A stretch of DNA of 64,000 nucleotides from Anadara kagoshimensis (lineage: Eukaryota > Mollusca > Bivalvia > Arcoida > Arcidae), in the NCBI GenBank assembly GCA_021292105.1, contig CM037869.1, forward strand, positions 40,627,530 through 40,691,529, given 5' to 3'. Below are positions 1 to 64,000 of the stretch, in pieces (the stretch's first letter is position 1; each line of letters begins with the position of its first letter). The notes under the pieces are model-generated. The model did not search any database, was not told where the DNA came from, and was given only the letters and a program-made list of their open reading frames with translations. A program made the position numbers and the translations under genes.

Positions 1-3
1 AAT

Positions 4-346
4 TGAGTTAAGTAAATGTGTTCTACGTCCCAGTAATGAATATTTCACTTATATCAAGAACTCGCCAGCTATAGGGGAAGGTGCATAAATCTTGTCTGTG
101 CGTTGCACTGATGGCAATTTACAGCAGGGTTCTTTCTCGCGCCAAGCCTACCATGACACGGGACCTCGTTTATTTTAAGTTCCCATCCGAAAGAACCGTG
201 ACTTTCATCTCGTAATGCCGAGTGCTTGGCGAAAAAACAGTCACTTCCCACTTCCAAGTTTTGGGTCAGACCTGGTCGGGGTTCGAAGCAACGACCTCCC
301 ACTTACGGAGCGAGCACTCTACCAACTAATTACGCTACCACAGTGG
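4..346 (-). mobile_element. tRNA-derived SINE, family A, copy 1
   Basis: On the minus strand it begins (right end) with a tRNA-like head: a degenerate box A region, then 'gcgagcactctaccaact' on the plus strand, and a box B-like stretch near 280-292. The body follows and contains the family signatures 'tttcggatgggaactt' (minus strand) and 'ggacctcgtttattttaa' (plus strand). The left end is the ACTCA-type tail. The head is degenerate ('aattacgctacca' where other copies have 'gagctaccgca'), so this is an old copy. Six more copies of this family lie in the window. Confidence 0.85.
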
Positions 347-1598
347 TTATGTTTAAAAGGAAGTGGTGACTGTATTACCATAATACTTATACAACTAATT
401 AGATAAAATCATATGGTAGCATAATAAGCATAAAAGTACTAAAAATCTCTGACTGGAAAAAGAGAAATTTCCCCAGTATCCCAGAGAGACTGAAGTTCAA
501 GTATCACAATAAAAACTACCGGTACAGTGTTTCTGTTACTAGAAACTCACTACCGGTACAGACAAAATATCAACTACCGGTACAGTAACATCTTGTCAGT
601 CATGTCGTTTGAATCAATATTTTGGATGTTTCTGTGCCAAAGTAGATTTTGTAACTATATTGACTGATTGAAAAAGGTTTGTTTTCATCATGTATTTTAA
701 AATTCTCGGATATTTTCGATCAAATGAGCATAAATTTACATTTTAGTTAGGTCCACCATTGCTCAAATACGTGTTCATGACTGTTCTTAATGGAATATTT
801 AATTTATTTTGAGATTCTAAAACATACAAATACGCCCAAGAAGAAGATAGAGAACAACTGCTTATTTAGCGTATTTGATTTCGAGTTGCTATTTACGCAA
901 CAAGAAAATAAGAAAAAATTAACTCGTTGACCTCATTGTCTCTCGCTTCGCAGAACAGTAGCTACCTTTTTGCGTACAGTTCCGTTCACACACTGTGATA
1001 GTGTGCTCTCGTGAATATGAATATGGTAGTCTTTATAGTGAGTGAACGTGGACAAAAAGTGTTATGTAAAAAGGAACAGTTATATTGACACGAATGCTAA
1101 TACGGAAAATTTTTGAAAACAGCTCTTTTTATACGCTCTAAATATGTGCAGTAACTTATATATATTACTTGGTTCATTCTCCATTATTATTATTATTATA
1201 TTTACTACTACTTCATCATATTACATGTATTTGTCACTGTCTTATCACCACATACTGTATACATATATGTTATACCAATGAATGTATTTTCAAGGTAATA
1301 ATAAAGATTAGATTAATACCGCTTTCAATTTGCTAGTTAAATAAACTATGAAACTAAATTCTTGTAAACTTAATTTATATATCTAAATTTAAGTACAAGA
1401 TAAGCACACAATGTCCATGTTCACAAATTAGTGATATCCATCGAATCATATCCATCCCTGGAACATCTTTGTATACAGTAACTGGACTTTATACATGAAG
1501 TTAATCTTCAATCCTCTTCATTGTCTGTATCTAAAATAAACAAATATACTGTGTAAATACATGTATACGTACATTGCAATGAGGGAGGGTGAGGTGGG
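347..1598. other. AT-rich non-coding stretch
   Basis: No credible coding region, RNA gene or complete mobile element is visible. It holds a triplet of a 12-bp motif (515-585, listed separately), a short (att)n run near 1183-1200 and ordinary AT-rich sequence. Confidence 0.6.
515..585. repeat. Three copies of a 12-bp palindrome-containing motif
   Basis: The motif 'ctaccggtacag' occurs at about 517-528, 550-561 and 574-585, with spacers of about 21 and 12 bp. Its core taccggta is a perfect 8-bp palindrome. It could be a protein-binding cluster or the remnant of a short tandem repeat; nothing else nearby supports a function. Confidence 0.6.
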
Positions 1599-1640
1599 AA
1601 TTGCAATGTTATATCTTATTCGTTTTATTCGTATAATCAA
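1599..1640 (+). repeat. DIRS terminal-repeat copy, left outer
   Basis: The plus-strand sequence 'attgcaatgttatatctt' continues to 'gtataatcaa' and matches the right terminal repeat at 7861-7902 in the same orientation. Together with the inverted copy at 1689-1993 it makes a stem-loop at the left end. In DIRS elements such an extra copy next to one terminal repeat is expected from the internal complementary region used to make circular DNA; which copy is ITR and which is internal is inference. Confidence 0.7.
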
Positions 1641-1688
1641 TATTTCATTTCGGGCGCTTTGAAAAGATCATAAGATCATAAAATCTTC

Positions 1689-1993
1689 AATTATACATCA
1701 TAAACAGTGGCGGATTTAGGGGAGGGGTTGCGGGGGTTGCAACCCCCCCCCCCTTTGAAAAAATTAAAAAGAGAGAGAGTGAGATATTGACTGATTAGAA
1801 TTATTTTTTTGGCCCCCATCGGGGCTCCGCCCTAGATCCATCGTCTCTGGAAGCTCGCGCCTTCGGCGCTCGCATCTAGCATCGATATAATTCTCACCCC
1901 CCCCCCCTTTAAAAAAATCCTGGATAGTTCTCAACCCCCCCTTTCAAAATCTTGGATCCGCCCCTGATAAAAAGAATAAGATATAACATTGCA
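1689..1993 (-). repeat. DIRS terminal-repeat copy, inverted, split by a MITE
   Basis: The halves 1689-1704 and 1967-1993, read without the MITE between them, form an inverted copy of the repeat at 7861-7902 ('attatacatcataaa' then 'gataagatataacattgca'-like sequence). The match ends within a few bases of 'attgca'. The interruption is the 262-bp hAT-like MITE listed separately. Confidence 0.75.
1705..1966. mobile_element. hAT-like MITE with CAGNGGCGGAT ends
   Basis: Left end 'cagtggcggattta', right end reverse complement 'caggggcggatcca'; both fit the CAGNGGCGG type of terminus seen in hAT-superfamily non-autonomous elements. Both subterminal regions are C/G runs (long poly-C at 1740-1754, 1898-1909 and 1934-1941). 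A 5-bp ataaa flanks both sides (1700-1704 and 1967-1971); hAT elements usually duplicate 8 bp, so the superfamily call is tentative. Insertion into the DIRS terminal repeat dates it after the DIRS. Confidence 0.75.
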
Positions 1994-2003
1994 GGTTCAA
2001 AGC

Positions 2004-3293
2004 TTACTTACCCATAGTCAAAACTTCATTCCCATATATCTTCTTAAAGTCTGTATCGCAGTGTGCATGGTATGTGGATCTATAATAGAAACGTTTAAAT
2101 GTACTTGCATTGGACCAATCTGCCATGATTAATATATCATTTATAGAAACACCTTTATCATTAGCTTTACTAGTTGATGCTCCCCGAGTGGAATGGGCCT
2201 TAAATTTAGCCGTATCAATACCAGCTAAAGACATCACTTTTTTAATCCAGTTAGCTACAGGATTTGGGGATACATTCTTGTGTGGTTTGATAATTGTCCT
2301 TAATAAAGGATCTGAAACGCCTAAAATGTTCAGTGCGTGCTAAATATTCAATTAAACATTGATAACACACAATTTACCATTTTGTAGAAAACTGGAATAA
2401 AATACTTTCCTTGCGGAACAGTCATGTTGCGTCTTAGATAAACCTGGCAACTCAAAGCTGATACCATTTGGTTTAATGCACATGTATTTCCTGTCTAATC
2501 TGGAAATTTCTGATGACCGTTTAGGCGCAGTGATAGCTAGTAACATGGTCAATTTCAGAGTTAACTGTTTTAATGATAAATCCTTATTTTCGGGTAAATT
2601 ATTTAAATATCGAAGAACAATGTCCAAATCCCAAATTTCCTTATATTTCGGTACAGGTGGATTACCCTTTAAAATACCCTTCATTAAACGTACAACCAAA
2701 AAGTGTTTCCCTACTTGTTGGTTATCTATTTGTGGAAGAGTGAGTGAGTGAGTAATGGTGTTTAACGTCCCAGTCAAGAATATTTCACTTATATCAAGAC
2801 GTCGCCAGCTATAGGCGAAGGTGCAGAAATTTTGCCTGTGCGTTGCGCTTATGGCATTATACAGCAGGGTTCTTTAGCGTGCCAAGCCCACCGTGACACG
2901 GGACCTCGTTTATTTTAAGTTCCCATCCGAAAGAACCGTGACTTTCATTTCGTAATGCAGAGTGCTTGGCGAAAGAACAGTCACTACCCACTTTCAAGTC
3001 TTGGTTCAGACCCGGCGGGGTTGAAGAACTGAGGATATTGCTGATCTATGAACATTGATTGTACGATACTGAAAACCTTCGTAATATAACCAACTAAGGT
3101 ACTCTAACACTGGTGATATAGACGCCGAAAAGGGATTAACTTCCCTTTCCAAACACCAGCTAGACCACTTTTTCCAGGCTGAATTGTAAGCGGTATTCGT
3201 TCCTTTACCCCAGGAGTTAGATAAAAGTTGCTCAGATTTGTCCGATAATGACATTAACTGTAAAGATCTCCTGAAACAACCCAACCTGCTAAC
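2004..3293 (-). pseudogene. DIRS tyrosine recombinase, interrupted by a SINE
   Basis: This would cut and join DNA to integrate the circular DIRS intermediate. Fragments in order on the minus strand: an N-terminal SAM-like region (3022-3290, with TAYNSAWKKWSSWC), then after the SINE a middle part (2352-2740, with APKRSSEISRLD carrying the first catalytic Arg), then the C-terminal part (2004-2340, with the HSTRGAST box giving His and the second Arg, and FKRFYYRS giving the catalytic Tyr). The SINE with its 8-bp target duplication is the only break between the first two parts; the flanks read in the same frame once it is ignored. A further frame change lies near 2340. The start is not certain because the recombinase ORF overlaps the end of the RT-RNase H ORF. 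Confidence 0.85.
2741..3021 (-). mobile_element. SINE family A, copy 2 (head-truncated) inside the DIRS recombinase
   Basis: Family body and tail are clear ('gagtgagtgagtaatggtg' at the left end), but the tRNA-like head is missing beyond 'cagacccggcgggg'. Flanks 'gtggaaga' (2732-2739) and 'gttgaaga' (3020-3027) form an 8-bp target duplication with one mismatch. Confidence 0.85.
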
Positions 3294-5160
3294 TGCAGGG
3301 AATTGTTCACTATTAGAGGGTGAGGTTCCCCTTGTGGAGACAAAAGTGTTTGGGGAGAATTCGGAAGAGTTACCGGGTCCTGTATTGACATCTCCAGCAG
3401 TGTTGTGTACCACGATTGCGACGCCCAAACTGGGGTTATTATCAACAGCGAAACTTATTCCGCTTGAATCTTTTTCAGGCAACGGGATATTAGACAGAAC
3501 GGTGGGAATGCATAACCGGTCATTCCCGTCCATGGGTGAAGCAGTGCATCGAATGCTATCGCTCCCGGATCCGGAAGCCAACTCATGTATGTTGTTAACT
3601 GAGCATTTGTTCTGTCTGCAGATAGATCTACATTGCATTGTATGGTCATATTCTGTAATATGAGAAACACTTCCGGATTCAACATCCAGCTGCTGGAATC
3701 CAGATGATGCCGAGATTCCCAATCCGCTATCAGATTGAGTTTTCCTAGAATAAAATCTGCTATGAGCACTATGTTTTTCTGAAGAGACCATTCCCATAAA
3801 TTCATTGCTATCTGAGTACATGTCTGTGATTTGGTAACCCACCCCCCCCCCCCCCCCATCTTGTTTATGTAGGACATGGCAGTTTTGTTGTCTGTTTGAA
3901 TCAGAACCGAAGTGTCTGATTTGTCCTTCATAAAAGCTTTTACGGCATGAGACATTGCTAAGATTTCTTTTTCGTTTATGTGTAAAAACTCCTCGGGAAG
4001 CCAAGGACCCCCGATTTGAACTGAATTCTGGACCGCTCCCCAGCCGTAATTGCTGGCGTCCGTTTGCATTATGACCGAAGGTTGATGGGAAATTAATGAT
4101 TTCCGGTTCCAGAACTTCAATTCAACTTAAATCCACCAATTTAATTCTCTTACAGCCTCTGGTGTAAGTGTTATCATAGAATTGTAATTCAGACCTTGAT
4201 TTAGTGCTTGATGTTTTACTAATTGAAGATTTCGGTAATGTAACGGTGCAGGGAGTACCGCTTGGATTGTGGCAGTTAAGGTTCCTATCAGTTCTGAAAT
4301 TTTCCTGACCGATATTTTGGAAATCAGAACAGTCTGACAAAGTTTTTGAATTTTTTGAATTTTCTGCTTTAGAAGAGATAGTATCATTTCTTTGGTGTCC
4401 ACTGAAAACCCTAGAAATTCTATCTGTGTAGTTGGAATCAAAACTGACTTTTGGTAATTGATTAGAAAGCCTAAACCTTCCAGAAGATCGATCACATTTC
4501 GACAGTCGACCTTGACCCCTGACCTTGATTGATTCATTATCAAAATGTCGTCTAGATAGATAATCAGACGAATTCCCATTCGTCGGAGAAAAGTTACAGG
4601 AACTTTCATTATCTTTGTGAAAACAAAGGGGGCCAGTGAAATTCCGAAGGGGAGACAACTGAATTCTAAAATTTGACTTTTCCAAACAAACCTCAGAAAT
4701 CTTTGGTGATTTTTGTGAATTCGGATTGTAAAGTAAGCATCTTTCAGGTCCAATTTCATTAAAAAAAATCCCCTTTTTGAATCATATCCCTTACTGAATG
4801 AATCCCTTCCATCTTGAAATGGTGATACCTTAGGTAAGAGTTTAGTCCCTTTAAATTGATTACTGGTCGTTGCCCCCCTCCTTTTTTATTCTACAAGAAA
4901 TAAATGACTTAACCAGCCTTTGAAGTCTGGGTGTACTTGATGAATTGCCCCTTTCTCTAACATGGATTGGATTTCAGTATCTATTAACTTGGAGGTTTCC
5001 GGTCCCATCGGAGGGTTTACAAGTTTTGATTTTTGAACGTGGGGAAATTTGACAAAATCCAAATTCAATCCCTGAATTGTTTCTAACACCAATTTGTCTT
5101 GTGTAAGAAATGCCCAGTTTCGGTGAAAATACCTCGTTCTCCCTGAAACTGGGACTTGAG
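3254..5160 (-). pseudogene. DIRS reverse transcriptase-RNase H
   Basis: It would copy element RNA into DNA. In order: the N-terminal region with SGRTRYFHRNW and VLETIQGLNLDF (about 5160-4900); the RT palm with MKLDLKDAYFTIRIHKNH (4759 downward), CLPFGISLAPFVFT and the catalytic box IYLDDILI; RNase H with MQTDASNYGWGAV and IQTDNKTAMSYINKMGG; then a conserved tail with FPPFCLI and ITPVWASQSWYTTLLE. Breaks seen: a frameshift near 4885, another at a T8 run near 4764, and an in-frame TAA at 3455-3457. A run of about 17 C at 3841-3857 lies in the RNase H region and makes a poly-Gly tract. YLDD where many RTs have YADD/YMDD fits DIRS elements. Confidence 0.9.
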
Positions 5161-6077
5161 AAAAATCGTCTTTTTTCTGAGGCAGTACATTTGCTATATG
5201 ATTGATATTTACCTGATCTAGTACCGACCTCGTCTCGCATTGTAATTGCCTCGCTTGAATGAGCTGCTCTGGTGGGAAAATCTGCCCCTGCTGAATGCTG
5301 CAGTTCTGCCCCCAAACTGGCTCTGGTTGTTTGGAGGCCCTGACCGAAAAAGCTGGTTCTGTTGTCTGGAAACAAAACTACTGTTTTCCTTACGGAAGGA
5401 ATTGTTATTATTGTTATTGCTTTTAACATTATAGTCAGGAAGTAAATCATTCAAGTCTTTATTATATTTACTTTCACTTGCCAACAGTTTTCTGAATTTC
5501 TCACCAAACAACTTATCGCGAGATTTTAGTAAAGCTTTCTTTCAGCACCATCATCCAAAACATCCAGATTACCTGGTAAAACTCTACCCAACATTGACTT
5601 TCGTCTATCATTCATATAAACATAGTGGGCGTTACCAACTAAAACCAGAGTACGTTGGACAATATTAATCACGTCAGCCGGATTAATGCCCTTGTTTTTC
5701 TTTTTTAACTTTTCGGCCTCGTCCCACAGAATAGTAAGAGGACCAACCGCGTCCAAAATACGATTTTGTGTATTTATAATACTCCTCTCTTTTTTGTCGG
5801 AAAATGGTTGTTGAAAACGCTTTCTGAACAATTTTTTCATAAACCTATCAGTCTGTTTTGATTGTAAATACTTGCTTTTGGGGACCCGACAATTTTTTGT
5901 AATATCTAACCTAATTTTCTTACTGGTACATGTACCCTTATTGGCATAATTTTTCAACATATTTCAAAATTGACTTTGGAACTCGTTTCTCCTTGCCCAA
6001 AATTTTAGAAGGATTAAACATATTTTCAGAATCAGAATCCGACAACATATCATCACTTGAACTGGAATATTCCGAAG

Positions 6078-6431
6078 AGTGAGTGAGTGAGTGATTGAGT
6101 AATGGTGTTTAACGTCCCAGTCAAGAATATTTCACTTATATCGAGACGTCGCCAGCTATAGGCGAAAGTGCAAAAATTTTGCGTGTGCGTTGCGCTTATG
6201 GCATTATACAGCAGGGTTCTTTAGCGTGCCAAGCCCACCGTGACACGGGACCTCGTTTATTTTAAGTTCCCATCCGAAAGAACCGTGACTTTCATTTCGT
6301 AATGCCGAGTGCTTGGCGAAAGAACAGTCACTACCCACTTTCAAGTCTTGGGTCAGACCCGGCCGGGGTTCGAACCCACGACCTCCCACTTACGGAGCGA
6401 GCACTCTACCAACTGAGCTACCGCAGTGGTC
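6078..6431 (-). mobile_element. SINE family A, copy 3, full length, in the DIRS Gag
   Basis: The head carries box A-type 'tagctcagttggtagagtg' and box B-type 'gggttcgaaccccggcc' on the minus strand. The body and the ACTCA tail ('gagtgagtgagtgattgag' on the plus strand) are complete. The 12-bp target duplication 'aatattccgaag' is exact at 6066-6077 and 6433-6444, and the Gag frame is open on both sides. Confidence 0.95.
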
Positions 6432-6551
6432 TAATATTCCGAAGATTCATAACTAGTGTCAGTGTCATCTCTTTTACGTTTACCTGAAGATGTCTCAAGC
6501 TTCCGTTCTTTTCTCCAGTTTCTTGGAGACGTATCTGATCCTTCGTGTATC

Positions 6552-7044
6552 ATATTATTGCCCCTGATAGGCGTGATATTATTGCCCCTGATAGGCGTGA
6601 TATTATTGCCCCTGATAGGCGTGATATTATTGCCCCTGATAGGCGTGATATTATTGCTCCTGACAGGCGTGATATTATTGCCCCTGATAGGCGTGATATT
6701 ATTGCCCCTGATAGGCGTGATATTATTGCCCCTGACAGGCGTGATATTATTGCCCCTGATAGGCGTGATATTATTGCCCCTGATAGGCGTGATATTATTG
6801 CCCCTGATAGGCGTGATATTATTGCCCCTGATAGGCGTGATATTATTGCCCCTGACAGGCGTGATATTATTGCCCCTGACAGGCGTGATATTATTGCCCC
6901 TGATAGGCGTGATATTATTGCCCCTGATAGGCGTGATATTATTGCCCCTGATAGGCGTGATATTATTGCCCCTGATAGGCGTGATATTATTGCCCCTGAT
7001 AGGCGTGATATTATTGCCCCTGACAGGCGTGATATTATTGCCCC
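6552..7044. repeat. 24-bp minisatellite, about 20 copies
   Basis: The unit is made of 'gatattattgcccctg' followed by 'ataggcgt'; the main variation is ataggcgt versus acaggcgt, and one unit has gctcc instead of gcccc. Because 24 is a multiple of 3, several frames stay open for the whole array on both strands; these are not genes. It sits between the DIRS Gag fragment and the MITE at 7049. Confidence 0.97.
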
Positions 7045-7048
7045 CATA

Positions 7049-7226
7049 TGGCTAGGTTTCCATAAATTTAAAATAATTGGTAGCCAAATTTCCAAACTTT
7101 GTGAAAATATAGTCCTTTTTAAAGTATTTTTTCACAAATTTGCTAAAATAGGTTACTTTTTAAAAGAATTCCTCAGAAATTAGTAGCCAATGGCGATTTT
7201 GGCTACCAGGAATGGAAACATAGCCA
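7049..7226. mobile_element. TA-flanked MITE (Tc1/mariner-like ends)
   Basis: Ends 'tggctaggtttccat' (7049-7063) and 'atggaaacatagcca' (7212-7226) are inverted repeats matching at 14 of 15 bases, and TA lies directly outside both. An inner pair of tggtagccaa/ttggctacca stretches makes a second inverted repeat. 178 bp and no coding capacity. Confidence 0.8.
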
Positions 7227-7259
7227 TATGGCGATTTATAATTGCTTTGTAATGGCGAG

Positions 7260-7543
7260 TGGCCTAGTGGTTAAGGCGTTGGACTCATGATTCGAAGGTC
7301 GTGGGTTCGATCCCTGGACCGGGCGATGTGTTGTGTCCTTGAGCAAGACACTTAATTTCACGTTGTTCCAGTTCACTCAGCTGAAAAATAAATGAGTACC
7401 AGAAAAATGCTGTGGGTTAACCCTGCGATGGACCGGCGTCCCTTTCAGGGGAGAGTCTTGTACTCTCAGTCGCTTAACGCCACCGAAACCGGGATAAGCT
7501 CCGGCCTGATGGGCCTAATCGCTCGGGACATTTAACTTTTTTT
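7260..7543 (+). mobile_element. tRNA-derived SINE, family C
   Basis: The head has box A-type 'tggcctagtggttaaggcg' and box B-type 'gtgggttcgatccctgg'. The body contains 'gtgtccttgagcaagacact', a sequence found in a widespread animal SINE group, and the element ends in a T-rich tail. 'atggcgag' at 7252-7259 and 7544-7551 is an exact 8-bp target duplication. Different from families A and B. Confidence 0.85.
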
Positions 7544-7673
7544 ATGGCGAGCTACCATCACATTCACTGTCAAAATAAAAACGTTCAGAATCAGAAATAT
7601 CTACCTGAATATTATCTCTGGAAGGTATCCGTTTATTTGCAGCAGACGGTGACAGAATTTGTTGTTGAGACAT

Positions 7674-7860
7674 CCTACATAGTATGTGTATCCACTAAAC
7701 TCAGGTGTAAAAAGCGTGTTCACTCGTGAACGAGCTAAAATTGAAAGCGGTATTACAGGTGTATTCGGGTGAAACATTACCTATGGTTTGGGCGATTACA
7801 TTTTTTTACCTAGGGGGTATAGGCTGTGAAAAGCTATTATTTTGAGCTAATATTGAAGGC
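7674..7860 (-). other. DIRS 5' leader
   Basis: Non-coding sequence between the Gag start and the right terminal repeat, presumed 5' untranslated region of the DIRS. No motif recognised. Confidence 0.5.
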
Positions 7861-7902
7861 AATTGCAATGTTATATCCTATTCTTTTTATGATGTATAAT
7901 CA
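7861..7902 (+). repeat. DIRS right terminal repeat
   Basis: 'attgcaatgttatatccta' followed by 'gatgtataatcaa' matches the left copies at 1599-1640 (same orientation) and 1689-1993 (inverted). It marks the 5' side of the minus-strand DIRS. Confidence 0.75.
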
Positions 7903-8348
7903 AGGCTACCCTACTACGATTATAAACATATACCCGTAATTCTACCAGCTTTAGGATGCGTACATGATATGTGCTTGTGTCAAATATTGTCGGAGAGAAA
8001 AATAATTGCCCGATGTTATTAATCGTACTCATTCGTGTGTATAGAGGCCAATGTGGTTCACTTGCAATAAACAAAAAAGTCAACTAGATTTTTTCTTCTA
8101 ACAATAATTAGTTACGACTGACATATAATTATGTTTTGAATTTTTTTGTCAGTATTAAAAAATATTAAAAAGGTAGTATAGGAATGGTGATCAATTGCTT
8201 TGGCTATTGCCGACAACTTTGACAACTTGAACCTACAGCAAATCAGCCACACGTCTCCAATAAGAAATTCCATTAACTCGTAAAAGTTAAGCTAGACATT
8301 ACCACCCGAAATCCTCATAGACTTCGCGATTGGTTTAGTACAATATAA
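7903..8348. other. Non-coding spacer before the satellite
   Basis: AT-rich sequence without recognisable gene or element. The first satellite monomer begins around 8349 without a separable boundary sequence. Confidence 0.5.
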
Positions 8349-11300
8349 TTCAAAAAGAAACATACCAATCCATGTCCAAATCAGAATACCAAAGCAAAGT
8401 AAAACAAACATACCAATCCATGTCCAAATCAGAATCCCAAAGCAAAGTAAAAAGAAACATACCAATCCATGTCCAAATCACAATACCAAAGCAAAGTAAA
8501 AACAAACATACCAATCCATTTCCAAATCAGAACACCAAAGCAAAGTAAAAACAAATATACCAATCCATGTCCAAATCAGAATACCAAAGCAAAGTAAAAA
8601 CAAATATACCAATCCATGTCCAAATCAGAATACCAAAGCAAAGTAAAAACAAATATACCAATCCATGTCCAAATCAGAATACCAAAGCAAAGTAAAAACA
8701 AATATACCAATCCATGTCCAAATCAGAATACCAAAGCAAAGTAAAAACAAACATACCAATCCATTTCCAAATCAGAATACCAAAGCAAAGTAAAAACAAA
8801 TAACCAATCCATGTCCAAATCAGAATACCAAAGCAAAGTAAAAACAAATATACCAATCCATGTCCAAATCAGAATACCAAAGCAAAGTAAAAACAAACAT
8901 ACCAATCCATTTCCAAATCAGAATACCAAAGCAAAGTAAAAACAAATATACCAATCCATGTCCAAATCAGAATACCAAAGCAAAGTAAAAACAAATATAC
9001 CAATCCATTTCCAAATCAGAATACCAAAGCAAAGTGAAAACAAATATACCAATCCATGTCCAAATCAGAATACCAAAGCAAAGTAAAAACAAACATACCA
9101 ATCCATTTCCAAATCAGAATACCAAAGCAAAGTAAAAACAAATATACCAATCCATGTCCAAATCAGAATCCCAAAGCAAAGTAAAAAGAAACATACCAAT
9201 CCATTTCCAAATCAGAATACCAAAGCAAAGTAAAAAGAAACATACCAATCCATTTCCAAATCAGAATACCAAAGCAAAGTAAAAACAAACATACCAATCC
9301 ATTTCCAAATCAGAATACCAAAGCAAAGTGAAAACAAATATACCAATCCATGTCCAAATCAGAATACCAAAGCAAAGTAAAAAAAAACATACCAATCCAT
9401 GTCCAAATCACAATACCAAAGCAAAGTGAAAACAAATATACCAATCCATGTCCAAATCAGAATACCAAAGCAAAGTAAAAAGAAACATACCAATCCATTT
9501 CCAAATCAGAATACCAAAGCAAAGTAAAAACAAACATACCAATCCATGTCCAAATCACAATACCAAAGCAAAGTGAAAACAAACATACCAATCCATGTCC
9601 AAATCACAATACCAAAGCAAAGTAAAAACAAACATACCAATCCATGTCCAAATCACAATACCAAAGCAAAGTGAAAACAAACATACCAATCCATGTCCAA
9701 ATCAGAATACCAAAGCAAAGTGAAAACAAACATACCAATCCATGTCCAAATCAGAATACCAAAGCAAAGTGAAAACAATATACCTATCCATGTCCAAATC
9801 AGAATACCAAAGCAAAGTAAAAACAAATATACCAATGCATGTCCAAATCAGAATACCAAAGCAAAGTAAAAACAAATATACCAATCCATGTCCAAATCAG
9901 AATACCAAAGCAAAGTGAAAACAAACATACCAATCCATGTCCACATCAGAATACCAAAGCAAAGTGAAAACAAACATACCAATCCATGTCCAAATCAGAA
10001 TACCAAAGCAAAGTAAAAACAAATATACCAATCCATGTCCAAATCAGAATACCAAAGCAAAGTAAAAAGAAACATACCAATCCATGTCCAAATCACAATA
10101 CCAAAGCAAAGTAAAAACAAACATACCAATCCATGTCCAAATCACAATACCAAAGCAAAGTAAAAACAAACATAGCAATCCATGTCCAAATCAGAATACC
10201 AAAGCAAAGTAAAAACAAATATACCAATCCATGTCCAAATCACAATACCAAAGCAAAGTAAAAACAAACATACCAATCCGTGTCCAAATCACAATACCAA
10301 AGAAAAGTAAAAACAAATATACCAATCCATGTCCAAATCAGAATACCAAAGCAAAGTAAAAACAAATATACCAATCCATGTCCAAATCAGAATACCAAAG
10401 CAAAGTAAAAACAAATATACCAATCCATGTCCAAATCAGAATACCAAAGCAAAGTAAAAACAAATATACCAATCCATGTCCAAATCAGAATACCAAAGCA
10501 AAGTAAAAACAAACATACCAATCCATTTCCAAATCAGAATACCAAAGCAAAGTAAAAACAAATATACCAATCCATGTCCAAATCAGAATACCAAAGCAAA
10601 GTGAAAACAAACATACCAATCCATGTCCAAATCACAATACCAAAGCAAAGTGAAAACAAACATACCAATCCATGTCCAAATCACAATACCAAAGCAAAGT
10701 AAAAACAAACATACCAATCCATTTCCAAATCAGAATACCAAAGCAAAGTAAAAACAAATATACCAATCCATGTCCAAATCAGAATACCAAAGAAAAGTGA
10801 AAACAAACATACCAATCCATGTCCAAATCAGAATACCAAAGCAAAGTGAAAACAAACATACCAATCCATGTCCAAATCAGAATACCAAAGCAAAGTGAAA
10901 ACAAATATACCAATCCATGTCCAAATCAGAATACCAAAGCAAAGTAAAAAGAAACATACCAATCCATGTCCAAATCACAATACCAAAGCAAAGTAAAAAC
11001 AAACATACCAATCCATGTCCAAATCAGAATACCAAAGCAAAGTGAAAACAAACATACCAATCCATGTCCAAATCAGAATACCAAAGCAAAGTGAAAACAA
11101 ACATACCAATCCATGTCCAAATCAGAATACCAAAGCAAAGTAAAAACAAATATACCAATCCATGTCCAAATCAGAATACCAAAGCAAAGTAAAAAGAAAC
11201 ATACCAATCCATGTCCAAATCACAATACCAAAGCAAAGTAAAAACAAACATACCAATCCATGTCCAAATCAGAATACCAAAGCAAAGTAAAAACAAACAT

Positions 11301-14300
11301 ACCAATCCATGTCCAAATCACAATACCAAAGCAAAGTAAAAACAAACATACCAATCCATGTCCAAATCACAATACCAAAGCAAAGTAAAAACAAACATAC
11401 CAATCCGTGTCCAAATCACAATACCAAAGCAAAGTAAAAACAAATATACCAATCCATGTCCAAATCAGAATACCAAAGCAAAGTAAAAACAAATATACCA
11501 ATCTATGTCCAAATCAGAATACCAAAGCAAAGTAAAAACAAATATACCAATCCATGTCCAAATCAGAATACCAAAGCAAAGTAAAAACAAATATACCAAT
11601 CCATGTCCAAATCAGAATACCAAAGCAAAGTAAAAACAAACATACCAATCCATTTCCAAATCAGAATACCAAAGCAAAGTAAAAACAAATATACCAATCC
11701 ATGTCCAAATCAGAATACCAAAGCAAAGTAAAAACAAACATACCAATCCGTGTCCAAATCAGAATACCAAAGCAAAGTAAAAACAAACATACCAATCCAT
11801 TTCCAAATCAGAATATCAAAGCAAAGTAAAAACAAATATACCAATCCATGTCCAAATCAGAATACCAAAGCAAAGTAAAAACAAATATACCAATCCATTT
11901 CCAAATCAGAATACCAAAGCAAAGTGAAAACAAATATACCAATCCATGTCCAAATCAGAATACCAAAGCAAAGTAAAAACAAACATACCAATCCATTTCC
12001 AAATCAGAATACCAAAGCAAAGTAAAAACAAATATACCAATCCATGTCCAAATCAGAATCCCAAAGCAAAGTAAAAAGAAACATACCAATCCATTTCCAA
12101 ATCAGAATACCAAAGCAAAGTAAAAACAAACATACCAATCCATTTCCAAATCAGAATACCAAAGCAAAGTAAAAACAAACATACCAATCCATTTCCAAAT
12201 CAGAATACCAAAGCAAAGTGAAAACAAATATACCAATCCATGTCGAAATCAGAATACCAAAGCAAAGTAAAAACAAACATACCAATCCATGTCCAAATCA
12301 CAATACCAAAGCAAAGTGAAAACAAATATACCAATCCATGTCCAAATCAGAATACCAAAGCAAAGTAAAAAGAAACATACCAATCCATTTCAAATCAGAA
12401 TACCAAAGCAAAGTAAAAACAAACATACCAATCCATGTCCAAATCACAATACCAAAGCAAAGTGAAAACAAACATACCAATCCATGTCCAAATCACAATA
12501 CCAAAGCAAAGTAAAAACAAACATACCAATCCATGTCCAAATCACAATACCAAAGCAAAGTGAAAACAAACATACCAATCCATGTCCAAATCAGAATACC
12601 AAAGCAAAGTGAAAACAAACATACCAATCCATGTCCAAATCAGAATACCAAAGCAAAGTGAAAACAAATATACCAATCCATGTCCAAATCAGAATACCAA
12701 AGCAAAGTAAAAACAAATATACCAATCCATGTCCAAATCAGAATACCAAAGCAAAGTAAAAACAAATATACCAATCCATGTCCAAATCAGAATACCAAAG
12801 CAAAGTGAAAACAAACATACCAATCCATGTCCAAATCAGAATACCAAAGCAAAGTGAAAACAAACATACCAATCCATGTCCAAATCAGAATACCAAAGCA
12901 AAGTAAAAACAATATACCAATCCATGTCCAAATCAGAATACCAAAGCAAAGTAAAAAGAAACATACCAATCCATGTCCAAATCACAATACCAAAGCAAAG
13001 TAAAAACAAACATACCAATCCATGTCCAAATCAGAATACCAAAGCAAAGTAAAAACAAACATACCAATCCATGTCCAAATCACAATACCAAAGCAAAGTA
13101 AAAACAAACATACCAATCCATGTCCAAATCAGAATACCAAAGCAAAGTAAAAACAAACATACCAATCCATGTCCAAATCAGAATACCAAAGCAAAGTAAA
13201 AACAAACATACCAATCCATGTCCAAATCAGAATACCAAAGCAAAGTAAAAACAAATATACCAATCCATGTCCAAATCAGAATACCAAAGCAAAGTAAAAA
13301 CAAATATACCAATCCATGTCCAAATCAGAATACCAAAGCAAAGTAAAAACAAATATACCAATCCATGTCCAAATCAGAATACCAAAGCAAAGTAAAAACA
13401 AACATACCAATCCATTTCCAAATCAGAATACCAAAGCAAAGTAAAAACAAATACCAATCCATGTCCAAATCAGAATACCAAAGCAAAGTGAAAACAAACA
13501 TACCAATCCATGTCCAAATCACAATACCAAAGCAAAGTGAAAACAAACATACCAATCCATGTCCAAATCACAATACCAAAGCAAAGTAAAAACAAACATA
13601 CCAATCCATTTCCAAATCAGAATACCAAAGCAAAGTAAAAACAAATATACCAATCCATGTCCAAATCAGAATACCAAAGAAAAGTGAAAACAAACATACC
13701 AATCCATGTCCAAATCAGAATACCAAAGCAAAGTGAAAACAAACATACCAATCCATGTCCAAATCAGAATACCAAAGCAAAGTGAAAACAAATACCAATC
13801 CATGTCCAAATCAGAATACCACAGCAAAGTAAAAAGAAACATACCAATCCATGTCCAAATCACAATACCAAAGCAAAGTAAAAAAACATACCAATCCATG
13901 TCCAAATCAGAATACCAAAGCAAAGTGAAAACAAACATACCAATCCATGTCCAAATCAGAATACCAAAGCAAAGTGAAAACAAACATACCAATCCATGTC
14001 CAAATCAGAATACCAAAGCAAAGTAAAAACAAATATACCAATCCATGTCCAAATCAGAATACCAAAGCAAAGTAAAAAGAAACATACCAATCCATGTCCA
14101 AATCACAATACCAAAGCAAAGTAAAAACAAACATACCAATCCATGTCCAAATCAGAATACCAAAGCAAAGTAAAAACAAACATACCAATCCATGTCCAAA
14201 TCACAATACCAAAGCAAAGTAAAAACAAACATACCAATCCATGTCCAAATCACAATACCAAAGCAAAGTAAAAACAAACATACCAATCCGTGTCCAAATC

Positions 14301-17300
14301 ACAATACCAAAGCAAAGTAAAAACAAATATACCAATCCATGTCCAAATCAGAATACCAAAGCAAAGTAAAAACAAATATACCAATCCATGTCCAAATCAG
14401 AATACCAAAGCAAAGTAAAAACAAACATACCAATCCGTGTCCAAATCAGAATACCAAAGCAAAGTAAAAACAAACATACCAATCCATTTCCAAATCAGAA
14501 TATCAAAGCAAAGTAAAACAAATATACCAATCCATGTCCAAATCAGAATACCAAAGCAAAGTAAAAACAAATATACCAATCCATTTCCAAATCAGAATAC
14601 CAAAGCAAAGTGAAAACAAATATACCAATCCATGTCCAAATCAGAATACCAAAGCAAAGTAAAAACAAACATACCAATCCATTTCCAAATCAGAATACCA
14701 AAGCAAAGTAAAAACAAATATACCAATCCATGTCCAAATCAGAATCCCAAAGCAAAGTAAAAAGAAACATACCAATCCATTTCCAAATCAGAATACCAAA
14801 GCAAAGTAAAAACAAACATACCAATCCATTTCCAAATCAGAATACCAAAGCAAAGTAAAAACAAACATACCAATCCATTTCCAAATCAGAATACCAAAGC
14901 AAAGTGAAAACAAATATACCAATCCATGTCGAAATCAGAATACCAAAGCAAAGTAAAACAAACATACCAATCCATGTCCAAATCACAATACCAAAGCAAA
15001 GTGAAAACAAATATACCAATCCATGTCCAAATCAGAATACCAAAGCAAAGTAAAAAAAACATACCAATCCATTTCAAATCAGAATACCAAAGCAAAGTAA
15101 AAACAAACATACCAATCCATGTCCAAATCACAATACCAAAGCAAAGTGAAAACAAACATACCAATCCATGTCCAAATCACAATACCAAAGCAAAGTAAAA
15201 ACAAACATACCAATCCATGTCCAAATCACAATACCAAAGCAAAGTGAAAACAAACATACCAATCCATGTCCAAATCAGAATACCAAAGCAAAGTGAAAAC
15301 AACATACCAATCCATGTCCAAATCAGAATACCAAAGCAAAGTGAAAACAAATATACCAATCCATGTCCAAATCAGAATACCAAAGCAAAGTAAAAACAAA
15401 TATACCAATCCATGTCCAAATCAGAATACCAAAGCAAAGTAAAAACAAATATACCAATCCATGTCCAAATCAGAATACCAAAGCAAAGTGAAAACAAACA
15501 TACCAATCCATGTCCAAATCAGAATACCAAAGCAAGTGAAAACAAACATACCAATCCATGTCCAAATCAGAATACCAAAGCAAAGTAAAAACAAATATAC
15601 CAATCCATGTCCAAATCAGAATACCAAAGCAAAGTAAAAGAAACATACCAATCCATGTCCAAATCACAATACCAAAGCAAAGTAAAAACAAACATACCAA
15701 TCCATGTCCAAATCAGAATACCAAAGCAAAGTAAAAACAAACATACCAATCCATGTCCAAATCACAATACCAAAGCAAAGTAAAAACAAACATACCAATC
15801 CATGTCCAAATCAGAATACCAAAGCAAAGTAAAAACAAACATACCAATCCATGTCCAAATCAGAATACCAAAGCAAAGTAAAAACAAACATACCAATCCA
15901 TGTCCAAATCAGAATACCAAAGCAAAGTAAAACAAATATACCAATTCATGTCCAAATCAGAATACCAAAGCAAAGTAAAAAGAAACATACCAATCCATGT
16001 CCAAATCACAATACCAAAGCAAAGTAAAAACAAACATACCAATCCATGTCCAAATCACAATACCAAAGCAAAGTAAAAACAAACATACCAATCCATGTCC
16101 AAATCAGAATCCCAAAGCAAAGTAAAAACAAACATACCAATCCATGTCCAAATCACAATACCAAAGCAAAGTAAAAACAAACATACCAATCCATGTCCAA
16201 ATCACAATACCAAAGCAAAGTAAAAACAAATATACCAATCCATGTCCAAATCAGAATACCAAAGCAAAGTAAAAACTAACATACCAATCCATTTCCAAAT
16301 CAGAATACCAAAGCAAAGTAAAAACAAATATACCAATCCATGTCCAAATCAGAATACCAAAGCAAAGTAAAAACAAATATACCAATCCATGTCCAAATCA
16401 GAATACCAAAGCAAAGTAAAAACAAACATACCAATCCATTTCCAAATCAGAATACCAAAGCAAAGTAAAAACAAATATACCAATCCATGTCCAAATCAGA
16501 ATACCAAAGCAAAGTAAAACAAATATACCAATCCATTTCCAAATCAGAATACCAAAGCAAAGTGAAAACAAATATACCAATCCATGTCCAAATCAGAATA
16601 CCAAAGCAAAGTAAAAACAAACATACCAATCCATTTCCAAATCAGAATACCAAAGCAAAGTAAAAACAAATATACCAATCCATGTCCAAATCAGAATCCC
16701 AAAGCAAAGTAAAAAGAAACATACCAATCCATTTCCAAATCAGAATACCAAAGCAAAGTAAAAACAAACATACCAATCCATTTCCAAATCAGAATACCAA
16801 AGCAAAGTAAAAACAAACAACAACTCCATTTCCAAATCAGAATACCAAAGCAAAGTGAAAACAAATATACCAATCCATGTCCAAATCAGAATACCAAAGC
16901 AAAGTAAAAAGAAACATACCAATCCATGTCCAAATCACAATACCAAAGCAAAGTGAAAACAAATATACCAATCCATGTCCAAATCAGAATACCAAAGCAA
17001 AGTAAAAGAAACATACCAATCCATTTCCAAATCAGAATACCAAAGCAAAGTAAAAACAAACATACCAATCCATGTCCAAATCACAATACCAAAGCAAAGT
17101 GAAAACAAACATACCAATCCATGTCCAAATCACAATACCAAAGCAAAGTAAAAACAAACATACCAATCCATGTCCAAATCACAATACCAAAGCAAAGTGA
17201 AAACAAACATACCAATCCATGTCCAAATCAGAATACCAAAGCAAAGTGAAAACAAACATACCAATCCATGTCCAAATCAGAATACCAAAGCAAAATGAAA

Positions 17301-18178
17301 ACAAATATACCAATCCATGTCCAAATCAGAATACCAAAGCAAAGTAAAAACAAATATACCAATCCATGTCCAAATCAGAATACCAAAGCAAAGTTAAAAC
17401 AAATATACCAATCCATGTCCAAATCAGAATACCAAAGCAAAGTGAAAACAAACATACCAATCCATGTCCAAATCAGAATACCAAAGCAAAGTGAAAACAA
17501 ACATACCAATCCATGTCCAAATCAGAATACCAAAGCAAAGTAAAAACAAATATACCAATCCATGTCCAAATCAGAATACCAAAGCAAAGTAAAAGAAACA
17601 TACCAATCCATGTCCAAATCACAATACCAAAGCAAAGTAAAAACAAACATACCAATCCATGTCCAAATCAGAATACCAAAGCAAAGTAAAAACAAACATA
17701 CCAATCCATGTCCAAATCACAATACCAAAGCAAAGTAAAAACAAACATACCAATCCATGTCCAAATCAGAATACCAAAGCAAAGTAAAAACAAACATACC
17801 AATCCATGTCCAAATCAGAATACCAAAGCAAAGTAAAAACAAACATACCAATCCATGTCCAAATCAGAATACCAAAGCAAAGTAAAAACAAATATACCAA
17901 TCCATGTCCAAATCAGAATACCAAAGCAAAGTAAAAACAAATATACCAATCCATGTCCAAATCAGAATACCAAAGCAAAGTAAAAACAAACATACCAATC
18001 CATGTCCAAATCAGAATACCAAAGCAAAGTAAAAACAAATATACCAATCCATGTCCAAATCAGAATACCAAAGCAAAGTAAAAACAAACATACCAATCCA
18101 TGTCCAAATCACAATACCAAAGCAAAGTGAAAACAAACATACCAATCCATGTCCAAATCAGAATACCAAAGCAATGTA
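8349..18178. repeat. 49-bp satellite array, about 200 copies, with higher-order structure
   Basis: Nearly every monomer contains 'ataccaatccatgtcc', then 'aaatcagaata', then 'ccaaagcaaagtaaaaac'. Five sites alternate between two states: catgtcc/catttcc, cagaat/cacaat, gtaaaa/gtgaaa, aaacaaa/aaagaaa and aatatacc/acatacc. Rare marker variants recur at long spacings, showing higher-order repeats: the motif gtcgaaatc at 12243 and 14930; ccgtgtccaaatcag at 11747 and 14430; gaatatcaaag at 11812 and 14500; gaatcccaaag at 9170, 12055, 14745 and 16695. The last monomer runs into 'caatgtacactgggtac'. Not coding; open frames on both strands are a by-product of AT-rich repeats with few stops. Confidence 0.98.
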
Positions 18179-18266
18179 CACTGGGTACTTAAATCAAACA
18201 CGTGACTTTCCACTAGAGAAGTGAGACCGGGTGCTTCGCGTGAAATTAAAATTAAGAATAAAAGGG
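18179..18266 (+). other. Linker module between the 49-bp and 20-bp arrays
   Basis: It contains 'aacacgtgac', then 'gaagtgagaccgggtgct' at about 18218-18235. The same module follows satellite-like sequence at 53765-53880 and occurs inside each ~235-bp unit at 54.2-56.7 kb as a gaaccgggtgttccaga-type sequence. This is a key piece of evidence for a common parent element. Confidence 0.65.
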
Positions 18267-18643
18267 ACATGGAACTATGGTGAGGAACATGGAACTATGG
18301 TGAGGAGCATGGAACTATGGTGAGGAACATAGAACTATGGTGAGGAGCATGGAACTATGGTGAGGAACATAGAACTATGGTGAGGAACATGGAACTATGG
18401 TGAGGAGCATAGAACTATGGTGAGGAACATGGAACTATGGTGAGGAACATGGAACTATAGTGAGGAGCATGGAACTATGGTGAGGAACATAGAACTATAG
18501 TGAGGAGCATGGAACTATGGTGAGGAGCATGGAACTATGGTGAGGAGCATGGAACTATGGTGAGGAACATGGAACTATGGTGAGGAACATAGAACTATGG
18601 TGAGGAATATGGAACTATGGTGAGGAACATGGAACTATGGGAC
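18267..18643. repeat. 20-bp array, about 19 copies
   Basis: The unit is 'ggaactatggtgaggaacat', with aacat/agcat and ggaac/agaac variants. The last copy runs out into 'ctatgggacgtcaaatat', which is also how the corresponding module continues in the scattered copy near 58780. Confidence 0.97.
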
Positions 18644-19199
18644 GTCAAATATATCCATAGTAATTTTGAGTAGGGAAACATCATACTTATCAAATACAAG
18701 TATTAGCACTTGACAATTTTGAAATTTTTGAAAAATGTATAAAATAATATCCTATGACCACACTCATATAAATTGAATAAAAACATACAAAACATACTTT
18801 TTCCATTTTCCCTATTCTTTGTTGTACGGATTACTTATTCTGCCCGGGCAGATTGTTATTTCGCCCGGACGGAATAAGTAAGATTAGTAACTAAATACTT
18901 TTTTGCATGTCCTAAAAGCGCTTCCTTAGTTGTAATCTTTCTTTTATTCAAATAAAAACCAATGATGACGATGATGGCTTCATCTAGTAATTAATTTAAG
19001 GTGTGTGCTTAAAGCCGTTGGAGTTATCTCCCGTGATACTTTTCACGTTATTTTGGCATGCTGAAATTAAAATTCAGTCATTCACCAACCCACATGTTAA
19101 GAGTCTTTCATTTATGTTAAGGGATGGCGAAGAAAACCGACGTGCGTGCTCAAAAAGGGACAAACGTTTCAACTTGTTTTTTAACTTCATATTAAATAA
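18644..19199. other. AT-rich spacer with a small hairpin
   Basis: No gene seen. Around 18828-18885 an inverted pair, 'cttattctgcccgggca' and 'cgcccggacggaataag', could form a GC-rich stem in otherwise AT-rich DNA. It may be the core of a short TIR element. Confidence 0.5.
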
Positions 19200-19201
19200 T
19201 A

Positions 19202-19380
19202 CAGTCAAACCTGTCTTTAAAGGCCACACAAGGGAACCAGTAAAAGTGGCCCTTATCGGTAGGTGGCCTTTATATACAGGTTCAAATAATATGAATAAAG
19301 AACAATTGGGATACAATTCTTCTTGCCTTTATAAGCAGTGGCCCTTTTTATAGAGGTGATCTTTAAGGCAGATTGGACTG
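19202..19380 (+). mobile_element. CAGTCAAACCTG-type MITE, complete copy
   Basis: Left end 'cagtcaaacctgtcttta', right end 'ttaaggcagattggactg', TA directly outside both: a 179-bp non-autonomous element of Tc1/mariner type by its ends. Both subterminal parts contain 'ggcctttata'-like sequence. It is the reference for recognising the split copy at 37728-45057. Confidence 0.85.
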
Positions 19381-19439
19381 TAGTTAAATTGTAATTTAGT
19401 ATTGAGTTTTATAACATTCTTGTGTTAAACTTTTGACGT

Positions 19440-21705
19440 TTCGACAGGTCTGTATTGTACCTCCTAATGAAGTCCTACTCCAAATCAAGTCCAGCATTAG
19501 ACTCCATTAGCAGTTGTTACACTGCCAGATCTCGTCCACTAGGAACCCGATCTACGACCCCTTTTTTGTAAGCTCACTGTTAAACTTTCGGTAGGAATGT
19601 ACTGTATTCCTTGGGAGTTCTCCAACCACTTGCTAGGCAGATCTTGTCAACTAGGAACCCGATCTACGACCCCTTTTGTAAGCTCACTGTTAAACTTTCG
19701 GTAGGAATGTACTGTATTCCTTGGGAGTCTCCAACCACTTGCTAGGCAGATCTTGTCAACTAGGAACCCGATCTACGACCCTTTTGGAAGCTCACTGTTA
19801 AACTTTCGGTAGGAATGTACTGTATTCCTTGGGAGTTCTCCAACCACTTGCTAGGCAGATCTCGTCAACTAGGAACCCGATCTACGACCCTTTTTGGAAG
19901 CTCACTGTTAAACTTTCGGTAGGAATGTACTGTATTCCTTGGGAGTTCTCCAACCACTTGCTAGGCAGATCTCGTCAACTAGGAACCCGATCTACGACCC
20001 CTTTTTGGAAGCTCACTGTTAAACTTTCGGTAGGAATGTACTGTATTACTTGGGAGTTCTCCAACCACTTGCTAGGCAGATCTCGTCAACTAGGAACCCG
20101 ATCTACGACCCCTTTTTGGAAGCTCACTGTTAAACTTTCGGAACAAATGTACTGTATTCCTTGGGAGTTCTCCAACCACTTGCTAGGCAGACCTCGTCAA
20201 CTAGGAACCCGATCTACGACCCCTTTTTTGTAAGCTCACTGTTTAACTTTCGGAACAAATGTACTGTATTCCTTTGGAGTTCTCCAACCACTTGCTAGGC
20301 AAATCTTGTCAACTAGGAACCCGATCTACGACCCCTTTTTTGTAAGCTCACTGTTTAACTTTCGGAACAAATGTACTGTATTCCTTGGGAGTTCTCCAGC
20401 CACTTGCTAGGCAGATCTCGTCAACTAGGAACCCGATCTACGACCCCTTTTTGGAAGCTCACTGTTAAACTTTCGGTAGGAATTTACTGTATTCCTTGGG
20501 AGTTCTCCAGCCCCTTGCTAGGCAGATCTTGTCAACTTGGATCCCGATCTACGACCCCTTTTTTGTAAGCTCACTGTTAAACTTTCGGTAGGAATGTACT
20601 GTATTCCTTTGGAGTTTTCCAGCCCCTTGCTAGGCAGATCTCGTCAACTAGGAACCCGATCTACGACCCCTTTTTGTAAGCTTACTGTTAAAATTTCGGT
20701 AGGAATGTACTGTATTCCTTCGGAGTTAACCAGCCACTTGCTAGGCAGATCTCACAAACTAGGAACCCGATCTACGACCCCTTTTTACAAGCTCACTGTT
20801 AAAATTTCGGTCGGGATGTACTGTATTCCTTGGGAGTTCTCCAGCCACTTGCTAGGCAGATCTCGTCAACTAGGAACCCGATCTACGACCCCTTTTTACA
20901 AGCTCACTGTTAAAATTTCGGTCGGGATGTACTGTATTCCTTGGGAGTTCTCCAGCCACTTGCTAAGCAGATCTCGCCAACAAGGAACCCGATCTACGAC
21001 CCCTTTTTGTAAGCTCACTGTGAAACTTTCGGTACGAATGTACTGTATTCCTTGGGAGTTCTCCAGCCACTTGATAGGCAGATCTCGTCAACTAGGAACC
21101 CGATCTACGACCCCTTTTTGTAAGCTCACTGTTAAACTTTCGGTAGAAATGTACTGTATTCCTTGGGAGTTCTCCAGCCACTTGATAGGCAGATCTCGTC
21201 AACTAGGAACCCGATCTACGGCCCCTTTTTGTAAGCTTACTGTTAAACTTTCGGTACGAATGTACTGTATTCCTTGGGAGTTCTCCAGCCACTTGATAGG
21301 CAGATCTCGTCAACTAGGAACCCGATCTACGGCCCTTTTTTGTAAGCTTACTGTTAAACTTTCGGTAGGAATGTACTGTATTCCTTGGGAGTTCTTCAGC
21401 GACTTGCTAGGTAGATCTCGTCAACTAGGAACCCGATCTACGACCCCTTTTTGTAAGCTGCGTGTTAAACTTTCGGTAGGAATGTACTGTATTCGTTGGG
21501 AGTTCTCCAGCCACTTGCTAGGCAGATCTCGCCAACTAGGAACCCGACCTACGACCCCTTTTGTGTAAGCTCACTGTTAAACTTTCGGCGGTATGTACTG
21601 TATTCCCTGGGAGTGCTCCAGCCACTTGCTAGGCAGATCTCGTCAACTTGGAACACGATCTACGACCCCTTTTTGGAAGCTCACTGTTAAACTTTTGACA
21701 GGTCC
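19440..21705 (+). repeat. 111-bp tandem array, about 20 copies, derived from the CAGTAC TIR family
   Basis: Each unit contains 'aagctcactgttaaactt', 'tcggtaggaatgtactgta', 'cttgctaggcagatctcg' and 'aggaacccgatctacgac'. The first two blocks correspond to the right end of the dispersed CAGTAC MITE family (gctcagtgttaaactttcgacaggtctgtactg, here given as separate blocks). The array starts after 'tcgacaggtctgtattgta' at 19440 and ends in 'acttttgacaggtccgtac' at 21705. As 111 is a multiple of 3, a 343-codon open frame runs through it (20537-21568); it is not a gene. Confidence 0.9.
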
Positions 21706-21731
21706 GTACTGTTCCTGACCATTTCTCAGCC

Positions 21732-22067
21732 ACTGCAGTAGCTCCATTGGTAGAGTACTAGTGCTCGCTCCGTAAGTTGAAGGTCGTTGGTTCGATCCCC
21801 AGTCGAATCTGACCCAAGACTTGAAAGTGGGTAGTGACTGTTCTTTCGCCAAGCACTCGGCATTACGAAATGAAAGTCACGGTTCTTTCGGATGGGAACT
21901 TAAAATAAACGAGGTCCCGTGTTACGGTGGGCTTGGCACGCTAAAGAACCCTGCTGTATAACGCACAGGCAAAATTTCTGTACCGTCGCTTATAGCTGGC
22001 GACGTCTCGATATAAGTGAAATATTCTTGACTGGGACGTTAAACACCATTACTCAACTCAACTCTGT
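21732..22067 (+). mobile_element. SINE family A, copy 4
   Basis: The tRNA-like head ('gcagtagctccattggtag', then 'ggttcgatccccagtc') lies on the plus strand, and body and ACTCA tail are complete. Target duplication of 13 bp with one mismatch: 'ccatttctcagcc' before and 'ccatttcacagcc' after (22068-22080). It landed at the end of the 111-bp array. Confidence 0.93.
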
Positions 22068-22099
22068 CCATTTCACAGCCACTCGGTAGCTACGTCTCT

Positions 22100-22150
22100 T
22101 TTTTTGTAAGCTCCGTGTTGTTTAACTTTAGACAGGCCTGCACTGTATAT
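22100..22150 (+). mobile_element. CAGTAC-family end fragment
   Basis: 'gtttaactttagacaggcc' followed by 'tgcactgtat' matches the right terminus of the CAGTAC MITE family. With the array to its left this may be the original right end of the element that seeded the array. Confidence 0.55.
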
Positions 22151-22170
22151 GGGCATTTAATAACAACGCT

Positions 22171-22603
22171 TATTGTAGAAACCACTCAGTTTGTGACAGT
22201 GAAATATTCTTCATATCAATGGAAAATCAAATAAATTTGAATATAGATTGATATTTTTCACTTACTTGTACCTAGTCTTTACAGGAAATCTGTATGCGCA
22301 TCCGCGAATAACCTAGAATATATCTGCACGTTGACGCTATGGAAATTTAACATGGAAAAACCATGCAAATGGCGGATTCTGTTGCGCATATGACGTAAAA
22401 CGTCAACAAGGCCATCACTTCCGGTGTTAACTTCGCCATGTAAAATCCCCATAACGCCAACAGACATACTTAATGACAATTGCGGTTTCCTGTTACGACT
22501 GAGTGCAAGTAAGTGAAAAATATCAATCTTTATTCAAACTTATTTGAATTTCTATGGATATGAAGAGTATTTCACTGTCATAAATTGAGTGGTCCCTACA
22601 GTA
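22171..22603. mobile_element. 433-bp element with ~90-bp terminal inverted repeats
   Basis: The left arm (22171-22268) and right arm (about 22505-22603) are inverted copies: both contain 'gacagtgaaata', 'ttcatatc' and, towards the middle, 'gattgatatttttcacttac' (right arm on the minus strand). The interior (22269-22504) has no coding capacity. The superfamily is not recognised. Confidence 0.8.
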
Positions 22604-22837
22604 GGCCATTTCGCACTAAGCCGCAAATGATATTTCTTAATATTTGGCTTCTGTAATTCTCCACATCGTACTCCTTCGCCATTAAAAGAATGTATACAGT
22701 ACAGATCTGTCGAAAGTTAATCAATAATCTAACGAAAAAATGAAAAAACCAAAGCCTATCTCGGCATCACGTTACTTCGAAAGTATACACTATAAGTTAA
22801 CGAATTGGTGCCGACTTGGCAGCTCTTTTGGGTCCAA
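22604..22837. other. Spacer with a CAGTAC-family left end
   Basis: Around 22690-22735, 'acagtacagatctgtcgaaa' then 'gttaatcaataatctaacga' matches the left terminus of the CAGTAC family. The matching right end may lie beyond the SINE that follows. Confidence 0.5.
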
Positions 22838-23173
22838 CCACTGCGGTAGCTCAGTTGGTATAGTGCTTGCTCCGTAAGTGGGGGGTTGTGGGTTCGATCC
22901 CCGGCCGGGTCTGACCCAAGACTTGAAAGTGGGTAGTGACTGTTCTTTCGCCAAGCATTCGGCATTACGAAATGAAAGTCACGGTTCTTTCGGATAGGAA
23001 CTTAAAATAAACTAGGTATCGTGTCACGGTGGGCTTGGCACGATATATAATGCTATCAGCGCAACGAACAGGCAAAAATTTCTGCACCTTCGCCTATAGT
23101 TGACGACGTCTCGATATAAGTGAAATATTCTTGACTGGGACGTATAAAACCCTTACTCAACTCAACTCAACTA
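22838..23173 (+). mobile_element. SINE family A, copy 5, full length
   Basis: One of the best-preserved copies: 'ccactgcggtagctcagttg' (box A) and 'gtgggttcgatccccggcc' (box B), full body, and tail 'actcaactcaactcaact'. The exact 10-bp duplication 'ttttgggtcc' lies at 22826-22835 and 23174-23183. Confidence 0.95.
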
Positions 23174-23183
23174 TTTTGGGTCC

Positions 23184-23852
23184 CTTGTTGGTGGCTAACT
23201 ATGTTTGAGCACTATTCATATCCCTACAACACTGTAGTTTAAACTTTCGGCAGGTCTATAGCTTATTATATCAGCAGTCTGTAGATTTTTGGTCATCCAT
23301 ACCTCGGCCACTTGGAAACCTAGTTTCGATTTCTTTTCGTTAGCTCAGTGTTAAAATTTCGACAGGCATGTATAGTATAAAAGTACTTGGATTATTTAAC
23401 CCATTGGTTATCGACTAAATTTTCTTAAAAGTACATTGTATAAGTACAGTACCGAACTGTCAAAAGTTTAACACTACTGACCCAACTAACTGGTGCCGTA
23501 TCAGATCCTCATCCCGGCCATTCATTTACGATATCTTGGCAGCTTTTCGACACCTGTTTACGACATCTATATCTCGGTCGGATTTCGGCCCTTAGCTATC
23601 CATATCTCGGCCACTTGATAGCCGTGCTTCGACACAATTTCGTAAGGTCAGTGTTAAACTTTCGACAGATCTTTTGAAGCAATGTTTCATTACACAATAT
23701 TTTCATTTCATTGCCCTAATGACGTTTAAATCTACCAATTCCATGGATTAATGGATTACTGATATTTCTGGCACGTAATACAAGCATAAATATACATTGC
23801 TGTTGAAAGGCAGATTCAGGATTTTAGTAAATGGGAGGAGGAAGGAATCAAA
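23184..23852. repeat. Scattered CAGTAC-family ends and internal pieces
   Basis: Right-end pieces occur near 23230-23260, 23340-23375 ('cagtgttaaaatttcgacag') and 23650-23672 ('cagtgttaaactttcgacag'). A left-end piece lies near 23450-23475 ('cagtaccgaactgtcaaaag'). Between them are internal motifs of the family such as 'atctcggccacttg'. No gene. Confidence 0.65.

Positions 23853-23854
<2 letters not shown>

Positions 23855-23942
<88 letters not shown>
23855..23942. repeat. (CT)n then (TA)n microsatellite
   Basis: About 16 CT units (23855-23886) run directly into about 28 TA units (23886-23942). Confidence 0.97.
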
Positions 23943-23945
<3 letters not shown>

Positions 23946-24036
23946 TATAACCTGTGTATAAAGACCATTCAGGGGACTGGACAAAAGTGGACTTAATAGA
24001 CAGGTGGACTTTATATGGAGGTGGACTCTATAGCAG
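23943..24036 (+). mobile_element. CAGTCAAACCTG-type MITE fragment
   Basis: 'cagtataacctgtgtataaa' then 'agtggacttaatagacaggt' matches the 5' half of the MITE at 19202-19380. The 3' half is missing or too diverged. Confidence 0.6.
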
Positions 24037-24331
24037 ATTATATATATATTTTAAATTGTATATATACTTTAGAGGTAACTGAGAGTATGCTCCACCTTGA
24101 AAAAATGCACGAATTCTGGTCCCATCTGAGGTGGAAAACCGTCTGAATCATAAACAAAGGCACCAATATAAACTATCAGTATACGCGAAATCAAATAGAG
24201 TTTTGTCATTTACTTTTCTTTACCCCTTTCCGTTAGCACAGTGTTAAACTTTCGACAGGACTGTACTGTATATTGCCGAGAAATGGATAGCTTGTGTCCA
24301 AAAAAGCTACCAAGAGCGTTGATCATGAGTA
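24037..24331. other. Spacer with a CAGTAC-family right end
   Basis: At 24236-24275, 'cacagtgttaaactttcgac' then 'aggactgtactgtata' is a clear right terminus of the CAGTAC family. No gene. Confidence 0.55.
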
Positions 24332-24605
24332 GAGTTGAGTAATGGTGTTTAACCCAATCAAGAATATTTCAATTAAATCGAGACGTCACCAGCTATAGGC
24401 GAAAGTGCAGAAATATTGCCTGGCATTATAAAGCAGGGTTCTTTAGCGTGCCAAGCACACCGTGACACAGGACCTCGTTTATTTTAAGTTCCCATCCGAA
24501 ATAACCATTACTTTCACTTCGTAATGTCGAGTACTTGGCGAAAGACAATCACTACCTACTTTTAAGTCTTAGGTAAGACCCGACCGGGGATCGAATTCAC
24601 GGACC
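24332..24605 (-). mobile_element. SINE family A, copy 6, head-truncated
   Basis: Tail and body are recognisable ('gttgagtaatggtgttta', 'ggacctcgtttattttaag'). A short internal deletion removes the 'tgtgcgttgcgc' region, and the head breaks off after 'gaccggggatcgaattcac'. Confidence 0.85.
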
Positions 24606-24990
24606 GATACCGAGAGCTATACATTGTATAGTATCTGCCTAGAAACAGCTAGCGAGCTAGGGACCGGAATTAAATGTAGCTATCGATTCTGTACCAATTT
24701 CCTTAGCCTCGTATTTAACTTTCGACAGGTCTGTACTGTAGAAAACTATTTTGCTGGCATTAAATAATTGTCTTTTTCTATTATTTAAGTGTCGCTTTTT
24801 GTTATCATTTAATTGGTTTTTAGCGATTGCTTCCTCCGCTCGATTTATTTATTCGCTTTTTGCACGCCCGATATGGAAGATGTGTTAAGCTATATTGTTG
24901 GAATCGATAATACGCGTTATTGTTTTTAACAGTTCATGACCATTTCAATTTTGTCTATTTGCAAACCAATTCACATGGGTTTGTTGGAAG
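24606..24990. other. Spacer with a CAGTAC-family right end
   Basis: 'tatttaactttcgacaggtc' then 'tgtactgta' at 24709-24739 is another right terminus; 24606-24708 carries family internal motifs. The rest is AT-rich with no gene. Confidence 0.55.
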
Positions 24991-26110
24991 AATAAACTCG
25001 TATCACAATTAATTAACACTCATTTTTTTTTAAACAATTATAACATTTCTATCTGAACTCCGACCGCTGTCAATTAACACTCATTTTTTTTAACATTTAT
25101 AACATTTTTATCTTATAAAATCCTATCGTTGTTAATTAACGCTAATTTAAATCGATGAATGTTAATTAAGACTCATTTTTTACAACTATAACATTTCTAT
25201 CTGAACTTCGATCGTTATTAATTAACACTCATTTTTAAAATTGATAATATTTCTATCTAAACTCCGATCGCAGTTTATAATTAACACCCATTTTTAAACA
25301 CTTATAACATTTCTATCTGAACTCTGATCGCTGTTAATTAAAACCCATTTTTTAAACACTTGTAGCATTTCTATCTGAACTCTGATCGCTGTTAATTAAC
25401 ACTCATTTCTTTAAGAATTATAATATTTCTACCTAAACTTCGATCGCTGTTAATTAACATTTATTTATTTAACAATTATAACATTTCTATCTGAACTCAG
25501 ATCGTTGTCAATTAACACTCATTTTCAACATTTATAACATTTTTATCTAAATTCCGATCGTTGTTAATTAACGCTAATTTTAATCGATGGTTGTTAATTA
25601 CCACTCATGTTTTACAACTATAACATTTCTATCTGAACTTCGATCGTTGTTATTTAACACTCTTTTTTTAAAATTATAACATTCCTATCTGAACTCTTAT
25701 CGTTGTTAATTAACACTTATTTTTTAACAATTATAACATTTCTATCTGAAGTCCGATCTTTATTGATTTACACCCTATTTTTTTTAACAATTATAACTTT
25801 TCTATCTGAACTCTGATCGTTGTTAATTAACACTAAATTTTTGACAGTTACAACATTTCTATCTGAAATCCGATCGTTGTTAATTAACACTCTTTTTTTA
25901 AATTATAACATTTCTATCTGAACTTCGATCCTCATCTTTTTTGAATTATAACATTTCTATCTGAACTTCGATCGTTGTTAATTAACACTTTTTTTAAAAA
26001 TTATAACATTCCTATCAGAACTCAGATCGTTGTTAATTAAAACTCATTTTTTTAAATTATAACACTTCTATCTGAACCCGATCGATGTTAGTTGAAACTT
26101 ATTTTCACAT
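24991..26110. repeat. ~59-bp AT-rich tandem array, about 19 copies
   Basis: Each unit holds 'gttaattaacactcat', 'ttataacatttctatctgaa' and 'ctccgatcg'. Spacings of the ttaattaa core are 57-62 bp. Units are about 80-90 percent alike by eye, with variable T-run length. TTAATTAA and CGATCG are palindromes that recur once per unit. Confidence 0.93.
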
Positions 26111-26265
26111 TTTGGTCGAGATATAGAAAGTGATGCCTGAAAAACTGCCAGGAGATAGACATCAGCCGTCGAGATACAACACTAGCCTTTTCAAAGTTTA
26201 ACACGAGGCTCGTGGGCAACTTTTCTGAAAGAGATAGGGTTCGACCTTAGGCCGGGAAAAGCCAA
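26111..26265. other. CAGTAC-family internal and left-end sequence
   Basis: Contains 'ggagatagacatcagccg' and 'tcaaagtttaacacgaggct', which fit internal and left-end parts of the CAGTAC family. The 59-bp array may have expanded inside such an element. Confidence 0.4.
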
Positions 26266-26269
26266 GAGG

Positions 26270-26626
26270 TCGCGGTGGCCTTATAGTTCAAATCAAGGTT
26301 CTCTCACCGCTGTGAGTTCGAGTCCCGCTCAGACCACATTTGGGAAAGTGAATTTTCCTTGCCTCTGGCCTTTACTGGTTTACCTGGTATCAGCTCAATG
26401 TACTGTGGGAGTGGTACGCTTGTCTGCGGCGTACTGACTCTGTGAGCTAGCACGTTAAAGTCGCCCTGAGCTGAGTGCGCGCTAGTACAAGGCAGACCTT
26501 ACAACACACTCGCGCTTCACATGTGTACACGAAATTGTTCATAGAGATCAATAAAATAGTTCTCGTCGCGAATAGCTAAAAATTGCTGATGCGACATAAA
26601 GCAACATTTAACCAACCAACCAACTA
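26270..26626 (+). mobile_element. tRNA-derived SINE, family B, copy 1
   Basis: Head 'gtcgcggtggccttatagtt' (box A) and 'tgtgagttcgagtcccgctc' (box B). The body contains 'gaattttccttgcctctggc' and 'gtctgcggcgtactgactct', and the tail is 'aaccaaccaaccaac'. Box A is damaged compared with copy 3. Confidence 0.9.
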
Positions 26627-26757
26627 GCAATTTAACTAGAAATTAAAAACAATCACGACAACAACTACATGTACTAGACGTACATGTAGCAGGTTGCTTA
26701 CGTAGTACGTATCTCGCATTGTATTGACCCAACATGGAAATTTCAAAGCCTTTTACA

Positions 26758-27136
26758 TGGTTGGTTGGTTGGTTGAATGTTGCTTAACGTCGCATCAGCA
26801 ATTATTTAGGTATTAGCGATGAGAACTATTTTATTAATCTCTATGGATTAATCTATAAACAATTTTGTGTATGCATGTGAAGTGCGAGCGTGTTGTATGG
26901 TCTGGCTTGTACTAGCGCGCACTCAGGGCGACTTTAAGGTGCTAGCTCACAGTCAGTACGCCGCAGATAAGCGTACCACTCCACCAGTCCATTATACTGA
27001 TAAGGTGAACCAGTAAAGGCCAACGGCAAGGACAATTCACTTTCCCACATGTGGTCTGTAATGACTCGAACTCACAGCGTTGAGAGACCCTGGATTTGTA
27101 GACTGACGTCTTATCCATTAGGCCATCTCGGCCTCT
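26758..27136 (-). mobile_element. SINE family B, copy 2
   Basis: The tail 'ggttggttggttggttgaat' at the left and the head at the right ('taatggataagac'-type box A, read on the minus strand at about 27107-27136) show minus orientation. It faces copy 1 across a 130-bp gap, giving a large inverted pair. Confidence 0.9.
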
Positions 27137-27832
27137 CAAAGCCTTTTACAGCAACTGCATCAAAGTTATCACTTTATTTTAAACACATTTAATCAGAAAA
27201 TTGGAAAACCTACTCAAGACCAACGGGAGCAAAAAAAAGCCATCCAATCACTTAGTAAAAACAAATAAAGAAGATTGAAGACGTCATTTAGTAAAAAATA
27301 GAAAGTAAGAAAGAAAAACAATCTTCGTCACTTTTCAAAATAATTACAAAATAGTCCTAGCATTTTCTAGTGTCACTATGACAACCATATCGCCATTAGT
27401 GCTGACATTTCGCTCCCGTGCTTAATATCAGATTGGTACCCGAAGGTCATAGCAAAGAAAGATGCAAACATATCGGTCCATGTCTAAACCACTATCCCAA
27501 ATCAAAGCTATTATTATTATTATTATTTTTATTATAATTATTATGATTATTATTATTATTATAAACATATTTCTTACGTCATGTGCCTAGTCAACATTGC
27601 GATAATATAAAAGCGGTGGTTTGTAAATTATTGAAAAAATTTGATGCACCCAAAAGCACGCATCCACTATCTAATGTTAGCGACTTGTTAATGGCGTCAT
27701 GCAATAGTTTATACGTCAAAATTAATTTATTAATTTATTTTAAAGTTAAAAAGAAAAGTTTAATATAAAGAAATTAAAAAGATCAAAATTTCAGATTGAA
27801 ATACAGCAAGGAGATGCTTAAAATAAAAAATA
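27137..27832. other. AT-rich spacer
   Basis: No gene. A (tta)n microsatellite lies at 27508-27565. The 61-codon open frame at 27583-27768 has no recognisable feature. Confidence 0.55.
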
Positions 27833-27833
27833 C

Positions 27834-27877
<44 letters not shown>

Positions 27878-28150
27878 GTTTTACGCCCCAATCAATAATA
27901 ATTCCCTTACCAGCTAAAGTGGCAGAAATTTTGGTATTTGCAGTTCATTCAGGGCAAAGATCATGCAGGTTGGGTTCTTTAACGTTTCATGCCAGCGGTG
28001 ACATGGGGAATCGGTTTAAGGTGTTTTCAAAGGACCACTTGACTTTCATTTTTAAATGAAGAGAGATCGTCCAAAAAGGACTTTTACTGCCAATTTAAAT
28101 CTTTATCAGATCCCGGGCTTTTTTCGAACCCACGACCTCCCACTCCTACA
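27833..28150 (-). mobile_element. SINE-like element, family D
   Basis: The left end is a (gatt)n tract (27835-27876) followed by 'gatgttttacgccccaatca'. The right end on the minus strand begins 'gggaggtcgtgggttcga', a box B-like head. The body shares 'gacatggggaatcggttta' and a general plan with family A but is clearly distinct. Confidence 0.75.
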
Positions 28151-28416
28151 TGCCGATATAAAATTATTTGATAATACAATAACATGTACTTGTGTATATG
28201 AGATTAATATATATGTAAACGTCTGCTGACATTAAAACAAGAGATTTCATCTTTTCTATCTTGTATTAAAATGATTGCTTCTTTTCATTATTACTGGTTT
28301 TTTAAATAATATTTAATCAATATTGAATGCCTGCCTTAAGATATGTCACAAGAAACTTATAACAACAAATTACTTTCTCATAAAGTTGTAAGGACGTTTG
28401 TGTTTCTGGATTCAGA
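28151..28416. other. AT-rich spacer
   Basis: No feature recognised. Confidence 0.5.
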
Positions 28417-28790
28417 CTTTGTACAACCGCGTAATGTTCTCACGATCTTGCAGATATTGAGCTAACGTTTATTACAATATGTCACTGATCAGTTTACGTT
28501 GAAATGCGCTCCACTTATTTAAGTAAAATTACGTCTTCTTTGTACAACCTCGCAGTGTTCTCACGATCTTGCAGATATTAAGCTAATGTTTATTACAATA
28601 TGCCACAGATCAAGTTTACGTTGCAATGCGCTCCACTAATTTAAGTAAAAATTACGGTTCCTTTGTACAACCTCGCAATGTTCTCACGATCTTGCAGATA
28701 TTGAGCTAATGTTTATTACAATATGTCACAGAGATCAAGTTTACGTTGCAATGCGCTCAACTAATTTAAGTAAAAATTACGGCTCCTTCG
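28417..28790. repeat. Three tandem copies of a ~121-bp unit
   Basis: Units begin near 28417, 28537 and 28660 with 'ctttgtacaacctcgcaatg'-type sequence, continue with 'ttctcacgatcttgcagata' and 'gtttattacaatatgtcac', and end in 'aatttaagtaaaaattacg'. Confidence 0.92.
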
Positions 28791-29321
28791 GATGGACGGA
28801 GGGAGAAACACTGAGTAACTACTAAGGGCCAAGAATGAGCTTGTCACCAGCTAGACCAAAGTGTCCGATAAAGATGGTCGGCTTTAGCGCCAGAGGAGAA
28901 AGACACGCTGGCTAAGCGGAGGTACCTACGCTGGCCACGATATGTCCTCGGTGAAAGGCAGGCTGCTATATAACGGAGAAGTATCACGTCGACCCTTATT
29001 TCTACTCCTATTTCTGCTGCACCATTACTTCGTTAACAAATGATTTTATTATACCTTTTGTAAATTTATCGAAATTTGATTGGTTAATAAGCGTTTGGGT
29101 AAATTTAATGTCACCCTCGGATTTCAGAATATCCTACGTCAAAGAGTGACATTAGGTGAGCGTTTGACATAACGAAAAATGTAAAGTAATGTTAGATATG
29201 ATTATGTTACAAGCGTCTCCAAGTTGCTTACAGGTGACAGCTGACTGTCATGATTTTCAATCCAATATACTTTGGTTGCACAGTAACACCAACATTCGGT
29301 ATAGTAAAATAAATATTACAC
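28791..29321. other. Spacer, no gene
   Basis: 28800-28960 is less AT-rich ('ggatggacggagggagaaac' onwards) and may be a repeat fragment I do not recognise. At 29107-29152 'atgtcaccctcgg' resembles part of the inverted repeat that follows. Confidence 0.45.
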
Positions 29322-29450
29322 TTTTGATAGAATGACAGTCCATATTGTCACCCCTCCAAATTCATTGTCAACCTCGGCTTCACCTCGGTTGACGATCAAA
29401 TTTTTCAGGGTGACAATATGGACTGTCACCCTATCAGAAATGCAATATTT
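29322..29450. repeat. ~129-bp imperfect palindrome
   Basis: Arms 'gacagtccatattgtcaccc' (left) and 'gggtgacaatatggactgtc' (right) are exact complements of each other. Matching continues inward to 'gtcaacctcgg'/'cctcggttgac' around a very short loop and outward to atatttatga-type ends. It is probably a MITE or a fold-back core. Confidence 0.85.
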
Positions 29451-29816
29451 ATGAAATGTCATTTTGTCTGATAAATATACATATACTTATCAATCTTGTA
29501 TTTTTTCTCTTCCATGTGCTGTGTCGTTAACAGAGGACAAAAGGTCAGCCAAATCAAGATGAGAACGAAACGTCAGGAAAACTAAAATTTCCGGGCCGAA
29601 TTTGTGAGTCTTCGAAAAATAACACTTTTCTGTATTTTTTTTTTCTAAACGCCTGTAGATATTGAACTGATGTTCCGTATGTGAGCCAATAATAATAATT
29701 ACAGATAAAGTTTACTTTTTGTTCCGTTCAGTAAACTTGAATGCATTTAGCCGATCTTCTAAATGACACCTTTATACCCAGAAAAATTATTAAAAATTAT
29801 TAAGATTTCAATTTGA
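29451..29816. other. AT-rich spacer
   Basis: No gene or element recognised. Confidence 0.5.
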
Positions 29817-30178
29817 TTTATACGAAGGCCGCGAAGGGACATTGAAATTAATATATGTTTGCGTTTGCACGCTAAGATATTTCGTTCCCACGCAAAAGTA
29901 TTGCGTTCGCACGCAATGGTTTTTCGTTCCCACGCAATGATAACGAAACACCAGAACGTTGGAACGAAATGTCATTGCGTGTGAACGAAACATTAGTACG
30001 TTGGAACGAAATGTCATTGCGTGTGAACGAAATATCATTGCTTGCAAACGCAATACTATTGCGTGGGAACGCAATATCATTGTTTGCAAACGCAATACTA
30101 TTGCGTGGGAACGAAATATTATTGTGTGTGAACACAAACATATATTTATTCCAATGTCCCATCGCAGTCTCCGTAGAT
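29817..30178. mobile_element. Fold-back element with internal ~24-bp repeats
   Basis: The outer arms are inverted: the left has 'gaagggacattgaaattaat' then 'atatgtttgcg', and the right arm (minus strand) has 'gatgggacattggaataaat' then 'atatgtttgtg'. The interior is a run of short repeats alternating 'cattgcgtgtgaacgaaa' and 'actattgcgtgggaacg', themselves partly in opposite orientations. Open frames through it on both strands come from the repeat. Confidence 0.8.
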
Positions 30179-30442
30179 TTAAGTCGTAAAATCTTTAGTG
30201 AAAAGATGAGTCTGGAAATTATTGCTAAACCTGTGTTAATATTCAGGAACTGATGCTAAGCTGTTTATCCTCTTCTTAGTAAAATGGCAAATGTGTTTCA
30301 GGTCGAAGATATTTTTGATATCGAAATGCGCTGTTACCAAGCTTTTGATCTTGAAAATCTCCATGGACAAAATTTCAGAATCTGTTTTAGTTTGACATGT
30401 GGAGGGAAGTGACATGATTTATATATAGACCCATATGATAAT
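30179..30442. other. Spacer
   Basis: No feature recognised. Confidence 0.45.
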
Positions 30443-30890
30443 ACAGTACATGTACAGACGTGCCGAAACGAATTAGTGTCGGTCGAGTCGACAGCTCATC
30501 GCGGTAGCTCAGTTGCTAGAGTGCTGGCTCCGTAAATTGGAGGTTATGGGTTCGACCCCCGGCCGGGTCTGACCCAAGACTCCAAAGTGGATAATAACCG
30601 TTCTTTCGCCAATCACTCGGCATTTCGAAATGAAAGTCACGGTTCTTTCGGATGGAAACTTGAAAATAAACGAGGTCCCGTGACATGGTAGGCTTAGCAC
30701 GCTAAAGAACCCTGTTGTATAATGTCATCAGCGGAACACAAAAGCAAAATTTCTGCACTTTCGCCTATAGCCGGCGACATCTCGATATAAGTGAAATATT
30801 CTTGACTGGGACGTTACACACCATTACTCAACTCAACTCATTAGCGCAATGTCAAACTTTAGACAGGTCTTTTTTGTACCATCGATATTG
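30443..30890. mobile_element. CAGTAC-family MITE carrying a SINE
   Basis: Left part 'cagtacatgtacagacgtgc' then 'cgaaacgaattagtgtcg' (30443-30495). Right part 'tagcgcaatgtcaaacttta' then 'gacaggtcttttttgtac' (30840-30882). The SINE between them explains the size. The left end shows a small internal duplication compared with the usual cagtacagacctg. Confidence 0.7.
30496..30838 (+). mobile_element. SINE family A, copy 7
   Basis: Head 'cgcggtagctcagttgctag' and 'atgggttcgacccccggcc', complete body, tail 'actcaactcaactca'. The flanks share only 'ctcat', so the target duplication is short or worn. Confidence 0.93.
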
Positions 30891-31566
30891 TGGTACCGTT
30901 TACTCTCTTCCTAAAAAATGTTTTGTTTAGATACCAAATGCGTTGTTACAAAGTTTATGTTCAAGGTATATACATGTGTATTGTATTTATGGATCTTGTA
31001 TGGTTTGATATGTCTTGGGAAATGATATGATTGATATACCCATGTGGTGATACCTCTCAAATTCTTTTTACAAAACATATGAGATTTCATGTTTAAGTCA
31101 CAGTAATATGCAAGCGTACAATATGCCGGTAGAAAAAAAAGATTTTTTGATTCAGGATAAACACGGGAAAGGGATGTTTCGATTTCATGAAGATTTTTTA
31201 ACAAAATTAAATACATTTTACTTAAAAATGCTTTTGTGAATAAACCCGTATGATGCTTTTGTGAATAAACCCGTATCATTTAATATATTATTGTTGTTTA
31301 AAATGATCAAGTTTTAACAATTTAAACCATTTAACTTAATTTTCAAAATTTCACGTTTAAATTCCATTAAAAGAACAAACCAAAAGCTGAAGCTTCAATA
31401 TCACACAAGATATGTTCTTCTAACATTTGTTTCAAAGAAGAAAAAGAATTTTTGCACCCTTAGTTCACCATGAGCTAGTTTTGGAAATCATGGCAACACC
31501 GAGAACAAAAATGAATTGAACAAAACTATGTATATTTCTTGCAAAAACAAATTCTATTGAATTATA
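30891..31566. other. AT-rich spacer with a 29-bp tandem duplication
   Basis: 'atgcttttgtgaataaaccc' with its 'gtatgatgc' continuation is present twice in tandem at about 31219-31277. No gene seen. Confidence 0.6.
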
Positions 31567-31660
31567 CAGTGCCACCTGCCTTAAAGGCCACCTCTCTATA
31601 AGGGCCACCTGCTTATAAAGGTCAGTAAAATTGTATCAGGCTTGGATAAATTGGTTTTTA
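31567..31660 (-). mobile_element. CAGTCAAACCTG-type MITE fragment
   Basis: 'cagtgccacctgccttaaag' then 'gccacctctctataaggg' is the 3' half of the MITE at 19202-19380 read on the minus strand; the other half is missing. Confidence 0.7.
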
Positions 31661-32205
31661 ATACTGATTTACTCAACTCAACTTGATATCTTTTCAGTCC
31701 ATCTATAAACACTCTTTGGACAATAGCTATTCAGCCACTCGGTAGCCGAGTTTTCCCTTTTCGTTTGGCCGCGGTGGCCTAATGGATAAGACGTCAGTCT
31801 TCAACTCCGGGGTCTCTCACCACTGTGAGTTCGAGTCCCTCTCGGACCAAATGTGGGAAAGTGAATTTTCCTTGCCGTTGGTCTTTACTGCTTCACCTGG
31901 TATCAGTATAATGGACTGGGAGAGCGGTACGCTTGTCTGCGGCGTACTGACTCTGTGAGCTAGCACCTTAAAGTCGCCCTGAGTGCGTGCTAGTACAAGA
32001 CAGACCATACAACACACTCGCACTTTACATGCATACACAAAATTGTTCATAGATAAATCCACACAAATTAATAAAATAGTTCTCGGCATGAATAGCTGAA
32101 AAATTGCTGATGCGACGTTAAGCAACATTCAACCAACCAACCAACCAACCATCCAACCTTTTCGTTAGGTCAGTGTTAGACTTTCGACAGATCTGTAGAT
32201 AACAT
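31661..32205. mobile_element. CAGTAC-family element split by SINE B
   Basis: 31725-31765 ('cagccactcggtagccgag') and 32158-32200 ('cagtgttagactttcgacag' then 'atctgtaga') are consecutive parts of the right half of the CAGTAC family, separated by the SINE. The left terminus was not found with confidence. Confidence 0.6.
31766..32157 (+). mobile_element. SINE family B, copy 3, full length
   Basis: Best copy of family B: 'gcggtggcctaatggataag' (box A) and 'tgtgagttcgagtccctctc' (box B), full body, tail of (CCAA)n type. The duplication 'ccttttcgtt' at 31756-31765 and 32158-32167 is exact. Confidence 0.95.
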
Positions 32206-32324
32206 TGTGCAGATAAGTTAACGTACGGATGTTTATCTCAACATTCTAAGAATTTCCTTAAATAAAACATGTTATGATGACCATTATCTTCTTGTAGGAA
32301 TCAATGTCGCCCACACAATAAGTA

Positions 32325-32539
32325 CAGTACGGGTCTTTGTAAAGTTTAACATTGAGCTAACGAAAAGAAGCCCAAGCTTGACAGCCAAGTTATTGATAGC
32401 TAGTGTCAGAAAAGCCGTCTAGAGATAGATAACAGCAGCCGAAAATCTGTCAAGATGTAGCTACCGAAGGAATGAGATGAGCTGCCGATTCCACACGAAT
32501 TTGTTAGCTTAGTGTTAAACTTGAGACAGGTCTGTTCTG
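32325..32539. mobile_element. CAGTAC-family MITE, complete
   Basis: Left end 'cagtacgggtctttgtaaag' then 'tttaacattgagctaacg'; right end 'gttagcttagtgttaaactt' then 'gagacaggtctgttctg'; TA outside both. 215 bp, terminal inverted repeats of about 45 bp, no coding capacity. Internal motifs such as 'gatagataacagcagccg' recur in other copies. Confidence 0.85.
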
Positions 32540-33103
32540 TATCTGCCTAATAATAAACAACACCTGTCTCAATTTCCTGTCGTTCAACAAATAATGGTGT
32601 GGTCGATTTTGTAATGTGACGTCATATTGTAAAGTTTTGAATATTTCATAAGTTTGGATGTTTCTTGGGGACAAAGTCCCGTAGCCAAGAAGTACATCTA
32701 TTTTTAAGAAACAAATAATTTATTAAGCTGGACGCATCATCGCATGCTCTTGCAATTTTTCACATTTCCTTCTAAAGACTGAAATTGAACTGTGCCGAAG
32801 TTTTTGAAAAAACTCTGGTTCATTTAAGTCGTTATATGCATATATTTACAATATGGCTGCATTTCATGCAAAAGCAATTGTATTGCAATTCCCTTGAAAG
32901 ACAATTGGGACCATGACCCTTGATGTGTATCAATTTTTACGCAATATGATGTCATGTCCCACACACGGGGGTCACATTGTCGTGTGAGATACGCCGATCT
33001 CGCATTGCTGAAAACCCTATCTCACACAAGCAGCTATTGAAGAAATAGCGCCAAGTTACAAAATATATATTGTTATTAAAAGAAAGAATTGTATATATCT
33101 GCT
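32540..33103. other. AT-rich spacer
   Basis: No gene or complete element recognised. Confidence 0.5.
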
Positions 33104-33232
33104 CATGGTATTTCAAGAGGTAATGCAAGATAGTGTGGCGCGTGCCAAATACGAAATGAATGGCTTCGCCCTTCATCGAATTTGGCACGCGTCACACTAT
33201 CTTGCATTACCCCTTGAAATACCATGATCAGA
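33104..33232. repeat. Near-perfect ~54-bp-arm hairpin
   Basis: The left arm starts 'catggtatttcaagaggtaa' and includes 'tgcaagatagtgtggcgcg'. The right arm, read on the minus strand, has the same sequence with about three differences. The loop is about 20 bp around 'gaatggcttcgccc', and its flanks can pair further. Likely a MITE; arm length and similarity also fit a small-RNA source. Confidence 0.88.
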
Positions 33233-34041
33233 ATGCCATTTCTTAATGGGGAATTCTTGAAGTGTTTGTTCCGTAGGCTATGATTATATTTCAATTATGA
33301 AACTAGCTACTTGTAAAGTAACAACAACCTTCCTGGTAACTAGATTTGAAGCGAGGTTTTGCGATTCTCACATGCCTAATTTACTATGTTCACGGGTGGT
33401 TTTTTTTTTTTTTTTTTTTTTTTTTGCAATTTTCACAGATCATATAACTGGCTGCCTCTAAATAAGTGAAAAATTCTAGACTGAAACAAAAAACAGTATT
33501 ACTCATTCCAACTCCCCCTACCTTAATAAAAAAGGACCAAAAAGAATTGACTAATCCTCCTACAATGGTGTCCTTTAGATACAACGTTCACTGTAATCTT
33601 TATCCCCAAAGTAGCACTGGTCCAATCTACCCGTGTTTCAATTCGTTTTCATAAGGAATTATCACCAATTCAACAAGGTTCTTTTATTGCGAGTTCTGTT
33701 ATTGCGATAAATCATATATCCCAGCTTTAACCGCCCAAATACTAGTATAAGTAAAACATTTTAACTGAAACTTAAAAAAACATTTTCGCAATTCTTTTTC
33801 ATGAAAAGGTTAGGACAAAATTGACCATTCCTTCTGTGTCCTTCAGTTACACAGTTTACTGTAATCCTTCATCCCAAATTAACACCCCATCCAATTTACT
33901 CGTATTTCAAATCGTTTTCACATCAAGCTGTTTTCACAGATTGAGTACGGTTGGGATATTGCGATTCTCACGGTCGTTTTTTGGCAATTCTCACATATCC
34001 CTGAACTAACCGCCTCGATATAAGTGATAAATTTTGATCGA
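33233..34041. repeat. Two diverged units of a ~280-bp repeat
   Basis: Unit 1 (about 33420-33720) and unit 2 (about 33770-34041) share, in order, a 'gaccaaaaagaattgac'/'gacaaaattgaccatt' part, a 'tgtccttta'/'tgtccttcag' part, 'cactgtaatc'/'tactgtaatcc', 'caattcgttttca'/'caaatcgttttcac' and a 'gcaattttcacagatcat'/'gcaattctcacatatcc' part. A further partial unit lies at 45065-45180, beyond the fold-back, MITE and LINE. A run of about 25 T lies at 33400-33425. Confidence 0.7.
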
Positions 34042-34699
34042 TGCCTATGTAACAACTCCTAATGAAGTCCGACGCCTAATGAAGTCCGGACTTCATTAGG
34101 CGTCGAAATTGCAACGCCTAATGAAGTCCGGACTTCATTAGGCGTTGACAATTTCGACGCCTAATGAAGTCCACAGATTGGGGCTCCAGACGAGGAGACT
34201 TTTTGATACTACCAAAAAAAGGTCTCAAAATTTTACGACTTCAATTTAGACCAACTAGCAATAGCAACGTACATTCAGGCACATACATCGTGTGCTTTGT
34301 CCAACCGTACCATACCCCCGCGAAAATGTTTAGGGGGTATTTATACGAATCATCCTGTCCGTCCGTCGGTCCGTCCGTCCGTCCGCCCGTTCGTCAAAAT
34401 ATCGTGTAAGCTTAAATATGTAGCTTCCATGTCTATGAATGAATTTTGATCAAACTTGGAACCAAAGTTATTGTCCGTCTGTCCGTCCGTCTGGACGTTG
34501 GGAAAGGGAGGTATTTGTCTCTCGAAAGACCGTTATAGTTTTAGCTCTTTTTGAGGAGGCATAAAAGGTACCAATCGAGAATTATCGACTGGACTGGACT
34601 GGACTGGACTGGACTGGATTGGACTGGACTGGACTGACTGACTGACTGACTGACTGACTGACTGACCGACCGATTGATTGATTGATTGATTGGTTGGTT

Positions 34700-34945
34700 T
34701 GTTGAATGGGTTCTTTAGATCTAGTCAAGAATATTTACTTATATCGAGACGTCACCAGCTATAGATGGAATATTTGAAGTTGTTACCTTTGAGGTGCGTA
34801 CAGTGTACAGGGAGGGTCTCCAACGAGCCATACTTTCTGTGATACATTGTTATCATGTGATGCATTGGTTTATCAGGTCTTTTCCGAAGGACCCCGTGAC
34901 TTTCATTGCTAAATGCCGAGCTGTGCAGCAACACTCTACTATTAT
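34700..34945 (-). repeat. SINE-like body inside the left fold-back arm
   Basis: 'agtcaagaatatttacttat' and 'atcgagacgtcaccagctat', then 'ccgaaggaccccgtgacttt' and 'aaatgccgagc', belong to a relative of SINE family A or D without a head. The same fragment sits inverted at about 36895-37110, so it was in the arm before the arms were duplicated. Confidence 0.7.
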
Positions 34946-35369
34946 TTTGCATTTTATTTTTTATTTATTTATTTATTTATTTATTTATTATATTTATTTA
35001 TTTATTCTTATTTTTATCTATCTTCTCCGCTAAATTTCTCAACAAGGTTTATTAGAATCCATCATGCGTACATGTATATGAAATCAATGTGATTTTTTAC
35101 CCCAAACTCCCGTGCTTACTTTATCATGTGATGGATTTCATTAAGCTTCGAGGCAACAACACGACTAACGATGTCCCATACTATTTCATCCGTTTTAATC
35201 ATAGTTTATGTGTAACAGATATATTTATCTTTACCATGAAAAAAAAGTTTTGCAGTGGACTTTATATCAAGTGTTTTAATGAGTTAAAACGCGAAGGATC
35301 GTTGATATAGACAATATCTTGTTAGCAGTATTAGATAAAGTAGTAGTATACCTTTCTGAAGCTGAACTT

Positions 35370-36410
35370 CATTAGGCGTCGAGGTAACATAACGCCTAAT
35401 GAACTCCCTTATTATATCTCGTTACATGTACATAGTGGACTTCATTAGGCGTCGGGGTAACATACGTCTAATAAGGTCCCTTACTTTATCTTATTACATA
35501 GTGGACTTCATTAGGCGTTGAGGTAACTTAACGCCTAATGAAGTCCCTTACTATATCTTTGTACATAGTGGATTTCATTAGGCGTCGAGGTAACGTAACG
35601 CCTAATGAAGTCCCTTACTATATCTTTGTACATAGTGGATTTCATTAGGCGTCGGGGTAACATACGTCTAATAAGGTCCCTTACTTTATCTTATTACATA
35701 GTGGACTTCATTAGGCGTCGAGGTAACTTAACGCCTAATGAAGTCCCTTACTATATCTTATTACACAGTGGACTTCATTAGGCGTCGAGGTAACTTAACG
35801 CCTAATAAAGTCCCTTACCATATCTTATTACACAGTGGACTTCATTAGGCGTCGGGGAAACATAACGCCTAATGAAGTCCCTTACTATATCTTATTACAC
35901 AGTTGACTTCATTAGGCGTCGAGGTAACTTAACGCCTAATGAAGTCCCTTACTATATCTTTGTACATAGTGGATTTCATTAGGCGTCGAGGTAACGTAAC
36001 GCCTAATGAAGTCCCTTACTATATCTTTGTACATAGTGGATTTCATTAGGCGTCGTTACATTACCTCGACGCCTAATGAAGTCCCTTACTATATTTTATT
36101 ACAAAATGGACTTCATTAGGCGTTAAGTTACCTCGACGCCTAATGAAATCCACTATGTACAAAGATATAGTAATGGACTTCTTTAGGCGTTAAGTTACCT
36201 CGACGCCTAATGAAGTCCACTATGTACAAAGATATAATAAGGGACTTCATTAGGCGTTAAGTTACCTCGACGCCTAATGAAGTCCACTATGTAACAATAT
36301 ATAGTAAGGGACTTCATTAGGTGTTAAGTTACCTCGACGCCTAATGAAATCCACTATGTACAAAGATATAGTAATGGACTTCTTTAGGCGTTAAGTTACC
36401 TCGACGCCTA
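35370..36410. repeat. ~63-bp array forming the centre of the fold-back
   Basis: Units combine 'ggacttcattaggcgtcg', 'aggtaacttaacgcctaat' and 'gaagtcccttactatatc'. Units left of about 36055 run in one orientation and those to the right in the other, so the axis of the palindrome lies near 36055. Each unit is itself a small palindrome (cttcattaggcgt and acgcctaatgaag). Confidence 0.88.
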
Positions 36411-37898
36411 ATGAAGTTCAGCTTCAGAAAGGTATACTACTACTTAATCTAATACGGCTAACAAGATATTATCTATATCAACGATCCTTCGCGTTAAACT
36501 TATTAAAACAGTTGATATAAAGGCCACTGCAAAACTTTTTTATCATGATAAAAATAAATATATATCTGTTGCACAAAAACTATGATTAAAACGGAGACTT
36601 TTAATAAGATGAAATAGTATGGGACATCGTTAGCCGTGTTGTTGCCTCGAAGCTTAATGAAATCCATCAGATGATAAAGTAAGCACGGAAGTTTGAGGGA
36701 AAAAAATCACATTTGATTTCATATACATGTACGTATGATGGATTCTAAGAAACCTTGTTGAGAAATTTAGCGGAGAAGATAGATAAAAATAAGAATAAAT
36801 AAATAAATATTATTATTTTTGGGCACTTTTTTACATGCATGGTAATGCACGCAAAATTAAAATATTGTAAAATGCAAAACAATAGCAGGGTGTTGCTAAT
36901 GTCATTTACATGTAGCAATGAAAGTCACGGGGTCCTTCGGAAAAGACTTGATTAACCAATGCATCACATGATAACAATGTATCACAGAAAGTATGGCTCG
37001 TTGGAGACCCTCCCTGTACACTGTACGCACCTCAAAGGTAAAAACTTCAAATATTTCATCTATAGCTGGTGACGTCTCGATTTAAGTAAATATTCTTGAC
37101 TAGATCTAAAAAAACCATTTAACAAATCAACCAATCAATCAATCAGTCAATCAAGTTGCATTCGTAAAACTCTTAGATTACAATTATTTAAACAATAGTT
37201 CTCGATTGGTACCTTTTATGCCTCCCCAAAAAGAGTTAAGATTATAACGGTCTTAGGAGAGACAAATACCTCCCTTTCCCAACATCCAGACGGACGAACG
37301 GACAGACAGACGGACAATAACTTTGGTTCCATGTTTGATTAAAATCCATTCTTAGACATGGAAGCATATGTAAAGCTGACACGATATTTTGACGGACCGA
37401 CGGACGGACGGACGGACAGGGTGATTCGTATAAATACCCCCTAAACATTTTTGCGGGGTATGGTACGGTTGGACAAAGCACACGATGTATGTGCCTGAAT
37501 GTACGTTGCTATTGCTAGTTGGTCTAAATCGAAGTCGTAAAATTTTGAGACTTTTTTTTTGGTAATATCAAAAAGTCTCCTCGTCTTGAGCCCCAATCTG
37601 TGGTCTTCATTAGGCGTCGAAATTGTCAACGCCTAATGAAGTCCGGACTTCATTAGGCGTCGGACTTCATTAGGAGTTGTTACATGCCTAAAACATCAAT
37701 ACTCAACATTTAAGGAGAAATTGACTACAGTCAAACCAGTCTATAAAGGTCACCTAAGGAAACCAGAACGCAACCTTCTCAATAGCTGGACGTCTCTTCG
37801 TCGCCTGAGATATTTATATCTGGCTATATCCACCAGATGACTTTTTGCATTATGTGATTTGCTTAGTATGATTATAAGGAGCTACTGCACCGGCCCAT

Positions 37899-39177
37899 AT
37901 GTCAAAAAGGAAGGATAGAGGATCGTCAGGTTCAGAAAATATAGAAGTTTCTAACCCCAGTAAACGGGGGTATATAAACAATAGTATGATGGCCGACAAC
38001 GATAGCCCAGGTGAGACGACTAATGAACTACTCTCAGGTATGTCAGGCAGTAATATAAATGAAAAAACTTTAATGATTGTCTCGAATATACAGGACAAAT
38101 TAGATTCATTCTTTAAAAAGTTGGATCATGTGTCAAATGAAGTAGATAGTATTAAAAATGATATCAAGAAAAGAAACGGGATAGAAGAAAGGTTAGAATT
38201 AGTGTGTATCGAAGCGACAGATCAAGGTAAAGAAATAGATGAATTGCGTAGGGAAAATAAAAAGCTTACAGGTGAAGTAGAACTCATGAAGTCGTATATA
38301 ATACGTTTAGAACAGAGGGTTAATAGTAACACCGTTGATATAACTAATCAGGCCGCTCGTGGAATGCGCAACAACTTAATTTTACAGGTGTGAAAGAAAC
38401 AGACGGCGAGAACTTATTTGAAAAAGTTAATGAAATAATAGTGAATGAGCTAAAGTTAGATCCCGTAAAATTTGATAGGATACACCGCATAGGTCCAAAA
38501 ACAAACAAATCATATCCAAGATCCATTGTAGGCAAATGCTTTGACTATGCACAGAGAGAAAATGTTCTCAGACACGCAAAACACCTGAAAAATGGCATTA
38601 AAATTCATCCACAATTCCCAGAATCAAACAGAGAAAATAGAAAGCGGGCCTTCGATTTACATAAAAAATATGAAGAAGAAAATGTTGAAACTAAGGTAGT
38701 AGGGGAAAAATTAGTGTTCAAGCAATCAGGAAATCAATATAGAGAAAAAATAAGCCTCCCTAAAGCAAACACGGTATTGACTAGTAAAACAGAAACTAAT
38801 TACAAGGTATACCATTCCGATTTGATACCGACGGTGAAAATAAGTTTCAGGCACATGCAATCGAAATATCGAGCATCAAAGAAGCGAGGGAAGCATCTTT
38901 ACAGGTCTTAAAGGAGCCCGAAATCGCGAGGGCAAATCATAACGTACTCGCTTGTGTATATCTGAACAGAAATGGTGAGCTGAAGGATTCGATGGATGAC
39001 GACATGGAATTTGGAGCCGCGAGAAAAATTCTAAATCTGATGCATGATAAAGAAATTGCCAACTGTATGATAATCGTGTCTAGGTGGAATCCTCATGGAC
39101 AAAAGTTAGGACCAAGGCGCTTCGATCACTTTAAAAGCTGTAGCCTAAATGTCATGAAAAAAGTGTTTGTTGTCTAA
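37899..39177 (+). CDS. LINE ORF1: coiled coil, RRM-like region and C-terminal Impact_N-like domain (two frameshifts)
   Basis: Probably the RNA-binding chaperone of the LINE particle. The ATG at 37899 opens MSKRKDRGSSGSE, with Lys/Arg-rich and Ser-rich start. A predicted coiled coil covers residues about 50-145 (heptad-like LDSFFKKLDHVSNEVDSIK and IDELRRENKKLTGEVELM). An L1 ORF1-type RRM follows (MRNNL, then FDRIHRIGPK and PRSIVGK), then the basic C-terminal region (GIKIHPQFPESNRENRKRAF). From 38821 a third part resembles the Impact_N/UPF0029 domain. Frames change twice: near 38380 at a T-run and near 38822 at a T-run, each explained by one missing base; allowing for these the span equals 427 codons including the stop. 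Without them ORF1 would end at 38393. An ORF1 with this third domain is not one I know. Confidence 0.85.
38821..39174 (+). other. Impact_N/UPF0029-like domain within LINE ORF1
   Basis: 118 codons are open here. Visible blocks in the order of eukaryotic IMPACT/YIH1 proteins: KFQAHAIEI (family: FQAH), IARANHNVLACVY (family: AxATHNxYAYR), SMDDDMEFGAARKILNLM (family: DDGE.AAG..LLHLM), NCMIIVSRW (family: N.xVVVSRW) and KLGPRRFDHFKSCSLNV (family: LGPDRFKHI.NCARN). IMPACT binds GCN1 and dampens GCN2 activation. The Gly pair after SRW and the Tyr of the second block are changed, so the binding surface may be altered. The domain begins directly at the second frameshift and ends at the TAA. Confidence 0.82.
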
Positions 39178-40935
39178 TCAACAGTATTAATATTATAAAA
39201 TATATACTGGTAATGAATAATTGTATTTTATTTAGCATATATAAACACTATAACAATTCAACATATCAATGGTATTGTAGGTGCTAAATATAACACACAC
39301 GCTGCGTCATGCCGATATTTCATCGTAACTTGTATGCTCATTAACACACAAAACAAACGCACAAGCTTCAAAGTGAATTACTTCCCTTTAATAAATTTTA
39401 AAGGAAAATTTATATAAAAAAAACATATAGGCTTTCATAGAGTCAATACGTTGTAACTTTTTATTTACTTATTACTATATATTTTTTGTCAGCGAGTTGC
39501 AATATTTTTATGATAAATAGCGAATAAAACAAATGCTTATAGAACAGTAGATAAAATACCTAGCTACTGATCACACATTGCAATATAACTGCCAAATATT
39601 TTTTTTCATAAAAGCGTGTCTCTAAGTACAAAACGCCTACAATACTCTGATAGTTGATATTTTGATGCATATGGATTTGTTTGAGTGTTTTTTTCTGTAT
39701 ATAATATCAGTACGCAGAAATATTCGTACATAGGTCGTGCGCGACCTGATGGCAGATTTTTATATACACGGACAAGTTTAAACCATGTTTATACAGGTAA
39801 TCGGGGAGTACCAGCGTAAGAAAGTGTGTAATCACGCCGCCTCATTTGTATATTTTTGCCATCAGTTCGTAAACGACTTATACCTTTGATTGGTTTTAAA
39901 AGTGTGTTTGTTTGTATATAATGGTCGTTCGCAGTCTGATGGCAGATGTTTCATATACACAACGAGTTTAAATCACTTATACAGGTAATCAGGGAGTATC
40001 GTCGCAAGTGGTGTATGTAATCACGCCACCTCACTCCTTATTCGTCACATATGTGGATTTACTGTATATTCTTGCCATCAGTTCGTAAACGACTTGTACC
40101 TTACATTTATTTGATATTGTGAATCGTACACGCTGTTTTGGCAGAGCAATGACATATGAATGAGTGTTAAATATGCAAATAGATTAAATATTTCACCCAA
40201 TTAGATTTTACTTTACACTGAATATTTTCCGTCTTTATAGTACGATATACACATATACGAAGTGTAGCCATAAGTGATTGCTTACAATATCACAAATTTT
40301 AAAGACAATTTTTAAATATAATTACACTGCCATAATTCCGTGTACGAACTACAATGTAAATATTATGCATACGGACATACATGCATGTATATATGTATAT
40401 GTATGTGTGTATGTGTATGTGTGTGTATGCATGTGTATGTATATATGTATATATATATATATATATATTGAGTAAAACTGTATATGTATGCTTATGTGTG
40501 TATGCGTATGTATATGTGTGTATACAGATACGAAGGTGAGGAGCACTTGGATTATGACTGCTGTTGCCTATTATAATTTATATACGTACCGGGTATTTGA
40601 TATAACTGCATGCAATAGCAGTCATAATGGCGCTCTTTAACTATTTTTGTTTACTGAACCCGTAATAACAAATGGGCGACGTTTTTCAAACTTTAAGTAA
40701 AACATGTTAAGTGTGGATAAAGTCTGATGTAAATATCTCTCTCTACTATTATTTTCTCTTTTTTCTAATACTCTCTTTTTCTCTTCTTACTTTTTTCTTT
40801 CTTAATACATTTAAATAACTGACATAAATACATTAAAAACAATATTAAGGGAAAACATGATTTGTCTCAAAATTAAAGGTACTTCTTTTTATTATACTAA
40901 GTATAAGTACAGATGTTACAAAGATATTTGTGATT
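39178..40935 (+). other. Long inter-ORF spacer of the LINE, with a ~190-bp duplication
   Basis: 1.76 kb without an ORF. Copies at about 39733-39895 and 39923-40105 share 'ctgatggcaga', 'gtttatacaggtaatc', 'taatcacgcc' and 'tgccatcagttcgtaaacga'; within each, 'ctgatggca' and 'tgccatcag' can pair over about 130 nt. A (tatg)n/(tgta)n tract lies at 40370-40520. L1-type elements usually have a much shorter spacer, so this is unusual. It may hold a promoter or a structured RNA; this is inference. Confidence 0.65.
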
Positions 40936-43900
40936 ATGGATAATCAAACATACATTCAAATAGTTACTTATAACTGTCGAGGACTTCGAGATATTACAAA
41001 AAGATTAGATGTATTTGATTATTTAAAAGCTAAAAATTGTAATATTTACTGTTTACAGGATGTGCATTTTACTCCAGATAACGAAAAAGAACTAAAAGGT
41101 CAATGGGACGGAAAGGTTATTTTTTCATCTTACAGTTCAAATTCAAGGGGTGTTTGTTTTCTTTTTAATAATAATTTCGAATTTTCAATTCTAAACGAAA
41201 TTAAAGATGAAGATGGTAATCTTATACTAATTGACATTAAGATAGACAAAGATACTTTCACAATAATAAATATTTACGGACCAAATGAAGACAACCCAGT
41301 ATTTTACAACAAAATAGATAACTTTTTGAATAGTTCAAACAGTAAAGTAAAAATTATTTGCGGGGATTTCAACTTGGTGCAAGATTTTGATTTAGATACA
41401 AGTGGATATAAAAAGTTAAACAATCCGAAAGCCAGAGATAAAGTTTTACAAATTAAAGAAACACGTGATTTAATAGACCCTTTTCGTACTCTCAACCCAC
41501 AGTTAAAACGTTACACCTGGCGCAGAAAAAATCCAGTTAAACAATCACGGCTAGATTTCTTTTTACTTAGCGAGAGCTTTCTACCGCAAGTTCATAGTAT
41601 TCTCATAGAACCTGGGTATAGATCGGACCATTCTATGCTTATTTTGAAATTTAAATTAAATGACTTTATCAAAGGCAGGGGACTATGGAAATTTAACTCT
41701 AGCTTATTAAATGACCCAGAGTATGTAAAACAAATTAAAAAATGTATACTTAAAGTAAAACAACAATACGCCTCCCTGTATATAATGTAGAAAATATTGA
41801 TGAAATTAAAAATGAAGAATTAATGTTTAGAATAACCGATCAACTTTTCTTAGAAACTCTTCTAATGGAAATAAGGGGTGAATCAATTTCATATGCGTCA
41901 TATGCCAATAAACAAAGACTGGGGAAAGAAAAAGAACTATTTGAAAATATTAATACTTTAGAATCAAAATCCTCTTTAACAGATGACGAAATTGCAAGTT
42001 TAGAATTAAATAAAAACGAACTTGAATTAATAAGAAAAACAAAATTAAAAGGCAACATGGTAAGGTCAAGAATTCAATTTATTGAAGAAGGAGAAAAACC
42101 ATCAAAGTACTTTTGTAACTTGGAAAATAAAAATTTCACGTCAAAAACTATAAATAAAATCATTACTGATGACAATAAAGAAATAACAGAACAGTTCAAG
42201 ATTTTGAATGAAATTAAACAATTTTATGAGAGATTATATACTGAAGTCCCAATCGAAGAACACAACTTAAAAGAATTATTTCATAATATTAACATTAATA
42301 AATTGGATTTTAATGAACAAAATAGTATTGAAGGTGAAATACAACATCATGAAGTTCTAAAGGTCTTGAAAAAAATGAAAAATAACAAAAGCCCAGGTTC
42401 AGACGGTTATACTGCGGAATTTTTTAAATTTTTTTGGAAGGACATCGGAAATTTTGTTGTCAGATCTGTAAATGAAGCCTATTATTCTGGGGAATTGTCT
42501 GTTACTCAAAAATTTGGAATTATTACTTGTCTTCCTAAGGGCGATAAATCAAGAGAATTTTTACAAAACTGGCGCCCTATCTCTTTATTAAATGTTACGT
42601 ACAAATTAGCCTCTGGATGTATAGCCGAACGATTCAAAACAGTTTTAGATAAGCTTATATCAGATGACCAAACCGGGTTTCTAAAAGGAAGATATATAGG
42701 GGAAAATATTAGACTCATTTATGATATTATGGAACATACTGAACAAAAACACATACCAGGCATGCTATTTTTAATTGACTTTCAAAAAGCTTACGATACT
42801 GTGTCATGGAAATTTTTACATGGTGTTTTAGATTTTTTTAATTTTGGCCCATCAATTAAACAGTGGATTAAAGTCTTTTATACGAACATCAAATCATCTA
42901 TAGTACAGAATAACTTTTTATCAGCTCCATTTAAAATCAACAGAGGAGTGAGACAGGGTGACCCCATCTCTAGCTACTTATTTTTATTATGTGCTGAAAT
43001 ACTAGGAATTTTAATAAGAGAAAATATAGAAATAAAAGGAATAAAAATAAATGACGTTGAACATAAAATATCACAGTTTGCTGATGATACTACTTTTATC
43101 CTTGACGGCTCGAAAAAATCTTATGACGAAGCAATAAAAACTCTCGATATTTTTGCTAGTATTTCCGGTCTTTCTATAAATATTTCTAAATGTAAAACTA
43201 TTTGGATCGGATGCAGAAAATATTGTGGCGAAACCTTTAACCATAGATTGAAAAATACCATTGACGATAAATTTACATTATTGGGAATACATTTTAGTGT
43301 AGTTTTAGATGATATTGTTAAAATTAATTACAATAAAAAAATAAGTGAAATCAAAAATATTCTTAAAGCATGGAAAATGAGATCATTAACACTCATTGGA
43401 AAAATTACAGTTATAAAGAGTTTGATTATATCTAAACTCAATTATCTTTTTATCACTTTACCCAACCCAACGGAAAAATTTATTGTAGAGTTAAAAGCAA
43501 TGATATTTAATTTTTTGTGGGGTGGAAAATGTGATAGAATAGCCAGAGACACTTTAATACGAAGTTATTGGAATGGTGGTTTAAAAATGATAGATCTTGA
43601 CGCCTTTATAAATGCTTTAAAATTAACGTGGATAAGACGAATCTTAAAACAAAACTCGAAATTCATAAATATAATGAAATGTTATTATGATATTCATAAA
43701 ATTGCTTTTGGGGGATCTGACTATTACAAAGACAGCCACAGATATAAAAACCGATTTTGGGCAGATGTATTTTATGGTTTAAATGAATTAAATAAAAAAG
43801 AAAAACCAAAAATATGGTCAGATATTTTCACAAGCTGTATTTGGAATAATCCGTTTTTTAAAATAGGAAATAAGTCATATCAATTTGATAGGTGGATTGT

Positions 43901-44732
43901 AAAAAAAGTATTTTTTGTTTCAGACTTACTAAAAACAGATGGAATATTCTATACATATGAGGAATTTATAAGAGTATATGATGTAAAAACCAACTTTCTA
44001 GAATATAACAGTGTTTTAGAATCTATTAAAGATGCTTTATCAGAGTTAAAAATACTTAAATCATTCGATTTCCAACCGGCAGCCCCATTTATACCATTTC
44101 AGATAAAGACAATTTTAAAATCACAAAAAGGAGCAAAAGATATGTATTTATCCTTAATTGACAATAGAAATACGATAAGTGAAAGCAAATGGTCGAATAC
44201 ATTCAACTTAGAATCAAAAGAAATAAGAAAGATTTATTACCTCCCTTTTTACATAACACGTAATACATCTCTCCAGTGGTTTCAATATAGAATTAACAAA
44301 AAAATATTGGGAGTTAATTCATTTTTGAAAAAAATCGGTATACAAACGAATGATAAATGCTCTTTTTGTAAAAGAGAACCCGAAACTATTTTTCATCTTT
44401 TTTGTGAGTGTGGATTAGTAGTCGATCTATGGAATTGTCTTGAAGATTTCGTCAATATCAATATAAGTGAACCTTTCGAAATGGACCCTAAAGTTGCTTT
44501 ATTTGGAATTCCAAAGATTATTCAAAAATACAAACCTTTAAATTTCATAATATTAATAACTAGATTTTACATTTATCAGGCAAAATTAAATAACAAGACA
44601 CTCAATTTTTGTAGTCTTAAAGCTTATATAAGATACAATTTGCTTTTAGAAAAAGACATAATGTTAAAAAGTCAAAAACATGAACTTTTTAGGAAATACT
44701 GGCTGCAATTTACAGAAAAATTTTCTTCATAA
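40936..44732 (+). CDS. LINE ORF2: APE endonuclease and reverse transcriptase (one frameshift)
   Basis: Nicks target DNA and copies LINE RNA onto it. The ATG at 40936 is preferred to the GTG at 40930. Endonuclease (to about residue 240): VTYNCRGL, LQDVHF, INIYGPNED, GDFNLVQDFD, QSRLDFFLLS and RSDHSML. Reverse transcriptase: NNKSPGSDGYTAEFF, NWRPISLLNVTYKL, LIDFQKAYDTVSW (motif A), VRQGDPISSYLF (motif B) and SQFADDTTFI (motif C, FADD). C-terminal Cys/His motif CSFCKREPETIFHLFCEC. The first frame ends at 41790 (TAG) and the second, open from about 41763 through 41823 to 44732, continues the same protein, so one base is missing near 41775. Corrected length is about 1265 residues, normal for L1/Tx1. 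Confidence 0.93.
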
Positions 44733-44921
44733 TCTTTAACTCCCTGTCTTATACTTAGTAATGTTTTAATTAGTATATACGCAACTTTTCATGTAGTATT
44801 TAAGTAATTGTAATTATGTAATTAAAGTACATGTATTAGTTAATAGATAATGTTTGGGCATTGTAATTGTATATGTATGTATTTATGTCACAAAATAAAA
44901 ACATTATTAAAAAAAAAAAAA
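44733..44921 (+). other. LINE 3' end with poly-A tail
   Basis: AT-rich 3' untranslated region. An aataaa hexamer at about 44894-44899 lies 10 bases before the A-tail at 44909-44922, a spacing that fits a normal polyadenylated transcript. Confidence 0.75.
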
Positions 44922-45064
44922 AGTGGCCTTTATGAGCAGGTGACCATTATATACAGGTTCAAATTATATGAATAAAGAACAATAGGGATACAATTCTACT
45001 AGCCTTTATAGGCAGGTGGCTCTTGTATAGAGGTGGCCTTTAAGGCAGGTTGGACTGTAACCCT

Positions 45065-45180
45065 TGGGTGTCCTGTAGTTCAACAGCTCACTGTAATACT
45101 TTAACCTAAAGTAGCACTCCATACAATCTACTCGTGTTTCAAATCGTTTTCACATTAGGCAATTTTCACTGGTTTAATTA
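45065..45180. repeat. Displaced unit of the ~280-bp repeat
   Basis: 'ctcactgtaatactttaacc', 'aaagtagcactccatacaat' and 'tcaaatcgttttcacat' match units at 33420-34041. Its position just after the MITE-LINE insertion suggests it was once adjacent to those. Confidence 0.65.
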
Positions 45181-45778
45181 GCTTCTGATACTGTTGGAAG
45201 CCATCATTATCGGGAACTCGATCCATTTTTATTACTGCTAATTCACGTTACCTGAAACCTAAAACGTGTGTATCTATTGTGAAAATGAAATCATATCTAA
45301 TAATGATTATTTCTTTCACATTAATCAATCCTCAGATATCAAACATGCGTGGAACTCCATAATTGATCCGCCATTTGCGTTGTTGCTATGGCAACTGGCT
45401 TTCATTACGTCGACAAATGACTTCCGGTGAGAACATGTTGTATTGATTTACGTTTAAGCTTATTATCAGAGTCTGGCATGTCTTGAAATTAAATCAAGTG
45501 CATATAGAGCTAAAGTGTTTTCTTTTAGGATTTTTAGAGGGGATCGGTGTTAGTTAGGGGAGGGATTGTTTGGTTTGGTTGCTTGGGTTTCTGGATTTTT
45601 TTTTCTTAATTGTTTTTCGTTTTATTTGTTTTTATTTTGTCTAGTTTTTTGAGAAATTTTATTATTCAATTAATTAATTATCTATTTTATTTATTTATTT
45701 TAGCACATTTTCCTAAAATTAATAAATCACAACGTTTGACTTCAAGAACATCAACAAAAAACCGAGAAAACCACATTA
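45181..45778. other. AT-rich spacer
   Basis: No gene. 45350-45440 resembles interior sequence of the TIR element at 22171-22603 ('gatccgccatttgc' and 'gacttccggtga'), weakly. Confidence 0.4.
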
Positions 45779-45968
45779 CACAGTGAAACCTCGTTAAAAT
45801 GCCCCTCGTTACCTTTCCCACTTGCATATCGCCACACTATTTTAAAGTCCAAAAATCCATTTTGTTAATGTTTTTCCTTATGAGCCTCCCTCGATTTATT
45901 ACCAAACCCCTTTATAACGCCAAAATTTGACTGAACAAATGGTGGCGATGGATTGAGGTTACACTGTA
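45779..45968. mobile_element. Short TIR element (ACAGTGAAACCTCGTT type)
   Basis: Left 'cacagtgaaacctcgttaaa'; right end on the minus strand 'cagtgtaacctcaatccatc'. About 190 bp, no coding capacity; TA-type flanks are possible but not clean. It is unrelated in sequence to the CAGTC and CAGTAC families beyond the first bases. Confidence 0.6.
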
Positions 45969-46044
45969 TTTATTTTATTTTAACACGTCTTACGACATCT
46001 TGAAATTAATAAAATACTGCGTTTGAGTTTGACATCAACAACTT

Positions 46045-46079
<35 letters not shown>

Positions 46080-46339
46080 AGAAAATGTTTGCCTAAATTA
46101 AAAGGCTTCGTATTCATGATATTATTGTACATTTTAGATTTGCAACCAGGAAACAAATCGGTACAGTTGGCGATTGATTTTATCAAAGCTTCCGAGGTTA
46201 ACGAATTCTGAGAATATGATAACGTCAGCGTTCAGTCAGCGGTTTCACATTACAAGATAAATGCAAACACCGGGTTATCAAACGGTTTTTGGATTAGTTT
46301 CAATTTCAATTTAATAGCGGAGGTAGTTCCATGAATCTA
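45969..46339. other. Spacer with a poly-A run
   Basis: A run of about 32 A at 46047-46078 follows 'acatcaacaacttc'; it may be the tail of a lost retroelement. The open frames through it are homopolymer artefacts. Confidence 0.5.
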
Positions 46340-46760
46340 TATATTGAATGGGGTTTTACGTCCTATTCAAGAATAAAACATTTACATCTAGGCGTCACCA
46401 GATATAAATGAAATGACATAAATCTTTAACTGCGCAGTGCGCTCAGGGCAACGAACAGAAAGGGTTTTTAGTGCGCCACGCCTGCCGTGACAAGGCGTAT
46501 CGGTTTTAAGGTCTCAGAAGGTCACCCCGACTTTTAATTCTAAATGCCGACTGCTAAGAAGACATTTTCTTTATAAACTTTAACTTCGCGATGCGCTCAG
46601 GGCAATGAAAAGAGAGGGTTCTTTAGTGCGCCACACGCCTGTCGTGACACGGGTTATCGGTGTTTAATTAAGGTCTCTTCCGAAGGACCCCGTGACTTTT
46701 AATTTTAAATGCCGGCTGCTAAGAAGACGTTTTCTGTATAAACTACTCAAAGGAATCGGA
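46340..46760 (-). mobile_element. SINE-like element, family E, with internal duplication
   Basis: 'ttttacgtcctattcaagaa' and 'taggcgtcaccagatataaa' correspond to the tail side of families A and D. The middle part ('gcgctcagggcaac' to 'aaatgccgactgctaagaag') occurs twice, at about 46430-46562 and 46590-46730, so the body is duplicated in tandem. Head not identified. Confidence 0.7.
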
Positions 46761-47333
46761 ATTTCCCCGCAAAAGTCGATTAACAAGGTTACCTGGAACT
46801 CAAGAAATACGTATCATATTATTTAGTTTTTTGTATTATTTTGGTAACCATGGAAACAAGATTTAGGAAACGACAATAGTTCATTAATTAAAAGATTCGA
46901 AGATAACGCTGTTTTTGATAAGTCAGATATTATGACGTGTTTATCACGAAAAACTTCAAAGCCATCCTTTCGAATCAACAATGGAGAAAAGAAAAATCGA
47001 TAAGGAATTGTCAATATGGCAGGCTATTGGCGAAGCCATTATTGATTGATGCTATAGATGCCCGGATGTAGAAGCAGACGTTTATCGAGTCTTGTAGGCT
47101 TGTTGTGTATTCATATTGACCACAATCAGCGTTGGTTTAAAGCCACGCTCTTCTCAGGACCTTAATACACCTGTATTTTCCGTCACCCTTAGACGGATAG
47201 ACGGACAATTTGTAGTTCTTGTGGTTGGATGTTTATTAATTTTCACGCTCAGGTAAGTTTCTTGTTTTTCATATTATTTTAATTGATTGAATACAAATGT
47301 TATTAATCTCTTTATCAATGATTAGATGGCTAT
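46761..47333. other. Spacer
   Basis: No gene or complete repeat recognised. Confidence 0.45.
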
Positions 47334-48153
47334 ATACGGTACACGTCTGTCAAAAATTTAACATTCGGCTAACACATTAATGTCGAATCGACAGCACATC
47401 TTTCTTCGCTATATCTCTACATCTTTTCGGCAGATGCTATCTATCATTCGACAGCTTTTAGGCCATAAGCTATCCATATCACAAACACTCGTCGCTCGAG
47501 CTTAGATTTGTTTTTGTTAATTCTGTGTCAAATGACGAATCGACAGCTGATTTTCGTTGGTTCGTTCGCTATATCTCGACAGCTTTTCGGCAGATACAAT
47601 CTACCAGCTTTTTGGCCATAAGCTATCCATATCACGAACACTCGACGCTCAATCTTAGACTATTTTTTTATATTCTGTGTCGAATGTCGATTCGACAGCT
47701 GATTTTCGATAATTCGTTCGCAATATATCGACAGCTTTTCGCCAGCTGCTATCTATCATTCAAAGGTTTTTCTTCCTATTGCCTATCCATATCTCGACTA
47801 CTCGACGCTCGAGCTCAGATTCATTTTTGTGAACTCTGTGTCGAATGTCTAATCGACAGCTGATTTTCGTTAAGTGCGTTCACTATATCCGGACAGCTTT
47901 TCGGCAGCTGTTATCTATCATTCGACAGCATTTCGGCCATAAACTACCCATATATCGACTACGCTACACTCAAACTTCGACTTCTTTCTATTAACAGTGT
48001 CGGATCGACAGCTCATCTTCGTTGCTTCGTTCGGTTTATTTCGACAGCTTTTCGACCATAAGCTACCCATATATCTCGACTACGACACACTTGAGCGACG
48101 ACTCGTTTTCGTTACATAAGCTAAGTGTTATACTTTCGACTGGTCTGTTTGTA
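47334..48153. mobile_element. Enlarged CAGTAC-family element with ~155-bp internal repeats
   Basis: Left end 'tacggtacacgtctgtcaaa' then 'atttaacattcggctaac'; right end 'gctaagtgttatactttcga' then 'ctggtctgtttgta'. Between them are about five units containing 'cgaatcgacagc', 'tatatctcgacagctttt', 'ataagctatccatatc' and 'actcgacgctcgagctta' at 142-163 bp spacing. A normal copy of the family is 177-215 bp, so the size comes from internal amplification. Confidence 0.75.
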
Positions 48154-48238
48154 GATGCGGTTAATACAATATTCTATGATTGTATTGGGAATTGACTACA
48201 CATCTAGGGTACACAAACTGTGCTTTACAACATAATAC

Positions 48239-49405
48239 GATTAATTTTGTTTTTGTCCTTGACAAGCAAATCGGTAAGAATTTTCAAAATTGTGTGTTTT
48301 ATGCCCTTGACAAGCAAATCGGTAAGCATTTTTTGAAAATTGTGTTTTATGCCCTTGACAAGCAAATCGGTAAGAATTTTCAAAATTGTGTGTTTTATGC
48401 CCTTGACAAGCAAATCGGTAAGAATTTTCAAAATTGTGTGTTTTATGCCCTTGACAAGCAAATCGGTAAGAATTTTCAAAATTGTGTGTTTTATGCTCTT
48501 GACAAGCAAATCGCTAAGCATTTTCAAAATTATGTGTTATATGCCCTTGACAAGTAAATCGTTAAGCATTTTGAAAATTGTGTGTTTTATGCCCTTGACA
48601 AGCAAATCGTTTAGCATTTTGAAAATAATTTCTTTTTCATGCCCTTGACAAGCAAATCGTTAAGCATTTTCAAAATTATGTGTTTTATGCCCTTGACAAG
48701 CAAATCATTAAGCATTTCGAGAACTGTGCTTTATGCTCTTGACAAGCAAATCGTTAAGCATTTTGAGAATTGTGCTTTATGCCCTTGACAAGCAAATCGT
48801 TAAGCATTTTGAGAATTGTGCTTTATGCCCTTGACAAGCAAATCGTTAAGCATTTTGAAAATTACGTGTTTTATGCCCTTGGCAAGTAAATCGTTAAGCA
48901 TTTTGAAAATTGTGTGTTTTATGCCCTTGACAAGCAAATCGTTAAGCATTTTGAAAATTGTGTGTTTTATGCCCTTGACAAGCAAATCGTTAAGTATTTT
49001 CAAAATTGTGTGTTTTATGTCCTTGACAAGCAAATCGTTAAGTATTTTCAAAATTGTGTGTTTTATGCCCTTGACAAGCAAATCGTTAAGTATTTTCAAA
49101 ATTGTGTGTTTTATGCCCTTGACAAGCAAATCGTTAAGTATTTTCAAAATTGTGTGTTTTATGCCCTTGACAAGCAAATCGTTAAGTATTTTCAAAATTG
49201 TGTGTTTTATGTCCTTGACAAGCAAATCGTTAAGCATTTTGAAAATTATGTGTTATATGCCCTTGACAAGTAAATCGTTAAGTACATTTTCAAAATTACA
49301 TGTTTTATGCTCTTGACAAGCAAATCGTTAAGCATTTTCAAAATTATGTGTTATATGCCCTTGACATGTAAATCGTTAAGTATTTTTAAAATTATGTGTT
49401 TTGTG
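48239..49405. repeat. 48-bp tandem array, about 24 copies
   Basis: Units contain 'cccttgacaagcaaatcg', 'ttaagcattttgaaaa' and 'ttgtgtgttttatg'. Early units have cggtaagaatt, middle units cgttaagcatt, later units cgttaagtatt, so unit types are blocked along the array. 48 is a multiple of 3, so three frames stay open for up to 166 codons; there is no start context, splice signal or amino-acid-level constraint to call this a gene. Confidence 0.95.
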
Positions 49406-49940
49406 TCGAATTGAACGCATCCTTGAGTATATGAATAAACATATTGGAACGTGTTAGGAAAATTTTGGTCCTTTGGGTATTTTCTCAACCTCTTGAAAAA
49501 ATTTTTGGTATTATATGTAATTTAAACCAATGAGCTGGTGTCTCTGCTGGTGGCTGTTTCCATAAGGATATCACAAACTCAGTAGGCAATGAAAAATGAA
49601 ATGTCTCAAAAATTAAGGTATACTCCCACATGCAAAGTATTACCTTTAGCTAAATTTTGAAAAACATATTTTGGTCCTTTGGGTATGTTTTTCAACATCT
49701 TCGGGAAAACAAAACTGGTATAATATGCAATTCTAAATTTTCATTTCCAATAATTGTGATGCAAGTCGAAAACATTTTTGTAATAGTTGAGAGGAGCAAT
49801 GGTATTTTACGCCCAAGTCAGGATTCTTTTGTTAATATTGAGGTTTTCAGTTCAGGGAGTGATGGACAAACCCGGAGAAAATTACCGACCTTCGGCACAC
49901 GAGCTGACAATTATTCTTACCCCAGTGCAATTTGAGCCCA
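49406..49940. repeat. Dispersed repeat with 'ttttggtcctttgggtat'
   Basis: 'ttttggtcctttgggtat' appears at about 49464 and 49671. The stretch 49500-49710 ('cacaaactcagtaggcaatg', 'ttaaggtatactcccaca') has an inverted copy at 58065-58290. 49780-49930 may be a SINE-like remnant ('gatggacaaacccggag'). Confidence 0.55.
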
Positions 49941-49959
49941 AGCACTAGAGATGCACTAG

Positions 49960-50045
49960 CTATCCGTATCTCGGCGCCACTTTAAGCTCCGACTTATTTT
50001 TATAGTTCCGTGTTAAACTTTCGACAGGTCTGTACTGTACTTATT
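49960..50045 (+). mobile_element. CAGTAC-family right end
   Basis: 'ccgtatctcggcgccacttt' leads to 'ccgtgttaaactttcgacag' and 'gtctgtactgta', the standard right end of the family. Confidence 0.65.
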
Positions 50046-50089
50046 GATCAAGTCTTGTTTTGGAAACAGAAAATTTGTGTGGAACCATG

Positions 50090-51050
50090 AAATATTAGAC
50101 ACATTTGAATTCAATACGCGAGAGGCAAATGGTGTCATTTTTTATGAATATGATCTTATACAGAACTTGTAAATCTTGGATGCTTCTGAATTCAATACGC
50201 GCGAGGCAAATGGTGTCATTTTTTATGAATATATTCTTGTACAGAACATGTAAAATCATGAAATATTGGATACTTCTGAATTTATTACGCGCGAGGCAAA
50301 TGGAGTCATTTTTATGAATACCATCTTGTACAGAACGTGTAAAACAATAAAATATTAGATACTTTTGAATTTAATACGCGAGAGGCAAATTGTGTCATTT
50401 TTATGAATATGATCTTATACAGAACTTGTAAAATCATGAAATCTTGGATACTCATGAATTTAATATGTGAGAGGCAAACCGTGCCAATTTTTATGAATAT
50501 AATCTTGAACAGAAAACGTAAAATCATGAATACTGGATACTTCTGAATTTAAGACGCGAGTGGCAAATGGTGCCAATTTTTATGAATATATTCTTGAACA
50601 GAAAATGGAAAATCATGAAATATTGGATATTTCTAAATTTAATATATGAGAGGCAAACCTTGCCAATTTTTATGAATATATTCTTGAACAGAAAACGTAA
50701 AACCATGAAATATTGGATACTTCTAAATTAGATATGCGAGAGGCAAATGGTGTCATTTTTATGAATACATGTATATTCTTGTACAGAACTTGTAAAACAA
50801 TGAAATATTGGATACTTCTGAATTTGATATGCGAGAGGCAAACCGTGCCAATTTTCATGAATATATTCTTGTACAGAAAATGTAAAACCATGAAATATTG
50901 GATACTTCTGAATTTATTACGCGAGAGGCAAATGGTGTCATTTTTATGAATACAATCTTGTACAGAACTTGTAAAACGATGAAATATTAGATACTTTTGA
51001 ATTTAATATGCGAGAGGCAAATCGTGCCTTTTTTATGAATATATTTTTAC
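50090..51050. repeat. ~90-bp tandem array, about 11 copies
   Basis: Core blocks: 'tattggatacttctgaattt', 'acgcgagaggcaaatggtg', 'tcatttttatgaatat' and 'attcttgtacagaac'. Spacings of the gaggcaa block are 82-95 bp. Confidence 0.93.
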
Positions 51051-51413
51051 CTGTCTGCGGGATTTTTTTTTTATTTATTTATTAGTATATTTTTTTTTTT
51101 TTATACAGAAAATGTGCCTAAACTATTAAATATTAGAATATGAGATATTACTATAATATGTAATAAAATACGTCTGGTTTTAGAACGTGACACAAGGAGT
51201 GTTTTTCCTGAAAAAATACTAGGAATATTGAATTACAATCTGTAATTTTAGACAATCTGGATTCAATACGTGAGAAGCAAGACGCAGATAAATATATTCA
51301 TGTTTACCGAAAACATGTTCTTAAATTCGTGAAATATTTGATACGTATGAATTCAGTATGTGTGAGACCAGTGACAATAGTGTGATTACATATGTACATA
51401 TCGAACCCTTATA
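51051..51413. repeat. Degenerate transition between the ~90- and ~120-bp arrays
   Basis: Contains T-rich runs and diverged units ('ttcaatacgtgagaagcaag' near 51260). Bridges two related arrays. Confidence 0.55.
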
Positions 51414-51604
51414 CAGTACAGGCATGTCGAAAGTTTAACACTTTAGTGCCGAACTATTGCCAAATTGGCAGCTCGTCGAGGAGCTGAGCTGTGCACAGCC
51501 CCAGTAGCCGAGGGGCCGAGAGATGGACACATCTCGGTCCCTCGGCAGCCGAGTATCGGCTCCTTTCGTCAGCTCAGTGTTAAATTTTCGACAGGTCTGT
51601 ACTG
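51414..51604. mobile_element. CAGTAC-family MITE, complete
   Basis: Left end 'cagtacaggcatgtcgaaag' then 'tttaacact'; right end 'cagctcagtgttaaattttc' then 'gacaggtctgtactg'; TA outside both. 191 bp. The interior is GC-rich compared with its surroundings and itself partly palindromic ('gaggagctgagctg', 'gccgaggggccgag'). Confidence 0.9.
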
Positions 51605-53250
51605 TATATAGTAACACAGCTATATGTTGTAAGAAATGTAGTAAGGACACGTTTTATGTGGCAACATTTTTTGTGGGCCATATGTAGTAACTGCTCGGTC
51701 ACGTTATATGTAGTAACATACCTCACATCAAATGAAATAACACATCAAAAGTGATATATACGGTTTTGTCGAACAATATGTCACTACGTCGGTCTTTCCA
51801 TAAAGTATGAAGCCCAATATGAGTGTAGTAGCAAGGACTAAAAATTATCAAAATGTTCTTAAAACCGTGAAATTAGAGATCACTGGATTTAATAAGTGAG
51901 AGTGCCGAAGTGTCATCATTCTGAATAAATAAATTCATGTTTCCATAAACCCCGTGTATTTTGATACCCAAAATGTTCTTCAAAACTGGAATATTGTAAT
52001 GTGATTCTTATGAATTGAATACTTGAGAAGTCAGACGTGCCAAATTTCTGATTGAAAATATTCATGTTTACAGAAAAAACTGTTTTGGGATGCACAAAAT
52101 ATTGATATATTAGACACTTCAGAATTCGATACGTGAGACGAAAAACGTTTCAACTTTCTGTTTACGGAAAGTATTTGTATTTATTCTGTCCTGTTTTGAA
52201 TATACAAATGTACATAAAAATCATGAAATATAAGACACCTGATTTCAATACGAGAGACTAAGGCGGGTCAATTATTCTGTATATATTCATGTTAACAGTA
52301 AATGTTTTTGGATGCACAAAATATTGAAATATGAGACACACCAGAATTTGATATGTGAGAAAAAAGACATGCCAACTTTCTGAATACATGTAATTGTGTT
52401 TACGGAAAATAGTTGTATTGATTCCGTCTCTGTTTTGGATACACAAAAAAATTATTGAAATCATGAAATATTCGACTCCTGATTTCAATACGAGAGACTA
52501 AGGCGGGTCAATTTTTCTGTATATATTCATGTTAACAGAAAACTGTTTTTGATGAACAAAATATTAAATATTAGACTTCTGAATTCAATACATGAAAAGC
52601 AAAACGTGCCAACTTTCTGAATATAAATAATTGTGTTTACGGAAAATAGTTGTATTGATTCCGTCTCTGTTTTGGATACACAAAAAAATTATTGAAATCA
52701 TGAAATATTAGACACCTGATTTCAATACGAGAGACAAAGACGGGCCAATGTTTTTTTCTGAATTTATTCATGTTTACAGAAATTTTGTCTGTTATTTGAG
52801 TACTGACAATGTGTCTGAATCCATGATACCATAAAATATTAAAAATTTATGAATTCGATATACAAGAGACTAGGACGGGTAAATGTTTTCTGAATATATT
52901 TATGTTTACAGAAATCTTGTCCGTTATTTGAATATAGAAAATGTCTGACACCATAAAACATTGGACACTTATGAATTCGATACGTGAGAGGCATGACGTT
53001 CCGATTTTTTTGAATTTCTGTTTTCATGTCAGAAAACTTGTCGGTTTCGTTATATACAGAGCTCTCTAAAAACCATTTAATATTGAACACTCCTGAATAG
53101 CAAGATGTGCTAATTTTCTAAATAAATATGAATTACATGTATGTTTACGTTAAATTTAAATTGTTTATTGATTCAAAAGATCTGTTTTAGATACACAAAA
53201 TCCTATTAAAACCATCAAATATTCGATACTTTTTAATTCAATTGAAAGTT
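51605..53250. repeat. ~120-bp degenerate tandem array, about 13 copies
   Basis: Units carry 'tgaattcaatacgtgagag'-like, 'gacgtgccaactttctgaat'-like and 'attcatgtttacagaaaa' blocks followed by a variable 'ttttggatacacaaa' part. They share the gaatttaatacgcgagaggc and atgaatatattc elements (here as approximate descriptions) with the 90-bp array, and so look like a longer relative. Confidence 0.75.
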
Positions 53251-53644
53251 AGACGTGCAATAGTTTTTATATATTCTCATAATTTATACTGAATATATTT
53301 AAATATTGTCACATAAATGTACATTTATTGTTTACCACCAATGTGTTCAACGATGTTTAAATAAATAATTCGAAAGTGACATATTATACTAATTCAAATA
53401 TTCCCTTTAAAAACAATAAGGGTAGTCATTTTAAACTCTTTTATCTTTTTGAGGGTAAAACCGGTCTTTAACACTGAGGCTTAAAACTTAAAAACATATG
53501 TTATTAAAAGATTTTGTTTTGCCAAATTCTATGTATTTCATTTGCATATTCCCTTATTCTAAAGTTAAATGTTCCTTCCCTTTTCATTGTTTTGATTACG
53601 CACGTGACTAGTGTAACTAACTAGCTTTTATTTTTCTGGACAGC
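53251..53644. other. AT-rich spacer
   Basis: No gene or repeat recognised. Confidence 0.45.
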
Positions 53645-53740
53645 GATTTCAATTTCCTGATGGAAGTTTGCGTGTTAAACTAAATTTGCCAGTTTTTGAG
53701 GTTTTGAGTTTGCTTTTGGGATTGTGATTTTAATATTGAC
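53645..53740 (-). repeat. Parent-repeat terminal arm (right type)
   Basis: On the minus strand this reads 'aatcacaatcccaaaagcaa' and 'aactggcaaatttagttta', parallel to the 49-bp satellite monomer and its continuation. It faces away from the next element, with only about 25 bp between. Confidence 0.65.
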
Positions 53741-53764
53741 CGGTGATATAGAATAATAAAAAAA

Positions 53765-54172
53765 ACAAACATGCTCATCCATGTCCGAATCATAATCCAA
53801 AATCAAAGTAAAAACTTTAGAACTAACAAGTAAATTAGACACGTGAACTGAGACCGGGTGCTCTGGAAGTGTAAGCACCTCCTGTTTAACATACTATATT
53901 GCTAGATTTCAAATACAAGTTTAATAAGCACATTTGGCCAGATTAGAATCTATTCACAATGTCCACGATTGTTAAGTCTACCCTAGATTTTTTTGTTTTG
54001 TTTTTGATTGATATAGATTTGAAGGTCAAATGGGTATAAAGAGGGTTTCAGGTCTCAAATTCTTGTCAACACACCGGTATAATTTCCCTGGAGGAAGTTC
54101 ACGTGTTGAACTTAATTTGCCAGTTTCCACAGTTTTACTTTGCTTTTGGGATAGTGAGTTCAATATGGATCG
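53765..54172 (+). mobile_element. Short TIR element containing a satellite-like monomer
   Basis: The left arm carries 'catccatgtccgaatcataa' then 'tccaaaatcaaagtaaaaac', aligning along the 49-bp monomer. It is followed by 'gaactaacaagtaaattaga', 'cacgtgaac', and the linker 'actgagaccgggtgctct'. The right arm (54090-54172, minus strand) repeats these blocks inverted. About 408 bp with arms of about 80-90 bp. This looks like one form of the element from which the large satellite was built. Confidence 0.72.
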
Positions 54173-54229
54173 ATATGTGTGTCAGTGATTGCGTAAATGC
54201 ATTGACTTTTTTGTTGGCAAAATACATTG

Positions 54230-56740
54230 GTTCCAAATCAAATACAATTATACCGGTCCCAGTTCAAATGACAATCTCTTAAACAAAAGTAAAAAATATT
54301 CAAAAATGGCATATTAAATTTAATACAAGAACTTTCACAATGGGCATGGAATCGGGTGTTCCAGAGGGGGAACTAGCTACATCCATCAGGAACATGGAAC
54401 TATGGGATGCCAAATCAAATACAAATATACCGGTCCGAGTTCAAATCACAATCTCTAAAACAAAATTAAAAACATGTTCAAAAATGGCATATTAAATAAT
54501 ACAAAATCTTCCACAATAGGCGCGGAATCGGGTATCCCAGAAGGAAAGCTAGTCATATCATTCATGTGTGACATCAAAATTGAGGATGAAAGGAACATGG
54601 AGCTATGGGATGCAATTGTTGTTTACAATACATTGGTTCCAAATCAAATACAAATATAACGGTCCCATTCAAATCACAATCTCTAAAACAAAACTAAAAA
54701 AAAACCTCGAAAATGGCATATTAAATTGAATACAAGAACTTTCACAATGGGCGTGGAACCAGGTACCCCAAAAGGGAAGCTAGCTACATCCTCCAGGTGT
54801 GAACTCAAAATTGAAAATGAAAGGAACATGGAACTAAGGGAATCAATTTCTGTTTACAATACATTGGTTCCAAATCAAATACAAATATACCGGTCCCAGT
54901 TCAAATGACAATCTCTAAAACAATAAGTAAAAAATGTTCGAAAATGGCATATTAAATCAACAAAAAATTCTCCACAATGGGCGTGAAACCTGGTATCCAA
55001 GAAGGAAGCTAGCTACATCCACCATATGTGACATAAAATTGAAAATGAAAAAAACATGGAACTATGGGATGCAATTTTTGTTTACAATACACTGGTTCCA
55101 AATCAAATACAAATATACCGATCCGAATTTAAATCAAATCAATATACTCAAAGCAAAAGAAAAAAAAATCAAAAATGGCACATTAAAACAACACAAATCC
55201 TCCACAATAAGCGTGGAACCAGGTATTTCAGAAGGAAAACTAGCTATATTTTCCATGTGTGAAATCAAAATTGAGGATGAAAGAAACATGGAACTATGGG
55301 ATGCAATTTTTATTTACAATACATTGGTTCCAAATCAAATACAAATATAACGGTCCGAGTTCAAATGGCTATCTGTAAAACAAAAGTAAAACAATATATT
55401 CAAAAATGGCATATCAAAATGAACACAACATCTTTCACAGTGGGAGGAGAACCGGGCGTTTTAGAAGGGAAGCTAGCTACATCCTCCAGGTGTGAACTCA
55501 AAATTGAGGATGAAAGGAACTTAGAGCTATGGGATGCAATTTTTGTTTACAATACACTGGTTCTAAATCAAATACAAATATAACGGTCACAGTTCAAATT
55601 ACACTCTGTAAAACAAAAGTAAAAAATATTCAAAAATGGCATTTTAAATCAACACAAAATCATCCACAATAGGCGTGGAACCATGTGTTCCAGAAGGGAA
55701 GTTAGCTAGCTACAGCTACACCCACCAGGCGTTAAATCAAAATGGAGGATGAAAGGAACATGAAAACTATGGGATGCAATTTTTGTTTACAATACACTGG
55801 TTCCAAATCAAATACAAATATAACGGTCCGAGTTCAAATGACAATCTCTAAAACAAAAGTAAAAACATTCAAAAATGGCATATCAAAATGAACACAACAT
55901 CTTTCACAGTGGGAGGAGAACCGGGCGTTTTAGAAGGGAAGCTAGCTACATCCTCCAGGTGTGAACTCAAAATTGAGGATGAAAGGAACTTAGAGCTATG
56001 GGATGCAATTTTTGTTTACAATACATTGGTTCCAAATCAAATACAAATATAACGGTCTCAGTTCAAATCACAATCTCTAAAACAAAAGTAAAAAGTATTC
56101 AAAAATGGCATTTTAAATCAACACAAAATTATCCACAACAGGCGTGGAACCTGGTGTTCCAGAAGGGAAGCTAGTTAGCTACAGCTACACCCACCAGGCG
56201 TTAATTCAAAATTGAGGATGAAAGGAACTTAGACCTATGGGATGCAATTTTTGTTTACAATACACTGGTTCCAAATCAAATACAAATATAACGGTCCAAG
56301 TTCAAATTACAATCTCTAAAACGTAAAAAGTAAAACAAAAAATTCGAAAATGGCATATTAAATTAACACAAAATCTTCCACAATGGGCGTGGAACCTGGC
56401 GTTCCAGAAGGGAAGCTAGCTAGCTACAGCTACACCCACCAGGCGTTAAATCAAAATTGAGGATGAAAGGAACATGGAGCTATGGGATGCAATTTTTGTT
56501 TACAATACACTGGTTCCAAATCAAATACAAATATAACGGTCCAAGTTCAAATGACAATCTCTGAAACAAAAGTAAAAAATTTTAAAAATGGCATATTAAA
56601 TCAAGACAAAATCTTACACATTGGGTGTGGAATCGGATGTTCCAGAAGGAAAATCTTTATCCTCTATGTGTGAAATCAAAATTGAAAATAAATAAAACAT
56701 GAAACTATGAGGTGTAATTTTTGTTTACAATACATTGGTT
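54230..56740 (+). repeat. ~235-bp tandem array, 11 copies, same parent as the 49-bp satellite
   Basis: Each unit contains, in order: 'caaatacaaatataccggtc' plus 'aaatcacaatctctaaaac', which aligns with the 49-bp monomer; 'caaaaatggcatattaaat'; 'cgtggaaccgggtgttccag'; 'gaagctagctacatcc'; 'aaaattgaggatgaaagg'; and 'aacatggaactatgggatgc', which matches the 20-bp array; then 'tgtttacaatacattggt'. Spacing of the ggcatatt block is 227-243 bp except the first (180). Open frames within units are repeat by-products. Confidence 0.92.
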
Positions 56741-56999
56741 CTAAAATTTATTACTGGAGTGATATAGAACCTTTGACTTATGATTGGACCCAAGTGAGAA
56801 TATCTAGTGAGAATATCCAATTCTAATAGATGACAGTTTTGTACAATTTTGTCTGCATATCTTTTCAAACTCCAGACAAACAGATATATCATTCAGACAG
56901 ATTTATTACCCTGCTTCTAAGTTTCTGCATGTTCTTTTTTTATTTTGCGGGGATTTTATATTGCGTTATAATGTACACACATGTATGTAATGATTTGTG
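56741..56999. other. Spacer
   Basis: No feature recognised. Confidence 0.4.
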
Positions 57000-57500
57000 T
57001 TCTGTCTCTCCCTATTTCCCTCGCCCTCCCTAATCTTTAATCTCCGCATCCATGTCCTCAGTTTTCTTCTTCGTCATTTCTATATGATTCCCTCTCGCAA
57101 CTTTCGTCTTCCTTTCCATCTTTCCCTTTTTTCCGTCTAGTTTTCCCCGTCTCTCTCACTCCTTTTCTCCGTCTCGTCTTCTTCTATGTCCAATTCCCCT
57201 TTCCTTTTAATCTTTTCTTCCTCTCTCCTCTTATCTTGTTTCTAATTCTTTTTCTCCTTTTCCGTCTCCGTCCTCCGTCTTTTTCCGTCTCAACATGTTC
57301 TTTTTCTGTCTCTGTTCCTACTCATCATGTTTCTTATTCTTCTTCATTTCTCCTTTGTTTTTTTTATTCCATATCCGCCCTTTTCCTTCTTTTGTTTTCT
57401 TTTTCTCTTTTCGTCTCGTCTCTCATCCCTTCTTACTTTTTTTTTGCTTTCATCTCCCCATCCTTTCCTTCCCTTACCTCATTGTTGTTTTTTTGCTTCT
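57000..57500. repeat. Pyrimidine-rich tract
   Basis: About 500 bp of C/T-rich sequence with 'ttctcctttttccgtctc'-like pieces but no fixed unit. The open frames here are a result of its composition. Possible triplex- or promoter-type tract; no gene start is seen beside it. Confidence 0.75.
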
Positions 57501-57714
57501 TACATGTACCTATGCCTAACATGACCTGAAAGATATTTCTTGTAACTGTCTTTTTTCTTTAGCCTAACTCTGGATATTTGCAGACTTTCCTTTGATAAAA
57601 TCATTCATCAATTCAAATTAACTTATTTATAAACTTTTGCATGCATTTGTGTGTTAAAGGTATTTCCTACTTTGTTGACAAGTATGATATTTCTGTATCC
57701 GAATGATCCTGGAT
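57501..57714. other. Spacer
   Basis: No feature recognised. Confidence 0.4.
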
Positions 57715-57935
57715 ATATTTGACGTCTCATACGTCCATGTTTCTTTCATCCTAAATTAGATTTTGATTTCACTCGTTTCGAGTGTAGTGAGCTAGTCAAG
57801 GGACGTTTGCCCACCAGAGCATCTGGTCTCGCTTTCCTGGTGAAAGCTCACGTGTTAACTTAACTTGCCAGTTTTCAATGTTTCCGAATGGTTTTTGATT
57901 TCATTTGTACTTGGACATGAATCGTTATATTTCTG
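57715..57935 (-). repeat. Parent repeat of the satellites, minus-strand copy
   Basis: On the minus strand: a satellite-like arm near 57934-57860, then 'aagttaacacgtgagctttc', a linker 'agcgagaccagatgctctgg', then 'aatttaggatgaaagaaaca' with 'tggacgtatgagac', corresponding to the 20-bp-array module. Same module order as at 8.3-18.6 kb and 54.2-56.7 kb. Confidence 0.68.
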
Positions 57936-58064
57936 TTTGATTAGAAGTATAATTTTCATAGTTCGTCGTTCTATCCATTATGTTACATATTATACCAGTT
58001 TTAACTTTTTACTTAGACCGCCGTTTCGGAATAAAATTCCTTGTCAGTAGTGCTTTACCAAAAT
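57936..58064. other. Spacer
   Basis: No feature recognised. Confidence 0.4.
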
Positions 58065-58290
58065 TGTTTTCAAGATGTTGAAAAGATTACCAAACGACCA
58101 AAATATATTTTTATCAAATTTAGCTAAGGAATACTTTGAATGAGGGAGTATACCTTTGTTTTTAAGGAATTTCAAAGCTTATTTTGCAGCAAATTTAGAC
58201 AATAGTATATTTCTGACAACAATACACAATTATTGCCTACTGAGTTTGTGATATCATCGGGGCACCAGCTACCAGCAGGGATATCGGCTC
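58065..58290 (-). repeat. Inverted copy of the repeat at 49500-49710
   Basis: 'cctactgagtttgtgatatc' and 'gagggagtatacctttgttt' are complementary to 'cacaaactcagtaggcaatg' and 'aaggtatactcccacatgc' at 49.5-49.7 kb. Size and limits unclear. Confidence 0.65.
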
Positions 58291-58454
58291 AGGGTTTTAA
58301 GTTGCATATGAATTCGGCCAATAGGGAAAAGTGGTTGTTTCTAAGCCATTGATATTCCCGACCGAAACAAGTTTACATACAAATAAATACGATAACCTCA
58401 AAAAGGAACGCTTAACGTACGTATTTAGGAACTGTTGCAATCAAACACAAAAAA

Positions 58455-58830
58455 CAATCGGTCCGTGTTCGAATCTCAATCACAAAAGAAAAGTTTAAAC
58501 TTTGAAAACTGACAAGTCAAGTTAAAATGTGACCTCCCACCAGCGAAGTAAGCTCGGATGATCTAGAATTGTAATCACTTACCCTTCCGGAGCACCCAGC
58601 TTAACTTCCCTGGTGGAGGTTCACGTGTCTAACCTGACTTGTCAGTTCCAAAGTTCTTACTTTACTTCTGTATTGTGACTCGGACATGGAATAGTATGAT
58701 TATTTTTGACTACATGTACTCTTTAGCGAGTTAAACCCGCGACATTTGAGATATAAACTGAGAATGAAGGGAGCAATAAAATGGAATTATGGAACGTCAG
58801 ATATACCGGTATTCAATCATAAACATCGCA
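58455..58830 (+). mobile_element. Parent-repeat element with inverted arms
   Basis: Left arm 'cggtccgtgttcgaatctca' then 'aactgacaagtcaagtta' and 'gtgacctcccaccag'. The right arm (to 58695) has the inverse 'ctggtggaggttcacgtg', 'aacctgacttgtcagttcc' and 'tattgtgactcggacatgga'. Past the right arm, 58750-58800 holds 'gagaatgaagggagcaataa' and 'tggaattatggaacgtcag', the 20-bp-array module. Confidence 0.7.
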
Positions 58831-58968
58831 TGTCAAAAACCATTAACCAAATTCTGATTATGACTACATCGCTGTGTGTATTGACTTTATAGAGTTATGA
58901 TAAAATTATGATGGACGAAGTGTGTAAATACTAACTGGTGAACCTATAATAAATGTGTAGTGTACATA

Positions 58969-59145
58969 CAGTACAGACCTGTCTAAGGTTTAGCACCGAC
59001 ACTATCGGCCGAGATATAGATAGCGAGTGGAAAAGCTAACAAGAGATAGATAGCAGCTGTTTTCGAAATATACAATAACTAACGAATCGCCTAGATTTGG
59101 CACTAATTGTTGGCTTAGTGATAAACTTTTGACAGGTCTGTTCTG
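58969..59145. mobile_element. CAGTAC-family MITE, complete
   Basis: Left end 'cagtacagacctgtctaagg', right end 'ttagtgataaacttttgaca' then 'ggtctgttctg', TA outside both. 177 bp with internal 'gatatagatagcgagtgg' and 'gagatagatagcagctg'. Confidence 0.9.
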
Positions 59146-59194
59146 TATACAAAGAAGTAGGTAAATAAATCTATAATCAGCATGCAGTATGTAA

Positions 59195-59604
59195 GCAGTA
59201 AAGACCTGTCGAATGTTAAACAATAAGCTTTTTTTTAAATTTGTTTTTTATTTTTATTTTTGGTATAACATAAAATTGAACATACAAATAACATAAGCAA
59301 TAGATAACAAATCTACATATCTACAAAATTTACTACTATACAGTATTTGATGCTTACAATATTTCTACATCAGTTAGTAACATAGTAGTTATAGATAACT
59401 GTAATAATGAAATGCAGTATTGTCTAGGAAATACATACATGTAATAAACTAAGCTTACGAATTAGTGCCGAATCGACCACCTTCCAAACGGAGACTGAAC
59501 TTCGACTCCTTCGTGTTAGCTCAGTGTGAAACTTTCGACAAGCCTGCACTGTATATCTTGATATATTTTCGGTTCAAAGCTATCCATATCTTGACCACTC
59601 GACA
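59195..59604. mobile_element. CAGTAC-family element with an AT-rich insertion
   Basis: Left end near 59195-59235 ('agtaaagacctgtcgaatgt' then 'taaacaataagct'); the element resumes near 59455 ('cgaattagtgccgaatcgac') and has right ends at 59518-59553. The T-rich block 59229-59455 between them is not recognised and could be an insertion. Confidence 0.55.
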
Positions 59605-60120
59605 TTCGGTTAGCTTAGTGTTAAACTTTCGACAGGGCTGTACTGTATTTCAGTCCCTGGTTCACTCGGCATTCGGTAAGCTTGTTGTGAAATTTCGACA
59701 TGTATGTACTGTATTTCGATCCCTCGAATCCCTCGGCATTCAGTTAACTTGATGTGAAACCTTCGAGGGGTATGTACTGTATTTCGATCCCTGGTCCACT
59801 CGGCATTCGGTTAACTTGATGTGAAACTTTCGAGAGATATGTACTGTATTTCGATCCCTGGTCCACTCGGCAGTCTGTAAGCTGGGTATGAAACTTTCGA
59901 CAGGTATGTACTGTATTTCGATCCCTGGTCCACTCGGCAGTCGGTATGCTTAGTGTGAAACTTTTGACAGGTATGTACTATATTTCGATCCCTGGTCCAC
60001 TTGGCAGTCGGTATGCTGGGTGTGAAACTTTCGACAGGTACGAGTATATGCTGTATTTCTGTCCCTGGTCCACTCGGCAGTCGGTTAGCTTGGTGTGACA
60101 CTTTCGGACAGGTCTGTACT
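59605..60120. repeat. ~67-bp array made of CAGTAC right ends, about 7-8 copies
   Basis: Each unit contains 'gtgaaactttcgacaggtat', 'gtactgtatttcgatccctg' and 'tccactcggcagtcggt'. The first and last copies run into standard right-end sequence ('cgacagggctgtactgta', 'gacaggtctgtactata'). Confidence 0.88.
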
Positions 60121-60179
60121 ATATATATTAAATAGAAATAAAGACATCAAAGTGAATGTAAATATGAAGTAACATATAT

Positions 60180-61960
60180 ATTAAACACTTTTATTGATTT
60201 TGGTGCGTTAATTTCCGTCAGAGATTTCATATTGGTCAATACTACAACAGTACATGTTGACCTTGGTAAAGCCAGGCACAATCTTACATCGATTTCTACA
60301 AATGCTACAGTAAATTATACAAGTCTTTCAGATCTTTTTATCCAACACAATTTTATTTGAATTAATTCCAATTGGATTTTTCCCAATGGAATTCCAATAA
60401 GAATATTTAATTTTAATAAATACAAAACATTTCCAAAATTTTTAAAAAATTAGCCATATTTTAAATATATATTTAATATTAAAAAGGTACTTTTAAATTA
60501 ATAGTATACAATAATTTTTCCCTTCAAAAAGTTTTCTGGTGTTTTGCGCAAGTATGGAAAAGTTTCCATATTGGTCAATATTTCGACAGTACATGTTGAC
60601 CTTGGTAAAGCCAGGCTCAATCTCACATTGATTTCTACAAAATGCTACAAATAAATTATACCAGTCTTTTAGATTTTTCCAACACAAGGTCATTTGAATT
60701 AATTCAAACTGGAATTTTCGTCCCAATGGAATAGCAATCAGAATATTGGATTTTAATACATGTAAATTAAAACAATTTCCAAACATGTTAAATATTAGCA
60801 ATTTTTATTTATATTTTTATTATTAAGAAAGGTACTTTAATATTATCTAAAATTTTTCTCCACCAGAAGTACGTTTGGGTAGCGCAAGTGTGGAAAGTAT
60901 TTGTCAATCTTGTATTGATATCTACAAATGCTACAGTAAATTATACCAGATTACCTGTTAGATTTTTTCCACCGCACTTTCATTAAAATTAATTCAAATT
61001 GGATTTTTCCAATGTAATTACAATGTAATTCCAATTAGAATATTGGATTTTAATAAATAAAACAATATTTCCAATCATCTAAAAAAATTAGCAATTTTCT
61101 ATTATTAAGAAAGGTACTTTGTTCCTATATAATAATTTTCTCCATTGGTTAGCGCAAGAATGGAAGAGATATAAAGCTTATTTATAGTGGTCAATATATA
61201 GGACATTTTAACCTTGTTAAAGCCAGGCTCAATCTAACTTTGATTTCTACAAATGCTACAATAAATTATACCAGTCTTTTAGATTTTTCCGAACACAATT
61301 AAAATAAGAAATAATTCAAAATGGATTTTTTTCAAATGGAATTCCAATTAAATTATTAGATTTTAATAGATAAAAAACATTTTAAAACATCTAAAAAGAA
61401 TTAGCCATTTTTAATTATTTTTGTTTATCATTAAGAAATGTACTTTAATATTACATAAAAATTGTCTCCATCAGAATCCCCGTTGGGTTAGCGCAAGTAT
61501 GGAAGAGATATAAAGCTTTTTTATAGTGGTCAATATTCCTATAGGACATTTTGACCATGGTAAAGCCAGGCTCAATCTAACATTGATTTCTACAAATCTT
61601 ACAGTAAATTATACCAGTCTTTTAAATTTTTCCCACCATACTTGAAATCGGAATTAATTCCAATTGGATTTTACCCAATGGTTTTTCAATAAGAATTTTA
61701 GATTTTAATAGAAAAAAAACATTTTAAAACATTTTAAAAAAAATAGCCATTTTTTATTATTTTTTATTAGTGAGAACGGCACTTTATTATTATCTAAATT
61801 TTTCTCCATCAGAAGTCTCGTTGGGGTAGTATGGAAAAGATACAAAGATTTTTTATAATGCTCAATATTCCTACAGGACATTTTGACCTTGGTAAAGCCG
61901 GGCTTAATCTTACATTGATTTCTATAAATGCTACATATAAATGGTCCCATGAAGAAACAC
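60180..61960. repeat. ~335-bp degenerate tandem array, about 6 copies
   Basis: Units share 'gaccttggtaaagccaggct', 'caatcttacattgatttcta', 'aattataccagtctttta', 'aattccaattggatttttcc' and 'ttagcgcaagtatggaa'. Spacing of the first block is 338 (60258 to 60596), then about 615 over two units with a partial one at about 60905, then 340 and 331. Confidence 0.9.
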
Positions 61961-62029
61961 AGGAAAACGATTTATTTACATGTACAAGTATATAAACCTA
62001 ATACACCAACTGCTAAAGACATTTTGTTT
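61961..62029. other. Short spacer
   Basis: Separates two arrays; nothing recognised. Confidence 0.4.
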
Positions 62030-62620
62030 TCTACTTTATTATCGCTATTATTTTTCCACAATCAAATATCTATGTAAATTTCCTGGCATTTCCAAAGAAG
62101 GTAGGTACTTTTCCTCAACAATCCAAGAACTGGTCACTACCTTTGTTGACTTGTCGAATGTCTGTGTATTAACCCCACCATTCCAGAAATGACCGCTAAC
62201 TTTATAATTTGGCTTCCAGAAGGTCGGTCCTTTCCTCACCATCTCATAAAGAACCACAAAAATTGTCATTTGGTTTGCTAAAACTCGATGTATTTTTCCC
62301 ACTGTTATATAAGTAACCAACATCTTTGTCAATTGGCGGGCAGTAGGTAAGTAAATTTTCTCCACCACCCCGTAACTGACCACCATCTTTGTCAGTTGGC
62401 TTCCAAAGTTCGATGCATTTGTTCCACCATCCCATGCCTGTCCTCCAAATTAGTCAGTATGTTTATGTCGGCATATTTCTCTCACCATTTAATTGGCCGT
62501 CATTTTAATCAGTTGGCCTGACGTAGATTGGAGTATTTCCTTCACCATCTTACAGTTGACTTTTCGAAGTTCGGTGTATTTCATCAACAATGCCAGAACT
62601 GGTCGTCATGATATCAGTCA
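62030..62620. repeat. ~63-bp degenerate array, about 9 copies
   Basis: Units carry a 'caccatcccgtaactgacc' block, an 'accatctttgtcagttgg' block and a 'cttccaaagttcgatgcatt' block, at spacings of about 58-67 bp. Strongly diverged. Confidence 0.75.
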
Positions 62621-62829
62621 AATAAGACGTTAGCTGTGATAGAGCTTGTTCCAAATACGGTAATTTATACATCGAGGCAAGCTATCTTCATATAAATTGT
62701 TGCCCCAGGAATATTGCAACTCTAGGCTTATCAGGGCTTTCAAAAAGGGCTTCATCACAATATTGTTATAAGTAATGTGTCTCTGTATCAAAAATTAGCC
62801 TGGATATACATTGTATTTGACCTCCCAAA
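62621..62829. other. Spacer
   Basis: No feature recognised. Confidence 0.4.
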
Positions 62830-62985
62830 GTTCCATGTGCCTTTTATTCTCAATTTTGATAGCACACTGAGCGAGAGTAGATAGCTAAACAGGAGGTGCT
62901 AACCTTCAGGAGGATCTGATCTCACTTCCCTAAGGAAAGTGGGCTTGTGGTTTGGACATGGGTGGGTACGTTTGGTTTTGATTGA
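62830..62985 (-). repeat. Parent repeat of the satellites, partial minus-strand copy
   Basis: On the minus strand: a fragment of the arm ('cccacccatgtccaaacc'), the linker 'gaagtgagatcagatcctcc' with 'aggttagcacctcc', then 'aaaattgagaataaaaggca' with 'catggaac', the 20-bp-array module. Confidence 0.65.
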
Positions 62986-63059
62986 TTTTTCCGATGGTTA
63001 CTAGTATTTCTCCGCAATCCCAATACTGGCCATATCGATATTACTCATATATATATGAC

Positions 63060-63266
63060 AAACCATGAGAAAAAATCCGTCACTCCCACTGTGCATGTGT
63101 AGGGATGGGGCGTCGGTTTTTTAAGGTCTCTTCCGAAAGACCCAGTGACTTATTTCTATGCCGAGTGTTTGGCGAAAGAACAATCACTACCTATTTTCTT
63201 TCGGTTTTCGAACCTAACACCTCCCACATACAGAGCAAGGACTCTACATAGTCAGTGGTGGTGGTT
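63060..63266 (-). mobile_element. SINE fragment related to family A
   Basis: 'tttaaggtctcttccgaaag', 'atgccgagtgtttggcgaaa' and 'gaacaatcactacctatttt' followed by a degenerate head ('acctcccacatacagagc'). The tail side is missing. Confidence 0.75.
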
Positions 63267-63424
63267 ACAGCATCCATGAACCGATCACGCAGATATTACT
63301 TATATATTTATGACACAAATCAGGAGTACAAAATACCATTAATAACTCCTACTCCCTCCATTTAATTAACTGTTATTTGTAATCCTATATAAAGCCCACC
63401 TGCCATTTATGTCATTCCACAATT
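63267..63424. other. Spacer
   Basis: No feature recognised. Confidence 0.4.
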
Positions 63425-64000
63425 GACCATTAGGTGACCTTTTCAGAAAAAAATCAATTTGGAATATAGATAGACAATTTAAAAAATATGATACTAAGCA
63501 CGTATAAGCTTACTTTATACATGTAGTACAGACCTGTCTAACGTTTAACATCGAGCTCAAGAAATGGAGTCGAAGCTTGGCTGCCGGTTTGACCGAGATT
63601 TAGATAGCTAGTGGAAGAGAGGAACAGTACAGGTCTGTCAAAAGTAAAGTTTCACACTAAGATAACGAAAAAGAGTGGAAAGCTTGTCTGCCGTGAGACC
63701 GAGATGTAGAAAGCTAGTGGAAGAGAAGAACAGTACAGACCTGTCGAAAGTTTAACCATTTGGTGACCTTTTTAGATAAAAAATCAATTGGGAATATAGA
63801 TAAACAATTAAAAAAATATGATACTTAGCACGTACTAGCTTACTTTATAAATACAGTACAGACCTGTCTAAACTTCAACATTGAGCTTAAGAAATGGAGT
63901 CGAAGCTTGTCTGCCGTGAGACCGAGATGTATAAAGCTAGTGGAAGAGAAGAACAGTACAGGCCTGTCGACAGTTTAACATTGAGCTTAAGAAATGGAGT
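63425..64000. repeat. ~328-bp tandem unit with CAGTAC left ends, running off the window
   Basis: 63425-63535 and 63752-63865 are near-identical ('accatttggtgacctttt', 'gatagacaatttaaaaaata'-like, 'agcacgta.aagcttactt'). Each is followed by 'agtacagacctgtctaa' and 'gaaatggagtcgaagcttg', a CAGTAC left end with its subterminal part. Further left ends lie at 63629, 63731 and 63954, so left-end pieces are repeated within the unit. The array continues past the window. Confidence 0.82.

What the first reader, a model, noticed from the sequence alone, without database searches (positions are those of the whole stretch)
38821..39174. A LINE ORF1 with a C-terminal Impact_N/UPF0029-like domain
Seen: 118 open codons after the L1-type ORF1 region contain five blocks in IMPACT order (FQAH, A-NHN, DDxE..A, IIVSRW, LGPRRFxHxxxC). 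Known: IMPACT/YIH1 binds GCN1 and restrains GCN2, the kinase that shuts down translation under stress. Inference: the element may have captured this domain to keep its own RNA translated, or to hook its particle to ribosome-associated GCN1. I do not know of such an ORF1; novelty is unchecked. The frame is open from the frameshift to the natural stop, and with two missing bases allowed ORF1 is a whole number of codons (427), which argues for one continuous protein.
Basis: partly seen in the sequence, partly recalled or inferred. Interest (0 to 1): 0.92.

Follow-up and report, generated by a model that had tools for sequence, protein, structure and literature searches.

The report
Jumping gene carrying an IMPACT domain
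A large and recently active group of LINE jumping genes in this genome makes an RNA-packaging protein with an extra end-piece taken long ago from the ancient half of IMPACT, a host translation-stress regulator; the piece has been kept by selection, but what it does is not known.

Summary
Window 38821-39174 encodes a real UPF0029 (IMPACT "ancient") domain: Pfam E 9.6e-18, 64.6 bits against a cut-off of 27. Its model (pLDDT 92) matches Yih1 and YigZ. It is not a chance insertion. Three capped genome searches give 206 distinct places. In 15 of 20 fetched 10-kb loci the domain ends one open ORF1 frame of 391-465 codons, behind a coiled coil and the RRM+CTD of LINE-1 ORF1p. ORF2 follows in 19 of 20; the window's RT is nearest to L1. 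Between subfamilies silent sites are near saturation while amino acids are constrained as in the ORF1 core. Core and domain trees agree, which indicates one old capture. The host's own intron-bearing IMPACT groups with Yih1, not with the LINE domains. Copies are up to 99.6% alike, with poly(A) and, in several, target-site duplications. A new variant of a known kind, function open.

The parts
37766..44922 (+). whole LINE copy, about 7.16 kb, ending in a poly(A) tail
   Evidence: shared limits of copies L009 and L011-L013 at the 5' end, L009-L011 at the 3' end (window = L009 position + 35970); AATAAA and poly(A) at 44894-44922
37899..38393 (+). ORF1, N-terminal coiled-coil part (first frame)
   Evidence: open frame 37878-38393 with first ATG at 37899; coiled-coil helices 15-121 in the model of the related ORF1 L014
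38363..38800 (+). ORF1 core: L1-type RRM + CTD (second frame of this broken copy)
   Evidence: frame 38348-38911; family profile matches LINE-1 ORF1p 2ldy/2yko, E about 5e-8
38821..39177 (+). UPF0029/IMPACT ancient domain, C-terminus of ORF1, with stop codon (third frame of this broken copy)
   Evidence: PF01205 E 9.6e-18; AlphaFold2 pLDDT 92.2; Foldseek Yih1 8.7e-7, 2cve 4.2e-5, YigZ 1vi7 3.7e-4
39178..40935 (+). long inter-ORF spacer, about 1.76 kb
   Evidence: between the ORF1 stop and the ORF2 ATG at 40936; 1.1-2.4 kb in the 18 loci measured
39723..39886 (+). spacer repeat unit 1 (complementary ends CTGATGGCA / TGCCATCAG)
   Evidence: self-match 70% over 195 columns; the 426-nt region 39690-40115 folds with z -4.4
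39911..40102 (+). spacer repeat unit 2
40936..41790 (+). ORF2, endonuclease part
   Evidence: PF03372 E 3e-14
41754..44732 (+). ORF2, reverse transcriptase and zf-RVT part (shifted frame)
   Evidence: PF00078 E 1.5e-31, PF13966 E 1.1e-8; best PDB match 8c8j, then LINE-1 ORF2 proteins, 3e-40

Best explanation
It is an L1-clade non-LTR retrotransposon lineage whose ORF1 protein has a fourth module. After the coiled coil, the RRM and the CTD comes a UPF0029 domain captured once, long ago, from a eukaryotic IMPACT-type gene and kept since by purifying selection (shown by sequence). The proposed mechanism is inferred. ORF1p trimerises through its coiled coil and coats the LINE RNA, as L1 ORF1p does, so the particle displays several copies of the domain. 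The domain keeps part of the surface shared by IMPACT, Yih1 and YigZ, and docks the particle, or the ORF1p still being made, to a translation-linked host partner of the ancient domain. That would help keep the LINE RNA translated or packaged in cis. The partner is unknown and need not be GCN1.
For: Domain: PF01205 in 10 of 10 members of A1, best 2e-22; model pLDDT 92.2; three structures at E<0.001, all of this family. Fusion: 15 of 20 loci with one open frame of at least 380 codons; domain next to core in 19 of 20; 112 of 143 core matches have a listed domain place just downstream. LINE: ORF2 in 19 of 20; window RT nearest to L1. Selection: pN<pS in 55 of 55 domain pairs, mean pS 0.78 and pN 0.41, against 0.80 and 0.39 for the core. 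One unit: core and domain trees share 5 of 8 splits, reached by 1 of 20,000 label permutations. Retained surface: H40, D60, E63, R88 and G97 are invariant in 11 LINE subfamilies and in the cellular homologues compared (at least 4 of 5 present per column), hypergeometric p 0.006. Recent activity: copies up to 99.6% identical, poly(A) and apparent target-site duplications, 10 elements with a listed domain place and an ORF2 frame of at least 1150 codons. Translation link: a paper passage says PF01205 has been suggested to counter translation inhibition under starvation (PMC6822775). The steps from trimer to docking rest on recalled knowledge of L1 ORF1p and on inference.
Against: No binding partner, expression or mobility data. 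Only 5 of 14 cross-kingdom invariant columns are invariant with the same residue in the LINEs, and the RWYGG loop is altered in most of them, so the ancestral ligand may have been lost. The papers call the ancient domain's function unknown. Only one genome was examined. The RT tree shares none of its splits with the core tree for 8 taxa, so ORF1 and ORF2 may have been reassorted. 19 of the 31 core matches without a listed domain were not read.
Confidence: 0.5

Rival explanations
1. The domain blocks the GCN1-GCN2 stress pathway as IMPACT/YIH1 does, so the element's RNA stays translated.
For: Same domain family as IMPACT/Yih1. The Yih1 region sufficient for Gcn1 and ribosome binding is said to overlap a stretch that includes the linker next to the ancient domain (PMC4503747, passages). 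PF01205 has been suggested to counter translation inhibition under starvation (PMC6822775, passage).
Against: RWD substitutions reduce Gcn1 binding, and RWD alone inhibits. RWD is not among the families listed for 10 ORF1s, and none of 10 RWD places is at a listed LINE domain place.
Confidence: 0.15
2. The domain is an extra RNA-binding or RNA-chaperone module: its ribosomal-protein-like fold simply adds nucleic-acid affinity or stability to the ORF1p trimer.
For: It sits directly behind the RNA-binding RRM+CTD; the resemblance of the fold to ribosomal protein S5 domain 2 is recalled, not tested.
Against: Net charge is near neutral: -1 to +4 in 10 of 11 subfamilies and +7 in one. The residues kept include those invariant across the family.
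Confidence: 0.25
3. Passenger: the domain was caught by read-through and is tolerated without function.
For: No functional data exist.
Against: Silent sites near saturation while pN stays 0.12-0.43 in the 22 closest pairs listed; intact in diverged subfamilies; among the 12 of 31 doubtful core matches read, none is an ORF1 of this lineage with an intact end but no domain.
Confidence: 0.03
4. Chance similarity or an assembly artefact.
For: The window copy is frameshifted.
Against: E 9.6e-18, fold match, 206 places, in one frame in 15 of 20 loci.
Confidence: 0.005

Closest known systems
LINE-1 ORF1p (type II ORF1: coiled coil, RRM, CTD)
   Same: Same three modules in the same order; core profile matches 2ldy/2yko; window RT nearest to L1.
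   Different: An added C-terminal UPF0029 domain; an inter-ORF spacer of 1.1-2.4 kb.
IMPACT / Yih1 (UPF0029 ancient domain, PF01205)
   Same: Pfam hit, fold and some family-invariant residues.
   Different: No N-terminal RWD seen; fused to a LINE ORF1; only 25-39% identical to the host IMPACT.
YigZ / TTHA1053 (bacterial UPF0029)
   Same: Same fold.
   Different: LINE domains group with eukaryotic IMPACT (SH-aLRT/UFBoot 93.4/94); no second YigZ-type domain was listed.
PHD and esterase ORF1s of CR1/L2 LINEs (PMC4120745, passages)
   Same: Host-type domain added to a LINE ORF1, including type II ORF1 with PHD; reticulate ORF1 history.
   Different: Other domains; CR1/L2 lineages, not L1; no UPF0029 in the passages seen.
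Virus-type helicase domains in Jockey ORF1 and TRAS ORF2 (PMC5563155, abstract)
   Same: Foreign functional domain captured by LINEs and conserved.
   Different: Viral helicase, insect elements.

Membership tests
UPF0029 / IMPACT ancient domain (PF01205) | Curated Pfam score | tested here: met
   64.6 bits, cut-off 27; 10 of 10 relatives match
UPF0029 / IMPACT ancient domain (PF01205) | Fold of Yih1/YigZ | tested here: met
   Foldseek E 8.7e-7 to 3.7e-4, TMq 0.66-0.76
UPF0029 / IMPACT ancient domain (PF01205) | Cross-kingdom invariant residues | tested here: inconclusive
   5 of 14 such columns invariant and identical in 11 of 11 LINE subfamilies; others vary
IMPACT/YIH1 protein (GCN1-binding regulator) | N-terminal RWD domain | tested here: not met
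   Not among the families listed for 10 ORF1s; 10 RWD places in the genome, none at a listed LINE domain place
IMPACT/YIH1 protein (GCN1-binding regulator) | Binds GCN1 and restrains GCN2 | not testable with these tools
   needs experiment
Type II (L1-type) ORF1 | Coiled coil + RRM + CTD | tested here: met
   profile match to LINE-1 ORF1p; AlphaFold2 layout
Type II (L1-type) ORF1 | Homotrimer | not testable with these tools
   only monomers predicted
L1-clade LINE | APE endonuclease and RT in ORF2, RT nearest to L1 | tested here: met
   window copy
L1-clade LINE | Poly(A) tail and target-site duplications | tested here: met
   poly(A) in 7 of 7 copies printed; duplications read by eye in L011, L014, L016, L018, L020; unclear in L019; not clear in the window copy L009
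L1-clade LINE | Short inter-ORF distance as in mammalian L1 (recalled) | tested here: not met
   1.1-2.4 kb in the 18 of 20 loci measured; about 5 kb in L023; no ORF2 within L022

The most novel reading that the evidence does not exclude
The captured ancient domain and the long, repeat-bearing inter-ORF spacer form one translation device: trimeric ORF1p, bound to its RNA, uses the domain to hold or recruit ribosomes or translation factors so that ORF2, 1.1-2.4 kb downstream, can be translated without the close coupling seen in related LINEs of the same genome. If so, the ancient half of IMPACT is a ribosome or translation-factor docking domain in all kingdoms.
Probability: 0.1. Interest if true: 0.9.

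Novelty: new variant of a known kind. Interest (0 to 1): 0.62.

Why it matters
LINE ORF1s are known to pick up PHD, esterase and helicase domains, but I found no report of an IMPACT/UPF0029 domain in one (searches; open-access papers only, and only the listed top hits were seen). A parasite has kept this piece through a large radiation, so it probably pays, and it may tie LINE replication to translation control or RNP handling. The ancient domain of IMPACT is conserved from bacteria to animals, yet its partner is unknown (passages). A LINE that needs it would give an assay (mobility) for a function that has resisted study.

Tried and rejected
Chance insertion, artefact and one-copy explanations were rejected. 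Recent capture from the present host gene was rejected: the host IMPACT has an intron in the domain (read by eye) and groups with Yih1. A universal conserved RNA structure in the spacer was not supported. Of 200-nt windows, 12 of 145 in spacers fold with z below -3, against 0 of 110 in ORF1 and 1 of 150 in ORF2; but five of ten representatives (L018, L021, L024, L025, L027) have no spacer window below -3, the units differ between subfamilies, and some lie in simple repeats. Rfam gave only sub-threshold hits on TA/TG-rich repeats. Viral contig scans with the domain and with one ORF1 found no relative.

Results against or open: 31 of 143 core rows lack a listed domain (two of the 31 are pieces of one place on C4). 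I looked at 12 of these: 6 do have it, often cut short, 1 is cut inside it, 5 belong to other LINE lineages without it; 19 were not looked at. Of 137 RT matches, 50 have a listed domain place 1.5-8 kb upstream. The domain's strand was not checked. Of the 19 with an ORF2 frame of at least 1150 codons and no listed domain I read the upstream stretch of 5: no ORF1 core in any; 3 are truncated inside the spacer; 2 are unresolved. The other 14, and 68 further RT matches without a listed domain, were not read. Other species could not be searched.

Full report
What is there. Positions 38821-39174 lie in an open frame (38800-39177) that gives a UPF0029 domain: PF01205, E 9.6e-18, 64.6 bits against a curated cut-off of 27, profile positions 4-105 of 107. 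By sequence the single protein matches the PDB IMPACT homologue 6bqi at 4.2e-8. A profile of 11 such domains matches it at 5.5e-18, but the bacterial YigZ-type proteins 2cve and 1vi7 only at 0.001 and 0.013. AlphaFold2 with the 11-sequence alignment gives pLDDT 92.2. Foldseek against the PDB returns three chains below E 0.001, all of this family: Yih1 (6bqi), 2cve and YigZ (1vi7), TMq 0.66-0.76.

The element. The window copy runs from about 37766 to 44922, as its near-identical copies show, and ends in AATAAA plus poly(A). ORF1 begins at 37899. Its coiled coil, its core and its domain are in three different frames, and ORF2 is in two, so this copy is presumably dead. The core is L1-type: a profile of ten relatives matches LINE-1 ORF1p structures at about 5e-8. 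The window's RT matches L1 (3e-40) far better than R2 (5e-19).

Other copies in the same genome. The domain protein finds 150 scored of 294 candidates, the Pfam family 150 of 275, all 150 over the cut-off, and a second domain 151 matches from 150 of 317 candidates scored. The union of the places listed is 206, a lower bound that includes cut pieces. One further match, a bacterial-type YigZ on the 728-kb contig C22, was left out of that count. The places whose sequence I read are LINE ORF1s. Of 20 loci fetched at 10 kb, 19 have core and domain side by side and one (L010) has the domain only. Fifteen have them in one open frame of 391-465 codons; the five that do not are the window's own family. 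ORF2 follows in 19 of 20; in the exception, L022, array-like sequence runs to the end of the locus. The ten representatives aligned include nine that are 31-47% identical to the first, so the group is old and diverse. It is also young in places: copies are 99.6% identical over about 6.95 kb (L018/L019), insertions end in poly(A), with apparent target-site duplications in L011, L014, L016, L018 and L020 (by eye), and 10 of 29 RT matches with an ORF2 frame of at least 1150 codons have a listed domain place upstream.

Is the domain always there? Of 143 core matches entered (7 second-piece rows dropped), 112 have a listed domain place just downstream (domain strand not checked). Of the 31 others, 12 were read. 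Six carry the domain, often cut short; L048 is cut inside it; five (L034-L037, L046) belong to other LINE lineages whose related ORF1 ends after the CTD. In L034-L037 the ORF2 frame follows in the same reading frame directly after the ORF1 stop codon (4 of 4), and the RTs read for three of them are very far from the present group (L038-L040). None of these five ORF1s matches PF01205. Among near-intact ORF2s without a listed domain, 5 of 19 upstream stretches were read. None has an ORF1 core; three (L050-L052) are truncated inside the spacer of families that carry the domain; L049 and L053 are unresolved; the positive control L054 shows the domain. I saw no ORF1 of this lineage with an intact end and no domain, but 19 core rows, 14 near-intact RT places and 68 other RT places remain unread.

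Selection and history. Between 11 subfamilies synonymous differences are near saturation in the domain (mean pS 0.78), while mean pN is 0.41, and pN<pS in 55 of 55 pairs. The core gives 0.80 and 0.39. The domain is therefore constrained about as strongly as the RNA-binding core. Core and domain trees share 5 of 8 splits, reached by 1 of 20,000 label permutations, so they have travelled together. The RT tree of 8 elements shares no split with the core tree; L017 in particular pairs with L018 by ORF1 core and with L024 by RT. This is either weak resolution or ORF1-ORF2 exchange, as published for CR1/L2 LINEs (PMC4120745, passages). The host's own IMPACT lies on C19 in two copies with an intron inside the domain (splice sites by eye). 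In the tree it groups with Yih1 (87.2/89), the LINE domains form one group (86.9/84), and both together stand apart from the YigZ types (93.4/94). A long branch could push the LINE group down, so I read this only as an old, single capture from an IMPACT-type gene, not as proof that it predates animals.

How it may work. The residues H40, D60, E63, R88 and G97 are invariant in all 11 LINE subfamilies and in the cellular homologues compared; the overlap of invariant columns is more than expected (5 of 8 LINE-invariant and 14 family-invariant among 72 columns, p 0.006). In PMC4503747 (passages) invariant features of Yih1 and YigZ are said to lie in loops on one side of the molecule, suggesting conserved binding, while function and partners 'remain elusive'. 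There, RWD substitutions reduce Gcn1 binding; PMC7140605 (passages) says overexpressed RWD alone inhibits growth on starvation and that the ancient domain's function is unknown. One paper passage says PF01205 has been suggested to counter translation inhibition under starvation (PMC6822775). RWD is not listed for the LINE proteins, and no RWD place in the genome coincides with a listed LINE domain place. So the best-supported mechanism is docking of the ORF1p particle to whatever the ancient domain binds, probably linked to translation. Partial retention of the surface is shown by sequence; trimer display is inferred from L1; the partner is unknown. An extra RNA-binding module is the main rival, weakened by near-neutral charge.

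The spacer. In the 18 of 20 loci measured the distance from the domain's stop to the first endonuclease match is 1125-2358 bases; L023 has about 5 kb with 37 copies of a 106-base unit. The window has two units of about 160-190 bases with complementary ends, and the 426-nt region folds with z -4.4. L014 and L028 share a 220-base hairpin-ended unit at 71%. Different subfamilies carry different units, and five of ten representatives show no strong fold. The long spacer is common to the loci measured; a common structure is not shown.

Compared with what is known. LINE ORF1s with added PHD or esterase domains (PMC4120745, passages) and with virus-type helicases (PMC5563155, abstract) are the closest kinds. 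I found no paper naming UPF0029, PF01205 or IMPACT in a LINE ORF1 in the searches. These cover open-access full text only, their long lists were seen only at the top (for example 20 of 197), and Repbase and Dfam entries could not be searched. A 2023 bivalve TE paper counts L1-Tx1 among the most ubiquitous mollusc LINEs; a term search of its main text finds no UPF0029 (PMC10294476).

Verdict. Real, old, selected, widespread in this genome and recently active: a new variant of a known kind, with an open and testable function.

Noticed in passing
window 39178-40935; L009-L028: Inter-ORF spacers of 1.1-2.4 kb in 18 loci, with subfamily-specific hairpin-ended or tandem units; L023 has 37 copies of a 106-bp unit, and in L022 array-like sequence runs to the end of the 10-kb locus.
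   Followed up: partly
L034-L037, L038-L040: Other LINE lineages with the same type of L1-like ORF1 (coiled coil, RRM, CTD) but a very different RT (3 read); in 4 of 4 the ORF2 frame lies in the same reading frame directly after a single TAG stop of ORF1, which could mean stop read-through.
   Followed up: partly
L031 (G000:C22:147400-148100): A 728-kb contig of the assembly carries an intronless bacterial-type YigZ ORF of 129 codons; probably a bacterial contaminant or symbiont contig.
   Followed up: no
L017: ORF1 core groups with L018 and the window, RT with L024: possible ORF1-ORF2 exchange.
   Followed up: partly
L055, L056 (G000:C19:29.49 Mb and 28.01 Mb): Two near-identical copies of host IMPACT exons 1.48 Mb apart: a duplication or an assembly haplotype.
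   Followed up: no
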